DNA of 64,000 bases from Georgenia sp. M64. GTDB taxonomy: Bacteria > Actinomycetota > Actinomycetes > Actinomycetales > Actinomycetaceae. Below, piece after piece: positions 1-64,000 of this stretch. Where the stretch lies: contig NZ_CP145809.1 of NCBI RefSeq assembly GCF_038049925.1, forward strand, positions 2,108,001 through 2,172,000, read 5' to 3'. Every line of letters starts with the position of its first letter. Position 1 is the first letter of the stretch. A model generated the notes under the pieces. The model was not told the DNA's origin, did no database searches, and saw nothing but the letters and a program-made list of their open reading frames with translations. The position numbers and the translations under genes are program-made.

Positions 1-784
1 CGCTGACCAGCGGCAGGCCCGTGACCTCGGCGAGCTTGGCCACCGCCGTGGCGGGGTAGCCCTCCGGGGTGTTCAGGCCGGTGCCGATCGCCGTCGCCCC
101 GAGGTTGACCTCGAGCAGCAGCGACTGGGCGAGGCTGAGCTGGCGCAGCTCCTCGCCGAGGACGACGCCGAACGCGGTGAACTCCTGGCCCAGGGTCATC
201 GGCACGGCGTCCTGGAGCTGGGTGCGACCCATCTTGAGCATCCCGGCGAACTCGGTGCCCTTGTCGTCGAGGGCGAGGACGAGGCGCTGGACGGCGTTCT
301 TCAGCTCCTCGGTGGCCCGGTGGAGGGCGATGCGGAAGCCGGTCGGGTAGGCGTCGTTCGTGGACTGGCTCTTGTTGACGTGGTCGTTGGGGTTGACGAC
401 GTCGTAGCGCCCCTTGGGCAGGCCGAGGTGCTCCAGCGCGAGGTTGGCCACGACCTCGTTGACGTTCATGTTCACGCTCGTGCCCGCCCCGCCCTGGAAG
501 ACGTCGACCGGGAACTGGTCCGTGCACCGCCCGCGGAGGAGGATCTCGTCGCAGGCCGCGACGACGGCGCCTGCCACCTCGGCGGGGACGGTGCCCAGTT
601 CGGCGTTGGCCAGGGCCGAGGCCTTCTTGACCTCGACCATCCCCCGGATCAGCTCGGGGACGTCGTTGATGGTGCTGGTGCTGATGCGGAAGTTCTCCGC
701 CGCGCGCACGGTGTGGATGCCGTAGTACGCGTCCGCCGGAACCTCTCGTTCACCGAGCAGATCCTCTTCGATCCTCGTGTCCAT
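1..784 (-). CDS. aspA: aspartate ammonia-lyase (aspartase), N-terminal 261 codons; rest lies left of the window
   Basis: Aspartase deaminates L-aspartate to fumarate and ammonia in the cytoplasm. The visible part opens [20 protein letters not shown] and contains [11 protein letters not shown] near residue 98 and [17 protein letters not shown] near residue 185, both typical of the aspartase/fumarase superfamily. The GSSxMPxKxN signature loop would lie further on and is cut off, so fumarase C cannot be excluded by that motif, but the N-terminus is aspartase-like. The ATG at 784 follows a purine-rich GGAGAGGGA stretch on the minus strand. The family is usually about 470 residues, so roughly half is visible. 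Confidence 0.9.
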
Positions 785-851
785 GCCCGTCCCTCTCCCC
801 ACCACGGGGACGCCGTGCGTCCTGCCGGGCGTGGCGGGGCCCGCGACGATG

Positions 852-1526
852 CTAGGCCTGGACCTGCGCGGCTGCCACGAGCGGCTCCAGCTCGGCGGTG
901 ACCCGGGCCACGCCGGCGGCGTCGGGCGAGTCGGCGAGCTCACCGAGGTGGCGGCGCGCGTCGAGCGGTCGGCCGGCGTCGAGGGCGGCGAGGACGACCT
1001 GACGCCCGGCCTCGACCTCGTGCTCGCGCGGGGACCAGTGCCCCACGCCCAGGCCGAGGCCGTCCCCCGGCAGGCCCGACTCGCGCAGCATCCGCACGCT
1101 CTCGCTGACCGCGCGGCCCGTCCGGTCGCGCTCGCACGCACCGTTGAGACGGCGCATCGCGCCCTCGTGGTCGTCGACGAGGGAGAGTCGGGCGAGCTCG
1201 ATGAGGGCGTACCAGGCGCGCGGGTTGCCCGCGATCTCCTCGGCGAGGGCCCACACCGCGAGGTTCTCGGCGCGCTCCCGGTCCGCCGGCTCCTGGTCCG
1301 CGGTGAGCGGGTCGGCCGGGCCCACCCCGCTGGCGCGCCGGCGCACCAGGTCGGCGAGGGCCGCGAAGGCCTCGATGTCGTTGGGGTCCTCCACGAGCCG
1401 CGCGCGCAGCGCGTCCTCACGCGGGACGTCGGCGGTCGGCGGGACCGCGGAGGGACGGCGCATCCCGACGCGGCGGACCGGCTTCTTCCGCCCGAGGAGG
1501 GCGCGCAGTCGTCTCAGCAGTGCCAT
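852..1526 (-). CDS. TPR-like hypothetical protein, about 224 aa
   Basis: Soluble protein of unknown role. From the ATG at 1526 it reads [19 protein letters not shown], a basic start, followed by helical segments with TPR-like spacing ([31 protein letters not shown]). The frame stays open upstream to 1619, but those 31 codons run into the divergent promoter region of fasR and look non-coding. It is a single gene transcribed away from fasR and lies behind the start of aspA. No catalytic motif is visible. I recognise the general TPR-like helical pattern, not a named family. Confidence 0.6.
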
Positions 1527-1604
1527 GCCGACGACCATATCCGCATCGCCCCCGCCCTGCCGCCCGATGCGGGCCGCAGGCGTGGCGGCCCGCGCCCGCC
1601 GCCT

Positions 1605-1621
1605 TTGTAGGCATCCCACAA
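1605..1621. promoter_or_regulatory. putative FasR operator upstream of fasR
   Basis: TTGTAGGCATCCCACAA lies 22 bp before the fasR ATG at 1643. It is an interrupted inverted repeat (TTGT, nine bases, ACAA). A 15/17 identical copy sits upstream of fabD at 2920-2936. The sharing is seen directly; that FasR binds it is inferred. Confidence 0.5.
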
Positions 1622-1642
1622 CCGCTCGCTATGCTCGCAGGC

Positions 1643-2839
1643 ATGACGGTCAGCGAGCGGGTCAGCCGGGAGGAGGGCAGCTCCGACGTCGTGCGCCGCC
1701 TGCGGGGCGGCACGGACATGCTCACCTCGGCCGCCCTGCGGCGCCTCGACGCCGAGCTCGACTGGTACCGGTCCCTGGCCGCCGAGGACCGCTCGTGGAT
1801 CGGGCTGGTCGCCCAGGCCGGCATCGCCGCCTTCATCACCTGGTACGAGCAGCCCTCCTCGGGCTCGTACAACGCCCAGGAGATCTTCCGCGCCGCGCCG
1901 CCCGAGCTGACGCGGTCGATCTCGCTGCAGCACACCCTCCAGCTCGTCCGGATCGTCGTCGAGGTCGTCGAGGACAACGCCGTCCAGCTCGCCGAGCCCG
2001 GCCAGCAGCGCGAGCTGCGCGACGCCGTGCTCGTCTACTCGCGGGAGGTCGCGTTCTCCGCCGCGGAGATCTACGCCCGCGCGGCCGAGACCCGCGGCGC
2101 CTGGGACGCCCGGCTCGAGGCCCTCGTCGTCGACTCGCTCGTGCGCGGCGTCGCGGACGACTCGGTGCGCTCGCGCATCGCGGCCCTGGGGTGGTCGGGC
2201 CTGGGCGCCACCCTCGTCCTCGTCGGCCCGGCGCCTGCGGCGATGGACGAGCGGCGGACCTCCGACCTGCGCCGGGCCTGCCGGCGGGCCGCCGCGGACG
2301 CGCTCGTCGGCATCCAGGGCGACCGCCTCGTCATCGTCCTCGGCGGCGAGGGGGACCTGCGCGCCGCCGCGGAGTCCCTCCTGCCCCGGTTCGCCCCGGG
2401 ACCGGTGGTCCTCGGTCCGCAGGTGCGCGACGTCGGCGACGCCGGACGGGCGGCCCGGGCCGCGGTGGCCGGCCAGCTCGCCGTGCGCGCCTGGCCCGGG
2501 GCCCCGCGCCCGGTGCTGGCCGACGAGCTGCTGCCCGAGCGGATGCTCAACGGGGACCCCCTCGCCCGGCGCACCCTCGTCGAGGACCTGTACAAGCCGC
2601 TCGTCGCCGGCGGCGCCACGCTCGTGCAGACCCTCGAGGAGTACTTCGCGCAGGGCCGCTCGCTCGAGGCGGCCGCGCGCGCCCTGTTCGTCCACCCCAA
2701 CACCGTGCGGTACCGCCTGCGCCGCATCGCCCAGGTGGTCGGCTGGGACCCCACCGACGCCCGGGAGGGCTTCGTCCTCCAGATCGCCCTCGCCGTCGGC
2801 CGCCTCACGCAGACCGACGCCGGGCACTCGGGCGTGTGA
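1643..2839 (+). CDS. fasR: PucR-family transcriptional regulator FasR
   Basis: Likely the regulator of fatty-acid synthesis. It is about 398 aa. The C-terminal region (about residues 335-385) contains AAARALFVHPNTVRYRLRRI, the helix-turn-helix typical of PucR/CdaR regulators. A GGDEF-like middle region (LGATLVLVGPAP, QGDRLVIVLGGEGD) precedes it. The start MTVSERVSREEG at 1643 is preferred to the ATG at 1631, and the longer open frame from 1520 crosses the intergenic region. In Streptomyces coelicolor a PucR-like protein in the same position, FasR, activates the fabDHPF operon; here the same order is kept (fasR, 165 bp gap, fabD). The shared motif upstream of fasR and fabD suggests autoregulation plus control of fabD. 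Confidence 0.88.
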   Translation: MTVSERVSREEGSSDVVRRLRGGTDMLTSAALRRLDAELDWYRSLAAEDRSWIGLVAQAGIAAFITWYEQPSSGSYNAQEIFRAAPPELTRSISLQHTLQLVRIVVEVVEDNAVQLAEPGQQRELRDAVLVYSREVAFSAAEIYARAAETRGAWDARLEALVVDSLVRGVADDSVRSRIAALGWSGLGATLVLVGPAPAAMDERRTSDLRRACRRAAADALVGIQGDRLVIVLGGEGDLRAAAESLLPRFAPGPVVLGPQVRDVGDAGRAARAAVAGQLAVRAWPGAPRPVLADELLPERMLNGDPLARRTLVEDLYKPLVAGGATLVQTLEEYFAQGRSLEAAARALFVHPNTVRYRLRRIAQVVGWDPTDAREGFVLQIALAVGRLTQTDAGHSGV

Positions 2840-2919
2840 CCGGCGGGCGCCCGGGCGTGTGACGCACGTCCCGCGCCCGCGCCGGCCCGGCGGGCGGGCC
2901 GGTGACCGGCGTCACGGAG

Positions 2920-2936
2920 TTGTAGGTATCGCACAA
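2920..2936. promoter_or_regulatory. putative FasR operator upstream of fabD
   Basis: TTGTAGGTATCGCACAA is the second copy of the motif found upstream of fasR, differing at two positions. It lies 69 bp before the fabD start. The 165-bp fasR-fabD gap otherwise shows no gene, so this is the best candidate for fab operon control. Confidence 0.5.
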
Positions 2937-3004
2937 GCGCCTCCGTGGGACTTGGTAGGCCCCGTAGGCGCGGCGGCCCCCTCCCCGGCGGGCAAGGTTG
3001 GACG

Positions 3005-3922
3005 GTGCTAGCCGTTCTCTGCCCCGGACAGGGCGCCCAGACCCCCGGGATGCTCGCGCCCTGGCTCGAGCTCCCCCACCTCCGGGAGCTGCTCGAGCAC
3101 TACAGCGACGTCACCGAGCTCGACCTCGTCACCCTCGGGACGACGGCGGACGCCGAGACCATCCGCGACACGCGGGTCGCCCAGCCGCTGCTCGTGGCCG
3201 CGTCGCTGCTGAGCCACCACGCGCTCGGGCGTCCCCGCGCCGACCTCGCCGCGGGCCACTCCGTGGGCGAGCTGGCGGCGGCCGCCGTCGCCGGGGTCCT
3301 CGACGACGACGCCGCCCTCGTGCTCGTCCGCGAGCGGGGCCGGGCCATGGCCGACGCCGCCGTCGCCACCCCGACCGGCATGACCGCCGTCGTCGGCGGG
3401 CGCCCGGAGGACGTCGAGGCGGCCCTGGCGCGGCACGGCCTCACCGCGGCCAACGTCAACGGCGGCGGGCAGGTGGTCGCCGCCGGCACCACCGAGCAGC
3501 TCGCCGCCCTCGCCGCCGACCCGCCCCCGCGCGCCCGGGTGATCCCGCTGCAGGTCGCCGGCGCCTTCCACACCGAGCACATGGCGCCCGCCGTCGCGGC
3601 GGTGCGCGCCACGGCCGCCACCCTCACCCCGGCCGACCCGGCCACCACGCTCCTCTCCAACGCCGACGGCGCCGCCGTGCCCTCCGGGGCCGACGCCCTC
3701 GAGCGCCTCGTCACCCAGGTGGCCGGCCCCGTGCGCTGGGACCTGTGCTGCGAGCAGATGCTCGCGGCCGGCGTCACCGCCGCCGTGGAGCTGTGCCCCG
3801 GCGGGGTGCTCACGGGCCTGGCCCGGCGCACCCTGCCCGGGGTCGAGACCGTGGCCCTCAGGAGCCCGGACGACCTGCCCGCCGCACGCGAGCTCATCGA
3901 CAGCCACGGAGGATCCCGATGA
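3005..3922 (+). CDS. fabD: malonyl-CoA:ACP transacylase
   Basis: FabD transfers malonyl from CoA to ACP, supplying the extender unit for type II fatty-acid synthesis. The 305-aa protein from the GTG at 3005 begins VLAVLCPGQGAQTPGML. The nucleophile is Ser86 in GHSVGE and the partner His is about residue 189 in GAFHTEHM. The frame is open to an ATG at 2945, but those extra 20 residues have no family counterpart. First gene of fabD-fabH-acpP-fabF; its stop overlaps the fabH start by four bases (ATGA), indicating translational coupling. Confidence 0.95.
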   Translation: MLAVLCPGQGAQTPGMLAPWLELPHLRELLEHYSDVTELDLVTLGTTADAETIRDTRVAQPLLVAASLLSHHALGRPRADLAAGHSVGELAAAAVAGVLDDDAALVLVRERGRAMADAAVATPTGMTAVVGGRPEDVEAALARHGLTAANVNGGGQVVAAGTTEQLAALAADPPPRARVIPLQVAGAFHTEHMAPAVAAVRATAATLTPADPATTLLSNADGAAVPSGADALERLVTQVAGPVRWDLCCEQMLAAGVTAAVELCPGGVLTGLARRTLPGVETVALRSPDDLPAARELIDSHGGSR

Positions 3923-4935
3923 CCCGACCCACCCTGCGCGTCTCCACACCCGTCGAGCACGCCCGGATCCTCGGCGTCGGCGGGGTCCGCGGCGAGAACG
4001 TGGTCGTCAACGACGACATCGTCGGCCCGATCAGCTCGTCCGACGAGTGGATCCGCCAGCGCACCGGCATCGTCTCGCGCCGCCGTGCGGGCGAGGACGT
4101 CGACGTCGCCGACCTCGCCGAGGGCGCGGCCCGGGCCGCGCTCGAGGCCGCCGGGCTCACGGGCTCGGACGTCGACGCCGTCGTCGTGTCCACCGTGACG
4201 TGGTTCGAGCAGACGCCGTCCCTCGCGGCGGTCGTCGCCGACCGGATCGGTGCGACGCCCGCCGCCGCCTACGACATCTCGGCCGCGTGCGCCGGGTACG
4301 CGTACGGCATCGCCCAGGCCGACGCCATGGTCCGCGCGGGCACCGCCCGGCACGTCCTGGTCATCGGCGTGGAGAAGATGTCCGACTTCATCGACCCCAC
4401 CGACCGGTCGATCTCCTTCCTCCTCGGCGACGGCGCCGGCGCCGCCGTCGTCGGCCCCTCGGACACGCCCGGCATCGGGCCGACCGTGTGGGGCTCGGAC
4501 GGCTCGGCCGCCGGGATGATCAAGCAGACACACTCGTGGCTGGACTACCGCACCGCGGGCCCCAGCGGGGAGGTCGAGTGGCCGACCCTGCGCCAGGAGG
4601 GGCCCTCGGTGTACAAGTGGGCCGTCTTCCAGATGACGCCGACCGCGGAGCGCGCCATCGAGGCGGCCGGGCTGCGCCCGGAGGACATCGACGTGTTCAT
4701 CCCGCACCAGGCGAACATGCGGATCATCGACCACATGGTCAAGAAGCTCGGCCTGCGCGACGACGTCGTCGTGGGCCGGGACATCGCCGAGACCGGCAAC
4801 ACCTCCGCCGCGTCCATCCCGCTCGCCACCGAGCGGCTCCTGCGCGAGGGCCAGGCCCGCAGCGGCGACATCGCCCTGCAGATCGGGTTCGGCGCCGGGC
4901 TGGTCTACGCCGCCCAGGTCGTCGTCCTGCCCTGA
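3919..4935 (+). CDS. fabH: 3-oxoacyl-ACP synthase III
   Basis: KAS III condenses a short acyl-CoA primer with malonyl-ACP to start each fatty-acid chain; in actinobacteria branched primers are usual. The 338-aa protein carries the complete triad: Cys124 in SAACAGYAYG, His263 in IPHQANMRI and Asn294 in ETGNTSAASI. The ATG at 3919 has a GGAGG six bases upstream and overlaps the fabD stop. The 105-bp gap to acpP contains a small GC hairpin but no other gene. Confidence 0.96.
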   Translation: MTRPTLRVSTPVEHARILGVGGVRGENVVVNDDIVGPISSSDEWIRQRTGIVSRRRAGEDVDVADLAEGAARAALEAAGLTGSDVDAVVVSTVTWFEQTPSLAAVVADRIGATPAAAYDISAACAGYAYGIAQADAMVRAGTARHVLVIGVEKMSDFIDPTDRSISFLLGDGAGAAVVGPSDTPGIGPTVWGSDGSAAGMIKQTHSWLDYRTAGPSGEVEWPTLRQEGPSVYKWAVFQMTPTAERAIEAAGLRPEDIDVFIPHQANMRIIDHMVKKLGLRDDVVVGRDIAETGNTSAASIPLATERLLREGQARSGDIALQIGFGAGLVYAAQVVVLP

Positions 4936-4946
4936 CCCACCCGCGC

Positions 4947-4966
4947 GCCGCCCTGGCACGGGCGGC
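4947..4966 (+). other. 7-bp GC hairpin between fabH and acpP
   Basis: GCCGCCC and GGGCGGC pair around a six-base loop 11 bases after the fabH stop. There is no T-tract. It could be a partial terminator or an mRNA processing/stability element that lets acpP be expressed more strongly than fabH. Confidence 0.35.
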
Positions 4967-5040
4967 GGGCCCCCACCAGACTGTCCACCGACCACCCACG
5001 TGAGACTTCACCGCACGTGACACAACAAGGGAGAGAACAC

Positions 5041-5292
5041 ATGGCTTACAGCGAGCAGGAGATCCTGGCCGGGCTGGCCGAGATCGTCAACGAGGAGACC
5101 GGCCTGCCGGTGGACTCCGTCACCCCCGAGAAGTCCTTCACGGACGACCTCGACGTCGACTCCCTGTCGATGATGACGATCGCCACCCTCGCCGAGGAGA
5201 AGTTCGAGGTCCGCATCCCCGACGAGGAGGTCGGCAACCTCAAGACCGTCCAGGACGCCGTCGCCTACATCAACGGCGCCCAGCAGGCCTGA
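5041..5292 (+). CDS. acpP: acyl carrier protein
   Basis: ACP carries the growing acyl chain on a 4'-phosphopantetheine attached to Ser41 within DVDSLSMMT. The protein is 83 aa, acidic and helical, a normal length for the family. The ATG at 5041 follows a good AAGGGAGAG ribosome site. It sits between fabH and fabF, the standard actinobacterial order, and shuttles substrates among FabD, FabH and FabF encoded alongside. Confidence 0.96.
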   Translation: MAYSEQEILAGLAEIVNEETGLPVDSVTPEKSFTDDLDVDSLSMMTIATLAEEKFEVRIPDEEVGNLKTVQDAVAYINGAQQA

Positions 5293-5386
5293 CCTCACCG
5301 GCCGGGGCGTGCCCACCGCGCGCCCCGGCCGTGGCTCGGCCAGCACCGCACCGCACCGCCCCCGCACAGCCCGAAGGAGCACCCGC

Positions 5387-6619
5387 ATGGCAGCGACCAC
5401 CGTCGTCGTGACCGGCCTCGGCACCACCAACCCGCTCGGCGGGGACGTCGCGTCCACCTGGTCGGCGGTCCTCGCCGGCAAGTCCGGCGTGCACACGCTC
5501 GACAACGACTGGGCCGAGCGCTACGAGCTGCCCGTCAGCTTCGCCGCCGAGGTCGCGGTCAAGCCCGAGGACGTCCTGCCCCGGCCGCAGCTGCGCCGCC
5601 TCGACCCCTCGGCCCAGTACGCCATGATCGCCGCGCTCGAGGCCTGGGCGGACGCCGGGAGCCCCGAGGTCGACGGCGAACGCCTCGGCGCCGTCGTCGG
5701 CTCCGGCATCGGCGGGGTGTGGACCATCCTCGACGCCTGGGACACCATCAAGGACAAGGGGGCCCGGCGCGTCATGCCGCTGACGGTGCCCATGCTCATG
5801 GCCAACTCCCCCGTCGCCAACATCTCCGTGCGCTTCGGCGCCAAGGCCGGCGCCCACGCCCCGGTGTCCGCCTGCGCGTCGGGCGCCGAGGCCATCGCCT
5901 ACGGGGTGGACATGATCCGCTCCGGGCGGGCCGACGTCGTCATCGCCGGCGGTGCCGAGGCCGCGATCCACCCCATGCCGCTCGCCTCCTTCGCCAAGAT
6001 GCAGGCGCTGTCCACCCGCAACGACGACCCGGAGGCGGCCTCGCGCCCCTACGACGTCGACCGGGACGGGTTCGTCATGGGTGAGGGCGCCGGCATCGTC
6101 GTCCTGGAGTCCGCCGAGCACGCCGCCGCCCGCGGCGCCCGCGTCCACGCCGTGGTCGCCGGGGTCGGGATGTCCGCCGACGCCTTCGACATCGCCCCGC
6201 CCGACCCCACCGGTGCGGGCCAGGAGCGTGCCATGCGCATCGCCCTGGCCGACGCCGGCCTGGACGGCTCCGACGTCGTCCACGTCAACGCCCACGCCAC
6301 CTCCACCCCCGCCGGCGACGGCGTCGAGGCGGGCGCGATCGCCCGGGTCCTGAATGCGGGGGCGTGCGTGTCCGCGACGAAGTCCATGACCGGGCACCTC
6401 CTCGGCGGCGCCGGTGCCCTCGAGGCGGTCCTCACGGTCCTGGCGGTGCGTGAGCGCACGGCCCCGCCGACGATCAACGTCGACAACCTCCAGGAGGGCC
6501 TGGATATCGACCTGGTGCGCGGCGAGCCGCGCGCCCTGCCCACCGGCCAGGTCGCCGCGCTCAACAACGCGTTCGGCTTCGGCGGGCACAACGTGGCGGT
6601 GCTGTTCGCCTCCGCCTGA
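5387..6619 (+). CDS. fabF: 3-oxoacyl-ACP synthase II
   Basis: KAS II elongates acyl-ACP by condensation with malonyl-ACP. The 410-aa protein has Cys163 in SACASGAEAI, His303 in NAHATSTPAGD and His337 in SMTGHLLGG, the usual Cys-His-His set. The start at 5387 (MAATTVVVTGLG) has GAAGGAG eight bases upstream; the open frame beginning at 5309 crosses the acpP-fabF gap. It is the last gene of the fab cluster and is followed by a strong terminator hairpin. Confidence 0.95.
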   Translation: MAATTVVVTGLGTTNPLGGDVASTWSAVLAGKSGVHTLDNDWAERYELPVSFAAEVAVKPEDVLPRPQLRRLDPSAQYAMIAALEAWADAGSPEVDGERLGAVVGSGIGGVWTILDAWDTIKDKGARRVMPLTVPMLMANSPVANISVRFGAKAGAHAPVSACASGAEAIAYGVDMIRSGRADVVIAGGAEAAIHPMPLASFAKMQALSTRNDDPEAASRPYDVDRDGFVMGEGAGIVVLESAEHAAARGARVHAVVAGVGMSADAFDIAPPDPTGAGQERAMRIALADAGLDGSDVVHVNAHATSTPAGDGVEAGAIARVLNAGACVSATKSMTGHLLGGAGALEAVLTVLAVRERTAPPTINVDNLQEGLDIDLVRGEPRALPTGQVAALNNAFGFGGHNVAVLFASA

Positions 6620-6631
6620 CGCCGGTCACAC

Positions 6632-6665
6632 AGGGGCGCCCCGGGAGACCTCCCGGGGCGCCCCT
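6632..6665. terminator. terminator hairpin after fabF
   Basis: AGGGGCGCCCCGGGAG and its exact complement pair as a 16-bp perfect stem around a two-base loop, 13 bases after the fabF stop. There is no T-run, as is common in high-GC actinobacteria. It may also serve the convergent DUF3145 gene. Confidence 0.75.
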
Positions 6666-6756
6666 CGTCACGTCACGCGCCCGTCGGCCGGCCGCCCGAG
6701 CACCGGGAGCACGCCATGGTGCCGTGCGGCCTGCCCAGCGTCCCGACCGCCCCGCC

Positions 6757-7257
6757 TCAGCCGACCCGGTGGAGCCACCGCACGGGGGCACCCGCACCCG
6801 CGTACCGGAACGGCTCGAGCTCGTCGTCCCAGGCCTGGCCCAGCGCCAGGTCGAGCTCGTGGCGCAGGCGCAGGGGGTCGCCCGCGTGCTCCAGCGCCGC
6901 GCGGACACGGTCCTCGGGCACGACCACGTTGCCGTGGGTGTCCGTCTGCGCGTGGAAGATCCCGAGCTCGGGGGTGTGCGACCAGCGTCCGCCGTCGCAG
7001 CCCGGGCTCGCCTCCTCGGTGATCTCGTAACGCAGGTGGGTCCATCCGCGCAGCGCCGATGCCAGACGCGCCCCCGTGCCGACCGGGCCGACCCAGGAGT
7101 GCTCGGCACGGAACAGGCCGTCGGCGGCCGGCTGCACCGTCCACTCCATGGTCACGCGCGCGTCCAGCACGGTGCCCGCCGCCCACTCGACGTGGGGGCA
7201 CAGCGCCCGGGGCGCAGAGTGCACGAAGATGACGCCGCGGGTGAAGGCACCACTCAT
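6757..7257 (-). CDS. DUF3145 family protein
   Basis: 166-aa soluble protein of unknown function that matches DUF3145, an actinobacteria-restricted family often found beside the fab cluster. Recognisable features are the start MSGAFTRGVIFVHSAPRALC, the tryptophan-rich HVEWAAG and LRGWTHLRYEI segments, and the C-terminal QAWDDELEPFRYAGAG. An AGGAG ribosome site precedes the ATG. It is convergent with fabF. The neighbourhood suggests a link to lipid metabolism, but no reaction can be assigned. Confidence 0.85.
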   Translation of the reverse strand: MSGAFTRGVIFVHSAPRALCPHVEWAAGTVLDARVTMEWTVQPAADGLFRAEHSWVGPVGTGARLASALRGWTHLRYEITEEASPGCDGGRWSHTPELGIFHAQTDTHGNVVVPEDRVRAALEHAGDPLRLRHELDLALGQAWDDELEPFRYAGAGAPVRWLHRVG

Positions 7258-7497
7258 GTCGACTCCTCCTGGTTGGTTTCGAGGTGCGTCTTCCCCAACG
7301 ACCTCGGTACCTCACAGGCAGGTGTTCGCGCGGCGAACAGCGCCATCATGCCGTACGCGGCGCCGCCCGCGCCACACGTGAGCTCGGCGAGCCGCACGGG
7401 GCGCCCGGCTCACGTCGGCCCGCCGAGCCGTACCGGGGCGCCGCCCGTGCACGCGTGAGCCCGCCGCGTGCACGGCTCTGCTGACCGGCCCGTGAGC

Positions 7498-7986
7498 TCA
7501 GAGCAGCTCGCGGACCGCCTTCATCGCCTTCTTCCGCACGGCGGGCTCGAGCCGGTCGAGGTAGAGCTTGCCGTCGAGGTGGTCGACCTCGTGCTGGAGG
7601 GCGCGGGCCATGAGCTCCTCACCCTCGACGACGACCTCCTTGCCGTCCAGGTCGATGCCCTCGACACGGGCGTACCAGGCGCGCCGGGTGGGGAACCACA
7701 GCCCGGGGACCGACAGGCAGCCCTCGTCGCCGTCCTGGAACTCGTCCTCGGAGAGCTCGACGATGCGCGGGTTGAGGACGTAGCCGATCTCGTCGTCGAT
7801 GTTCCAGGAGAACGCCCGGAGGCCGACGCCGATCTGGTTGGCCGCCAGGCCGGCGCGCCCCTCGGTGTCGACGGTCTCGAGGAGGTCCTCCACCAGGGAG
7901 CGGACACGGTCGTCGATGTCGGTGACGTCCTCGCAGGGGGTGCGCAGGACGGGGTCACCGACGGTACGGATCTCACGCATGGCCAT
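7498..7986 (-). CDS. def: peptide deformylase
   Basis: Removes the N-formyl group from nascent proteins using a metal ion. The 162-aa protein has all three family motifs: GLAANQIG (residues 46-53), EGCLSVP with metal ligand Cys90, and QHEVDH with ligands His132 and His136 and catalytic Glu133. The sequence LWFPTRRA after motif II is typical of actinobacterial enzymes. The start [14 protein letters not shown] at 7986 fits the family. The 240-bp gap to DUF3145 holds no gene; the next gene is divergent. Confidence 0.95.
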
Positions 7987-8109
7987 GGGGTCATCGTTTC
8001 ACGATCCGCCGCACGTCCCGCACGACGGCGGCCCGAGTGCCGGGCGTGCCGGCGGGGAGTTCGTCTCACCCCCTGCCCAGCGCGACGAAGGTGTGAGAGC
8101 CTGGAAGGC

Positions 8110-8583
8110 ATGCCCGGACTGCTCCGCATGGTGCGCCGTGGTGCCGTCACCGTCGTCGGCGCCACGGTCCTCGTGGCGGGGCTGCTCATGCTCGTGCTCC
8201 CCGGCCCGGGCCTGCTCGGCACGGCCGCCGGCCTGGCCATCCTCGCCACGGAGTACGCCTGGGCCCGCAAGCACGTCCACCACGTGCGCCGGCGCGCCCA
8301 CGACGTCACGGCGCTCGCCGGGGCGAGCCCGCTCAACACCGCCGTCGCGATCGGCTTCGGCGCGGTCCTGCTCACGGTGGGCACCGTCGCCGTCGTCGCG
8401 CCGGACCTCATCCCGTTCGCCGGCGTAGGGGTGGGCGTCGGGCTCCTCCTCAGCGGCACGGCCATCGTCGTCGGCACGGTCGTCGGCTACCGCGAGCGTC
8501 TGCTCGCACTGCGACTGCGGCGCGAGGCCGAGCGGCACGGCATGACGCTCGGCGCCCCCTCGCAGCTGTCCGAGGAGCGCTGA
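8110..8583 (+). CDS. PGPGW-type (TIGR02611-like) membrane protein
   Basis: 157-aa protein with three or four hydrophobic segments. The first two flank LVLPGPGLLGTAAGLAILA and TEYAWARKHV, which match the PGPGW/TIGR02611 family of small actinobacterial inner-membrane proteins of unknown function. The tail (RLRREAERHGMTLG) is charged and probably cytoplasmic. The start at 8110 is preceded by GGAAGG. The frame is open from 7468 but the upstream part is the antisense of def. Confidence 0.8.
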   Translation: MPGLLRMVRRGAVTVVGATVLVAGLLMLVLPGPGLLGTAAGLAILATEYAWARKHVHHVRRRAHDVTALAGASPLNTAVAIGFGAVLLTVGTVAVVAPDLIPFAGVGVGVGLLLSGTAIVVGTVVGYRERLLALRLRREAERHGMTLGAPSQLSEER

Positions 8584-8676
8584 CCCGCTCAGGGCCCTAG
8601 GCCTCTGGTGCGCGCAGCAGTGCGCCGGGCACGCTGGACCCAGGCTCGTCGGTGCGACCGGGCCGGGGAGGGAGAG

Positions 8677-11289
<2,613 letters not shown>

Positions 11290-11666
11290 TACCGGTCCAG
11301 CACCGCGGTGAACGCCGGCTCGCCCGGAGCGGCGGCCGCGAACAGCGTCATCGACGACCGGAGCTTGACCGCGTCGATCCCGCCGAGGAGGTCCTGCGCC
11401 GTCGGGGCGGGGCTCGCCGCGACGGTCCGCGCGCACGCGACCAGACGCGGTCCCAGGACCGGGTGCCGCAGGTAGGCCCGGGCCTCGGCCAGGGAGGCGA
11501 TGGCGTACCGCCGGGCCGTCTCGCTGCGGCCGAGCCCGGCGACCTGCGGGAAGACGAACCACATCCAGTGCCCGGTCTTGCGTCCGCGTGCCAGCTCGGC
11601 CAGGGCGGCGTCGTAGGTGTCCTCCTGGGCCCGGACGAACCTCTCGAGGTCGTGCCCGTCGCTCAT

Positions 11667-11720
11667 CGCGCCCCCGTCGCTCATGACGCCCCCGTCGCTC
11701 ATCGCGCCCCCGCCGCTCAT
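11667..11720 (-). repeat. 18-bp tandem repeat carrying SD-like GGGGG plus ATG, 3 copies
   Basis: Three 18-bp units (consensus ATGAGCGACGGGGGCGCG) at the 5' end of the DUF1810 gene, followed by a partial fourth. Each unit provides a new in-frame ATG three bases after a G-run. Confidence 0.85.
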
Positions 11721-12733
11721 GACGCCCCCGTCGTGGTGTGCCTCGGGGACGCAGCCCGCAGCCCGGAGCGCAGGAGCTCGCCCGCGCCCGGCGGTGCGCC
11801 TGCCGCGTCGAGCCCGAGGAGGGCCGCGCCGAGCACCGGGGCGGTGTCCACCACACGCACGGACGCCGACGGCGCGCGGTCGGCCAGGCCCGCCTCGACC
11901 GCCCCGAGGAGCAGCGGGTCGCGGGCCGCGAGGACCCCGCCGCCGAGGACGACGTCGGCCTCCCGCTGCAGCAGCCCGAGCCGGCCCAGGGCGGCGGTGG
12001 CGAGGAGCACCACCTCCTCCGCCATGCGCCGCACGACGGCGACGGCGGCGCGGTCCCCTTCACCGGCCACCCGCAGCAGCACCGGGGTCAGCCCGAGCAG
12101 CCGGTCGGCGGGGATGTCGCCCAGGTGGATGCCTGCGACGACCTCCGCGACCGTCGTGACGCCGAAGTACCCGGCGACGGCGTCGCGCAGGGCGGTGGGC
12201 GCTCCGCGGCCGTCCTCGGCCCGCACCGCGAGCCAGAGCGTCTCCGCGCCGAGGTCCGCCCCGCCGCCCCAGTCGCCCGAGAGCCGCCCCAGCGCGGGGA
12301 ACCGGGTGACCGCGCCGCCGGCGGCCACGCCGACGGCGTTGACGCCCGCCCCCACGACGACGGCCACCGCGTCGGAGGCGTCGGTCCCGGCACGCAGGAG
12401 AGCGAAGGTGTCGTTGTCGACCACGACACGCCGCGCCCAGCCGGCTGCGCCGATCCGGTCGCGCAGCGCGGCGGTCTCGTCGGGCAGGTCCGCCCCGGCC
12501 AGGTAGAACGCCCCGTGCTCGGCCACCGGGCCGGCCGCCGGGTCCAGGCCCGCGTCGGCGGCGACGCGCGCCACGAGCTCACCGATCACGCTCATGGTGG
12601 TGGCCATGCCCACGCTCTGGTGGCACGAGCCGCCACCCCGCGCGCAGGCCAGGACCGTCCCGTCGTCGGCGACGAGGAGGACGTCGGTCTTGCTGTTCCC
12701 ACCGTCGACGGCCAGGACGCTCACGTCAGCCAC
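11717..12733 (-). CDS. BadF/BadG-type sugar kinase (N-acetylglucosamine kinase-like)
   Basis: 338-aa ASKHA-fold kinase. The phosphate-1 loop is VLAVDGGNSKTDVLL at the N-terminus; later elements include VVVDNDTFALLRAGT (about 105), VVVGAGVNAVGVA and the glycine-rich DVVLGGGVLAARD (about 265). The family includes eukaryotic and bacterial N-acetylglucosamine kinases. Its start overlaps the end of the GH4 gene by 13 bp, so the two are probably co-transcribed, and the kinase may phosphorylate a sugar whose glycoside-phosphate is handled by the GH4 enzyme. Substrate specificity cannot be read from sequence. Confidence 0.82.
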   Translation of the reverse strand: MADVSVLAVDGGNSKTDVLLVADDGTVLACARGGGSCHQSVGMATTMSVIGELVARVAADAGLDPAAGPVAEHGAFYLAGADLPDETAALRDRIGAAGWARRVVVDNDTFALLRAGTDASDAVAVVVGAGVNAVGVAAGGAVTRFPALGRLSGDWGGGADLGAETLWLAVRAEDGRGAPTALRDAVAGYFGVTTVAEVVAGIHLGDIPADRLLGLTPVLLRVAGEGDRAAVAVVRRMAEEVVLLATAALGRLGLLQREADVVLGGGVLAARDPLLLGAVEAGLADRAPSASVRVVDTAPVLGAALLGLDAAGAPPGAGELLRSGLRAASPRHTTTGAS

Positions 12734-13980
12734 CGCAGGTGCTCGTGGTTCGCGGCGAGGAGGAGGTCGGTGAGCCGGTCGGCGGTCTCCGCCTGACCGA
12801 TCAGCGGGTGGGCGAGCAGGGCGCGGAAGACGCGGTCCCGCCCGCCGCGCAGCGCGGCGTCGAGCGCGAGGCTCTCGTACGCGCTGACGTGCGCGACGAG
12901 ACCCGCGAGGAGCGGGTCGAGCGGCGCCACGGGCTCGGGCACCACGCCTCCGGCGCCGACCCGGGCGGGCACCTCGACGACGGCGCCGTCGTCGAGGAAG
13001 GGGAACGTGCCCGCGTTGCGGAGGTTGACGACCTGGACGTCGCGCCGGTCGCCGACGAGGGAGGCCATGAGGTCCACGGCCGCCTCCGAGTAGTAGGCGC
13101 CCCCACGCCTCTCGAGCAGGGCGGGCTTGCGGTCGAGCGCGGGGTCGGCGTAGAGGTCGAGGAGCTCCCGCTCGATGGCGGCGACCTCCTCGGCGCGCGA
13201 GGGCGTCGTGCGCTGCTCACGGACGACGGCGTCGTGGTCGTAGAAGTAGCGCAGGTAGTACGAGGGCCAGGCACCGATGCGGCGCAGCAGGGCGGCGGGC
13301 AGGCCGGACCGCTCGGTGAGGACCTCGGCGCCCTCGTCCAGGAGGGCCGGCAGGACGTCGGTGCCGCCGACGACGACACGCCGGGTCCACGTGAGGTGGT
13401 TGAGCCCCACGTGGTCCAGTCTCACGTCGGCGGGGTCCGCCCCGAGGTGCGCGGCGACGGCGCGCTGGTTGCCGATGGCGACGTTGCACAGGCCCACCGC
13501 GCGGTGCCCGGCGTCGAGCAGCGCCCGGGTGACGATCCCGACCGGGTTGGTGAAGTCGACGACCCAGGCGTCCGGCGCCGCCCGGGCCCGGACCCGCTCG
13601 GCGATGTCGAGCACCACCGGGACGGTGCGCAGGGCCTTCGCCAACCCCCCGGTGCCGGTGGTCTCCTGCCCCACGCAGCCGCACTCGAGCGGGAGGGTCT
13701 CGTCGACGGCGCGGGCGCGCTGCCCGCCGACACGCAGCTGGAGGAGGACGACGTCGGCCCCGTCCACGGCGGCGTCGAGGTCCGCCGTCGCGCTCACCGT
13801 CGCCGGGTGGCCCTGGCGGGACAGGATGCGCCGGGACACACCCGCGACAAGGTCGAGGCGCTCGTGGGCCGGGTCGGTCAGGGCGAGCTCCTCGACCGCG
13901 AGCACGTTCCCCAGCCGTGCGATCCCGTCGACGAGCTCCGGGGTGTACGTCGACCCGCCGCCGACGACCGCGACCTTCAC
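12721..13980 (-). CDS. GH4 6-phospho-glycosidase (6-phospho-beta-glucosidase type)
   Basis: GH4 enzymes hydrolyse phosphorylated glycosides through an NAD+- and Mn2+-dependent redox mechanism. The 419-aa protein opens VKVAVVGGGSTYTPELVDGI, the NAD-binding loop of the family, and carries GCVGQETTGTGG, DFTNPVGIVT and CNVAIGNQ, where the Cys and nearby His (VGLNHLTW) bind the metal. The GTG at 13980 has GGAAGGAGA upstream; the frame is open further upstream only in the antisense of dinB. First gene of an operon with the sugar kinase. A 12-bp stem at 13999-14049 separates it from dinB. Confidence 0.9.
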   Translation of the reverse strand: MKVAVVGGGSTYTPELVDGIARLGNVLAVEELALTDPAHERLDLVAGVSRRILSRQGHPATVSATADLDAAVDGADVVLLQLRVGGQRARAVDETLPLECGCVGQETTGTGGLAKALRTVPVVLDIAERVRARAAPDAWVVDFTNPVGIVTRALLDAGHRAVGLCNVAIGNQRAVAAHLGADPADVRLDHVGLNHLTWTRRVVVGGTDVLPALLDEGAEVLTERSGLPAALLRRIGAWPSYYLRYFYDHDAVVREQRTTPSRAEEVAAIERELLDLYADPALDRKPALLERRGGAYYSEAAVDLMASLVGDRRDVQVVNLRNAGTFPFLDDGAVVEVPARVGAGGVVPEPVAPLDPLLAGLVAHVSAYESLALDAALRGGRDRVFRALLAHPLIGQAETADRLTDLLLAANHEHLRWLT

Positions 13981-13998
13981 GTCGTTCTCCTTCCGCGG

Positions 13999-14049
13999 GA
14001 CGGCCGGGCGCCGCGACCCGGGACCAGGGTGGCACGACGCCCGGCCGTC
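13999..14049 (-). terminator. stem-loop downstream of dinB
   Basis: GACGGCCGGGCG and CGCCCGGCCGTC form a 12-bp perfect stem with a 27-base loop eight bases after the dinB stop. It also lies just upstream of the GH4 start, so it probably ends the dinB transcript. Confidence 0.5.
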
Positions 14050-14056
14050 GTCGTCC

Positions 14057-15310
14057 TCACAGGTCCCGCTGCGCCAGCTCGCGGAAGTCGTCCGGCACAC
14101 CGCCGGTCCGGCCCAGCGTCGCCGGGAGGTAGCCGACGGCGTCCTTGCCGAACCGGGCGCGCGCGGCGTCCATCGACCGGTCGAGCGCCCACCGGGCCGA
14201 GCCGGTGGCCGAGCCTGGCCGCCACGGGTCGGGCGGGGGAAGGGGCAGCTCGAGCTGGATGGACGGCTGCGCGGCGAGGTTCGACACCGAGATCGCCAGG
14301 AGGGTGATCTCGACGGCGCCGTCCTGGTCGTCCAGGGCCTGCCGGACGAGGCGCTCGGCCACCTCGGTGAGCGTGAGCGTCGACGAGACCGGGGCGGCGA
14401 GGGTGAGGGAGCGGGTGACGGCCCGCATGCCGGCGAACCGCACCCGCACCGTGACCGTCCGGCCGGCACGGTCCTTGGCGCGCAGACGCCCGGCGACCCG
14501 CTCGGCGAGGTGCGAGAGCACCGAGCGGACGAGCTCCGGCGTCGGGGCCCGCCGGCCGAGCGCGGACTGGGCGCCGACGGACCGGGCCCGGGACGACGTC
14601 GCGACCCGGCGCGGGTCCTCGTCCAGCGCCAGGGCGTGCAGCGTCCCCCCGGGGCGCCCGAGAAGACGCTCGAGCATGGGACCCGGCGCGGCCGCGAGGT
14701 CGCCGATGGTGCGGATGCCCCGCTCCGCCAGCTGCTGCTCCGTCACCGGGCCGACCCCCCACATGAGGGCCACCGGCAGCGGGTCGAGGAAGGCACGCTC
14801 CTGCCCCGGCTCGACGACGACGAGCCCGTCGGGCTTGGCCACCTGCGAGGCGACCTTGGCCAGGTGCTTGGTGCGGGCCGCACCCACCGAGATCGCCAGC
14901 CCGACCTCCGCGCGCACCCGCCGCCGGATCAGCGCCCCGATCGACGCGGGCGGGCCGAAGAGGTGCACGGCTCCGGAGACGTCGAGGAAGGCCTCGTCGA
15001 CGGAGATGCGCTGCACGAGGGGCGTGACGTCACCGAGGATGTCCATGACGCGGTCCGCCAGCGGCTGGTACCGCGCGAAGCTGCCGCGGACGAAGGTGAG
15101 GTCCGGGCACAGGCGGGCCGCCCGCCAGCCCGGCATCCCGCCCTGCACGCCGAAGGCCTTCGCCTCGTAGGACGCCGCGAGCACCACCCCGCCGCTCGGG
15201 CTGCCGCCCACCGCGATCGGCCGGCCCCGCAGGGCCGGGTCGAGCAGCTGCTCCACCGACGCGTAGAAGGCGTCGAGGTCGGCGTGGAGGATCGTGGCTC
15301 CGTCGGGCAC
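14057..15310 (-). CDS. dinB: DNA polymerase IV (Y family)
   Basis: Error-prone translesion polymerase. The 417-aa protein starts MPDGATILHADLDAFYASVE, with catalytic Asp11, and has the second carboxylate motif ISVDEAFLD (Asp105, Glu106). Helix-hairpin-helix (WGVGPVTEQQLAERGI) and little-finger regions follow. The GTG at 15310 is the only possible start because a TAG lies four codons upstream. No Shine-Dalgarno is visible and a LexA-type box begins 14 bp upstream, so the mRNA is probably short-leadered or leaderless and SOS-induced. Confidence 0.93.
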   Translation of the reverse strand: MPDGATILHADLDAFYASVEQLLDPALRGRPIAVGGSPSGGVVLAASYEAKAFGVQGGMPGWRAARLCPDLTFVRGSFARYQPLADRVMDILGDVTPLVQRISVDEAFLDVSGAVHLFGPPASIGALIRRRVRAEVGLAISVGAARTKHLAKVASQVAKPDGLVVVEPGQERAFLDPLPVALMWGVGPVTEQQLAERGIRTIGDLAAAPGPMLERLLGRPGGTLHALALDEDPRRVATSSRARSVGAQSALGRRAPTPELVRSVLSHLAERVAGRLRAKDRAGRTVTVRVRFAGMRAVTRSLTLAAPVSSTLTLTEVAERLVRQALDDQDGAVEITLLAISVSNLAAQPSIQLELPLPPPDPWRPGSATGSARWALDRSMDAARARFGKDAVGYLPATLGRTGGVPDDFRELAQRDL

Positions 15311-15323
15311 GTACTCAGACTAG

Positions 15324-15340
15324 ACGAACAGGTGTTCGAG
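15324..15340. promoter_or_regulatory. LexA (SOS) box upstream of dinB
   Basis: ACGAACAGGTGTTCGAG contains the GAAC-N4-GTTC palindrome of the actinobacterial/Bacillus-type SOS box. It sits immediately upstream of the dinB GTG, where LexA would block the promoter. Confidence 0.85.
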
Positions 15341-15423
15341 TGTCGAGGACGGCTCCTACCTCCGCCCGGCATCCTCGTGACGCCGAGCGACGTCCGGCCC
15401 CGAGTCGGGATGCCAACGGTCGA

Positions 15424-16761
15424 CTACCGGTGAGGTGCGTGCCGAAGCAGCGCCGCCCCGTGGGGCGCGAGGCGCACGAGCAGGGCCGCGGAGCCGGGTG
15501 CGACGCCTCGGGTGTCCTCGCTCTGGCGGGCCACCGACGTGGCGGTGACCGGCTCGCCCGTCCACAGCTCGCGGACCTCCCCGACGAGCCGGCCGTGGGC
15601 GGTCACCGGCAGCCCGACGTCCCCGGCGTCGAGTGCGACCGCGAGCTCCCCGGCGCCGAGGTTGAAGGCCGCCACGTAGCGCACCTCGTCGTCCCCCTCG
15701 GCGGTCCACAGCACCAGCGGACCCTCGCGGAAGACCTCACGGTTGCCGCTCGAGCGGGCGTGTACGGCGAGGACGTCCGGGTTGGTGAACAGCGCGGTCG
15801 TCGCCGGGTCCGTCGACGGCAGGTCCCCACCGATCATCAGGGGCGAGCGGGCGATCACCCACAGGGTCATGAGGCTGACCCGCTCGGCGGGCGTGAGGGC
15901 GTCGTCGCGCGGCTCGCCCCGCTCGGCCCGCAGGCCGATGCGTCCCAGCGGCAGCATGTCGCCGTCGGGCCAGCCCCGCTCCCCCGCGAACGGCGCCCAC
16001 CGGGCGAACCGGGCGAAGTTGCCCTCGACGTCCTCCCACCGGTCCCACAGGTCGTCGCAGATGCGCCACATCGTGGCGTGCTCGCGCAGGTGGCCCACGC
16101 GGGTCAGGGAGAGGTCCCGCCCCGGCGAGAGGCTCAGGTCGATCGCGCGGCCCGACCGGTCGATCGCCCGGGCGTAGGCCGCGATGTCCGCCGCCTGGTA
16201 CGGCCACAGCATGTCGTCGGCCTTGATGAGGTCGACACCCCACCGGGCGTACAGCTCCAGGGTGGAGTCGTAGTAGGCCTGGGCGGCCGGGTGGTCGTGG
16301 TCGAGCCCGAGCATGTCCGGGTTCCACTCGCACACGTTCGTCGGGTCGGCGACGTCGGCGGCGGTGGCGCCGCCACCGCCGAGCACGGGCGTGGCCCGCT
16401 CCACCGCCAGGCGCGGGATCCCCCGCATCGTGTGGATGCCCAGACGCAGCCCGAGCGCGTGGAGGCGTTCGGCGAGCGGCCCGAAGCCCGCCCCGCCGGC
16501 GGCGCTGGGGAAGCGCCCCGGGTCCGGGAGGAGGCGGCCGTGGTCGTCGAGGGCGAGCGGCGCGCCGGCGTTGTACCCGTGGGCACGGGCGGTGGGGTCG
16601 GACCAGTCGATGTCCACGACGACGGTGTCCCACCCGTGGGGCAGGAGGTGCTCGGCCATGAACGCGGCGTTTGCCATCACCTCGGACTCGGTGACGGTCG
16701 TGCCGTAGCAGTCCCAGCTGTTCCACCCCATCGGCGGGCGCGGGACGGGTCGGGTCGCCAT
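15424..16761 (-). CDS. GH27 alpha-galactosidase
   Basis: 445-aa glycoside hydrolase. It begins with PPMGWNSWDCYGTTVTE, the hallmark of GH27, followed by DTVVVDIDWSD and the nucleophile region GVDLIKADDMLW (about residue 190); DLSLSPGRDL replaces the usual acid/base-side motif. It should release alpha-linked galactose from oligosaccharides. No signal peptide is seen, so it is cytoplasmic and would act on imported sugars. The ATG at 16761 follows GAGAGGATC. It stands alone between dinB and the HNH gene; the 180-bp upstream region is locally AT-richer and probably holds its promoter. Confidence 0.88.
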   Translation of the reverse strand: MATRPVPRPPMGWNSWDCYGTTVTESEVMANAAFMAEHLLPHGWDTVVVDIDWSDPTARAHGYNAGAPLALDDHGRLLPDPGRFPSAAGGAGFGPLAERLHALGLRLGIHTMRGIPRLAVERATPVLGGGGATAADVADPTNVCEWNPDMLGLDHDHPAAQAYYDSTLELYARWGVDLIKADDMLWPYQAADIAAYARAIDRSGRAIDLSLSPGRDLSLTRVGHLREHATMWRICDDLWDRWEDVEGNFARFARWAPFAGERGWPDGDMLPLGRIGLRAERGEPRDDALTPAERVSLMTLWVIARSPLMIGGDLPSTDPATTALFTNPDVLAVHARSSGNREVFREGPLVLWTAEGDDEVRYVAAFNLGAGELAVALDAGDVGLPVTAHGRLVGEVRELWTGEPVTATSVARQSEDTRGVAPGSAALLVRLAPHGAALLRHAPHR

Positions 16762-16944
16762 GCGGGATCCTCTCGAGGTGGTCCGGCGTGCGGATGGGCG
16801 GCATCGCGCCTTGGCATGCGGAGGGCGCAACCGCGACTGCGGTGATGCGGGAGCTCAGCAAACCGCTCTTGACGCGACAGAGAATGAAGCACCTTAACCA
16901 GACAGCTCGAGAACCGGTCTCTCGGCCCCTCCGGACGGCCGCGG

Positions 16945-18414
16945 TCAGTCCGGGCTGTTGGGCGTCGGCGGTGAGCCGGGCGCTCGGATCGCGGTCTTGC
17001 CGATGGGGGTGCCGTGGCGGTCGAGGAATCGCCAGTGGGTGGGGTGGCGTTCGATGGTGATGTGTTGGGCGTGGACGTGGTCGTGGTGGTGCCAGCACAG
17101 CAGGATGGCGTTGGTGATGTCGGTGGGGCCGTGGTGGGCGTACCACCAGAGGTTGTGGTGGATCTCGCCCTCGCCGGGTGGGGCGTCGCAGCCGGGGTAC
17201 TGGCAGTGGCGGTCGCGGGCGATGATCGCCCTCGTTTGGGCGGTGGTGAAGAGGCGTTCCTCGCGGCCGACGTCGAGGATCTCGGCGTCGGGGCCGAAGA
17301 TGACGCGGTGGACGGCGCTGGCGCAGGCCAGGCGGGCGAGGAGGGTGAAGGGGATGGGGGTGTTGTCGGCCAGGGTCGCGGCCTCGACCCCGGCCAGGAC
17401 GCCCGGGTCGAGGTCGGCGGTGATCCGCGCCAGGACGTCCGTGTCCTGACCGCCGCCCGCGCCGACGTCACCGGCACCGGCACCGGTGCCGGTGCCGGGA
17501 TCGCTCTGCCCGGCGCCGCGTGAGCCGCTGGCGCCGTCGGCGCCGCCGGCGGAGGCGGCGGTGAGGGCGAGGAGGGTGTCCAGGGTGGTGGTCACGGCCA
17601 GGTGGGGGCGGATCCGGGCGGTGGGTTGGAGGGTGCCGGAGTCCAGGGCGAGGTGGGTGATGCCGTTCAGGGCCGCGGCGCGGCGTTGGGCGGGGGTGCG
17701 GGTGTCTCCGGCGGGCGGGACGCCGGTGCGGGCGGTCAGGGCTTCTTTCAGGGCGGTGGCGTTGGCGGTGGCGAGGAAGCCGCGCAGGAGGGACCCGCCG
17801 GGGACGTCGGAGATGAACAGCTCCTCCCGGTCCAGGTCATCGGCGTAGGAGCGGTCGGCGGCGTCGGGGTCGGTGCGGATGGCCCAGTGGGCGACCAGGC
17901 GGGTGAACCGGGCCACGTCCAGGCCCGCCGCGCAGCCGACGAGGAACTCCTCACCCATCTCGGGGTCGGCCAGCTGCGCCACCCGAGCGGGGGTGTCGGT
18001 GGCGTGGCGGATGAGGACACCGACGTGCTCGTCACTGATGTCCCCGGCCGCCAGGGCCGCCGCGGCGGCGGGCAGGACGTCGCGCAGGGCCCGGGCGGTA
18101 CGCACCCGCCGGGCGGCGGTCGCGGGGTGGGCGCCGGTGATCTGGCGCACCCAGGCGGGCAGGGTCCGGGCCCCGCCGGTGGCCCACCGCCCGTCGGCGT
18201 CGACCGCGGCCAGGACCCTGGCCTCCAGGCCCGCGACCTGACGGCGGACCCGCTCCAACGCGCCGGCGGTCTCGGCCAGGGCGGTGAACGCCACCCCGTG
18301 CACGTCCACCTCGGCCAGGGCCGCGCACGCGGTGAGCAGGTCGCCGACCCCGGCCGCCAGCGCGGTCCCGGGATCGACCACCGCCTCCGCCGCCACCACA
18401 CACCTCCAGGGCAC
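16945..18414 (-). CDS. DUF222/HNH endonuclease (13E12-repeat family)
   Basis: 489-aa protein. The N-terminal 250 residues match DUF222 (LEARVLAAVDADGRW, ATAARRVRTARAL). A Gly/Ala/Asp low-complexity linker lies near residues 285-320. The C-terminal HNH nuclease has a zinc-binding CQYPGCDAPPGEGEIHH, then WWYAHHGPTDITN and LLCWHHHDHVH. This family is very abundant in actinobacteria, often in many copies, and is associated with mobile 13E12-type repeats; its biological role is not established. A region with DnaA-box-like words lies just upstream. Confidence 0.9.
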   Translation of the reverse strand: MPWRCVVAAEAVVDPGTALAAGVGDLLTACAALAEVDVHGVAFTALAETAGALERVRRQVAGLEARVLAAVDADGRWATGGARTLPAWVRQITGAHPATAARRVRTARALRDVLPAAAAALAAGDISDEHVGVLIRHATDTPARVAQLADPEMGEEFLVGCAAGLDVARFTRLVAHWAIRTDPDAADRSYADDLDREELFISDVPGGSLLRGFLATANATALKEALTARTGVPPAGDTRTPAQRRAAALNGITHLALDSGTLQPTARIRPHLAVTTTLDTLLALTAASAGGADGASGSRGAGQSDPGTGTGAGAGDVGAGGGQDTDVLARITADLDPGVLAGVEAATLADNTPIPFTLLARLACASAVHRVIFGPDAEILDVGREERLFTTAQTRAIIARDRHCQYPGCDAPPGEGEIHHNLWWYAHHGPTDITNAILLCWHHHDHVHAQHITIERHPTHWRFLDRHGTPIGKTAIRAPGSPPTPNSPD

Positions 18415-19046
18415 ACCGCCCCCGTCTCCGGGGCATCCAATACGAGTCAGCTACCTGGCCCCTAATTTATCGAACGCCCGTACAAGGAAGCAATACCCAC
18501 GACTTGTGTAAATGAATTTGTGGATAACCCCGAATGTCCACAGGGCTGGATGGCAGGCTCAGCGGCATGGGGCGGCCCAGGCCGGACCGGCACCAAGCCG
18601 GGCGACGGTCATCGTCGCCGGCGGGCGCCGCCCACCTGCAGTCCCGTTGTCCTACGTACCGACACGGCCACCCAGCGTGGCTCGACGCCGTCGGCGCCCC
18701 GTGAGCCGGATATCCCCGCACGAGCCGCATTTCCCCCACGAGCCACACTTCCCGCGCGAGCCACATTTCCCCGCACGAGCCACAATGCGCCTCGTCGGGT
18801 CGAGCCACGAATTCACCGGCAGGCTGTTCCTTCGACCGGCACCACGAACCCCTCGATGACCACCCGGCCCCACCGCCCTATCGAAGACTTTCCTCCGCGA
18901 TGTCGCACCACAGGGGATGCCGACTGTGCGCGCATCCCGTCGCTCCGCGCCGTGCTGCACCTCAGACAGCCCTGTGCCGCAGAACACACTTGCGCTCCGG
19001 GCCGAGCGCCGTGTAGTTTCCTCCCCGACAGGCAGGGTTGCCTGAA
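18415..19046. other. intergenic region with repeats, no gene seen
   Basis: This stretch between the HNH gene and the PTS leader is less GC-rich near 18460-18530 (CTAATTTATCG). TTGTGGATAA (18518-18527) matches a DnaA box and TGTCCACAG follows at 18535. An 18-bp tandem repeat lies at 18701-18786. The open frames crossing it show no family similarity. Confidence 0.6.
18701..18786 (+). repeat. degenerate 18-bp tandem repeat, about 4.5 copies
   Basis: Units close to CACGAGCCACATTTCCCC follow head to tail in non-coding DNA. One frame reads HEPHFP hexapeptides but has no start context. The same unit length recurs at 11667 and 24304 with different sequence. Confidence 0.7.
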
Positions 19047-19075
19047 GGATTGTTACTCGGCGACGAGGCAAGACC
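19047..19075 (+). promoter_or_regulatory. ribonucleic antiterminator (RAT) site of the PTS operon
   Basis: The leader contains GGATTGTTACT, a short loop region and GAGGCAAGACC, which matches the RAT bound by BglG/LicT/SacY proteins. Its last five bases (19071-19075) are the first bases of the terminator stem, so RAT and terminator cannot form together. This predicts LicT-dependent antitermination. Confidence 0.85.
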
Positions 19076-19110
19076 TGAGACGCACGCACGTGCGGCTCGG
19101 GTCTTTTTTT
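19071..19110 (+). terminator. leader terminator of the beta-glucoside PTS operon
   Basis: AGACCTGAGACGCAC pairs with GTGCGGCTCGGGTCT around a GCAC loop (15 positions with one mismatch and one G-T pair) and is followed by a seven-T tract. It lies 33 bp before the permease start and overlaps the RAT site. Such a U-tract terminator is rare in this GC-rich window. Confidence 0.9.
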
Positions 19111-19142
19111 GTGCCCGGGGACATGGACAGAGAGGTCTTGAG

Positions 19143-22533
<3,391 letters not shown>

Positions 22534-22548
22534 GTCCAGTGCGGTGAG

Positions 22549-22579
22549 GGGTGGCGGGGCCGGACGGTTCCCGCCACCC
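22549..22579 (+). terminator. 10-bp hairpin between GH1 and the antiterminator gene
   Basis: GGGTGGCGGG and CCCGCCACCC pair around an 11-base loop, 15 bases after the GH1 stop and 24 bases before the licT start. It may partly terminate the operon so that the antiterminator is made at a lower level. Confidence 0.5.
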
Positions 22580-22603
22580 TGGGCCTGAGGAGAGGAGGTG
22601 GGC

Positions 22604-23445
22604 GTGGAGATCCTGCGGGTGTTCAACAACAACGTGGTCCTCGCCCGCACCGACGCCGGCAGCGACGTCATCCTCACCGGCCGCGGGCTGGGCTTCCAGG
22701 CGAGGCCCGGTGACACGGTCGACCAGGACAAGGTGGTGCGCGTCTTCGTGCCCGAGGACGGCCGCGACCCGGACAACTTCGGTGCGCTCATCTCGGCGAT
22801 CCCGCCCGAGCTCCTCCTCCTCGCCGACCAGGCCCTGGCCGCCTCGGACGCCGGCTCCGGCCGGCGGGCCAGCTCCACCACGGTCGTCGGCCTCGCCGAC
22901 CACATCAGCTTCGCGCTCGAGCGCCTGCGCCAGGGCATCGAGATCGAGTACCCGCTCCGGGCGGAGGTCGCGCACCTCTACCCCCGGAGCTCGCGACCGC
23001 CGGCCGCGTCCTCGAGCTCGTCAACGCCCGGCTCGACGTGCCCCTCCCCCCGGAGGAGGCCGTCCCGATCGCCCTGCACCTGGTCAACGCGGGGTTCGCC
23101 ACCGGTGACCTGTCGCAGACCTACCGTATGACCGGCGTCTTCGCGCAGCTCTTCGACGTCCTCGAGCAGACGTACTCCCGGCCCTTCGACCGTGACACGG
23201 TCAACGCGGCCCGGTTCATCACGCACCTGCGGTACTTCTTCGTCAGGGCGCACACCGGACGTCAGCTCGACGACGGCGCGGGCCGGCTCGGCACCGCCAT
23301 CCGGGGCGCCTACCCCGAGGCCTACTCGACGGCGCTGAAGCTCCAGGCGGTCCTCGAGCTCCGGCTCGGCCAGCCCCTCACCGAGGACGAGGTGACGTAC
23401 CTGACGCTGCACGTCGCACGCATGGTCGACGAGGTCAGAGCCTGA
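22604..23445 (+). pseudogene. LicT/BglG-type antiterminator, broken by a one-base deletion
   Basis: Expected to bind the RAT at 19047. The N-terminal RNA-binding domain (VEILRVFNNNVVLARTD, GRGLGFQARPGD) and PRD1 with LADHISFALERLRQG are in one frame, which then reads YPLRAEVAHLYPRSSR and leaves the family. The next frame carries VPLPPEEAVPIALHLVNAGF, PRD2 with NAARFITHLRYF and the final TYLTLHVARM. One missing base in the C/G run near 22980-22992 joins them. The GTG at 22604 is chosen because an AGGAGG ends six bases upstream; the GTG at 22598 overlaps that site. The phosphorylatable PRD histidines are all present. Confidence 0.87.
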
Positions 23446-23515
23446 TCGTGCCCGCGCCCGCCGCCGACGCCCCTAGTCTTGGCCCCGGACAAGGACGCCC
23501 ACCCGAGCGGAGCCG

Positions 23516-24289
23516 ATGATGCAGACGTACCTCTACTTCTCACTGGTGCCCGAGGCGCTGATCGCCTCCCAGCTCCCGCCGGAGAAGTTCGGGCAGTACT
23601 ACGCCACGGGGTACGGCTACAAGTCCAAGGGTCAGGCGATCTTCTTCGACGTCGACCCCGCGCGGCTCGGGGACTTCTTCGACCTCGAGGCGGCGTTCGA
23701 GCGGTGCGTCGCCCACCCCGACGGCCGCCCCAAGAGCTCGGTGTACGTCTCCACCTACCGGGTGCTCGAGCACGTGCCGGTCGACGCGCTCGGCAGCCTG
23801 CACCTCACCACCGCCTACGGCGCCACGCTCGAGCTCGGGCGCAGCGCGGACCTTCCGCCCGCCGGTGACGGTCTGCACCTGTACAAGGAGCTCGCCCCGG
23901 TGACCAGCCTCGTCGTCAGCGACCAGGACCCGCGCACCTTCTACGAGGGCATCACCGTGGAGCCGTCGAAGTTCGTCCGCTTCCCGGGACTGGCGTTCGT
24001 CGAGCTCGAGCTCGGCGAGCTCGCGAGCGACCCCGCCCGCGGCCACGTCGCGGACCTGCCCTACCACAACCTCCACCACCTCCGTGAGGCGCTGCTCGAG
24101 GTCTCCCAGCCCGACAAGTCGACGAAGATGGTCGAGCGGGTGCCGTCCGGGGAGTTCACCTACCGCACCGTCAAGGACGGCAGCGGGTTCTACTTCGGCA
24201 ACGGCGCCGACCTTGCGTTCTACCCGATGCCCTCGCACCACGACCTCCGGCAGGACCACCCGCTGTGGTGGCGGTCCGCGAACCAGTGA
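23516..24289 (+). CDS. conserved hypothetical protein, 257 aa
   Basis: I do not recognise this protein. It begins MMQTYLYFSLVPEALIASQL and has a balanced, soluble composition with many aromatic residues (GQYYATGYGYKSKGQAIFF; PYHNLHHLREALLEVSQ; GFYFGNGADLAFYPMPSHHD). No signal peptide or membrane segment is seen. Either ATG (23516 or 23519) could be the start, after a GGAGCC. It is followed by an array of 18-bp repeats and then an ATP-grasp gene in the same direction, so the two may be linked. Codon use (GC-rich third positions throughout) supports a real gene. Confidence 0.7.
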   Translation: MMQTYLYFSLVPEALIASQLPPEKFGQYYATGYGYKSKGQAIFFDVDPARLGDFFDLEAAFERCVAHPDGRPKSSVYVSTYRVLEHVPVDALGSLHLTTAYGATLELGRSADLPPAGDGLHLYKELAPVTSLVVSDQDPRTFYEGITVEPSKFVRFPGLAFVELELGELASDPARGHVADLPYHNLHHLREALLEVSQPDKSTKMVERVPSGEFTYRTVKDGSGFYFGNGADLAFYPMPSHHDLRQDHPLWWRSANQ

Positions 24290-24303
24290 GGCACGTCCAC
24301 CGC

Positions 24304-24429
24304 GTGCGCGACGAGCACCGGGTGCGCGACGAGCACCGGGTGCGCGACGAGCACCGGGTGAGCGACGAGCACCGGGTGAGCGACGAGCACCGGGTGAGCG
24401 ACGAGCACGGCGTGAGCGACCACCACCCG
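24304..24429 (+). repeat. 18-bp tandem repeat, 6-7 copies, between two genes
   Basis: Six units with consensus GTGMGCGACGAGCACCGG (M = A or C) plus a degenerate seventh occupy most of the 195-bp gap between the 257-aa gene and the ATP-grasp gene. In one frame it reads VRDEHR/VSDEHR hexapeptides, continuing to a stop at 24471, but there is no convincing start. No spacers are present, so it is not a CRISPR. Confidence 0.9.
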
Positions 24430-24484
24430 GGCCGGGCGGCGCCGGTGCTCGGGCTCCGGAGGCGCCGGTGAGGCAGCAGCACGG

Positions 24485-25381
24485 ATGAGGGTCGCGATCG
24501 CGACGTGCACGGCCGTGCCACCGGGCTTCGACGACGACGAGCGCCTCGCCGAGGAGCTCGGTCGCCGGGGGATCGACGTCGCCAGGATCGCCTGGGACGC
24601 GCCGGGCACCCGCTGGGACACCTTCGACGCCGTCGTCATCCGGTCCACGTGGGACTACCCGCCCCGGCGGGCCGAGTTCCTCGCGTGGGCCGACGCCGTC
24701 GGCGCACGCCTGCACAACTCCCCCGCGCTCGTGCGGTGGAACAGCGACAAGCGCTACCTCGCCGACCTCGCCGCGGCCGGGATCCCGGTCGTCCCGACGA
24801 CGTTCGTGGCTCCCGGCGAGCCGCTGCCGCAGCTGCGCGGCGAGGTCGTCGTCAACCCGAGCGTCTCGGCCGGCGCACGCGACACCGGCCGCTTCTCCGA
24901 ACGCACCCACCACCTCGCCCGCGCGCTCGTGGCGCGCGTCCAGGCCGGCGGCCGGACGGCGATGGTCCAGCCCTACCTCCCCGCAGTGGACAGCCGCGGC
25001 GAGACGGCGGTGGTCTGCATCGACGGTGAGCCGCTCCACACCCTGCACAAGCACGCCGTCCTGCGGGCCGACGAGGTCGCTCCCGTGCGCGCCGACGACC
25101 TCGGTGCCGCCGAGGCGATGTACGACCCGGACCTCGTGGTGCCGGGCGAGGCGGAGCCCGCCGAGCTGGACCTCGTGGGCCGGGTCCTCGAGAGTGTCAC
25201 CGCCCGCTTCCGCGGCGCCCCGCTCTACGCACGGGTCGACATGGTCCGGGCCGAGGACGGCGCACCGGTGCTGCTCGAGCTCGAGGCGGTCGAGCCGAAC
25301 CTCTACCTCGACGTCGCACCGGAATCCCTCGGCCGGGTCGCCGACGCGATCGTCTCGCACGCGGCGGCCCTGCCCGGCTGA
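24485..25381 (+). CDS. ATP-grasp protein (DcsG/RimK-like)
   Basis: 298-aa ATP-dependent ligase-type protein. The N-terminal pre-ATP-grasp part reads MRVAIATCTAVPPGFDDDE and VVIRSTWDYPPR; the ATP-binding and metal-binding end is YARVDMVRAEDGAPVLLELE with EPNLYLD, where Asp, Glu and Asn ligate Mg2+. RSTWDY and NSPALVRWNSDK resemble the DcsG group, whose founding member closes the ring of D-cycloserine. The substrate here is unknown. It follows the 257-aa hypothetical gene and precedes a membrane-anchored protein. Confidence 0.8.
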   Translation: MRVAIATCTAVPPGFDDDERLAEELGRRGIDVARIAWDAPGTRWDTFDAVVIRSTWDYPPRRAEFLAWADAVGARLHNSPALVRWNSDKRYLADLAAAGIPVVPTTFVAPGEPLPQLRGEVVVNPSVSAGARDTGRFSERTHHLARALVARVQAGGRTAMVQPYLPAVDSRGETAVVCIDGEPLHTLHKHAVLRADEVAPVRADDLGAAEAMYDPDLVVPGEAEPAELDLVGRVLESVTARFRGAPLYARVDMVRAEDGAPVLLELEAVEPNLYLDVAPESLGRVADAIVSHAAALPG

Positions 25382-25498
25382 GCCCGGCCGCCCGCCGTCC
25401 GGTTCCGGTTGCGGCGCGCCCGCCCGGCCCTAGCATCACAGTTCTCACGTGAGCGCGCCGGGGCGGCCGGCCACCTCGTGGACCGGACAGGGGGACCC

Positions 25499-26140
25499 GT
25501 GGCTTCGACCACTCGTGCAGGTGACGACGTCCCACCTCGGCGGCGCCGCTCGCCCGTCGGGGCGCTGCTGGGGTTCCTCATCGGGGTCGTGGTGACCACC
25601 GTCGTCGCCGTGGTCCTGCTCGGCATCGGCGTGGCCGGCGTGGGTGACGCCGAGGAGGCGATGGGCCCGACGCCGACGCCGACGCCGACAGCCGACCCGA
25701 CGCCGCGCCAGGAGGGCGCGTCCGGTCCCGTGCCGGCCGCCTGCCTGGAGGCCGCGGAGTACAACCAGACGCTCAACGAGGCCCTGGACGAGATCGCCGT
25801 CGGCGTCCGCGACCAGGACGCACGCACGCTGCAGGAGGCGCTGGACGCCGTGCAGGACGCCCGGCCTGGCTCGGAGGCGGCGTCGCAGGAGTGCCAGGAC
25901 CTCGCCGGGACCGACGGCGCCACGGATGAGGCCACGGCCGGGACCACCGGCGAGGAGACGGCCGGCACCACCGACGAGGAGACGGTCGGGACCACCGACG
26001 ACGAGACGGCCGGGACCACCGACGACGAGACGGCCGGGACCACCGACACGGAGACGGCCTCCGACGGCGCCGGCACGACCGGCGACAGGGAGAGCACCGC
26101 GGGCGCCACCGCCGAGCCGACCGACTCCGCGACGCGATGA
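25499..26140 (+). CDS. membrane-anchored low-complexity protein
   Basis: About 213 aa from the GTG at 25499, which has CAGGGGGA upstream. A basic N-terminus (PPRRRRSPVGALL) precedes one transmembrane helix (GFLIGVVVTTVVAVVLLGIG). Then come a TPTPTPTADPTP linker, a short helical domain with two Cys (ACLEAAEYNQTLNE, SQECQDLAG) and an acidic Thr-rich tail with AGTTDDET repeats. It overlaps the MMPL gene by ATGA. It may be an extracytoplasmic partner of that transporter, but this rests on position only. Confidence 0.7.
   Translation: MASTTRAGDDVPPRRRRSPVGALLGFLIGVVVTTVVAVVLLGIGVAGVGDAEEAMGPTPTPTPTADPTPRQEGASGPVPAACLEAAEYNQTLNEALDEIAVGVRDQDARTLQEALDAVQDARPGSEAASQECQDLAGTDGATDEATAGTTGEETAGTTDEETVGTTDDETAGTTDDETAGTTDTETASDGAGTTGDRESTAGATAEPTDSATR
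25934..26053 (+). repeat. 24-bp tandem repeat, 5 copies, coding TAGTTDDE
   Basis: Five in-frame 24-bp units (consensus ACGGCCGGGACCACCGACGA plus CGAG) encode the acidic C-terminal tail of the membrane-anchored protein. Confidence 0.85.
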
Positions 26141-28383
26141 GCGAGCCGAGCAGGGTCGCCCGGCGCCGGGGCCTCGCGGAGCGCCTGTGGTACGGCTACG
26201 CGCGACTCATCGTCGCGCTGCGCTGGTTCGTCATCGTCGGGTGGGTGGCGGCGGCGGCCGCGGCGATGATCCTGCTCCCACCCCTGGGGACCACCGCCGA
26301 CGACCTCGAGGCCCTGGGCGCCGACGACGCCAGCTTCGCCGCCGAGAAGCGCTCCGTCGAGCTCTTCGGCTTCCCGCTCCTCAGCCGGGTGGCGATGGTC
26401 CAGCACGACCCGGCCGGGATGACGACCCTCGCGCAGGCCGAGGGCGTCCTGCGCGGCATCGCCGTCAACCAGGACGCCTACGACACCGCGCTCCTCGGCG
26501 CCATCCCGATCCCGAACGCCGGTGGCGCGTTCCCCGGCGCCCAGGAGGAGGACACCGCCGTCATCACGTTCCTCTTCGCCGAGCCCACCGCCAGCTTCTT
26601 CGAGCAGACCGACGTCGCGAAGCAGTTCGCCGAGGACCAGCTCACCGATGCCGAGGACGCGTACGTGGGTGTGACGGGCTCGATGCCGGCCCGCGCCGCG
26701 CAGGGCCGCGTCGTCAACGCGTACGTGCCCGTGGTCGAGCTGACCACCCTCCTCGCCGTCCTCACCGTCGTCGCGCTCACGTTCCGCTCGCTCGCGGCGC
26801 CCGCCGTCACGCTCGTCTCGGTCGGTGCGGCGGTCGGGTTGACGATGGGCGTCGCCGGCTCGGTCGCGGAGGCCCTGGACTTCTCCGTCCCGGCGGACCT
26901 GCGCCCGCTCATCGTGGCGCTGCTGCTCGGCGTGGTGACCGACTACTGCATCTTCTACCTCTCGGGCCTGCGGGCCCGGCTCGCCGAGGGCCACGACCGG
27001 CTCGAGGCCGCTCGGCTGGCGACCGCGTCGTTCACCCCGATCGTCACCGTCGCGGGCCTCACGGTCGCCGCCGGGACCGCCTCGCTCGTCGTCGCCGGGT
27101 CGGCGCTCTTCAGCGGCTTCGGGCCCGGGCTGGCCGTCACCGTGCTCACCGGGGTGGTGGTGGCGATCACCCTCGTCCCGGCGATCCTCGCGGTGCTCGG
27201 CCCGCGCGCGTTCTGGCCGAGCGACATCCGCCTCGCGCTCGAGCGCGAGGCCGGCCGCCAGCGCTCCTCCGCCCTGACGTCGACCGTGACGCACCGCGGC
27301 TCCGCCGTCGTCGTGGCCGCCCTGTGCATCGCGGGGCTCGGCCTCGCCGCCTCCCAGGTGCGCCACATGGACCTCGGCCTCGGGTTCGTCCAGTCGCTGC
27401 CCGCCGACAGCGAGGTCGCGCGCGCCGCGGAGGCCGCCGGCGAGGGTTTCGCGCCCGGGATCGTCTCCCCCACCGAGCTGCTCGTCGAGGGCGACGGCGT
27501 GGGCGAGGACGAGGAAGCGGTTTCCCGTCTCGGCGAGGCGCTGCAGGCGCAGCCGGGCGTGGCCGGGGTCCTCGGTCCCGGTGACTCCGCCGCCGCGGAC
27601 GACCTCGGCGTGCTCGTCGCCGAGAGCGGCGACGCCGTGCGCTACCTCGTCGTCCTCGACACGACGCCGCTCGAGGCCACCGCGATCGACAACCTCCGCG
27701 GTCTGCGCGAGAGCATGCCGGAGCTGACCGCCGAGGCCGGGCTCGACGGCGTCACGACCAGTCTCGCCGGCGACACCGCGCTCGCCGACGGGATCGTCAA
27801 GGACACGACCGACGACCTCCTGCGCATCAGCGTCGCCGCGCTGGCCGTCAACCTCCTCATGCTCGTGATCTTCCTCAGGGCGCTCGTCGCGCCCCTGTAC
27901 CTCCTCGCCTCGAGCGTCCTCGCCCTCGGCGCCACCCTCGGCATCACCGTCATGGTCTTCCAGGGGGTGCTCGGGCACGACGACCTCACCTTCTACGTGC
28001 CCTTCGCCGCCGCCGTGCTCCTGCTGTCCCTCGGCTCGGACTACAACATCTTCGCGGTGGGACGGGTCTGGCAGCTCGCCCGCGACCGCTCCCTGCGCGA
28101 CGCGATGCTCGCCGGGGTCCCCCAGTCCACCCGCGCCATCACGGCTGCCGGCCTGGCCCTTGCCTCCAGCTTCGGGCTCCTCGCCCTGGTGCCGCTGCGC
28201 CCGTTCCGCGAGCTGGGGTTCGTGCTCGCGGTGGGGATCCTCATCGACGTGTTCGTCGTGCGGGCGCTGCTGGTGCCGTCGCTGCTGACCATCGTCGGCA
28301 CGGTGAGCAGCTGGCCGTCGAGGCGCCTGCGGCGACGGGAGCCGCAGACGTCGGCGGCGGCGCCACCCGCGCGGGAGAGGTAG
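26137..28383 (+). CDS. MMPL/RND-family transporter
   Basis: 748-aa membrane protein with the duplicated RND layout: TM1 (LRWFVIVGWVAAAAAAMI), a periplasmic domain beginning ADDLEALGADDASFAAEK, helices with GVVTDYCIFYLSGLR (about 265-280), a second periplasmic domain, then TM helices with LGSDYNIFAVGRVWQLA (about 630-645). The DY/SDY motifs are the proton-relay residues of MMPL proteins. These export lipids or drugs in actinobacteria; the substrate here is unknown. It is translationally coupled to the anchored protein upstream and followed by a 29-bp repeat and a strong hairpin. Confidence 0.88.
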   Translation: MSEPSRVARRRGLAERLWYGYARLIVALRWFVIVGWVAAAAAAMILLPPLGTTADDLEALGADDASFAAEKRSVELFGFPLLSRVAMVQHDPAGMTTLAQAEGVLRGIAVNQDAYDTALLGAIPIPNAGGAFPGAQEEDTAVITFLFAEPTASFFEQTDVAKQFAEDQLTDAEDAYVGVTGSMPARAAQGRVVNAYVPVVELTTLLAVLTVVALTFRSLAAPAVTLVSVGAAVGLTMGVAGSVAEALDFSVPADLRPLIVALLLGVVTDYCIFYLSGLRARLAEGHDRLEAARLATASFTPIVTVAGLTVAAGTASLVVAGSALFSGFGPGLAVTVLTGVVVAITLVPAILAVLGPRAFWPSDIRLALEREAGRQRSSALTSTVTHRGSAVVVAALCIAGLGLAASQVRHMDLGLGFVQSLPADSEVARAAEAAGEGFAPGIVSPTELLVEGDGVGEDEEAVSRLGEALQAQPGVAGVLGPGDSAAADDLGVLVAESGDAVRYLVVLDTTPLEATAIDNLRGLRESMPELTAEAGLDGVTTSLAGDTALADGIVKDTTDDLLRISVAALAVNLLMLVIFLRALVAPLYLLASSVLALGATLGITVMVFQGVLGHDDLTFYVPFAAAVLLLSLGSDYNIFAVGRVWQLARDRSLRDAMLAGVPQSTRAITAAGLALASSFGLLALVPLRPFRELGFVLAVGILIDVFVVRALLVPSLLTIVGTVSSWPSRRLRRREPQTSAAAPPARER

Positions 28384-28571
28384 CGGACCGCCCGGACCAC
28401 GGCAGGCCGACGTCCGCCACCCGTCCGCGCCGCCATACCGCGGCAGAGCCCGTCGGCGCGGTCATACCGCGGCGGAGCCCGTCGGCGCGGTCATACCGCG
28501 GCGGAGCCGTGCCGGCCCGAGCACTCCGGGCAGCCGGACACGCTCGGCTGAGCCCGTCACCCGGGAGGAAC
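28384..28571. repeat. 29-bp tandem repeat (28434-28513, 2.7 copies) after the MMPL gene
   Basis: Units beginning CATACCGCGGCGGAGCCCG repeat with a 29-bp period at 28434, 28463 and 28492. The unit is not a multiple of three and the stretch is non-coding. Confidence 0.8.
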
Positions 28572-28612
28572 GCAGGAGCCCCGTCGCGCAGCGTGCGCGA
28601 CGGGGCTCCTGC
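28572..28612. terminator. perfect 19-bp stem, terminator of the 27-residue gene
   Basis: GCAGGAGCCCCGTCGCGCA and its exact complement pair around a three-base loop. On the minus strand it starts 13 bases after the stop of the small gene at 28626; it may also terminate the MMPL transcript from the other side. Confidence 0.85.
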
Positions 28613-28625
28613 GTCAGTCCGGCCG

Positions 28626-28709
28626 TCAGAAGATGGAGTACTCGCCCAGGCGGTCGATCTGCTCGACGCTGTGGGCCGTCTCCAGGATCCACTCGAGGTA
28701 CGTGGTCAT
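28626..28709 (-). CDS. 27-residue peptide gene with its own leader and terminator
   Basis: The ATG at 28709 has a GGAGG seven bases upstream. The peptide starts MTTYLEWILETAHS and ends DRLGEYSIF; it is acidic, has no Cys and could form one amphipathic helix. All 26 sense codons after the start end in G or C, which argues strongly for coding. A perfect 19-bp terminator stem follows 13 bases after the TGA, and the leader has several hairpins, one of which (GGTGCC with GGCACC at the ribosome site) could hide the start. I do not recognise the peptide. It could be a microprotein, a regulatory peptide or a precursor peptide; no modification enzyme lies nearby. Confidence 0.6.
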   Translation of the reverse strand: MTTYLEWILETAHSVEQIDRLGEYSIF

Positions 28710-28714
28710 TGGTG

Positions 28715-28805
28715 CCTCCAATCGAGGTGCTCAGCAGGAACGGTTCGAAGAACACGCCCTTGGGCACCCCGACCGGGCTATCACCCGGCAACATCCAGGA
28801 TACGG
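28715..28805 (-). promoter_or_regulatory. structured 5' leader of the small peptide gene
   Basis: Reading the minus strand, GCCGGG-TGATAG-CCCGGT and GTTC-TTC-GAAC can form hairpins, and GGTGCC near 28766-28771 can pair with GGCACC at 28712-28717 next to the ribosome site. TATCCT near 28800 is a possible -10. This resembles a regulatory leader, but I could not match a known riboswitch. Confidence 0.35.
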
Positions 28806-29051
28806 GGCCGGACGTTGATGAGCGGGCGAAGGCCGGGTGACCTTGTTCATGTGCGCGTGTGGTGGAAGACCTGAACATCGGACCAGGTACGCGACGGCAT
28901 GACCCTTGCCAGGCCCTCCGATGAGCTTGCCGGGCCCTCCGATGACTGCGTCGGTGCGGTGCACCGCCGATACCGGCGATCTCGCCGTCGATGCTTGCCG
29001 GGGACGGCGCCACGGAGGACTCTGTAGACCCCGCCCTGGTCGGAGGCATTC

Positions 29052-29618
29052 ATGGGCAAGCTGATCTACGCGGCCAACATCTCGCTCGACGGCTACCTCG
29101 AGGACGAGGCCGGCTCGTTCGACTGGTCCGTGCCGGACGAGGAGGTGCACGCGTTCTGGAACGAGCACGAACGGCACATCGGCACCTCGCTCTACGGCCG
29201 CCGCATGTACGAGACGATGCGCGTCTGGGAGAGCGACGACTGGCTGACCGACGAACCGGACGTCGTCCGCGAGTACGCGCGGATCTGGCGCGACGCCGAC
29301 AAGGTCGTCTACTCCACGACGCTCGCCGAGGTCTCCACGGCGCGGACGAGGATCGAGCGGGCCTTCGACCCCGAGGCGGTACGCCGCCTCAAGGAGACCT
29401 CCGACGCGGACCTGAGCATCGGCGGCGCGACCATCGGGGCCGAGGCGTTCCGTCACGGCCTGGTCGACGAGTGCGTGCTGCTCCTGTGCCCGGTGACCGT
29501 GGGCGGCGGCAAGCCGGCACTGCCCAGGGGCGTCCGACTCGACCTCGAGCTGCTGGACCACCGCCGGTTCCGCAACGGGGTGGTCTACCTGCGCCACGCG
29601 GTACGAAGCGCCACCTGA
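29052..29618 (+). CDS. dihydrofolate-reductase-like (RibD C-terminal) protein
   Basis: 188-aa protein of the RibD-C/DHFR-like superfamily: MGKLIYAANISLDGYLED at the N-terminus, LYGRRMYETMRVWE (about 57-70), KVVYSTTLAEV and the nucleotide-binding DLSIGGATIGAEAF (about 120). Actinobacterial members are probable NADPH-dependent reductases, not true folA. The ATG at 29052 has CGGAGG upstream. It appears monocistronic. The DNA to its right is a probable island remnant, so it marks the end of normal chromosome here. Confidence 0.88.
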   Translation: MGKLIYAANISLDGYLEDEAGSFDWSVPDEEVHAFWNEHERHIGTSLYGRRMYETMRVWESDDWLTDEPDVVREYARIWRDADKVVYSTTLAEVSTARTRIERAFDPEAVRRLKETSDADLSIGGATIGAEAFRHGLVDECVLLLCPVTVGGGKPALPRGVRLDLELLDHRRFRNGVVYLRHAVRSAT

Positions 29619-30184
29619 GCGGACGGACGTCGCGAGCCGGCACGCGCGTCGTGATGCGGCGACGTCTCGGTGCCCCGGCAGGACCCGGACCCGCGACCGA
29701 CGACTGATGAGGGGATCGTCGGACCGACCGTCGCCCCTGGTCACCGTGCCGTGGGCCGGCCCCACCTGCGCTGCTGCCTCGGGACAGTTCCTCTCGCCCA
29801 TGGCCTTCCCCGGACGCCTTACGGACTCGGTGCGGATCCGCTGGACCGACGGTGCCCGGGCGTCGACAGGACCGCGAGCTGTGCTGCACGTCGGAGACCC
29901 AGCCGTGATCGATGAGGACGTGGAGTGCTGCGGCTGGTGGTTGATCGCCGTGACGGTCCGGACCCGCAACCACCCCGCCCGCCCCGATGCCGACCGCCGA
30001 AGGTCCCAATCATCACCGGCTGACAGCCAGCGCTTGGACATCCACACGGTCAGGTCAGCGGTGTCCGGAGGGACTTATGACTCTTCCCGACCTGCGAAGC
30101 CCTGGGGCAGGCTGGTCCTGGAGGCGGTTTCTCAGCGTCCCGGCGTCGGGCACCGCAGGCCCGAGAAGCCTCTTGGAGGCACAC
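29619..30184. other. gene-free stretch at the left edge of a decayed island
   Basis: Apart from the tRNA-like fragment at 29671 no feature is seen. Open frames on both strands lack family similarity and ribosome sites. The DNA was probably part of the island and has decayed. Confidence 0.5.
29671..29711 (-). repeat. degenerate copy of the tRNA-Met 3' half (putative attachment-site remnant)
   Basis: This 41-bp segment aligns with 32407-32448, the 3' half of tRNA-Met(CAT), with one gap and about five mismatches; CCCGCGACCGACGA is identical. It is in the same orientation as the tRNA. That is the arrangement left by an integrase using the tRNA 3' end as attachment site. Confidence 0.6.
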
Positions 30185-30658
30185 GTGTCCGCCACGATCA
30201 GTTACCAGGACTACTGGGTCAACCCACGCATCAAGACAGCCGCTCTGTGGGCGTCCATGCTGTTCGTCTACGTGTACGTGGACTTGTTCGGCTTGTTCCG
30301 AGCGGACGTGCGGGCCGACATCGAGGCGGGCGAGATGTTCGTCTTCACCATCGGACAGGGCGTCCTGCTCGGCATGACCATCTACGTGCTCATCCCGATC
30401 CTGATGCTGTTTCTCAGCCTCGTCCTGCCGGTGAAGCTGACGCGGACGACCAACCTCGTCGTGCCCCTGCTTTACGCCGTCACGATCGTGGCCGGCGCCA
30501 TCGGTGAGTGGAACTACTACCTCCTCGGCAGCCTCGTCGAGGTCACCCTGCTGGCTGGCGTCGTGTACTACGCGTGGACCTGGCCAACGACGACCGACGT
30601 TGTGACCGCCCCGGCGGACCAGTCCCGGGACGGCACACGCGGGCGCTTGGCGCCCTAG
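30185..30658 (+). CDS. DUF6326-type membrane protein
   Basis: 157-aa protein with four transmembrane helices: AALWASMLFVYVYVDLFGL, QGVLLGMTIYVLIPILML, LVVPLLYAVTIVAGAI and VEVTLLAGVVYYAW. The phrases IKTAALWASMLF and FTIGQGVLLG resemble DUF6326 proteins, whose function is unknown. The GTG at 30185 has TTGGAGG six bases upstream, a better start than the ATG at 29987. It is followed by a DUF4386-type gene, a combination often seen in actinobacterial accessory regions. Confidence 0.72.
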   Translation: MSATISYQDYWVNPRIKTAALWASMLFVYVYVDLFGLFRADVRADIEAGEMFVFTIGQGVLLGMTIYVLIPILMLFLSLVLPVKLTRTTNLVVPLLYAVTIVAGAIGEWNYYLLGSLVEVTLLAGVVYYAWTWPTTTDVVTAPADQSRDGTRGRLAP

Positions 30659-30705
30659 GTGGGCGGGTCGCTCACGCGTCCGGTCCTCGCCTGCTGAGGT
30701 CAACG

Positions 30706-31461
30706 ATGGCAACGCACATCGAGAAGGTGCACGGGGAGATGGGCCAGGGTGTGCTGAGGTAGCCCTACCGACGGACGGCAGTCGTCGTCGGGGTGCTGCT
30801 CGTCGTGTGTTCGGCCGCCAGCATCCTGAGCGTGGCACCGCTCGGTTCCATGCTGGACAGCCCGGTCGATCTGGCACGGTTGGCGGCGAACGACGATCGG
30901 GTGGTGCTCGCGGCGCTGGTCGAGTTCGTGTGGGCAGCGAGCGGCGCCGGCATCGCGATTGCTCTCTACCCCGTGCTGCGACGCTACGGCCGTGCCCTGG
31001 CTCTCGGGGCTGTGGCCGCGCGGGTCGTCGAGGGAGTGCTGGTTCTCGTTGGCACGCTCAACCTCCTGGCTCTCTTCACGCTGGCCCGGCAGTCCCTGAG
31101 CTCAGGCTGGACCGACGACGCCTCGACCGACGCATCCGTGCAGCTGCTCCTCGCCGTGCGGGAATGGGTGCCGAGCTTCATGATCCTGTTGCCGTTCCTG
31201 CTCGGCGCCGGGATGTATTACTACCTGATGTACCGCTCGACCATCGTCCCGAGGTGGTTGTCGGGCTGGGGCCTCCCCGCGGTCGCGCTGTCCTTCGTGG
31301 CCACTCTCTCCTCCGGGTTCGCCCAGGAGTTCGGGTTCACCACGTTGAACACCGTTCTGAACGTCCCCGTCTTCCTGCAGGAGATGGTGCTGGCCGTGTG
31401 GCTGCTCGCCAAGGGGTTCAACCATGAGCCGAAGCGCCCCACAGACGTGCACGGAGGTTAG
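30706..31461 (+). pseudogene. DUF4386-type membrane protein with an early in-frame TAG
   Basis: Reading from the ATG at 30706 (after GAGGTC) gives 18 residues MATHIEKVHGEMGQGVLR, a TAG at 30760-30762, and then in the same frame PYRRTAVVVGVLLVVCSAA and the rest of a six-helix protein. The part after TAG matches the DUF4386 pattern (NDDRVVLAALVEFVWAAS, MYYYLMYRSTIVPRWLSGWG). Either one substitution created the stop, or translation starts at the GTG at 30793 and yields a 222-aa protein lacking part of the first helix. Function unknown. Confidence 0.65.
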
Positions 31462-31499
31462 GCCATGCGGAAGCGCGCTCCGCACGTGAGTCGGGCAGG

Positions 31500-31930
31500 C
31501 CGCTTCGCGGCCCTGTACGTCGCGGCCGCCTGTTTCCGGTCACCAGCCAGGTGGCGGTCGTCGCCGGACTGGTCCGCGCCGGGCTGGTCCTGACCAGCGT
31601 CATGGTGTTCAACCACGGCATCACCGTGGCGGTGGACCAGCAGGCCAGTGACCCAGAAGCAGGCTGCCGCCACGTGGCAGATGATCAAGGCGGTTGCCGA
31701 CGCTCTGGGTGGAGCCGGTGGCGGCGTCCTCGGCGGTAGTGGTTCCTGTTGGTGAGCTGGGTGGCGCCTCGTTCGAAGGTGTTTCGTGTCAGCCGGGCCG
31801 GCTCGGCCTCGGCGTCGGCGCCGCCGCGCTGCTCTCGGCGGTGCCCGTCTGGGCTTCCTCGAGGTGTGGTCGGCCTGCTGCACATCGCGTGGTTCCTCTG
31901 GTTCGGAGTCGTCACGGCCCGGACAGGATC
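31500..31930 (+). pseudogene. decayed multi-helix membrane protein remnant
   Basis: Fragments of one protein appear in successive frames: VAVVAGLVRAGLVLTSVM with FNHGITVAVDQQASDP, then AAATWQMIKAVADALGG, then LLVSWVAPRSKVFRVS, then GLLHIAWFLWFGVVTAR. They read in a plausible order for a small membrane protein of the DUF4386-like kind, broken by several indels. No start or continuous frame remains. Confidence 0.5.
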
Positions 31931-32406
31931 GGATCGGCGGAACCACGGCTCGCCAACCGGGTCCGTCATTCGTGGCCGCGGCCTTCGGGGCGGAACGACG
32001 CCTCACCCTCGCGATGACGGCTCCACATGGGCAGCTTCTCGGCATGAGCGATCACGGGGTAGCGAGGTCGAGTGCGTCGGGCGGTATGGCTCGGTCGGTT
32101 GGCCCTGGCGGTGAGATCGGGAGCGCCAGCGCCCAGCCTTTTTGGCGCCGGCACCCAGTGCGAGCTTCATGCACCTGCCGCAGAGGGCGACTCGATCGGC
32201 GAGCCGCTCGCGGGCGTGGTCGTTCTCGGACCGGCATCAGCGGACGGCGTCCGCCTGGTCTGCGGCCTGGGACTCAGCGGAGACGAACCAGGGGGGTCGG
32301 GTCGTCCCGCCACTCCCCTGCAGACGCCGGTCCGCAAGAGCTTCGGACCGGCGCGGCAACCCACCCATCTCGACGGGCCCAACAACAACGCTGACCTGCG
32401 CAAGCG
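31931..32406. other. no gene seen
   Basis: The stretch between the membrane-protein remnant and tRNA-Met has only short overlapping frames without ribosome sites or recognisable motifs. It is probably decayed island DNA. Confidence 0.5.
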
Positions 32407-32480
32407 TGCCCCCGGCAGGACTTGAACCCGCGACCGACGAATTATGAGTTCGCTGCTCTGACCAGCTGAGCTACAGGGGC
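32407..32480 (-). tRNA. tRNA-Met (CAT anticodon)
   Basis: The minus strand folds as a tRNA: acceptor GCCCCTG with CGGGGGC (one T-G pair), D arm TAGCTCAGCTGGTCAGAGC, anticodon loop CTCATAA with anticodon CAT, and T arm with GGTTCAAGTCC. CCA is not encoded. CAT could also belong to the lysidine-modified tRNA-Ile2; the sequence alone does not settle it. It is a likely integration target (see 29671). Confidence 0.88.
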
Positions 32481-32540
32481 GTGCGGCGCTCGGAGCGCTC
32501 ACGACGGCGTCCAGCGTACCGGCCGCGTTACCGTGGTCGG

Positions 32541-33050
32541 GTGATCCTGCGCCGCGACCGCCGCCTGCCCGAGCCCCTCACCGCCCACCTCGCCCCGCGC
32601 GACGCGCCCCTCGCGTCGGCGGAGCTGGCGGACGGGACGTGGGCCGTCGTCGCCCGGGCGGCCCTCGTCGTGGTCGGGCCCGGCGGCGTCGTCGTCCGCT
32701 CGCCGTGGCACGAGGTCGAGCGCGGCACGTGGGACGGCGACGAGTCGGTCCTCACCGTCACGTGGGTCGACGGCGTCCGCGCCCCGCTCGAGCTGAAGGT
32801 GCAGGACGCACCGAGCGCCGAGCGCTTCACCCGCGCCCTGCGCGAGCGGGTCCAGTCCTCCCTCGTCCACAGCGAGAGCGCCGAGCTGCCCGGCGGGGCC
32901 ATCGTCATGGTTCACATCCGCCGCGACGAGGACGGGGCACTCTTCTCCCAGGTGACCGCCCGCGGCCGCCTGCGAGACGACGCCGAGGAGCGCCGTCTCG
33001 TCGACGAGATGGAACGTCACGCGCGCGCCGCTGTGGGCCTCGCCACATGA
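32541..33050 (+). CDS. conserved hypothetical protein between two tRNA genes
   Basis: 169-aa soluble protein from the GTG at 32541: VILRRDRRLPEPLTAHLAPR, then LADGTWAVVARAALVVVG, VVVRSPWHEVERGTWDGD and a helical charged C-terminus (EERRLVDEMERHARAA). The middle looks like a small beta-rich domain. No catalytic motif is visible and I do not recognise a named family. Start codon is inferred from the GC-rich codon use, because the ribosome site is weak. It is divergent from tRNA-Met and co-directional with tRNA-Asn. Confidence 0.68.
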   Translation: MILRRDRRLPEPLTAHLAPRDAPLASAELADGTWAVVARAALVVVGPGGVVVRSPWHEVERGTWDGDESVLTVTWVDGVRAPLELKVQDAPSAERFTRALRERVQSSLVHSESAELPGGAIVMVHIRRDEDGALFSQVTARGRLRDDAEERRLVDEMERHARAAVGLAT

Positions 33051-33114
33051 CCACCTCGGGGCGCGTCCCGTGGCCGGAGCGGCCCTGATTCTTTGCTAGA
33101 GTCCTATCTCGCGA

Positions 33115-33187
<73 letters not shown>

Positions 33188-33472
33188 CCACATCACCGAC
33201 TGCCTCACCTGCTAGAACAAGGTCCAAACCCGTCGTCGCACCCGGCGCGTGCCACATACGTGCCAGAACCGCGCCAGTTCCTGGCAGCCGAACGGGCGAG
33301 CCAGGGCGCAGCAAACCTCGACGGAGCTATCAGCCCGGCAACTCTCACGCCACCGGCGCCAAGGCTCGAGACCCCCGCCCACTCAGCACTGCACCTCACA
33401 TGCTGAGAATCTCGAGGCTCCACCCAACGGCACGGCACTCGCTGGGTGCCCCCATGGGTGCGGACGACGCCG

Positions 33473-33844
33473 ATGGCTGAGGACGACGATGAGCGACGGG
33501 GCCGCCTCACCGACCAGCAGCTCGACGAACTGGTCACTGCCTACGTCGACGACGTCCGTGCTGGGGTCATCCACCCGCAGGACTGGAACGCGCGGGACAC
33601 CCGGTGGGAGGTTAAGCACTACCTCGCCGAAGGCCCCGAACCGCTGCGCTTGCTGGACGCGATCCTCGACCGGGACACCGGGGACGGGGTAATCACCGAG
33701 GATGTCGGCCTCGGGTTGCTCGTCGGCTACCTCGACGACCGTCGTGGACTGTGGGCGCAGCTCAACGAGCGCTGCCGGAAAGATCTGCGGTGGGCCGCTC
33801 GACGTCCCAATTCGAACGGGCCGTCGAGCGTCCTCTCCCCGTAA
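33473..33844 (+). CDS. hypothetical acidic protein, 123 aa
   Basis: Starts MAEDDDERRGRLTDQQLDEL and continues DTRWEVKHYLAEGPEPLRLL and VGLGLLVGYLDDRRGLWAQL; helical, acidic and soluble. The spacing resembles small DUF6869-like or immunity-type proteins, but I cannot assign it. The last 15 residues (after KDLRWAARR) may be junction sequence, because the relaxase fragment begins immediately beyond. The 282-bp gap between tRNA-Asn and this gene contains no recognised feature. Confidence 0.5.
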   Translation: MAEDDDERRGRLTDQQLDELVTAYVDDVRAGVIHPQDWNARDTRWEVKHYLAEGPEPLRLLDAILDRDTGDGVITEDVGLGLLVGYLDDRRGLWAQLNERCRKDLRWAARRPNSNGPSSVLSP

Positions 33845-33886
33845 TGACGTGTCAAAGAATGCGCGCACGAGCGTCCAGGACCTGTC

Positions 33887-34523
33887 CTAGATGCTGCGCC
33901 CGTGAGTACGCCCCCTAGCCGCGTCAGTCTTGCGGGTCTGGGCAATGACCGGCACGGTGCAGTGCGTCGGTGGCTCGGTGGCGGTCGCGTTCCTGGGTGA
34001 GTCTGGGGGGAGGCGCGCCGAGTGGTGCGGGCCGGTGATGCCGTATCGGTCGCGGTAGGCGGCGATGACGGCGAGTTGAGAGAGCCACCGTGCGCGATCG
34101 CCGGCACCGAGCGGTCGCTCACCAATACGAGACAGCCACGGCGCCTGTTCGCGGACGGCGGTCTCGGCGAGGGTGTGGGCGCGAGTCTCGATGATCTGGC
34201 GGCGTTCGGCGAGGCCGCGAGCAGCGTCGGCGGGCAGGCCCCCGGCTGCGGCAGGGAGGAGTCCGGCGATGAGGTCCGGGGTCGTGCCGGGAGCGGGCCG
34301 TGACGTGGCTCGGGCGAGGCGGGCGGTGAGGACGGCGGCGATGTCGTGAGCGTCGAGCAGTGTGCGCTGTGCGACCAGGCGCGGCAGGAGGGTGTCGAGG
34401 TCGTGGTGGTTGGCCTCGGCGCGGCGCAGCTCAGCGGTGAGGACGGCGAAGGCCTCAGACTCGTTGACCTGAGCAGGTTCTGCCAGCGCGAGCCCCGCGC
34501 GGGTGAGGGTGTCGGTGACGAGA
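33887..34523 (-). pseudogene. C-terminal fragment of a MobF relaxase
   Basis: The last about 210 residues of a TraA/TrwC-type relaxase, closely similar to the end of the intact gene at 58812-62345: for example ESEAFAVLTAELRRAEA, RTLLDAHDIAAVLTARLARA and ETRAHTLAETA occur in both with few changes. Similarity stops abruptly near 34523, equivalent to 59451 in the intact copy, at a CCCGGGCCCGGG palindrome. The relaxase, nuclease and helicase domains are absent, so it is non-functional. Confidence 0.85.
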
Positions 34524-34558
34524 CACCCGGGCCCGGGCTGGCGGACACAACCTCTCAC

Positions 34559-34913
34559 GCATCAGGGGCCAAAGTCCTATCGTTGAACTCTTCGACCCGT
34601 CCTGACATGGAAGTTCACTGTGAGCCGCGGGAAACTCCCCGGGCAACCGTGGGAAATCGGGAGCGGTGCGCTCCCCCGCTGGCGAGGAGGTGGCGGGACC
34701 GTGACGGGCAACGTCGTGATCTCGGGGCAGCACACCCACCATCGATCACTCTACCGGGCCCCTCGCCGCAGACCCGGCACTCCCACCCTCGCTGGCTCGT
34801 GTCAGCGATGCGTCCGCCCAGCCTCCGCGCCGTCCCCCATCGACTCGCGGGCAGCTTTCGACTGGAGAAACTGACACCCGATAGCGTCTCCTCGAGGACG
34901 AGAGGAGACCACC
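34559..34913. other. no gene seen
   Basis: Gap between the relaxase fragment and the YnfA-like gene. No continuous frame with a ribosome site; only the GAGGAGACC ribosome site of the next gene at its end. Confidence 0.5.
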
Positions 34914-35246
34914 TTGCCGCTACGCTCCGTTCTGCTCTTCGTCATCGCCGCGCTGTTCGAGATCGGCGGCGCCTGGCTCGTCTGGCAGGGAGTACGAGAG
35001 CACAAGGGATGGGTCTGGATCGGCGCTGGAGCCATCGCCCTCGGGCTCTACGGGCTCGTCGCCACCCTCCAGCCCGACGCCAACTTCGGCCGCATCCTGG
35101 CCGCCTACGGCGGAGTGTTCGTCGCCGGCTCACTCGCGTGGAGCACGCTCATCGACGGCTTCCGCCCGGACCGCTGGGACCTCACCGGCGCGGTCCTCTG
35201 TCTCGTAGGGGTCGCCGTCATCATGTACGCCCCGCGCACTGGCTGA
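34914..35246 (+). CDS. YnfA (UPF0060) family membrane protein
   Basis: 110-aa inner-membrane protein with four helices: [60 protein letters not shown] and [14 protein letters not shown]. Length and [11 protein letters not shown] / RILAAYGG match UPF0060, a family related in fold to small multidrug resistance exporters and often found in metal or arsenic islands. The TTG at 34914 follows GAGGAGACC. An IS21 element inserted 15 bp after its stop. Confidence 0.9.
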
Positions 35247-35452
35247 TCCCATCATCCGCAGTGTTGGCGGCCACGGGAGACTGCCCGGAGGCGGCCAGAT
35301 AGCTGCCCGGTGGCGGTCGTGAGAGTTGCCCGCTGACGGTCATGGGATCTGCCCGACACGACATTCCTGCCCTGCCGCGCTGACGCGGTTCGGGGCCCCT
35401 CCTCGGGTGCGATGGCGGTGCTGAAGCGCCCATCGCCCCGAGGAGGGACAAC

Positions 35453-36985
35453 GTGAAGTCTGCCGAGGAGATCATGGAAATTCTCGAAGCGTTTGATCTG
35501 ACTGGTTCGTACAGGGACGCCGGCGAGCTCGCCGGGGTCTCCCATCACACCGTCGCCCGATACGTCGCCGCTCGTGACGCGGGACGGTTGAGCGAGAGGC
35601 CGGCGGCCCGTCCGCAGCTGATCGATGAGTTCTTGCCCAAGGTCGAGGAGTGGGTGGACAAGAGCAACGGCAAGATCCGCGCCGACATCGCCCATGACAA
35701 GCTGGTTGCCCTGGGATTCACCGGGTCGGAGCGGACAACCCGCCGGGCGGTCGCGGCGGTGAAGAAGGCTTACCGGCAGGGCAGGGCCCGGGTGCATCGG
35801 CCCTGGGTCACCGAGCCGGGGCTGTGGTTGCAGTACGACTTCGGTGACGGCCCGGTCATCGACGGCGCGCGGACGGTGTTGTTCTGCGCGTGGCTGGCGT
35901 GGTCGAGGTTCCGGGTCGTGCTGGCGATCAGGGACAAGACGATGCCGAGCGTGTTCGCCGCCCTGGACCAGGTCTTCCGGGTTCTGGGTGGGGTGCCGAC
36001 GTATGTGCTGACCGACAACGAGAAGACCGTCACCGTCGAGCACATCGCCGGGATGGCGGTGCGGAACCCGCAGATGGTGGCCTTCGCCCGGCACTACGGG
36101 GTCAGCGTGCTCACGTGCGAGCCGGCCGACCCGGCAAGCAAGGGCGGGACGGAGGCCACGGTCAAGGTCGCCAAGGCCGACCTGGTCCCGAAGGAGACGA
36201 ACCTGCTGCCCGGTTACGCCTCGTTCGCCGAGCTCGAGGCGGCCTGTCAGGCGTTCACCGATCTGGTCAATCACCGGGTCCACCGGGTCACCCGGCGGGT
36301 CCCGGCGGAGATGCTGGCCGAGGAACGCGCCCGCCTGCATGCCCTGCCGGCGGCCCCGCACACGGTCGCGTTCGGGCTGACACGGCAGGTGCCGGCGAAC
36401 TCCCCGATGGTGACCTTCGAGGCCGGGCAGTACTCCGTGCCGCATCACCTCCTCGGGGAGAGGGTGTGGGTCCGCACCTACGGCGCCGGGCCTGGGGAGC
36501 AGGTCGTCATCGTCCACGCCGGCGAGTCCGGCCCGGTCGAGGTCGCCCGCCACGCCCGCGCCACACCGGGCTCCCCGAGCATCGACGACGCGCACTTCCC
36601 GCCCGCCCCGGCCGGTGCCCTGGAGCGCCGGCCGCGTCCGAAGAGCGCCGCGGAGATCGAGTTCCTCGCCCTGGGTGACGGGGCCCGGCTCTGGCTGAGC
36701 GAGGCCGCCGCGGCCGGCACGACGAAGATGCGGGTCAAGATGGCCGAGGCCGTCGCCCTGGCCAAGCTCTTCGATCCCGGTGAGGTCGACTGGGCCCTGG
36801 GCCACGCCGCCGTCCACGCCCGCTTCGCCGAGGCCGACCTGCCCTCGATCCTGAACCACGCGGGCACGAGCGACGGTGAGGTCCACCGCGCCGGGGAGGA
36901 CCGCTCCTTGACCCAGGGCACCGCCGGCTGGGCCGCCCTGGGCCAGCAACCGCCCGCCAGCCCCGGCGTCGAGGAGGTGGCCTGA
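35453..36985 (+). CDS. istA: IS21 transposase IstA
   Basis: 510-aa DDE transposase. N-terminal HTH (GSYRDAGELAGVSHHTVARY), then the catalytic core with RVHRPWVTEPGLWLQYDFGD containing the first Asp, YVLTDNEKTVTVEHIAG containing the second and KGGTEATVKVAKADL containing the Glu. The GTG at 35453 has GAGGAGGG upstream. Its TGA overlaps the istB ATG by one base. Confidence 0.95.
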   Translation: MKSAEEIMEILEAFDLTGSYRDAGELAGVSHHTVARYVAARDAGRLSERPAARPQLIDEFLPKVEEWVDKSNGKIRADIAHDKLVALGFTGSERTTRRAVAAVKKAYRQGRARVHRPWVTEPGLWLQYDFGDGPVIDGARTVLFCAWLAWSRFRVVLAIRDKTMPSVFAALDQVFRVLGGVPTYVLTDNEKTVTVEHIAGMAVRNPQMVAFARHYGVSVLTCEPADPASKGGTEATVKVAKADLVPKETNLLPGYASFAELEAACQAFTDLVNHRVHRVTRRVPAEMLAEERARLHALPAAPHTVAFGLTRQVPANSPMVTFEAGQYSVPHHLLGERVWVRTYGAGPGEQVVIVHAGESGPVEVARHARATPGSPSIDDAHFPPAPAGALERRPRPKSAAEIEFLALGDGARLWLSEAAAAGTTKMRVKMAEAVALAKLFDPGEVDWALGHAAVHARFAEADLPSILNHAGTSDGEVHRAGEDRSLTQGTAGWAALGQQPPASPGVEEVA

Positions 36986-37794
36986 TGACCACCACGACCA
37001 CACGCACGAGCGTGCCGGCCCTGGGAGTGCCGTCCGCGCCGCCGCTACCCGGCGACCTCGAGGCCCTGCTCCGCCGGCTGCGCCTGCCCCACATCCGCCA
37101 CCAGGCACCCGAGGTCATCGCCACCGCCAAGGCCCAACGCTGGGAACCCGTCGAGGTTCTACGGGCCCTGTTCGCCGAGGAGGCCGCCGGCCGGGACCGG
37201 GCCTCCCTGGCCACCCGCCGGACCGCGGCCGGGTTCCCCACCGGCAAGACGTTCGACGCCTGGGACGAGGCCGCGTCCTCGATCCCGGTCCCGACCCAGC
37301 ACGCGCTACGGACCCTGGAGTGGGTCCACCGCAAGGAGAACCTCGTCGTCTGCGGGCCGTCGGGGACCGGGAAGACGTTCCTGCTCGAGGCCCTGGGGCA
37401 CCAAGCCGTCGAGCAAGGCCTGCGGGTCTCGTGGTTCACCCTCGAAGACCTCGGCGCCCTCCTGCGCAGGCACCGCGCCGACGACACCGTCACCAAGGCC
37501 ATCGCGAAGGTGCTGCGCGCCGACCTCGTGGTCGTCGACGACATCGGCCTCCTCCCGGTCGCCACCGACGCCGCCGAGGGCCTCTACCGCCTCGTCGACG
37601 CCGCCTACGAGAAACGAGCCGTCGCGATCAGCTCCAACCTCCACCCCGCCGGGTTCGACGAGCTCATGCCCAAGACCATCGCCACCGCGACCGTCGACCG
37701 GCTCCTCCACCACGCCCACGTCTGCCAGACCAGCGGCGAGTCCGTCCGCCTGTCCCAGGCCCTCTCCGGTCGAGGAGTGACGCCCTTGGCCTGA
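36985..37794 (+). CDS. istB: IS21 helper ATPase IstB
   Basis: 269-aa AAA+ ATPase that selects target DNA and activates IstA. Walker A is CGPSGTGKTFLLEALG (about residue 120), Walker B DLVVVDDIGLLP (about 178), followed by the sensor region AVAISSNLHPAGFDEL. Translationally coupled to istA. The usual length is about 260, so it is complete. Confidence 0.95.
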   Translation: MTTTTTRTSVPALGVPSAPPLPGDLEALLRRLRLPHIRHQAPEVIATAKAQRWEPVEVLRALFAEEAAGRDRASLATRRTAAGFPTGKTFDAWDEAASSIPVPTQHALRTLEWVHRKENLVVCGPSGTGKTFLLEALGHQAVEQGLRVSWFTLEDLGALLRRHRADDTVTKAIAKVLRADLVVVDDIGLLPVATDAAEGLYRLVDAAYEKRAVAISSNLHPAGFDELMPKTIATATVDRLLHHAHVCQTSGESVRLSQALSGRGVTPLA

Positions 37795-38071
37795 CCACCC
37801 GGGCCGGTGATGGCCAGCCCCTGGGCAGATCCCATGGCCATCACCGGGCAGTTCCCGTGACCGTCACCGGGCAGGTCTCACGACCGCCCCTGGGCAGTTC
37901 CCACTGTCCCTTGACACGCAGTTTCCTGACTCTCATCTGGGCGTTGCGGACGGCAGCCCGTCGCGCTTGCCCGCGGGATGCGGCCGGTGACGGCGCTTCG
38001 AGCAGCGCCGGGGACGAGTGCTCCATTCCGATGGAATGCCGTGCTGACCAGGTGCTGCAAGGATCGGCCGG

Positions 38072-38830
38072 ATGGAGGGATACCTGCTTGTCCTGGCGTT
38101 GGCGGCACTGCCCGCGGCGGGGAACTTCCTCGGCGGCCTGGCATCGGAGGCGCTCCGTGTCTCGGGCAACGGACTGGGTGTCGCACTACACGCCGCTGCT
38201 GGGGTGGTCCTCGCCGTCGTCGGTCTCGAGCTGATGCCGGAGGCGCTGGCGTCGTCCACACCGTGGGTGCCGATCGTCGCGTTCGTCGGCGGCGGCGGGT
38301 TTTTCCTCGCTCTGGACAAGGTGATCGGCTATGTCCAGGCCAGGTTCGCCCCCGACGGACAGTCGGGTCCGTGGGCGATCTTCTCCGGGGTATCGCTCGA
38401 CCTGTTCAGCGACGGCGTGATGATCGGTACTGGCACCGTCGTCAACCCCGCGCTGGGCCTGTTGCTTGCCGCAGGCCAGGTGCCGGCCGATATCCCCGAG
38501 GGCTTCGCAGCGGTGGCGACCCTGCGCCGAGCGGGGGTCTCGCGCAGTCGGCGCCTTGCACTGGCGGCCGCCTTCGCCATCCCGATCCTGATCGGCGCCA
38601 CCCTGGGGTACTTCGCCCTGCGTTCCGCGCCGGAGCTGGTCACCCTTTCCGTACTCGCACTCACGGGCGGCGCCCTGACCGCCGTGGTGATCGAAGAGAT
38701 GGTCCCCGAGGCTCACACCGCGAGCAGGGAGAACGGCGAGGAAGACACTGAGGAGCCCCGGCTCAACGCCCTAGCCCTCGTCGCCGGCTTCGCGCTCTTC
38801 GCCGCCATCTCGGCCTACCTGGGCGAATAG
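38072..38830 (+). CDS. ZIP-family metal transporter
   Basis: 252-aa membrane protein with eight hydrophobic segments. The metal-binding helices read SGVSLDLFSDGVMIGTG and PADIPEGFAAVATLRRAG, followed by VIEEMVPEAHTAS; in canonical ZIPs HN..DG and HE..PEG hold the metal. Here the first His positions are replaced (DLFSDG and ADIPEG), so specificity may differ. It stands upstream of the cad genes on the opposite strand. The start at 38072 (MEGYLLVLALAALPAAGN) gives the expected N-terminus. Confidence 0.8.
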   Translation: MEGYLLVLALAALPAAGNFLGGLASEALRVSGNGLGVALHAAAGVVLAVVGLELMPEALASSTPWVPIVAFVGGGGFFLALDKVIGYVQARFAPDGQSGPWAIFSGVSLDLFSDGVMIGTGTVVNPALGLLLAAGQVPADIPEGFAAVATLRRAGVSRSRRLALAAAFAIPILIGATLGYFALRSAPELVTLSVLALTGGALTAVVIEEMVPEAHTASRENGEEDTEEPRLNALALVAGFALFAAISAYLGE

Positions 38831-39352
38831 CGGGGCCCGAAGAGACCGCTTGGTGCACCCACGTCATGATCCCGGCAACCCGTGTGTGCGCTGACCCGCA
38901 CGTCGGGTAGGTCGTGATGCCCTTGTCAGGCAATGCCGACCGAGCCTTACGCCGAACTGTCTCGGCGAAGTCGTCCGGACGCTGGCGCCGGGTTAGCAGG
39001 ACGGTGATGGACCGATTGCGGGGATCGTTGCGAAATCCGGCCACCGGAGGGGCCCGGTTCCAACACCCCTGATCGGTGTCACCGACTGCGCCGTCGTCCT
39101 CGATATCTCCGGACCGCAAGCCCGTCGTTGGTGATCCGAGCGGCCGGCGTTGGCGTGCGCGCTCGTGGTCGGTGACCTGACCGGCCGGCGGGGTTGCCCG
39201 GATTGCATGGCCGAGACGGATCTCGACGCGGATGGAGTTGCCATCACCCCGGCGGTCACGGCGACGACGCCCTCGGTAATGTCCCAACCACGATGAACCA
39301 CGCCAGGGTCAGCCCCCGCCTCACCGCCGCGCGCTCACCGTGGCCGGTCACG
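38831..39352. other. no intact gene seen
   Basis: Gap of about 520 bp between the ZIP gene and lspA, which converge. On the minus strand near 39300 a frame reads WDITEGVVAVTAGVMA, faintly like the start of a cation diffusion facilitator, but it breaks at once. It may be gene debris. Confidence 0.4.
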
Positions 39353-39847
39353 CTAGTCCTCGGCCCTGTCGCTGCCGGTGAGGCTGACCAGGACCAGCGC
39401 CGCAGCGCCGGCGGTGATGAAGACGTCGGCCAGGTTGAAGGTGGGGAACCAGCCGCTGTGCAGGTAGTCGGTCACCACCCCGTCACCGGCCCGGTCGAGC
39501 AGGTTGGCCACCGCGCCTGCCAGGATCGCCGCCAGCGCTAGCCGCACGGGCACCGTCGCGGTGCGGGTAGCCCGCCAGGCGAAGGCCGCCAGCGCGACAA
39601 CGATCAACCCGGTAATGCCGAGCACGACACCGGCGGGCAGGTCGGCGCCGAGACTGAACGCCACCCCGGAGTTGAAACCCAGGCGGAGCTCGACGGGCCC
39701 CAGGTCCACCGCCTGGCCGTCGGCCAGGGCCGCGCCCGCCCATTGCTTCAGGCTGAGGTCCGCCGCGGCCAGCAGCGTCACGATGGCAACCAAGGCGGCC
39801 CGCGCCCGGGTCACCCCGATCGCCTTCGTGGATTCCTGTGTGGTCAC
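39353..39847 (-). CDS. lspA: signal peptidase II
   Basis: Prolipoprotein signal peptidase, 164 aa, with four helices. Catalytic Asp residues are in AGAVANLLDRAGDGVVTDYL and TFNLADVFI. ADLSLKQWA near residue 28 is the conserved N-terminal motif. The GTG at 39847 overlaps the stop of a 54-residue gene upstream. lspA genes commonly travel with cadmium/lead operons (as in pbr and cad clusters). The island also encodes a lipoprotein (TlpA at 52777). Confidence 0.93.
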   Translation of the reverse strand: MTTQESTKAIGVTRARAALVAIVTLLAAADLSLKQWAGAALADGQAVDLGPVELRLGFNSGVAFSLGADLPAGVVLGITGLIVVALAAFAWRATRTATVPVRLALAAILAGAVANLLDRAGDGVVTDYLHSGWFPTFNLADVFITAGAAALVLVSLTGSDRAED

Positions 39848-40008
39848 GAGAACACTCCCTCATCCTTGGTGATCTCATGAACCTCGACCGCCCGGGCAGG
39901 CGACGAGAAGACCACGGTGTCATCGCCGACGACCTCGGCAAGCTGGGTGATCGTGGAGGCGGTTGCCAGCCGTCTGCGGTCGGTGAGGTGCGGGTGCGAG
40001 TGGATCAC
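39844..40008 (-). CDS. 54-residue protein between cadD and lspA
   Basis: The GTG at 40008 has GAAGGAG six bases upstream. The product begins MIHSHPHLTDRRRLATAST, continues ITQLAEVVGDDTVVFSS and ends TKDEGVFS; soluble, with a His-rich N-terminus that could bind metal. The TGA overlaps the lspA GTG (GTGA), and only 37 bp separate it from cadD, so it is probably translated as part of the cad operon. I do not recognise the family. Confidence 0.6.
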   Translation of the reverse strand: MIHSHPHLTDRRRLATASTITQLAEVVGDDTVVFSSPARAVEVHEITKDEGVFS

Positions 40009-40045
40009 GGATGCTCCTTCGAAAGCTCGCCGAGGTCGCCCTGGC

Positions 40046-40645
40046 CTACAGGCCGAAGGCGCCGCCCTCGACGAGGATGACCACGCCCAGGCCGATCAGG
40101 ACGAGCGGGAACAGCACGTGCTCCCAGCGCTCCAGAATTTCCGCGATGGGCCTGCGGGTGGCGACGAACTTCGCCAGCAGCACCAGCACGGCCACGAGGG
40201 CCAGGAACACGATGGAGTAGGCCACGATCGCGCCGGTGCCCACGGTGACGAAGACCGGGACGTAGACGCCGATGTTGTCCCCGCCGTTGGCGAAGGTGAC
40301 GCCGGCGACGGTCCACACGCTGATCGCCTTGCCGGCGACCTTCTCATCGTCGTCGTCATCGACCCCGCGCCAGGCGTTCCAGGCCGCAAGCAGTCCGAGC
40401 GCCAGCGGGATGAGTCCGAAGTAGGCGATCGCCTCCTGCGGCAGGAAGGTGGCCGCGCCCAGGGCGACCAGGACCGACGCGACGAGGATGGCACCGAAGC
40501 CGAGGTACTGACCGGCGATGATCTTGCCCGTGGTGCCACGCATGCCGGCGCCGCGGGCGAAGAACAACGACAGCACGATGATGTCGTCGATGTTGGTAAC
40601 CAGGAACAGGCCGATCGCCTGCAGGATCGGGGCGAGCAGGTCCAT
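40046..40645 (-). CDS. cadD: CadD-family cadmium resistance transporter
   Basis: 199-aa membrane protein: MDLLAPILQAIGLFLVTNID, DDIIVLSLFFARG, GQYLGFGAILVASVLVALG, and GVTFANGGDNIGVYVPVFV are typical of CadD (LysE-like superfamily), a cadmium efflux protein first known from staphylococcal plasmids. The ATG at 40645 fits the family start. It lies after cadA, separated by a terminator hairpin, and before the 54-residue gene and lspA. Confidence 0.9.
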   Translation of the reverse strand: MDLLAPILQAIGLFLVTNIDDIIVLSLFFARGAGMRGTTGKIIAGQYLGFGAILVASVLVALGAATFLPQEAIAYFGLIPLALGLLAAWNAWRGVDDDDDEKVAGKAISVWTVAGVTFANGGDNIGVYVPVFVTVGTGAIVAYSIVFLALVAVLVLLAKFVATRRPIAEILERWEHVLFPLVLIGLGVVILVEGGAFGL

Positions 40646-40711
40646 GACTGCCTTTCGGTGAAGCGCCGGCGCTGGTGCCGGCACGGGTGTGCGAGGACCG
40701 GGGCACGGAAG

Positions 40712-40739
40712 AGGGCCGTGGTCGTGCGACCACGGCCCT
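40712..40739. terminator. hairpin between cadA and cadD
   Basis: AGGGCCGTGGTC pairs perfectly with GACCACGGCCCT around a GTGC loop. It lies 64 bp after the cadA stop and 67 bp before the cadD start on the minus strand, so cadD-lspA may be transcribed by read-through or from a separate promoter. Confidence 0.7.
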
Positions 40740-40803
40740 ACCCGGCGGGGATTCCTTGGGGACTCTTGGGGCCGGCGGGTGTGCCCGTCGGCCCCCGTGC
40801 TCA

Positions 40804-42780
40804 TCAGCTGTGGGTGGCGACGGGCACCGCGGCGGGGGACCCCGTCCGTGCGGCGATGGTGCGCAGGTCCGTGGACCGACCGGCCCGGACGCCGTTGGCG
40901 ATGACGACGACCTCGGCGAGCTCGTGGACGAGGACGACCGCGGCAAGGCCGAGGACACCGGCGAGGGCGAGCGGGATGAGCACGGCGATCAGGACCAGCG
41001 ACAGGCCGACGTTCTGGAGCATGATCCGCCGGGAGCGGCGGGCATGCGCGAGGGCCTGGGGCAGCAGCCGGAGGTCGTCGCCCATCAGGGCGACATCGGC
41101 GGTCTCGATCGCGACGTCGCTGCCCATGGCGCCCATCGCCACACCGAGGTCCGCGGTGGCCAAGGCGGGTGCATCGTTGACGCCGTCCCCGACCATCACC
41201 GTGACGCCCCGAGCGCGGAGCATCCCGACGAGGCGGGACTTCTCCTCCGGGCGCAGCTCGGCGTGCACGGTGGTGATGCCGGCCTCGGCGGCCAGCGCCT
41301 GGGCGGTGGCCGTGTTGTCGCCCGTCAGCATTGTCACGGTGTAGCCCTCGCGGCCCAGGCGGGCGATGACCTCGGGGGCCTCGGGGCGAAGCTCGTCGCG
41401 CACGGCGATGGCTCCGAGCACCCGGTCGTCGACCTCCAGGAGCACGGCGGTGGCGCCGGCCTGCTGCATGGCGGTGACCTCGGCCGCCAGCCCGGCGGGT
41501 TCGATCCAGCCGGGGCGTCCCAGGCGCACCCGGCGGTCGCCGATGGTGCCGGTCAGTCCGGCGCCGGTGACAGCCTCGACGTCGGCCGCCGCCGGCACGG
41601 TGTCGGCGGCTGTGACGATGGCCCGGGCGAGGGGGTGCTCGCTGCGGGCCTCGAGCCCGGCCGCCAGCGCGACCACCTCCTCGCGGGTGGCTCCCCTGGC
41701 GGTGGCGACCTCCACGACGACCGGCCGGTTCGCTGTGAGGGTCCCGGTCTTGTCCAGGGCGATGGTGCGGACCCGGCCGAGGGTCTCCAACGCCGCCCCG
41801 CCCTTGATGAGCACACCGAACCTGCTGGCGGCACCGACCGCGGAGACCACCGCGACCGGGACGGAGATCGCCAGGGCGCACGGGGACGCGGCGACGAGGA
41901 CCACCAGGGCCCGCTCGATCCACAACCCGGGCTCGCCCGCGAGGGAGCCGATGACGGCGATGAGGGCGGCGAGGATCATGATGCCGGGCACGAGCGGCTT
42001 GGCGACCTTGTCGGCCAGGCGCTGGGTCGCCCCCTTCCGGGACTGCTCGGCCTCGACGATATGCACGATGCGTGCCAGGGAGTTGTTCTCCGCGGTCGTG
42101 GTGGCCTCGACCTCGAGGGCGCCGGTGCCGTTGATGGACCCGGCGTAGACCTCCGCGCCCGGGCCGGCTTCGACGGGCATGGACTCCCCGGTGATGGCCG
42201 AGACGTCCAGCGAGCTGCGCCCGGCGAGAATGGTCCCGTCGGTGGCGAGGCGCTCACCGGGCTTGACGATCATGAGGTCGCCGACGCGCAGGTCCTTGGG
42301 TGCGACGCTGACCTCGATGCCGTCGTGGCGCACGGTGGCTCGCTCGGGCACGAGGGAGAGCAGCGCGCGCAGACCCCCGCGGGTCTTGGCCAGGGAGTAC
42401 TCCTCCAGGCCCTCGCTGATGGAGTACAGGAACGCCAGCATCGCGGCCTCCTGCACCTCACCGAGCAGCACCGCCCCGACGGCCGCGATGGTCATCAGGG
42501 TGCCGACCCCGATCCGGCCCTTGGCCAGGGCACGGAGCGTGCCGGGGACGAAGGTGGCCGCGCCCGCCAGCAGGGCGGCGAGGTTCAGCCCGAGCGCCCA
42601 GCCGTCCTGCCCGGTCCAGGAGAGCAGGAAGCCCGCGAGGAGCAGCACGCCCGAGAGAGCGGCCCCGCGGATCTCGTCGACGTCCCACAGCCGCTCGACG
42701 GACTCGCCAGGCCCGTCGCCGTGCTCGTCGCCGGTGTCGGTGTGCTCGTCCTCGGGATGTGTGCAGCAGGCGTCGCTCAT
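40804..42780 (-). CDS. cadA: Cd/Zn/Pb-exporting P-type ATPase
   Basis: 658-aa PIB-2 type ATPase. The N-terminus MSDACCTHPEDEHTDTGDEH is Cys/His-rich and replaces the usual heavy-metal-associated domain. Membrane motif ASPCALAISVP, phosphorylation site DKTGTLTANRP (Asp about 344), SEHPLARAI and GDGVNDAPALATADLG are present. The SPC form fits divalent soft metals (Cd, Zn, Pb). The ATG at 42780 overlaps the cmtR stop by ATGA, so the repressor and pump are co-expressed. Confidence 0.93.
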   Translation of the reverse strand: MSDACCTHPEDEHTDTGDEHGDGPGESVERLWDVDEIRGAALSGVLLLAGFLLSWTGQDGWALGLNLAALLAGAATFVPGTLRALAKGRIGVGTLMTIAAVGAVLLGEVQEAAMLAFLYSISEGLEEYSLAKTRGGLRALLSLVPERATVRHDGIEVSVAPKDLRVGDLMIVKPGERLATDGTILAGRSSLDVSAITGESMPVEAGPGAEVYAGSINGTGALEVEATTTAENNSLARIVHIVEAEQSRKGATQRLADKVAKPLVPGIMILAALIAVIGSLAGEPGLWIERALVVLVAASPCALAISVPVAVVSAVGAASRFGVLIKGGAALETLGRVRTIALDKTGTLTANRPVVVEVATARGATREEVVALAAGLEARSEHPLARAIVTAADTVPAAADVEAVTGAGLTGTIGDRRVRLGRPGWIEPAGLAAEVTAMQQAGATAVLLEVDDRVLGAIAVRDELRPEAPEVIARLGREGYTVTMLTGDNTATAQALAAEAGITTVHAELRPEEKSRLVGMLRARGVTVMVGDGVNDAPALATADLGVAMGAMGSDVAIETADVALMGDDLRLLPQALAHARRSRRIMLQNVGLSLVLIAVLIPLALAGVLGLAAVVLVHELAEVVVIANGVRAGRSTDLRTIAARTGSPAAVPVATHS

Positions 42781-43211
42781 CGGGCGGTCTCCAGGTCCTG
42801 GTGCGGCTGCAGGTGGTCGGCGTCCGGCGTGGTGGTGGCGCCGATGCCGTAGTTGGGGCACAGCTCGACGGCGTACCCGGTGGAGGCCAGCAGCTGCTCC
42901 GCCGTCGCCAGGACCGCAAGCAGCTCCGGGGCGGTCGTCAGGGTGAACATCGACGCCCGTCCCTCCGGGTGGGAGGTCACCAGACCGCAGTCGCGCAGGC
43001 ACGCCAGGTGCGCGCTCACCGTCGACTGGGCCAGACCCAGGTGCTCGGTCAGGTCCCGCACCCGGTGCTCCCCCATCGTCAGGTGCTGCAGGATCGCCAA
43101 CCGGGCCGGGTCGGACAACCCGTGGAACAACGCCGCCGCCGGCGCAAGGGCCGCAGGGTCAACTGCTCCGGTCTCTGCGCTGTCATCGGAAGTTGCTGAT
43201 TGCATCGTCAT
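42777..43211 (-). CDS. cmtR: CmtR-type ArsR/SmtB repressor (Cd/Pb sensor)
   Basis: 144-aa winged-helix repressor. The recognition helix is STVSAHLACLRDCGLV; the two Cys in CLRDC correspond to Cys57 and Cys61 of mycobacterial CmtR, and the Cys in VELCPNYG would be the third ligand (Cys102 in CmtR). Cd or Pb binding should release DNA. It is the first gene of the cmtR-cadA operon. The divergent methyltransferase-like gene begins only about 80 bp away, so both promoters may share the operator. Confidence 0.88.
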   Translation of the reverse strand: MTMQSATSDDSAETGAVDPAALAPAAALFHGLSDPARLAILQHLTMGEHRVRDLTEHLGLAQSTVSAHLACLRDCGLVTSHPEGRASMFTLTTAPELLAVLATAEQLLASTGYAVELCPNYGIGATTTPDADHLQPHQDLETAR

Positions 43212-43287
43212 AGAGCGATACTAAGCGGTGCCTGGTCGTGGATCAACCTCGACCGTGGGCCGCGGAGCCGCGAAGGGATGGCGCAGG

Positions 43288-43929
43288 ATGATGTCGACGG
43301 GTGTGGCCGCGTGGCTGGCCCTGGGCCTGTACGGCGCCGGTCTCGTGGCGGCGTTCGTGGTTCGGTCGTGGGTGCATCGCCGCCGGACCGGTTCGAGCGG
43401 GTTCCGAGGGATCTCCGGCCCGATCGGGTCGCTCGAGTGGTGGGGCGGCGTCCTTTTCGCCGCGGCGCTGGTGCTTGGCTCACTGGGTCCTGCCCTGGCC
43501 CTGTCGGGCACCGTCGAGGTGTTCGCGTGGACGCCGGGATGGCTCAGCTGGGTAGGTCTGCTCGCAGTGGCCGCCGCCATGGTCGGTGTGCTGATCGCTC
43601 AGGGAGGAATGGGCAGCTCCTGGCGTATCGGCGTCGACGCGAGCGAGCGCACCGACCTGGTGACCTCCGGGCCCTTCGCCAAGATTCGCAACCCCGTCTT
43701 CTCCGCGATGATCACGGCCCTGCTGGGCATGATGTTGATGGTTCCCGGTGTCGTGACCATGGCCGCCCTGCTCGCCCTGGTGGTCGCGGTCGAGCTGCAG
43801 GTTCGCTTCGTCGAGGAGCCGTACCTGGTGCGGGTGCACGGGAAGGCATACCTTACCTACGCCCGGACCGCAGGACGCTTCGTACCTGGCGTCGGACGGC
43901 TGGCCGGCCTCGTTGAGCCGGATCGCTGA
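43288..43929 (+). CDS. isoprenylcysteine carboxyl methyltransferase (ICMT/PEMT) family membrane protein
   Basis: About 213 aa with five or six helices. The C-terminal half has the family pattern TSGPFAKIRNPVFSAMI and EEPYLVRVHGKAYLTYARTA, the SAM- and substrate-binding part of ICMT-like methyltransferases. Bacterial members methylate lipids or unknown substrates and often sit in metal-resistance operons. The ATG at 43288 or 43291 is probably the start, after GCGCAGG. It is divergent from cmtR and convergent with the VKOR gene. Confidence 0.78.
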   Translation: MMSTGVAAWLALGLYGAGLVAAFVVRSWVHRRRTGSSGFRGISGPIGSLEWWGGVLFAAALVLGSLGPALALSGTVEVFAWTPGWLSWVGLLAVAAAMVGVLIAQGGMGSSWRIGVDASERTDLVTSGPFAKIRNPVFSAMITALLGMMLMVPGVVTMAALLALVVAVELQVRFVEEPYLVRVHGKAYLTYARTAGRFVPGVGRLAGLVEPDR

Positions 43930-43995
43930 GCGTGCAGCGGCACGACCTGCTCTCGATCACGGCCCGTGCGCCGCGCCCAGGACGTCACGCCCGGG

Positions 43996-44664
43996 TCAGA
44001 GAAGGGTCTGCCAGTACGTCCGAAACTGGAACAGGATGAGCGCCAGGATGGTCAGGTACCAGCCGGTGAGCACGACCCCGTGGTAACCGGCGACGACTTC
44101 GGTCGCCCGGCGCGTCGGTCGGGGCAGGGAGGCGTGGGCGGCGGTGAGGTTGCGCAGAGTGGTGTACCAGAACAGCGCGATGGTCACGATCCACACCACG
44201 ATGCAGTAGGGGCACAGCGCCTCGATGCGGTACAGGCTCTGGAAGATCAGCCAGTGCACGAAGACGGCACCGAGACTGACGCCGGCCTGGAGGCCCAGCC
44301 AGAACCAACGCCGGTACCGAGCACCGGCAAGGAGTCCCACACCGACGGTGGTGACGACAGCGAAGCCCGCGACACCGATGAGCGGGTTCGGCACGCCGAA
44401 GGCCTCGGCCTGCGGGGTCGTCATGACCGAGCCGCAGCTCAGGACCGGGTTGATGCTGCAGCTGGGCACGTAGCGGGGGTCGGCGATCAGGGCGATCTTC
44501 TCCACGAGCAGCACCACCGCCGAGACCAGACCCACCAGCCCTCCCAGAGCCAGCAGCAGTGCGAGCTGGCGCGTCGTACCACCGCCGGCGTGGGCGGAGA
44601 CGTCGCCCAGGCCGTCACCTCGTTGGGCTTGCGGCGACACCTCGTCAGCCCTCAAGGGCGTCAT
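43996..44664 (-). CDS. vitamin K epoxide reductase (VKOR) family protein
   Basis: 222-aa membrane protein with five helices. The extracytoplasmic Cys pair is in YVPSCSINPVLSCGSVMTT and the catalytic CXXC is CPYC in EALCPYCIVVWIV. Bacterial VKOR reoxidises DsbA-type proteins and passes electrons to quinone. Its start overlaps the end of the dsbA-like gene by 20 bp; the two form a complete extracytoplasmic disulfide-forming system. Confidence 0.92.
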   Translation of the reverse strand: MTPLRADEVSPQAQRGDGLGDVSAHAGGGTTRQLALLLALGGLVGLVSAVVLLVEKIALIADPRYVPSCSINPVLSCGSVMTTPQAEAFGVPNPLIGVAGFAVVTTVGVGLLAGARYRRWFWLGLQAGVSLGAVFVHWLIFQSLYRIEALCPYCIVVWIVTIALFWYTTLRNLTAAHASLPRPTRRATEVVAGYHGVVLTGWYLTILALILFQFRTYWQTLL

Positions 44665-45301
44665 CGATCAACTTGCGGAACTCGTCGGTGGTCGCCGGTG
44701 CGATCATCTTGCCGTTGAGGAAGAACGTCGGTGTGCCCTGCACCCCGAGCGCCAGAGCGTCGTTCATGTCCTGCTGGACCCGTTCGAGCGTCGCCGGGTC
44801 CGCGACCGCCCGGTCGTAGGTCGCCACGTCGAGGCCCAGATCCTGGGCGAACGTGCGGAACAGGTCGGCCTTGGACGTCTGCTGCTCCCCCCATTCGGAC
44901 TGGGTCTCATACATCCGCTTGTACATCGCCTCGAACTGCCCCTGCTGGGCGGCGGCCTCGACGGCCAGCGCGGCGTTCTCGGCATTGGCGTGGCCCGGCA
45001 CCGGGAAGTAACGGGCGACGAAGGTGACCCGGCCTGCGTAGTCCTCACGGAGTTGCTCGACGAAGGGGTAGGCCGCCAGGCACGCCTCACACTCGAAGTC
45101 GAGGAACTCCACCAGCGTGACCCGGCCGTCAGCGGCCGTGGCGAGCCGGTGGCTGTTCTCGCGCACCACCGGGATCTCGCCGACCTCACCGCCCCCGTCG
45201 GCGCTCGGGTCCCCGCCGGCCCGGCCAACGACAAGAGTCACCGCCATGGCGACGACGAAGACCGCGACGAGCGCGGCTGACAGCTTCACATTCCTGCTCA
45301 C
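44645..45301 (-). CDS. DsbA-family thiol:disulfide oxidoreductase
   Basis: 218-aa protein. From the GTG at 45301 it has a signal anchor (SAALVAVFVVAMAVTLVVG), then the thioredoxin fold with active site CEAC in FLDFECEACLAAYPF and the cis-Pro loop VQGTPTFFLNG. It should introduce disulfide bonds in exported proteins, reoxidised by VKOR encoded next. The frame is open to 45517, but an AGGAG site and the signal sequence favour 45301. Confidence 0.9.
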   Translation of the reverse strand: MSRNVKLSAALVAVFVVAMAVTLVVGRAGGDPSADGGGEVGEIPVVRENSHRLATAADGRVTLVEFLDFECEACLAAYPFVEQLREDYAGRVTFVARYFPVPGHANAENAALAVEAAAQQGQFEAMYKRMYETQSEWGEQQTSKADLFRTFAQDLGLDVATYDRAVADPATLERVQQDMNDALALGVQGTPTFFLNGKMIAPATTDEFRKLIDDALEG

Positions 45302-45506
45302 AGAACCATGCTCCTGCCCAGCGGCACCGCCGTCCGGCGTGACACACATCGTGGTGAATGGGGGCGCAGTCGTTCCGCACCGCCGGGTTAGGTAAACACA
45401 CAAACCGGTCGGAACACATCTCGACGGGAGCGTCGGCGACCACGGGAGCGGTGAGAGCCTGGACGTTGGGCCCTTGGAGACGTATCGGGGCGTGACCAGC
45501 GACCCT

Positions 45507-45682
45507 TGAACCGTCACCTCGCCCCTCGCCGGGCGGTGGGGTGCCTAGGCGTGTGGGATGGATTACGGAAACGGCAAGGTGGTTTTCTGTGCAGCACCGG
45601 CCCGTTACCCTTTCGTGACACGTTGGTGGCGGCCGGGGCAGACCTGGAGCCTGTCTGCACTAGTTCACGGAGGCCTTGCTCG
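45507..45682 (+). promoter_or_regulatory. long leader of the M23 peptidase gene, possible structured RNA
   Basis: The 380-bp gap between dsbA and the peptidase contains no gene. Its right part has GGTGGGGTGCCTAGG, GGGATGGAT and CCCGTTACCC, weakly reminiscent of the c-di-AMP (ydaO) riboswitch that often precedes cell-wall hydrolase genes in actinobacteria. The match is incomplete, so this is only a suggestion. Confidence 0.22.
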
Positions 45683-46762
45683 ATGCCGGACGGTGCTGCG
45701 CCTGAGGAAGTCCGGGTGCCGCTGACCCGACGTCGGATCCGCGAGGCAGAGCGTGCTGCCCACGACGCACAGCGGGCCGGAGCCGCTCATGGTGACCGGG
45801 TCCGTCCGTTCGAGGGGCCGCCGCCATCGGAACAGGCCGGCGTGGGGGGTAGACGCCGTCCGAGCCACGCGTACGTGGCCGCTGGGCTGCCTACCGAGGA
45901 GCTGGTCCAGGTCTCGGCCCGGTCTCGCCGCGAGGCGCGCTCCCGGTCCACGCGTGGAGACGTTGACCGTCGTCCGCGGCGGCTCGTGGCGCGCGCGACC
46001 GTGCTGACTGCACTGGGGTTGACGACGATCGCGGTACCGGTGCTGGGAATCGACGGGAGCGACCACTCGGCCCACGCGCACGAGTCGGCCGTGGCGTCCG
46101 TGCAGCCCGAGCCCAACGTGTTGGACGTTCTGGACTCCCAGGTAGCTGCGGCCGAGCCGTCGAACCTCGCCCCGCCGAGTCTGCTCGCCGACCCGGCGGC
46201 CCGAGCCCGGGCCGAGTGGTTGCAGGCGTCGCGGGCGGCGCAGCGCGGTGCTCTCGATGGTGCGGACCTTCAGGGAGCCCACGGGACGCTGGCCGCTGCG
46301 GTGCCCGAGAAGAGAATCGTCATGCCGCTCCCGCGGGGATCGTTCCGCACGACTTCTCCCTACGGCGGACGTCCGGACCCGTTCACCGGAGGGGCGTCCA
46401 CGCACACCGGTGTCGACTTGGCGGCACCACTGGACACACCGATCCACGCGGTCGCCGACGGGGTCGTCGACTACGTCGGTCCTGGGAAGGACGGCCGCTC
46501 CAGCATGATCATCGTGGTCAGGCACGAGATCGACGGCCGAACGGTGTACAGCTGGTACAACCACATGTACGCCAGAGGCCTGTACGTCCAGGTCGGCCAG
46601 CAGGTCCGGGCCGGTGACGTCATCGCCGGCGTCGGGAACAACGGCCGGTCCACCGGGCCGCACGTGCACTTCGAGATCCACACCGACGACGACCTGACGA
46701 CGACGGACCCGCTGGTATGGCTACGGGAGCAGGGCGCGGTCGACGTCAGCGAGCTTCCCTAG
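45683..46762 (+). CDS. M23 (LytM-type) peptidase
   Basis: 359-aa exported zinc endopeptidase acting on peptidoglycan cross-links. A basic N-terminal region (VPLTRRRIREAERAAHD) precedes one hydrophobic signal anchor (LTALGLTTIAVPVLG, about residue 115) and a helical linker. The M23 domain has the zinc ligands in THTGVDLAAPLDTPI and GPHVHFEIH. The ATG at 45683 has ACGGAGG upstream; the frame extends to 45506 through the leader. It is unusual cargo for a metal island and could remodel the wall for conjugation. Confidence 0.9.
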   Translation: MPDGAAPEEVRVPLTRRRIREAERAAHDAQRAGAAHGDRVRPFEGPPPSEQAGVGGRRRPSHAYVAAGLPTEELVQVSARSRREARSRSTRGDVDRRPRRLVARATVLTALGLTTIAVPVLGIDGSDHSAHAHESAVASVQPEPNVLDVLDSQVAAAEPSNLAPPSLLADPAARARAEWLQASRAAQRGALDGADLQGAHGTLAAAVPEKRIVMPLPRGSFRTTSPYGGRPDPFTGGASTHTGVDLAAPLDTPIHAVADGVVDYVGPGKDGRSSMIIVVRHEIDGRTVYSWYNHMYARGLYVQVGQQVRAGDVIAGVGNNGRSTGPHVHFEIHTDDDLTTTDPLVWLREQGAVDVSELP

Positions 46763-46838
46763 CGTGCCGATGTTCTCCGCCACGGGCCTCGACCTTGACA
46801 CACGCCGCGGCGTTGTGGGTTGCCGACCGAGCTTGCCT

Positions 46839-47498
46839 ATGGTGGCCCTCATGTCTGCCACCGCCCACACGCTTCCCACCCTCCGCGGCGCAGGGCCTGC
46901 CGCGGTCCGCGCGACACTGGTCCTCCTGCTGCTCGGCTTCACGGCGCTGCTCACCCCTGCGGCCGCCCGCGCACACGACACGCTCATCGAGACCAGTCCC
47001 GGCCAGGACGCCGTCGTCGAGGATGCGCCGACCGAGGTGACGCTGACCTTCAGCGCCGAGGTCCTCGATCTGCCCACCACCATGGTGGTGACCGCGGCAG
47101 ACGGGGACGTGGTGGCCGAGGGCACGCCGGCGGTCGACGGTCAGACGGTCCGGCTCTCTCTGCCCTCGATCCTGCCCGACGGCGAGTACGAGGTGACCTG
47201 GTCGGTCGTCTCCTCCGACGGGCACCGCACCGAGGACACCTACACGTTCACCCTCGCGGCCGACGACGACGCGGCACCACCGGAGCCAGCCGCAGAGAGC
47301 GCCGCAACTCCCACCGCCCAACCGTCCGCCCATACACCGGGGGCCAGCCCGGCACCGGACACCGACGCCGACGCGCAAGCACGCGGCGAGGACGGGTGGA
47401 TGCCCTCCTGGACCGCCATCTTGATCGTGCAGGCCGGCATCATGGTGCTCGCCGTGGCGGTAGCGCTGAGCTACAAGCGCTGGCGCACCGGCCGCTGA
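46839..47498 (+). CDS. CopC-domain copper-resistance protein
   Basis: About 219 aa. A signal peptide (LVLLLLGFTALLTPAAARA) ends at AHDTLIETSPGQDAVVED, so the mature protein begins with the His that coordinates copper in CopC. The CopC domain continues APTEVTLTFSAEVLD and VTWSVVSSDGHRTEDTYTF, with a second His ligand in DGHR. A Pro/Ala linker and C-terminal helix (ILIVQAGIMVLAVAVALSY) anchor it. Starts at 46839 and 46851 are both possible. A CopD domain is encoded at 50487, the usual partner. Confidence 0.9.
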   Translation: MVALMSATAHTLPTLRGAGPAAVRATLVLLLLGFTALLTPAAARAHDTLIETSPGQDAVVEDAPTEVTLTFSAEVLDLPTTMVVTAADGDVVAEGTPAVDGQTVRLSLPSILPDGEYEVTWSVVSSDGHRTEDTYTFTLAADDDAAPPEPAAESAATPTAQPSAHTPGASPAPDTDADAQARGEDGWMPSWTAILIVQAGIMVLAVAVALSYKRWRTGR

Positions 47499-47608
47499 CC
47501 TCACGTGAGGGGAGTGGCCCGCTCCCAGGTTCCAGTACGGGTTATGGTGACCCGGGCAGGCTCAAGTTTCTGCAAGGGAAGCTCGCCACAACCGACCTCA
47601 AGGACCAC

Positions 47609-48259
47609 GTGGAGACCGTGACCAAGAAGAATCAGGCGCAGGAACGCGCCGCTCGGCTCGCGACCATGCGCGCCGAGCAGTCGCGGCGGGAGCACCGCCA
47701 TCGGAGCCTGATCATCGCCGCCGTAACCCTGGTCTGTGTCGGGCTTGTCGCAGCGGTGGCGATCCCCCTGGTCGGTGCCGCCCGTCAGCGAGCTGCCGTG
47801 GAGGCCGCGGCCAACGCCCCGATCGAAGGCGTCCAGGAGTTCGAGAATCTGAGCGCGAGCCATGTCACTGGGCCCGTCGACTACCCGATGGCACCAGCCG
47901 CCGGCGGGGACCACGACTCAGCGTGGCAGAACTGTGGGACCTACACCGCGCAGGTTGCGGACGAGAACGCCGTGCACTCTCTCGAGCACGGGGCGGTCTG
48001 GATCGCCTACTCCCCCGAGCTGCCTGCGGACGAGGTGGCCGCGCTGACCGACAAGGTGGAGAACGAGCAGTACGCGTTGGTCAGTCCCTACGAGAGCATC
48101 GGGTCCCCGATCGTGCTGAGCGCATGGGGCGTCCAGCTCGCTGTGGAGGGTGCCGGCGACCCGCGCATCGACACGTTCCTTGCCCGGCACCTCCAGGGGG
48201 AGCAGACCCCCGAGCCCGGCGCGGCGTGCTTCGGCGGCGTCGGGATGCCGACGGCGTGA
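47609..48259 (+). CDS. DUF3105 family protein
   Basis: 216-aa membrane-anchored protein. A charged N-terminus (KKNQAQERAARLATMRAEQ) precedes one helix (LIIAAVTLVCVGLVAAVAI); the extracytoplasmic domain has the conserved AGGDHDSAWQNCGTY and AVHSLEHGAVWIAYSPEL. The His, Cys and HxxEH-like residues look like a metal site; the family is often beside DUF305 and metal genes. GTG at 47609 or 47618 could be used. Its stop overlaps a GTG in frame with the DUF305 gene. Confidence 0.87.
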   Translation: METVTKKNQAQERAARLATMRAEQSRREHRHRSLIIAAVTLVCVGLVAAVAIPLVGAARQRAAVEAAANAPIEGVQEFENLSASHVTGPVDYPMAPAAGGDHDSAWQNCGTYTAQVADENAVHSLEHGAVWIAYSPELPADEVAALTDKVENEQYALVSPYESIGSPIVLSAWGVQLAVEGAGDPRIDTFLARHLQGEQTPEPGAACFGGVGMPTA

Positions 48260-48261
48260 CG

Positions 48262-48975
48262 ATGCCTGGAATCGACCCTGCCCTCGGCGGACCGGCCGGC
48301 CCGCCGAGGGCCGAGCGGGGCGCCCGGTCCCCCGCCGGGCGCGGTGTGCCCGGCACTGTGCTGGCAGTTCTCGCACTCGTGCTCGCCGCTCTCTCCGGGG
48401 TGGGCGGCCTCATCGCCGGGTCGCGGCTGGCGCCGGAGGCCGACGTCCCCCGGCCCGGCTCGGTCGATGCCGGCTTCGCCCGCGACATGGGCACCCATCA
48501 CGCCCAGGCCGTTCAGATGTCCGCACTCGTTCGTGATCGCACCGAAGACCCCCAGATCCGAGCGCTGGCCCTCGATGTCCTCCTCACTCAGCAGCAGCAG
48601 GCTGGCCAGATGTTCGGCTGGCTCGAGCTGTGGGATCTGCCCCAGGCCAGCCAACAGGCTCCCATGGCCTGGATGCAGGACCACGCGGGCATGGCAGAGG
48701 GCAGCGCCGAAGCCGCCGGCACGATGCCTGGCATGGCGAGCCGGGAGGAGCTGAACCGCCTCGCCGGGTCCTCGGGCCGCGACGCCGAACGGCTGTACCT
48801 CGAGCTGATGATCCCCCACCATCAGGGCGGGGTGGACATGGCGGAGTTCGCCGCGGTCAACGCACAGCAAGAGGCCGTCCGCAACCTGGCGGCGAGCATC
48901 GTCAAGGCGCAGACCGCCGAGCTCACGGTACTGGACGACCTCCTCACCGCGCGCGGCGGTCCGTCCTCCGACTGA
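48262..48975 (+). CDS. DUF305 family protein
   Basis: About 237 aa. One N-terminal helix (VLAVLALVLAALSGVGGLIA) exports a ferritin-like four-helix domain with GTHHAQAVQMSALV and MIPHHQGGVDMAEFA, the two His-His motifs of DUF305. Members are linked to copper and other metals. The ATG at 48262 is five bases after the DUF3105 stop; the GTG at 48256 would overlap it. The pair is probably one operon. Confidence 0.9.
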   Translation: MPGIDPALGGPAGPPRAERGARSPAGRGVPGTVLAVLALVLAALSGVGGLIAGSRLAPEADVPRPGSVDAGFARDMGTHHAQAVQMSALVRDRTEDPQIRALALDVLLTQQQQAGQMFGWLELWDLPQASQQAPMAWMQDHAGMAEGSAEAAGTMPGMASREELNRLAGSSGRDAERLYLELMIPHHQGGVDMAEFAAVNAQQEAVRNLAASIVKAQTAELTVLDDLLTARGGPSSD

Positions 48976-49003
48976 GCGCCTCGAGAACCTCGCCATGCTG
49001 TAA

Positions 49004-49025
49004 CATCTGCGGAGTTCTGCAGATG
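49004..49025. promoter_or_regulatory. putative ArsR/SmtB-family operator
   Basis: CATCTGC, eight bases, GCAGATG form an inverted repeat; with inner GA/TC pairs the arms reach nine matching positions. It ends 11 bp before the start of the metal-sensor gene, a typical place for autoregulation. Binding is inferred. Confidence 0.6.
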
Positions 49026-49036
49026 AGGAGGTTTCG

Positions 49037-49414
49037 ATGGGTGAAGTCGCTCGGCTCGACTCCTGCCATGTCGTCACGGTCCACCCGGACAAGGTGGCGC
49101 TGACCCGCGAGCACATCCCTGACCCGACCGAGACAGAGCGGCTGGCCACCCTGTTCAAGCTGCTCGGTGACCCACGCCGAGCGCGGATCCTCTACGCCCT
49201 GCTCGAGGCCGGGGAGCTGTGCGTGTGCGACCTGGCCGCCTCGGTAGACGTTCCGGAGACGGCGGTCTCGCAGTCGCTGCGGCTGCTGCGCGCCGCGGGA
49301 GTGGTCGACAACCGCCGCGCCGGCCGGATGGTGTACTACCGACTGGCCGACGCTCACGTGCGGATGCTGCTTGACCTCTCTCGCGAGCACGCCCGCCACG
49401 AGGAGGGGATCTGA
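49037..49414 (+). CDS. SmtB/CadC-type ArsR metal-sensing repressor
   Basis: 125-aa winged-helix repressor. LFKLLGDPRRARILYALLEA and ELCVCDLAASVDVPETAVSQ hold the ELCVCDL metal-binding motif of CadC/ArsR sensors; DSCHVV near the N-terminus gives another Cys/His site and DAHVRMLLDLSREHARHE matches the alpha5 zinc site of SmtB. It should therefore sense Cd/Pb and/or Zn. The ATG has GAGGAGG upstream. Stop and start of the next gene overlap (TGATG). Confidence 0.9.
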   Translation: MGEVARLDSCHVVTVHPDKVALTREHIPDPTETERLATLFKLLGDPRRARILYALLEAGELCVCDLAASVDVPETAVSQSLRLLRAAGVVDNRRAGRMVYYRLADAHVRMLLDLSREHARHEEGI

Positions 49415-50331
49415 TGGGCACCGGACACAGTCACGGCCCCACGCCCGCGACCGGGCACGCGGGCGGGCGCTACCGCACCCGTCTGGCCGGCGCCTTCGCA
49501 CTGACGGCGACGTTCTTCCTCGTCGAGCTCGTGGCCGGGTTCCTGTCCGGCTCGCTCGCACTGATCTCCGACGCCGGACACATGGCAGCCGACGTCGTGG
49601 CGTTGGGCGCCGCCCTGGTGGCAACGCGGATAGCGACCCGCCCGGACACCTCCGGACGTCGGACCTACGGGTCCTACCGGGCGGAGGTCTTCGCATCGGG
49701 CCTGACGGTGCTGATCATGCTCGGCGTGGGCGGTTACGTCCTGCTCGAGGCATTCAGCCGGATCGGATCGGCCCCCGAGGTGACCTCGGGGACCATGCTC
49801 GTCGTCGGCTTGATCGGGCTGGCGATCAACATCGCCTCCATGCTGCTGCTGCGCAGCGGGTCCAAGGAGAGCCTGAACGTCAAGGGTGCGTACTTCGAGG
49901 TCGTTGCCGACGCCGCCGGGTCGGTGGGCGTCATGGTCGCGAGCGTGCTGATCATGACGACAGGTCAGCCGGTGTGGGACGTCGTCGTTGCTGCGCTGAT
50001 CGCCGTCTTCGTGATCGTCCGGGCGCTCTCGTTGGGGCGACAGGTCCTCAGCGTGCTCGGTCAGCACGCCCCTGCGGGCATGGATCCCGAGGCGGTGGCG
50101 GACACCCTCGGTGACGTCCCTGGGGTCAGCCAGGTCCACGATCTGCACCTGTGGACGCTGACGTCAGGCATGAACGTCGCCACCGCCCATCTCGTCGCGC
50201 CCGACGGGACGGACCAGCACGCCGTCCTCGTCGCCGCCCGAGCGGTCCTGCAGGACCGGTACGGGATCGAACACGCCACCTTGCAGGTCGAGCCACCCGG
50301 ACACCGAGGCTGCAACGACCTGAGCTGGTGA
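49414..50331 (+). CDS. CDF-family cation exporter (CzcD-like)
   Basis: 305-aa proton-coupled metal exporter with six helices. The first metal site is in SLALISDAGHMAADVVAL (HxxxD in helix 2) and the second in VVADAAGSVGVMVA (helix 5; DAAGS in place of the common DAxxD variant). A His-containing N-terminus (GTGHSHGPTPATGHAGG) and cytoplasmic domain with VHDLHLWTLTSG complete it. Coupled to the repressor upstream, so it is induced by zinc or cadmium. Confidence 0.92.
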   Translation: MGTGHSHGPTPATGHAGGRYRTRLAGAFALTATFFLVELVAGFLSGSLALISDAGHMAADVVALGAALVATRIATRPDTSGRRTYGSYRAEVFASGLTVLIMLGVGGYVLLEAFSRIGSAPEVTSGTMLVVGLIGLAINIASMLLLRSGSKESLNVKGAYFEVVADAAGSVGVMVASVLIMTTGQPVWDVVVAALIAVFVIVRALSLGRQVLSVLGQHAPAGMDPEAVADTLGDVPGVSQVHDLHLWTLTSGMNVATAHLVAPDGTDQHAVLVAARAVLQDRYGIEHATLQVEPPGHRGCNDLSW

Positions 50332-50486
50332 GACTCGGGCCCCGGCTCGGTCGGTGCAGGGGAGGCAGCGCTGGCCCCTGACCTGCAGAGAGAAGTTCGT
50401 AGGGAGTGAGGAACGGCCGTGATAGGTACGGGTCGGGTCGGCGAGCCGGGATCCCGCAGCTGCCCCTCGAGCGGTATGAGTGATCT

Positions 50487-52631
50487 GTGAAGACGGCCGC
50501 GTCCGCGTCCGGGGGCACCCATGACGTCCGCCGGACCCGGTCTCACAGCCCTGAGGGTGCCCGCCGGCCGAAGCCGGAGAGGGGATGGTGGTACGCCCTC
50601 GGCGCCCTGCCGATGGCGCTGGTCGCCATGGTCGCGGGGCTGGCGCTGACCGGTGCCACGAACCCCCCGGAGCTGTTCGATCCCGGTCCGTTCGTGCGCT
50701 GGGGCCTGCCCCTCGTCACCGCCCTCACATGGGCCGGCGCGACCCTGACCATCGGTACGTTCACGCTTTGCGCGCTGGCGCTGCCGCGACCCGAACCGGG
50801 CAGAGGAGCGACGAAGACCGGCGACGGTGGCGCATGGGTTCTCCTTGCGCAGGTCGGTGTGGTGGCCGCGGTGGTATGGGCCTTCGCCCAGCTGGCGCGC
50901 CTGCTGCTCACGCATGCGGCGGTGCTGGGAGCGCCGATCGGTGGACCGGGTTACGACGTCCAGCTCATTCACTTCGTCACCGAGATCGAGATGGGACGCT
51001 ACCTGGCCCTGGCCACGATCCTGGTCGCCGTCGTCCCGATCGTCGCCGTAGCCAGCGCGAGCCACACCGCCGCGGCGTGGGCCGGCATACTCGCTTTGCT
51101 CTCGCTGTACCCGGTCGCCCAGACCGGGCACGCCGCGGGGGCGGCGAACCACGACATGGCGGTGTCCTCGTGGTGGCTGCACCTGGGGGGCGTGACGGTG
51201 TGGGTCGGCGGGCTGGTCGCCCTGTGTCTCGTCGCACCCAGGCTTGGCCCCGACCTTCCGCGCGTGGTGGAGCGGTACTCGCGTGTCGCGTTGTGGGCCT
51301 TCCTGCTCACCACGGTCGCCGGTGCCGTGAACGCCTCGATCCGCGTGACGACACCGCTGGACCTGCTTACCCACCCCTACGGCCAGCTGTTGCTGGTCAA
51401 GGTGGTGCTCACCCTGGTGCTGGGGCTGGCCGGCTGGCTCCACCGCACCAGCACCATCCCGGCGATCCGAGCCCATGCCTCCGCCGGCGCCGACGGTGCA
51501 GGGACAGGACTGGCGTTCTGGCGTCTGGCCGGGATGGAGGTCCTCGTCATGGGCGCGGTCGTCGGCATCGCCGTCGCCCTGGGCGCCTCGGCGCCGCCGG
51601 ACCCTCTGGAACCGGTGAGCAACGCCGGAGCACTCTTCGTCCTCACCGGATACCCCGAGCCGCCGGCGCCGACCGTGGCGACCTACCTCACGCAGTGGCG
51701 ACCGGAGCCCCTGACCGCCTTCGCCGCCCTGGCCGGGGTGATCGTCTACGTGCACTGGGTGCGGCGCCTGCGCCGCCGGGCTGACACCTGGCCCGTCACG
51801 CGCACCATCAGCTGGTCGATCGGCCTGGCCCTGTTCTTCTGGGTCACCAACGGCGGACCGGCGGCCTACGGGAAGGTGCTCTTCAGCGGCCACATGGCCC
51901 AGCACATGCTCCTCGCCATGGTCGTGCCCATCTTGCTCGTGCTCGGCGCCCCGGTGACCCTGGCCCTACGGGCCCTGCCGGCCCGAGGGGACGGCTCCCG
52001 CGGACCCCGGGAATGGCTGCTATCAGTGGTGCGCTCCCGCCCGGCCCGCTTCCTCTCCCACCCGATCGTCGCAGGGGCCAACTTTGCGGGATCGCTGGTC
52101 GTCTTCTACTACTCCCCCCTCTTCGAATACTCCCTGACCAGTCACCTCGGGCACCTGCTGATGGTCGTGCACTTCACTGCCGCGGGTTACCTCTTCACCA
52201 ACGCCCTGATCGGCGTCGACCCCGGCCCCGCGCGTCCGTCCTACCCGCTGCGCCTGCTGCTGCTGTTCGCCACGATGGCATTCCACGCCTTTTTCGGTAT
52301 CTCTCTAATCAGCCAGACCACCGTCCTGGCAGGCGGATACTTCGGCCAGCTCGACCTCAGCTGGTTCGACGGCCTTCTCGCCGACCAGGAGGTCGGCGGA
52401 GCGATCACGTGGGGCGTCGGCGAGATTCCCACCCTCGCGCTGGCCGTCGCGGTTGCGCTGGGCTGGGCGAAGGAGGACACCCGGGCCGCCAGACGCTCCG
52501 ACCGCAAGGCGGAACGCGACGACGACGCCGACCTCCGCGCGTACAACGCCGTCCTCGCCGCCCGCGCGGCAGGCCGGGCGCCCGCCGCGGACGCTGAGGA
52601 TCCGCCCCGACGAGCCGGGCCACGCTCATGA
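50487..52631 (+). CDS. CopD-CtaG fusion membrane protein
   Basis: 714-aa protein with about 14 helices. The N-terminal half (GWWYALGALPMALVAMVAGL; SWWLHLGGVTVWVGGLVAL; LLLVKVVLTLVLGLAGWLHR) is a CopD copper-import domain. The C-terminal half (GHMAQHMLLAMVVPILLVLG; HLLMVVHFTAAGYLFTNALI) is caa3-CtaG, a copper chaperone for cytochrome oxidase assembly. This fusion is common in actinobacteria. The GTG at 50487 is the chosen start, without a clear ribosome site. With CopC at 46839 it would route copper to cytochrome oxidase. A charged tail ends the protein. Confidence 0.88.
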   Translation: MKTAASASGGTHDVRRTRSHSPEGARRPKPERGWWYALGALPMALVAMVAGLALTGATNPPELFDPGPFVRWGLPLVTALTWAGATLTIGTFTLCALALPRPEPGRGATKTGDGGAWVLLAQVGVVAAVVWAFAQLARLLLTHAAVLGAPIGGPGYDVQLIHFVTEIEMGRYLALATILVAVVPIVAVASASHTAAAWAGILALLSLYPVAQTGHAAGAANHDMAVSSWWLHLGGVTVWVGGLVALCLVAPRLGPDLPRVVERYSRVALWAFLLTTVAGAVNASIRVTTPLDLLTHPYGQLLLVKVVLTLVLGLAGWLHRTSTIPAIRAHASAGADGAGTGLAFWRLAGMEVLVMGAVVGIAVALGASAPPDPLEPVSNAGALFVLTGYPEPPAPTVATYLTQWRPEPLTAFAALAGVIVYVHWVRRLRRRADTWPVTRTISWSIGLALFFWVTNGGPAAYGKVLFSGHMAQHMLLAMVVPILLVLGAPVTLALRALPARGDGSRGPREWLLSVVRSRPARFLSHPIVAGANFAGSLVVFYYSPLFEYSLTSHLGHLLMVVHFTAAGYLFTNALIGVDPGPARPSYPLRLLLLFATMAFHAFFGISLISQTTVLAGGYFGQLDLSWFDGLLADQEVGGAITWGVGEIPTLALAVAVALGWAKEDTRAARRSDRKAERDDDADLRAYNAVLAARAAGRAPAADAEDPPRRAGPRS

Positions 52632-52776
52632 CGGTGCAGATGTTCGCCGCGCAGGTCGCCGTGCCCCGCCCCTCTGGCGTGCTTCGACCATGCGAGACAA
52701 GCCCTCATTTGCCCGAAGACCCGCCCGCGGCTACTCCGGGGCGACCCGCACCTACGCACCGCACCGGGAGCGCGAG

Positions 52777-53475
52777 ATGACACCAGGACCGGTCAGGACC
52801 AGATCAACCAGCGCCACGCACGGCAGCGACCCAACCCTGGCCCAGGGTGCCTTCGGCTGGCCGCAGCGGCCCTTCAGTCGACGTGTCGTGATCGCTGGCG
52901 GGCTCGGTACAGCGGCTGCGTTGTTGCTTGGTGCCTGTGCCCCCGGTGGCAACCCGCAGTCCCCGGCCGATGCAGCGGCGGCCGCGTCGGACGCTGGTTA
53001 CGTCGCCGGTGACGGCACGTTCGCCACATGGGCCCCCGCTCAGCGAGCCGAGCCCGTCTCCCTGGTTGGGACCACCTACGCCGGGGACGAGCTCGACCTG
53101 GCCGACTGGCGCGGTGACGTCGTGGTGGTCAACTTCTGGGACGCAGCCTGCCCGCCGTGCCGCGCCGAGGCACCCGACCTGAAGGACGTCTACACCGACT
53201 ACACCACGCGCGGGGTGAAGATGCTCGGCATCAACCCACGCGACGACGGTGGCACGGCCCAGGCGTTCGAGCGCACCTTCGAGGTGCCGTACCCCTCCCT
53301 GCACGACCAGGAGGCGCGGGGGGTCGCCGCTTTCGAGGGGCTGGTGCCGCTGCAGGCCATGCCCTCCACCGTGGTCCTGGACCGGCAGGGGCGCGTCGCT
53401 GCCCGCATCCTCGGTCAGGTTGATCCGACCATCCTGCGTGGGCTCATCGACGACACCCTGGCCGAGGAGGTCTAG
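52777..53475 (+). CDS. TlpA/ResA-family thioredoxin lipoprotein
   Basis: 232-aa reductase for cytochrome c maturation. An RR motif (SRRVVIAGGLG) and the lipobox LLLGACAPG indicate export and lipidation. The redoxin domain has active site CPPC in NFWDAACPPCRAEAPDL and a cis-Pro in LQAMPSTVVLD. The ATG at 52777 follows GGGAGCG. It precedes resB and ccsB, where a ResA-type protein would reduce apocytochrome cysteines. Confidence 0.92.
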   Translation: MTPGPVRTRSTSATHGSDPTLAQGAFGWPQRPFSRRVVIAGGLGTAAALLLGACAPGGNPQSPADAAAAASDAGYVAGDGTFATWAPAQRAEPVSLVGTTYAGDELDLADWRGDVVVVNFWDAACPPCRAEAPDLKDVYTDYTTRGVKMLGINPRDDGGTAQAFERTFEVPYPSLHDQEARGVAAFEGLVPLQAMPSTVVLDRQGRVAARILGQVDPTILRGLIDDTLAEEV

Positions 53476-53588
53476 GACGTGGGCTCGGACCAGATCCGTG
53501 ATCCCCTGCCCGGCCACGGTGCTGACCGGGCCAATGCCCGCCGCCGTGCTGACCATCCCCGCTACCACGAGACATCGGTCCGAGAACC

Positions 53589-55316
53589 ATGAAGATCATC
53601 ACCGAGACAGACGCCACCAACCTGAGCTCCAAGGCGGAGCTGGGACAACACGGGACCGCCGACCTGCCCCCGGGAATCAAGCTCGGGCCGGCCGGTTGGC
53701 TGCGGTGGACCTGGCGTCAGCTGACGAGCATGCGGGTCGCGATCATGCTGCTGCTTCTCCTGGCCGTGACCGCGCTGCCCGGTTCGCTGTTCCCCCAGCA
53801 GCCGCAGGACCCCGCACGGGTGGACGAGTACTTCGCCAGCTACCCACGCCTAGCGCCCTGGCTCGAGCGCTTCGGCTTCTTCGACGTCTACAGCTCGCCC
53901 TGGTTCGCCGCGGTGTACCTTCTCCTCTTCACCTCACTGATCGGATGCATCGTGCCGCGCATCCGGGTCCACTGGCGGGCCCTACGTGCCCAGCCCCCAC
54001 GCGTCCCCCGTAGCTTCCAGCGATTCCCAGTGCGGCAGGAGCGCACGGTCGCCGAACCGCGTCCCGTGGTGCAGGCCAGCATCATGGCCGCCGTGAAGGG
54101 CCGCTACCGAGCGACCGTCACCTCCGAGGGCATCACCGCCGAGCGCGGGTACCTGCGCGAGAGCGGCAACATCATCTTCCATCTGTCGCTGATCGGCGTC
54201 CTGCTCTCACTGGCAGCCGGGCAGCTCTACAGCTACCGCGGACAGTTCATCGTCGTCGAGGGTGAGTCCTTCGCCAACTCCATCCTCGACTACGACACCT
54301 TCGACCCCGGGACCTTCTTCGATCCCAGCTCGCTCGAGCCCTTCACCTTCACGCTCGAGGACTTCGAGTCCCGGTTCACCTTCGACGCCCTGGCCCGCGA
54401 CTTCGCCGCAACCGTCAGCGTGACCGAGCCCGACGGGACCACCCGTCGTGAGGTCATCAAGGTCAACGACCCCATGGATGCCGGCGGGGCGAACGTGTAC
54501 CTGATGGGCAACGGCTTCGCCCCGCGCATCACCGTGCGCGATGGTGCGGGCGAGGTTGCCTTCTCGGGGCCGGTCCCTTTCCTGCCCCAGGACTCCGTCT
54601 ACACCTCAAAAGGTGTCATCAAGGTCCCCGACGTCAGCACCGGCGAGCAGCTCGGGCTCACCGGGGTCTTCCTGCCCACCGCCATGATGGCGGAGGACGG
54701 CTCCGGGGCGTACTCCGCCCATCCCCAGGCCAACGCACCACTGATGGTGCTCACGCTCTGGGCCGGCGACCTCGGCCTGGACGACGGTGTGCCCCAGAAC
54801 GTCTACGTCCTCGAGACCGCCGACATGCGCCAGGTCTACGAGGAGGCGCCGGACGGTTCCCCCGGTTCCGCCGAGGGCGGCCAGAGGCCGGTGACCTTGT
54901 TCCTCGCTCCCGGCGAGAGCGTCGAGCTGCCCGAAGGACTCGGCACCGTGACCTTCGAGTCGCTCCCCCGCTTCGTCGGCCTGGACCTGCGCTACGACCC
55001 CTCGCTGCCCTACCTGCTGGGCTCCGCCGTCGCCGCCATGCTCGGGCTGTCCGCCTCCCTGTTCGTCCCCCGCCGGCGCCTGTGGGTCAAGCTGACCGAC
55101 ACCACCGACGGAGGCACCTCCGTCTCCGGCGCGGCACTGGCCCGGGGGGACGATCCGGGCCTTGCCCGTGACCTCACCAAGGTACTGGAGAACGCGGGAA
55201 CCTCCGTCGCCCCCTCACCGGACACCGGGGTGCACACCGAGGACGGGGCCGAGACGGCAAACGAAGCGCACGTCACGACCAGCGCCGGATATCGCCCGGC
55301 CCAGAAAGGACACTGA
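53589..55316 (+). CDS. resB: cytochrome c biogenesis protein ResB (Ccs1)
   Basis: 575-aa membrane protein, half of the system II haem lyase. Helices are at LTSMRVAIMLLLLLAVTALP, WFAAVYLLLFTSLIGCIVP and IIFHLSLIGVLLSLAAG, followed by a large outer domain and a last helix (YLLGSAVAAMLGLSASLFVP). LPGSLFPQQPQDP and the RVHWRALRAQPPRVPR segment are typical. TGATG overlap with ccsB shows coupling. Confidence 0.94.
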   Translation: MKIITETDATNLSSKAELGQHGTADLPPGIKLGPAGWLRWTWRQLTSMRVAIMLLLLLAVTALPGSLFPQQPQDPARVDEYFASYPRLAPWLERFGFFDVYSSPWFAAVYLLLFTSLIGCIVPRIRVHWRALRAQPPRVPRSFQRFPVRQERTVAEPRPVVQASIMAAVKGRYRATVTSEGITAERGYLRESGNIIFHLSLIGVLLSLAAGQLYSYRGQFIVVEGESFANSILDYDTFDPGTFFDPSSLEPFTFTLEDFESRFTFDALARDFAATVSVTEPDGTTRREVIKVNDPMDAGGANVYLMGNGFAPRITVRDGAGEVAFSGPVPFLPQDSVYTSKGVIKVPDVSTGEQLGLTGVFLPTAMMAEDGSGAYSAHPQANAPLMVLTLWAGDLGLDDGVPQNVYVLETADMRQVYEEAPDGSPGSAEGGQRPVTLFLAPGESVELPEGLGTVTFESLPRFVGLDLRYDPSLPYLLGSAVAAMLGLSASLFVPRRRLWVKLTDTTDGGTSVSGAALARGDDPGLARDLTKVLENAGTSVAPSPDTGVHTEDGAETANEAHVTTSAGYRPAQKGH

Positions 55317-56296
55317 TGCCCGAGAGCACCCTCGGCCAGATCAGCCTGATACTGATCTACGGGGCGATGGCCGCCTACACCGTCAGCTTTGTCGCCTTCT
55401 CCGTCGACCTGGCCGGACTACGCGACCACGGGCACGACGGCCGGCGCCGCCGCGCCGCCGGCATCGCGATCACCACCGCCTGGCTCGGTTTCGCCCTGCA
55501 CGTCCTCGGCGTCACCGCACGTGCGGTCGCCGCCGCCCGGGTGCCCTGGGCGAACATGTACGAGTTCTCCATCCTCTTCACCCTGGTCGCGATGGTGATC
55601 TTCCTGTCTCTGCAACGCGGCCGGGACATGCGCTTCCTGGGCACCTTCGTCCTCGGCCCCGTGCTCCTCATGCTCGGCATCGCAGTCTCAGTCCTCTACG
55701 TCCGCGCGGACGGCGTCCAACCGGCCCTGCAGACCTACTGGCTGGTCATCCATGTCTCCATCGCCACGCTCGCCGTCGGCGTCTTCTCCATCGCCGCGAC
55801 CCTCTCCACCCTTCAGCTCGTGCAGGAACGTGCCGAGCTGCGTCGTGCCCGCACAGATGTCGCAACTCCCCAGTCCACGCACGCGCCGGAGTCCGGCGGC
55901 GCTACGGCGACGCCTACGCTGACCCGGGAAACGCAGAGCCCGGCCCACCGGCTGTGGGGTCGGCTGCTCGACGTCGTACCGTCCTCGGTCGAGCTCGAAC
56001 GCCTCGCCTTCCGGCTCAACGGGATCGGCTTCATGATGTGGACCTTCACGCTGGTCGCCGGTGCGATCTGGGCCGAACACGCCTGGGGCCGGCCGTGGGG
56101 CTGGGACGCCAAGGAGACCTGGTCCTTCGTCATCTGGGTCATCTACGCCGCCTACCTGCACGCGCGGGCCACCCGCGGCTGGGAAGGCCGACGTGCCGCC
56201 TACCTCTCGATCGCCGGGTTCGTCACCATCCTCGGCAACTACTTCCTGGTGAACCTGGTTTTCAACAGCCTGCACTCCTACAGCGGCATCGGATAG
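55316..56296 (+). CDS. ccsB: cytochrome c biogenesis protein CcsB (CcsA)
   Basis: 326-aa haem-handling partner of ResB. The tryptophan-rich WWD motif is WGRPWGWDAKETWSFVIW (about 260-277), with conserved His residues in FALHVLGV and VIHVSIATL. About eight helices. It attaches haem to apocytochromes outside the membrane. The operon tlpA-resB-ccsB lacks the usual ccdA electron donor. Confidence 0.95.
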   Translation: MPESTLGQISLILIYGAMAAYTVSFVAFSVDLAGLRDHGHDGRRRRAAGIAITTAWLGFALHVLGVTARAVAAARVPWANMYEFSILFTLVAMVIFLSLQRGRDMRFLGTFVLGPVLLMLGIAVSVLYVRADGVQPALQTYWLVIHVSIATLAVGVFSIAATLSTLQLVQERAELRRARTDVATPQSTHAPESGGATATPTLTRETQSPAHRLWGRLLDVVPSSVELERLAFRLNGIGFMMWTFTLVAGAIWAEHAWGRPWGWDAKETWSFVIWVIYAAYLHARATRGWEGRRAAYLSIAGFVTILGNYFLVNLVFNSLHSYSGIG

Positions 56297-56768
56297 TCAT
56301 GCGCCCGCACGTAGCGGCGGCACGCTGTCATCCGGCCGAGCCAGGCCTTGCAGGATCTCCCGGCGGGACCGGCCGGGCCGGTCGGTCGGTGTGGAGGCCC
56401 TCGACCCGGCGTCGGATCTCCCGATATTCCTGGGCCACGACCATCACCAGCACCGGGGTCGACCTCGTCGGCCGCCGCGGCGCCAGCTGTGCACACCTTC
56501 ACGCACCCGTCGCCCGGAGCGGTCGCGCACGCGCCAGCAACATTGGGACGGCCACAGTCGTGGGCACCGACGAAAGAATCCCGAGGACGGCCGGACGTGA
56601 TCCCTGGCGGTCCGTACGTGGCTTCGGTTGTCCCTCTGGGGACGCCGTTCACCGTGCACCTGTCGCTCCCAGCCGGGCCAAGACCTCCGCGGCACCTACA
56701 CGCACCTCATGGGTGGCGCCGACGTCACGTGGGGGCTGCCCAGATCTGATCCCCCGAGGGCGGGAGGG
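56297..56768. other. gene-free region with an integrase relic
   Basis: No intact gene. Near 56667-56730 one frame reads PGQDLRGTYTHLMGGADVTW, close to the HxLRxTY...GADVTxV box of tyrosine recombinases, with the His replaced by Gln. It ends at once in the promoter of the next gene. It may be the trace of an older element. Confidence 0.35.
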
Positions 56769-57923
56769 ATGAGCCCCCCGGCCGACCGGCTCCTCCCACC
56801 TCGCCTGGCGGGAATCGACGTCGCGCGCGGTCTGGCGGTCCTGGGCATGTTTGTCGCCCACCTGGGTGACGACGGACCAGGCGGCCGGCATGACCCGGAG
56901 TGGTTCGTCATCGCCGACGGGCGCTCTTCCGCGCTCTTCGCGTTGCTCGCAGGTCTCTCGCTCGCACTGACCAGCGGGCGGCAGGTCCTCCCCTCGGGTA
57001 TACCGCTGATCCGAGCGCGCCTCGCGGCACTCGTCCGCGCCGGCGTCCTTCTGCTCCTCGGTGTCCTCCTCGTCGCCCTCCAGACACCGGTGCTCGTCAT
57101 CCTGCCGGCGTATGCGGTCCTCTTCGCTCTCGCCGTCCCGTTCCTCGGCCTGCGTCGCAGGTGGTTGGTGGTAGGTGCCGTCGCCGTGGCGGTGATCTCC
57201 CCGACGGTGATCTTCGCTCTCACGACCCCGACCGCCGAGGGCCGACCCAGCGTGCTCGCACGCCTGACCAACCAGGCTGACCCGGTCCAGCTGCCGATGG
57301 ACGAACTCGTCACCGGCCCCTACCCGGCCCTCGTCTTCCTGGCCTACGTCCTGCTCGGCATGGCCGTGGGCCGCAGCGACCTCTCCCGGACCCGGACCCA
57401 CACCATCCTGGTGGGCGCCGGCACAGGCCTCGCGTGCCTCGCATGGGGGACCTCACGGCTCGCGCAGGACTCGCTTGGAACCGGCGCCACGCCTCTGACC
57501 CTGCGCCTGGTCAGTGCGGCGGCGCACGACAACTCCACCCCCGAGGTCATCGGGAACAGCGGCACCTCCCTCACGGTCATCGGCCTGTGCCTCCTGATCA
57601 CCCGGCCCACGGCAAGGCACGGTCGAGCTCTCGCCGGCGTTCTCGCCCCGGTAGCGGCCACATGAGCCATGCCGCTGACCGTGTACTCGCTGCAGATCGT
57701 CGCCATCTCGCTGCTAGGCAACGACGTGGTGTGGGACCCACAGTCGAACACAGTCCTGATCTGGTTCATCGCAACCACCCTGATCGGGGCATGGTCGTGG
57801 CGCCACTTCCTCGGGCGAGGGCCGCTCGAACGCCTCCTCAAGGCGGCCGTCCAGACGACCCTCCGGGCGGGTCCTCCCCCACCGGCGAGCCAGCACGACC
57901 GGCGCCATCAGGACGACCCGTGA
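56769..57923 (+). pseudogene. DUF418/DUF1624-type membrane protein interrupted by an in-frame TGA
   Basis: The first part (MSPPADRLLPPRLAGIDVAR, GLAVLGMFVAHLGDDG) runs to a TGA at 57663-57665, and the same frame continues AMPLTVYSLQIVAISLLGND and ends HFLGRGPLERLLKA. Together they give the roughly 384-aa, ten-helix protein of the heparan-alpha-glucosaminide acetyltransferase-like DUF418/DUF1624 group. One substitution (for example CGA or GGA to TGA) explains it. The start has GGGAGGG directly upstream. Confidence 0.8.
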
Positions 57924-58811
57924 TGGACGGCGCCAGCCACCCGTTGCTCCGGCCTGTATCTGATCGCTCCACCCCACTCGGCGAACGTCATCCCGCGTTG
58001 CGTCAGCCATCCGGGGCGCGGGAATTGCCTCGCGTGGCGGGTCCCACGGATCGCGGTCGATGAGGAACCGCTCGGCGTTGAGCCCGCCCTCGGCGGCCAC
58101 CTTGTGACCGATGTCAACGCCGGTCCGATGTGATCGTAGAGCCGCTTGGGTTCACGTCGCGGCCGCACCACCTGACCGATGAAAGCATGCCGCTGCGTCG
58201 CAGGCGAAAGCGCAACCCGAAAGGGAGCGACGGCCGTTCTGGAACCTGCTCGCCTTCCAGCTGGGCACGGTGCAGGCGTGTCGCGAGGTCGCCGAGAGCA
58301 AGCCTGCACGCGGGCATGTCGATCCCTGTAGGCGGACACGTACTTCCCTGCTGACGGACGGCTGATCTCCCATCTGTGGCCATGGACCGGTCAAGTCCGC
58401 TCCGACGTGGGCGTACCTCCGGGAGTTGTCCTAGGTCTTCGACCACGTCATGAGAAAAGGTTCGACCTGAGAGACGTCGGCCGCGATGACGACGGTTTGC
58501 GTGCGCAAGATCGAGAAGTCGATCGGAACGCGGCAACGGCAACGTCCGCGGATGTGATCGACTCCCGCGTCATCTCCGTGGGGTTCTCCGGGACCGGACG
58601 GACCACCCGGCCCGAGAGCGCGCAGGCCAAGGTCGCGTGGCCGGCCGGGACACCGCCCCACGTATCGGCCGTAGATCACCGAGCCGGGGGTGGCAGCAGT
58701 TCGACCCGGGCGAGGAGCCACAAGCTCCGAGCGCGGACGGGTCCCATCGTCGGACGCTATCGTTCTCCTCGGGCAGGTACGCGCGCCCGATTCGGACGGG
58801 CCGGCGACAGG
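57924..58811. other. gene-poor stretch with possible gene debris
   Basis: On the minus strand between 58110 and 57930 two frames appear to be pieces of one protein: VAAEGGLNAERFLIDRDPWD and PREAIPAP, then after a shift GWLTQRGMTFAEWGGAIRYR. I cannot identify it. The remaining 58200-58811 has no convincing gene. Locally AT-richer words near 58447 may mark foreign DNA. Confidence 0.35.
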
Positions 58812-61800
58812 CTAGAAGCTGCGCGTGTGGGTTTGCGCCCTGATCACGTCGGCCCTGCGGGTGTGGGTGATGGCCTGGCCGAGGTGCAGGGCTTCGGCGG
58901 CCCGGTGCCGGTCGCGTTCCTGGGCGAGGGTGTGGGTCGAGGGTCCGAGCGGTGCGCGGCTGGTGATGGTGTACCGGTCGCGGTAGGCGGCGACGACGGC
59001 GAGCTGGTTCAGCCACCGCTCATAACTGCCGGCTCCGGTTGGTCGCTCCCCGACTCGGGACACCCAGGGTGCCCGGTCCCGGATCGCAGTCTCGGCGAGG
59101 GTGTGAGCGCGGGTCTCGATGAGGTGGCGGCGTTCGGCCAGGGCGAGGGCGGCATCGGGGGCTAGCGGTCCGGACGCGGCGGGGATGAGTCCGGTGATGA
59201 GGTCCGGGGTCGTGCCAGGTGTGGGCCGCGCCGTGGCTCGGGCGAGGCGGGCGGTGAGGACGGCGGCGATGTCGTCGGCGTCGAGCAGCGTGCGCTGCGC
59301 GGCCAGGCGTGGCAGCAGGGCGTCGACGTCGTGGCGGTGGGCCTCGGCGCGGCGCAGCTCGGCCATGAGCACGGCGAAGGCCTCAGACTCGGTGACCTGG
59401 GCGGCTTTGGCCGTCGTGAGCCCGCCCGCGCCGGTGAGGGTGTCGGTGACGAGCCGGGTCCAGCGGCCCTGCTGGGCGGTGGCGGCGATGGTCTCGTACT
59501 CGGCCGCGAGCTGGGCGAGGCCGGTCCAGCGTTCCTGCTCGGCGGTGATGGTCTGATGCGCGGAGAGCTCGAGGCCGGAGTGGTTGAGCACTCCGAACAA
59601 CACGGTGCGGGCGGTGGTGTCGGTCTCGGCGGGGGTGGCGTGGAGGGGGGCGGGCTGGTCGAGGGCGACGTAGGCGGCGTTGGCGTGGCGGCCGCGGGTC
59701 ATGGACACATAGAGGTTCTCCCGGGTGGTCGACGACGAGACGACCACGTGCGCGGTGTCCACGGTCAGGCCCTGGGCGCGGTGGGCGGTGACGGCGTAGC
59801 CGAGGTCGACGTGCCGGGCGACGTACCCGGCCGGCAGCCTTAGCCTCGCGCCGTTGGCGCTGTTGGCTTGGCGGACGTCGAGTGTCCCGTTGCGTCCGAC
59901 GTGGGTGACGGTCCACCTGTCGCCGTTACGGACCCAGGTGTCCGGGGCGGTGCGCAGGCGGCGGTCGTTGCGGCGGGTGATGACCACATCACCGACGGAT
60001 GCGCGGGCCTCGTCGCACAACCGGACCTCGCGGCCGGTGGCGGTCAGACCGGCTTGGATGCGTTCGGCGCGGGCGCGTTCGTTGAGCTGCCGTACGGACT
60101 CGGCGGCCTCGCTCACCAGGATGCTGGAGCGTCCTGCGGCCAGGTCGTGCTGCCACGCCTCGTAGGCGGCATCGACCATCGCCTCCGTGGTCCCCTCGAC
60201 GATCCGGCCGTGGCCGGCGTAGGCGTCGATCGCGGCCGGGTCGCCGTCGCGCAGGGCGAGGGAGGCTTGCTTCTCCCAGTCGTGGACGAAGCGTCGCACC
60301 TCGACCAGTCGGGCCAGGTCGGCGCCGCGGGCCTGGACGAGCATGTTGAACGCTCCGCCGGCGTCGACGGACTGCAGCTGGGCCGGGTCCCCGACGAGGA
60401 CGACCTTCGCCCCGACCTCGGCTGCGCGGGTGGCGATGGTCTCCAGGGTGCGGGTGCAGGCGAGGGTGGCCTCGTCGAGGATGGCGAGCTGGCCGGGGCG
60501 GAAGTCCGTTCTGCCGCGGGCGTGGTCGTGGACCCACTTGGCGGTGTTGTCGCACCCGAGGCCGATGTCGTCGGCGAGGACCTGTGCGGCGGCGGCCGAC
60601 GGTGCCATCCCGATCACGGACCCGGGCCCGTGCGCCGTGGTCCAGGCACCGGCCAGGGCGGCCATCGCGGTGGACTTCCCGGTCCCGGCCGGACCGACCA
60701 ACAGATCCAGGCGTCGGCCCGAGGTGAGGATCTGCGTGATCGCGGCGGCCTGCTCCCCGCCGACCACCACACCGTCACCCCGGCCGCCCGGCACGGTCAC
60801 GACGATGGGTGGCGGGACGACGAGCGCCGGTTCGTGGTCCTCGGCCAGGGCGAGCAGCCGGTCCTCCGCGGCGAGCAGACGCTCGCTCGAGTAGTACGTC
60901 GAGTGCCGCGGCCGCAGGGTGCTGGTGCCGTCGTCGCGCCGCATCCCCGCCGGGGTGGACGCGACCTCGGCCGGGGTGAGCTGGACCGACCGCCGGGTGG
61001 CGGCGTCGGTGATGAGCGCGATCACCTGTTCGCGGTCCGCGACGGTGGCGAAGCGCCAGCCCATGGTGCGGCGCGAGGCCTCGGCCCACAGGTTCCAGTG
61101 CCGCCAGGTCGACCGCCGCTCCGACACCGCATCCACGACGTCGGCGGCGGCCTGGTCGATCAGGAACATCGGCACCGACTCCCCGGTCAGCGCCCGCGCT
61201 GGCTCTCGGGTGGTGGTGAGGGTGCGTGCCCACACGGTGGGGTCGCCGCCCACCAGGTCCCGCGCGCGTGCCCGCCACTCGGCCGTCAGCTCGGCAAGTG
61301 CCCGGATGGACTTCTCGGGGCGGGTGTCCAGGGTGGCCTCCGCGCGCAGCCGTACGATCCGCCTGTCCGTGGGGCGGTGCCCGTGCTCGGCCACGTAGGC
61401 GGCGATCCTCGCGTCGGTCGCGACGTCGATGGCCCGGGCCCGGCTGGAGAACGCGGCGATCAGGTCTTCGCCGACACCTTGGATCTCCCACTGGCCGGTG
61501 CGGTCCTCGCCCCGCTGGCGCCGCTCCCACGACAGCCCGAACGTGCCCGTGAGCCGGTCCGCGAGGACGGCGTTGTAGTGCTCAGACAAGGCGACGATCG
61601 CGTGGTGGACCGCCCGGGAGTCCAGGGTCCGCCACCGCCCGTCATGGGCGGCCATCACCTTGTTCGACACCACCACGTGGGTGTGGAGCTGCGGGTCGTT
61701 CGCCCGCGAGTCCCAATGGTCATACGCCGTCGCAGCGACCCCCACGATCGGTACCTGTCCGATCCCGGCGTGCCCGGTGCGGGTGGCCGCAACCTCCCGC

Positions 61801-62345
61801 TCGAACAGGTCGAGCACCTGCGCGACGGCGGCGTGATGGGCCTCGACGATCAACTCCTTAGTGTTCGCGTCCGCCAGGCCCCACAGCACCGAGACCGACT
61901 TCGGCACCGAGAACGTCAGATCGAACCCCGCCGTCGCGGTCTGCGGCCCGCGCGCGTACTGCTCGGCTTGGATGCGGGTCACCTCGGCGTCGAACTCCCC
62001 CGCCGGCAGGGCCCGGTCCACGCGAGCGGTCAGCGCCGCGGTCCGCTCCGCCACGCTCGGGTACTCCCGGAACGGCCGGCCCAGGCTCGCCCCGGTGACC
62101 GGGTCGCTCCCGCGCCCCAACAGCATCTGCAGCTGCTCCGGTGTCACCGCCATGCCCGGGCGCAGCTCCCCAGCCCCGAAGAAGACGACCCCCGTGCCCA
62201 GCCACACCCCCGGCGGTGTGCCGGCCCCGGTGAAGTAGCGCGTGAACGCGGTCGCCTGCGTCGCGTCGCCGTCGCCCTGCACGACCGAACGCAGCAGGTA
62301 CCCGTAGCCCTTGCATGCCGACACCACGCGCATCGAGACCGTCAC
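58812..62345 (-). CDS. MobF-family conjugative relaxase/helicase (TraA/TrwC-like)
   Basis: About 1177 aa from the GTG at 62345 (VTVSMRVVSACKGYGYLLR); the frame is open to 62543 but the extra residues do not look conserved. The relaxase domain has the His cluster DPQLHTHVVVSNKVM (about residue 218) and ends near 400. The helicase part has Walker A LLVGPAGTGKSTAMAAL (about 550), QLAILDEATLAC and the C-terminal YAVTAHRAQGLTVDTAHVV with NLYVSMTRGR. It should nick DNA at the origin of transfer and unwind it. The gene is followed upstream by a repeat region, and a fragment of a near-identical gene lies at 33887. Confidence 0.93.
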   Translation of the reverse strand: MTVSMRVVSACKGYGYLLRSVVQGDGDATQATAFTRYFTGAGTPPGVWLGTGVVFFGAGELRPGMAVTPEQLQMLLGRGSDPVTGASLGRPFREYPSVAERTAALTARVDRALPAGEFDAEVTRIQAEQYARGPQTATAGFDLTFSVPKSVSVLWGLADANTKELIVEAHHAAVAQVLDLFEREVAATRTGHAGIGQVPIVGVAATAYDHWDSRANDPQLHTHVVVSNKVMAAHDGRWRTLDSRAVHHAIVALSEHYNAVLADRLTGTFGLSWERRQRGEDRTGQWEIQGVGEDLIAAFSSRARAIDVATDARIAAYVAEHGHRPTDRRIVRLRAEATLDTRPEKSIRALAELTAEWRARARDLVGGDPTVWARTLTTTREPARALTGESVPMFLIDQAAADVVDAVSERRSTWRHWNLWAEASRRTMGWRFATVADREQVIALITDAATRRSVQLTPAEVASTPAGMRRDDGTSTLRPRHSTYYSSERLLAAEDRLLALAEDHEPALVVPPPIVVTVPGGRGDGVVVGGEQAAAITQILTSGRRLDLLVGPAGTGKSTAMAALAGAWTTAHGPGSVIGMAPSAAAAQVLADDIGLGCDNTAKWVHDHARGRTDFRPGQLAILDEATLACTRTLETIATRAAEVGAKVVLVGDPAQLQSVDAGGAFNMLVQARGADLARLVEVRRFVHDWEKQASLALRDGDPAAIDAYAGHGRIVEGTTEAMVDAAYEAWQHDLAAGRSSILVSEAAESVRQLNERARAERIQAGLTATGREVRLCDEARASVGDVVITRRNDRRLRTAPDTWVRNGDRWTVTHVGRNGTLDVRQANSANGARLRLPAGYVARHVDLGYAVTAHRAQGLTVDTAHVVVSSSTTRENLYVSMTRGRHANAAYVALDQPAPLHATPAETDTTARTVLFGVLNHSGLELSAHQTITAEQERWTGLAQLAAEYETIAATAQQGRWTRLVTDTLTGAGGLTTAKAAQVTESEAFAVLMAELRRAEAHRHDVDALLPRLAAQRTLLDADDIAAVLTARLARATARPTPGTTPDLITGLIPAASGPLAPDAALALAERRHLIETRAHTLAETAIRDRAPWVSRVGERPTGAGSYERWLNQLAVVAAYRDRYTITSRAPLGPSTHTLAQERDRHRAAEALHLGQAITHTRRADVIRAQTHTRSF

Positions 62346-62664
62346 ACCCACCAGGTGCGCGACCCAATCCACCTCGGGTGCCAGAGGTGTGAGGACCACC
62401 ACCGGTGACCCATCTCGGACCACACCGACCGAGTGGCCGAAGACGCGTAGGCTCCCGCGGGGGGTCGGCTCCGTCACCGTATCTTCGGTCGGCCCGGGAC
62501 GTCCGGAGACGCGGTGGCGTGGCCTCTGGCGTCGTGGGCACACCTGGTAGTCGAACAGGCCTTCCCGGACGCTGTCGCCGGTATGGGCGCGCTGGTCGAC
62601 GAGCTACCGCAGGGCGCGGAGAGAGGAAGAACTGGACCCTGTCGCCAACTCACGCCGACCTTCT

Positions 62665-62755
62665 CCCCGTACGCACCCTGACCTGGGCCGATATGTCCCG
62701 CCATGGTGCGTACGGGGTGCGTACGGGGTGCGTACGGGGTCAGGCACCCCGTACG
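62665..62755. repeat. 11-bp direct repeats GTGCGTACGGG x3 with flanking inverted copies
   Basis: GTGCGTACGGG occurs head to tail at 62706, 62717 and 62728. Inverted copies lie to the left (CCCCGTACGCACC, 62665-62677) and right (CACCCCGTACG, 62745-62755). Confidence 0.85.
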
Positions 62756-62848
62756 TTCTCGGCAACGCACCCGCTCGAGAGTATGACCCATGCAACCCGC
62801 GATCACACACGCGAGCCGGACGCCGGCAACGCGATACACCCCGACGAC

Positions 62849-63070
62849 GGCAACCGCGGGGGAAGAGAGCGGTGGTGAGGACTCCTCACGACCGCGGACA
62901 CGCCGCCGCCGCGCAAACGACCCGTTTCAGTGGAGCCGGCACCTCGGGTGAAGGGAACGGTGGTGACGACTCGTCACGACCGCAGACGCGGCCAGCATCC
63001 CCGGGTTAGGTGCGCTTCGGTGAAGACGGCACCTCGGGGGAAGAGAGCGGTGGTGAGGACTCCTTTCACC
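62849..63070. repeat. three spaced repeats (period 89-90 bp) with hairpin cores
   Basis: Copies start at 62849, 62938 and 63028 (GGCACCTCGGGGGAAGAGAG followed by CGGTGGTGAGGACTCC). The hairpin core is GTGAGGA-C-TCCTCAC in copy 1 and GTGACGA-C-TCGTCAC in copy 2, a paired change that keeps the stem; copy 3 has a two-base bulge. Confidence 0.85.
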
Positions 63071-63194
63071 ACCACGTCCGGCGTTCGCTTCTCGTCGTTG
63101 CTGCTGCCACGAGGAGCGAGTGACTCGAGGATCTCGGCGGTCACCGGGGCGGGTGCTGCGTCGTGACCTTCAAAGACGAGACGCCGCGCGGCAT

Positions 63195-63407
63195 TCACCG
63201 CGCCGTCGGGATCTTGATGACGAGCGCCCGGCGGAGCTCCTCGAGGTCGACCCGGATGACGCGGCCGACCCTGTACCCGGTGACCGTGCCGTCGGCGATG
63301 CGTCGCCGGATCGTCTTGGTGCAGACGCTGAACTCTGCTGCGGCGTCGGAGAGCGCGACGAGCTTGCCGCTCGGCACCCGCGTGGTCCCCCGCCGATTCG
63401 TGCTCAT
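63195..63407 (-). CDS. excisionase/AlpA-type HTH protein
   Basis: 70-aa DNA-binding protein with a MerR-like HTH: LVALSDAAAEFSVCTKTIRR, IADGTVTGYRVGRVIRV and DLEELRRAL. This is the pattern of excisionases and helix-turn-helix 17 proteins of integrative elements. The ATG has CAGGAGG upstream. It lies downstream of the integrase on the same strand and upstream of the repeat region, so it could control excision or transfer. Confidence 0.85.
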   Translation of the reverse strand: MSTNRRGTTRVPSGKLVALSDAAAEFSVCTKTIRRRIADGTVTGYRVGRVIRVDLEELRRALVIKIPTAR

Positions 63408-63722
63408 CTGCTGCCTCCTGGTGGTGTGGACCGCACCGTCAGTCCGTCACATCTGAGGTGTGCGTCCCTGCCCCTTCGGGCCCCTCCCTGTCCGCCTGAG
63501 CCCACCGACCGCGCAACCCCTTCGACGCCCGTCGCACGCCGAGCACGCCGCCGGGGCGAACTCCCCCAACGGGACGTCGCGTGACCTGCTCGGCGCCGTC
63601 CGCCTGCCCGGCTGGCCCGCCGGGCTCGCCGGCCTGAACCCGCTGACCAACCTGCTGATCCTCCTGGTCTGGACTACCACAGGCCCCGTTGCCACAACGG
63701 GGACGGCGAGGGCACCTCAGGC
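63408..63722. other. integrase-excisionase gap; no gene seen
   Basis: Open frames here have no family similarity. A hairpin at 63684-63702 ends the integrase transcript. If the attachment site lies next to the integrase 3' end it would be in this stretch, but no tRNA-like sequence is visible. Confidence 0.4.
63684..63702 (-). terminator. hairpin downstream of the integrase gene
   Basis: CCCCGTT and AACGGGG pair perfectly around a five-base loop, 20 bases after the integrase stop on the minus strand. Confidence 0.55.
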
Positions 63723-64000
63723 TCACAAGACCCCGTTGGCGATCTCCGAGAGTTTCGCCGCGATCTGCGCATCTCGCCCCTGCGCGACGTGCTGGTAACG
63801 GATCGCCATGGCCGGGGTCGAGTGACCGAGCCGCCCCATCAGTTCCTTCAGCGTCGCGCCCGTCTGCGCCGCCAGGACGGCCCCAGTGTGCCGCAGATCA
63901 TGGAAATGCAGGTCGGATCGACCGGCGGCGTCACGGGCCTTGTGGAAGTGCCAGGACATGCTCGAGTGGGCGAGCTGCTCACCGTCCTTGTCGGGGAACA
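63723..64000 (-). CDS. tyrosine-type site-specific integrase, C-terminal 91 codons; N-terminus lies right of the window
   Basis: The visible end of a phage-type integrase: FPDKDGEQLAHSSMSWHFHK, then the catalytic box HFHDLRHTGAVLAAQTGA with His and Arg, then LGHSTPAMAIRYQHVAQG with the second His and the nucleophile Tyr. Such enzymes insert elements into tRNA genes. The frame is open at the window edge. It most likely mobilises the island that contains the relaxase. Confidence 0.93.
   Translation of the reverse strand, partial: FPDKDGEQLAHSSMSWHFHKARDAAGRSDLHFHDLRHTGAVLAAQTGATLKELMGRLGHSTPAMAIRYQHVAQGRDAQIAAKLSEIANGVL

Follow-up and report, generated by a model that had tools for sequence, protein, structure and literature searches.

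A 27-codon transcription unit kept in three Georgenia genomes, a probable microprotein gene that has a promoter and a terminator of its own

Attenuator leader peptides are encoded by a small open reading frame (ORF) that stands beside a terminator hairpin. The locus that we consider here, a 27-codon unit of Georgenia, has the same two parts, but in two of its three known copies no gene on the same strand follows that could be attenuated. A second point of comparison is the set of short ORFs from Mycobacterium tuberculosis detected by Ribo-RET, to which a G/C-skew measure was applied (PMC9094748). As that set is described there, its likeness to the Georgenia ORF lies in the short length and in a G/C content that is far higher at codon position 3 than at position 2, while the differences are that ribosome profiling was used for M. 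tuberculosis and comparative evidence is used here, that no sequence kinship is shown between the two, and that the Georgenia unit carries a conserved promoter box and a terminator hairpin of its own. The third comparison is with GlxR/CRP promoters, for which the consensus is given as TGTGA-N6-TCACA (PMC7999487). Against that consensus, the Georgenia box CATGA-N6-TCAC(C/G) agrees at 7 of 10 positions in each of the three copies, so the match is incomplete, and the centre of the box would lie near -53 from the transcription start that we place downstream of it. Among the titles and openings of abstracts listed for Georgenia nothing on this gene was found, and no small-protein or transcriptome study of the genus was among them; the peptide fragment SVEQIDRL was unmatched in the literature.

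The window is the whole stretch of DNA that was analysed, 64,000 nucleotides of the genome (G000) of a Georgenia, a soil-type actinobacterium. The original prediction, made from the letters alone, had described a short frame with a GGAGG site, G or C at the end of all 26 later codons and a perfect 19-bp stem 13 bases past the stop, and had taken these together for a complete autonomous transcription unit. The frame, for which that prediction gave no strand, is present on the minus strand, with its ATG at 28709-28707, its TGA at 28628-28626 and the GGAGG (28719-28715) 5 nt before the ATG, and 26 of the 26 codons after the ATG do end in G or C. The stem is perfect as described, but it is 21 bp long and begins 11 nt past the stop. 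The reading as a complete unit stands as well, with the unit kept as a whole in three of nine genomes of the genus and with a strong coding signature. The features are collected in Table 1.

Table 1. Features of the 27-codon unit in the window, in the order of transcription, with their state in the two other copies (G052 and G022).
Feature	Position	Strand	Conservation and remarks
Upstream box CATGAACAAGGTCAC (TGA-N6-TCA dyad), likely transcription-factor site (predicted)	28837..28851	minus	15/15 identical in G052, 14/15 in G022
-10-like element TATCCT (TATCAT in G022)	28797..28802	minus	GTATCCT kept 7/7 (G052), 6/7 (G022)
Leader hairpin P1 CCGGGTGATAGCCCGG, tentative	28773..28788	minus	5 pairs kept in 3/3, one compensatory change C-G to U-A
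Conserved leader block GGTGCCCAAGGGCGTGTTCTTC	28747..28768	minus	22/22 in G052, 20/22 in G022
Possible leader hairpin P2, tentative	28735..28762	minus	lower stem kept in 3/3 with C-G to U-A
Shine-Dalgarno GGAGG	28715..28719	minus	sequence reading; GGAG(G) likewise before the ATG in G052 and G022
27-codon ORF, MTTYLEWILETAHSVEQIDRLGEYSIF plus stop	28626..28709	minus	78% / 70% identical in G052 / G022, 0 indels; G/C by codon position 54/35/100%
Terminator hairpin, 21-bp perfect stem, 3-nt loop	28570..28614	minus	arms 28570-28590 and 28594-28614

How far does the unit reach beyond its own genome? Among nine Georgenia genomes, the full set of box, leader block, peptide and terminator hairpin is found in three: G000, G052 and G022. 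The start, ribosome site, stop and frame are conserved in all three and the ORF is free of indels; the leader and the stretch after the stop carry indels between copies. A search with the peptide through 200 genomes of the family matched nine at E 10, three of which are these real copies. In 297 genomes of the order, a sample whose draw left out G052 and G022, 16 match at E 1 and the own copy alone is credible. In the class sample (394 genomes) 123 match at E 1, the own copy being credible among the matches listed, and in the phylum sample (396 genomes) four match at E 0.01, again with the own copy alone credible; the three weak phylum matches sit inside frames of 334-933 aa. Plasmids and phages gave no match to the peptide. 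The family, order and class samples together hold at least 49 weak loci besides the three copies; 16 of the 49 were scored against the profile, and for seven the DNA was read. Only one of these seven (L010 in G041, MTTTLGWIVDTIRPVFRCDFLGAHQGRP; 46% over 24 residues, E=2.0) has its own start and a short frame, and it is taken as a chance match because the start of a hydrolase-like ORF on the opposite strand overlaps it and G041 has no match at E 0.1 to the RNA model described below. The other six are opposite-strand frames, longer frames, or frames with no start.

Two broader searches give the same picture. A pattern scan of one genome per species across 84,980 species, a design that may leave out the window's own and very near genomes, returned 11 loci. 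The peptide is encoded at just one of them, L056 in Georgenia sp. SYP-B2076, which is the G022 copy itself; unrelated frames account for the remaining ten and for both matches on viral contigs. An RNA model built from the leader and most of the ORF was run on 213 family genomes and matched 33 of them at E 0.1, with the three copies at 161-175 bits and the rest at or below 28.5 bits, which we take as chance; no credible relative is found in the other 210. The gene is best read as a real one, specific to the Georgenia lineage.

We turn to the promoter. Across the copies the 15-bp box reads CATGAACAASGTCAC and is followed in all three by TATC(C/A)T, at a distance of exactly 49 bp, although the 34-nt spacer has diverged at 12 positions between G000 and G052, 23 between G000 and G022 and 22 between G052 and G022. 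A fixed spacing across a diverged spacer is the behaviour expected of a protein site that works together with the promoter. With one mismatch allowed, and the unit's own copy counted, the box occurs at 3, 2 and 3 places in G000, G052 and G022. No recognisable -35 is seen by eye, and a sigma-70 pair scan of 28300-29100 found none. A regulator of the CRP/GlxR-like type is perhaps the candidate for the box, judging by the sequence match.

By composition, the 27-codon ORF is coding. The G/C content at codon positions 1/2/3 is 54/35/100%, 50/39/96% and 50/39/85% in G000, G052 and G022, with position 3 exceeding position 2 at P=1e-7, 6e-6 and 7e-4 respectively (Fisher); the quantity compared is the G/C skew used in PMC9094748. 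Measured against local intergenic trinucleotides, the coding log-odds are +24, +22 and +7 bits, and the other two forward frames are negative in every copy. When 20,000 stop-free frames of 26 codons were generated from a Markov model of local intergenic DNA, none reached the coding score of the G000 ORF, and none had only G/C at third positions.

The pattern of substitution is less one-sided. The original prediction had proposed conservation of the peptide, and a comparison of synonymous with non-synonymous changes, as its own test. The peptide is conserved in two relatives, with pairwise identities of 70-82% (5-8 differences in 27 residues), but between G000 and G052 replacements are as frequent as under random placement: six of the 27 residues differ through nine substitutions, and 53% of the frame-intact trials give as few residue changes (P=0.53). 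For the more distant pairs replacements are somewhat rarer than random (P=0.048 for G052-G022, with 10 nucleotide differences in the ORF, and P=0.117 for G000-G022). As references we used a dS of 0.16-0.17 for G000-G052, from the MMPL gene and a 189-aa gene at 32481-33050, and of 0.53 for G052-G022, from DnaG. The third position takes three of the nine changes between G000 and G052, where about 74% is predicted from MMPL (P=0.013), and four of ten between G052 and G022, where about 60% is predicted from DnaG (P=0.17). At positions 1 and 2, the ORF changes faster than an ordinary protein between G000 and G052 (6/54 vs 33/1496 in MMPL, P=0.002) and at a DnaG-like rate between G052 and G022 (6/54 vs 153/1400, P=1.0); for the latter pair its third positions are, if anything, quieter than those of DnaG (4/27 vs 230/700, P=0.058). 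These tests, which rest on three sequences, are mixed: the frame is kept, and the constraint on residues is probably moderate at most.

What kind of product would the ORF give? Residues 7-21 are invariant across the three copies save residue 13, and the ends of the peptide vary. The net charge is -4, -2 and -1 in the three copies and the mean hydrophobicity is about 0. The helical moment is reached by 6%, 6% and 17% of shuffled sequences, so amphipathicity is not significant. A single-sequence AlphaFold2 run on a 31-residue in-frame stretch gives two short helices, with a mean pLDDT of 78 for the best of five models and 67-77 for the others. Together these properties suggest a soluble helical peptide that may bind some partner. 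That the peptide is unfamiliar, as the original prediction had said, is borne out by the family and structure databases: Pfam and NCBIfam give no match at E 10 to any of the three members scanned, and the best matches to the peptide in PHROGs (E 0.12) and in the PDB (E 0.48) are not credible. The weak PDB matches to a monotreme lactation protein and to CydX span just 13 and 8 residues, and we put them down to chance. Among the roles then offered, that of a microprotein is the best reading. The signal or precursor peptide is not supported: the peptide has no Cys and, by eye, no export signal, and a processing or export gene was seen next to one copy at most.

Past the stop, the G000 hairpin has a folding energy of -47.6 kcal/mol (z -9.73), and the corresponding place holds a hairpin of different sequence in G052 (-42.0 kcal/mol) and another in G022 (-26.1 kcal/mol); in each of the three, 0 of 200 shuffles are as stable. 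There is no U-run at the hairpin, and a scan for U-tail terminators on both strands of 28300-29100 returned nothing. Between the terminator and the MMPL gene, a 31-nt unit CCCGTCCGCGCCGCCATACCGCGGCAGAGCC occurs three times in tandem at 28420-28508, 29 bp apart, the other two copies being 87% identical.

The surroundings of the unit differ among the three genomes. In G000 it lies between a convergent MMPL transporter gene (26137-28383, plus strand) and a divergent RibD_C gene (29052-29618, plus strand). The MMPL gene is on the downstream side in G052 also; it adjoins the unit in G000, and in G052 a GH15 gene and another ORF intervene. This next ORF of G052 (L025:7028-7741, plus strand) and the GH15 gene behind it are both convergent to the unit. 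On the other, upstream side, the neighbours of G000 and G052 differ. The G022 neighbourhood is a different one, with a LANC_like gene upstream and an MFS_2 gene (L026:7714) downstream. Three further observations concern the G000 flanks. The stretch at about 28505-28552 looks, in alignments read by eye, like the 3' end of the ORF that is longer in G052 (L025:7028-7741, 237 aa) and is otherwise missing from G000. Two near-identical 20-nt copies of CTTGCCRGGCCCTCCGATGA, 21 bp apart, lie at 28905-28945 in the gap before the RibD_C gene. At 25409-26140 there is a 243-aa ORF with Thr/Glu-rich repeats (TTDDETAG...), which has a 204-aa counterpart in G052 and no Pfam match.

We now weigh the explanations other than a microprotein gene. 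The transcript of about 220 nt could act by base pairing or protein binding, as a purely regulatory or dual-function RNA with the ORF secondary, and this we regard as rather unlikely, if the most serious of the alternatives. The leader block is nearly invariant, and among the nine genus genomes it occurs without mismatch only in G000, G052 and G022. The consensus fold suggests leader hairpins as well as pairing between leader and ORF; of the 46 pairs that it predicts, 34 form in each of the three sequences and nine have a sequence changed on both sides, and in P2 the upper stem goes from UUC/GAA to CUC/GAG (read by eye). In a 32-pair structure taken from this fold 95.8% of 96 cells pair, and five pairs are changed on both sides, where shuffles average 2.3 and 11 of 500 get as high; as these three sequences also supplied the structure, the test is biased in its favour. 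The spread of ORF substitutions over the codon positions would also suit an RNA. Against this stand the stability of the leader, which is not consistently above that of shuffles (z -2.49, -0.77 and +0.14) and so does not support a strong conserved leader fold, and the absence of P1 from the minimum-energy fold of G022. Rfam gives 18 matches in 28384-29060 at E up to 10 and none that reaches the gathering score. The codon-position G/C is a signature at the level of codons, not predicted for a pure RNA. A more elaborate version is doubtful: the leader as a new structured cis-acting sensor that exposes or hides the ribosome site for one microprotein, or an RNA with two functions, its leader block acting on other messages and its ORF yielding the peptide. 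A mini-ORF in the leader block (VPKGVFF) was rejected, its frame not being kept between copies.

The neighbourhoods bear on the remaining alternatives. A leader peptide with an attenuator would explain a short ORF followed by a terminator hairpin, and in G022 the MFS_2 gene does run in the same direction as the unit, about 300 nt past the hairpin; the downstream gene is, however, convergent in both G000 (MMPL) and G052, which contradicts attenuation in two of three copies, and the peptide has no run of one amino acid and varies at 5-8 of 27 residues, so that we give the idea hardly any credence. Only slightly better placed, and still very improbable, is the precursor of a secreted signal or of a RiPP (a ribosomally made, modified peptide). 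The LANC_like gene that suggests it has its end about 280 bp upstream of the unit in G022, but LANC_like matches occur in at least eight of the nine genus genomes, seven of them over the cut-off. Every one of the six genomes without the peptide is among the eight, and five of these six pass the cut-off. The counts are lower bounds because the gene next to the G022 unit is missing from the genome search, and for the same reason the lack of a match in G052 is uncertain. The match in G000 lies 2 Mb from the unit, and neither Cys nor a leader motif is apparent in the peptide by eye. The gene is a neighbour at the G022 copy only, so a LanC link is rejected, with the reservation that the search missed this very gene, and the LANC_like neighbour is read as incidental. 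Its own assignment (L026:5786-7000) is a weak Pfam match, 3.5e-7 and 29.6 bits. A young or decaying gene, translated under little selection and of little or no use, would account for the fast replacement between G000 and G052 and for the presence in just three of nine genomes, and yet promoter geometry, Shine-Dalgarno, frame and terminator hairpin are all kept across a DnaG dS of 0.53; we hold it to be improbable. In DnaG trees of all nine genus genomes, G000 and G052 are sisters (100). For G022 the three versions of the tree give support values of 41, 44 and 36, and one version puts it next to G000/G052. Because these trees do not place G022, inheritance with losses and transfer are both possible.

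Our preferred explanation, which we consider probable though well short of assured, is that of a real, lineage-specific Georgenia gene, a regulated monocistronic unit for an acidic, probably helical microprotein that docks on a cytoplasmic partner. What counts for a gene is that the whole unit is conserved although the immediate neighbour genes differ among the three genomes; what counts against it is that just three copies are known, that replacement between G000 and G052 is fast, that third positions are not favoured and that the CRP-like match is just 7/10. From the parts of the unit we infer a course of events that runs from the transcription start, activation and the identity of the regulator to translation, cytoplasmic location and partner binding. 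A dimeric regulator, perhaps of the CRP/GlxR type, would bind the TGA-N6-TCA box, whose centre would lie some 53 bp ahead of the start, and would activate a promoter that has a good -10 and a poor -35. The resulting monocistronic transcript, some 220 nt in all and some 82 nt of it leader, would end at the long hairpin. Ribosomes would start at the GGAGG. Their 27-residue product would be acidic and mostly helical, would carry no export signal, and would most likely work by docking either a single amphipathic helix or a short hairpin of helices on a protein partner in the cytoplasm.

Most likely, then, the locus is a gene for a microprotein, and it has a regulated promoter and a terminator to itself. 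As a kind of gene it is ordinary; its sequence is new. No searched family model matches the peptide, so annotation is likely to miss the gene. In a gene of only 27 codons, every part of a transcription unit is visible and conserved in three species, which would make it a good test object for whether minimal orphan genes work through their proteins, their RNAs or both.
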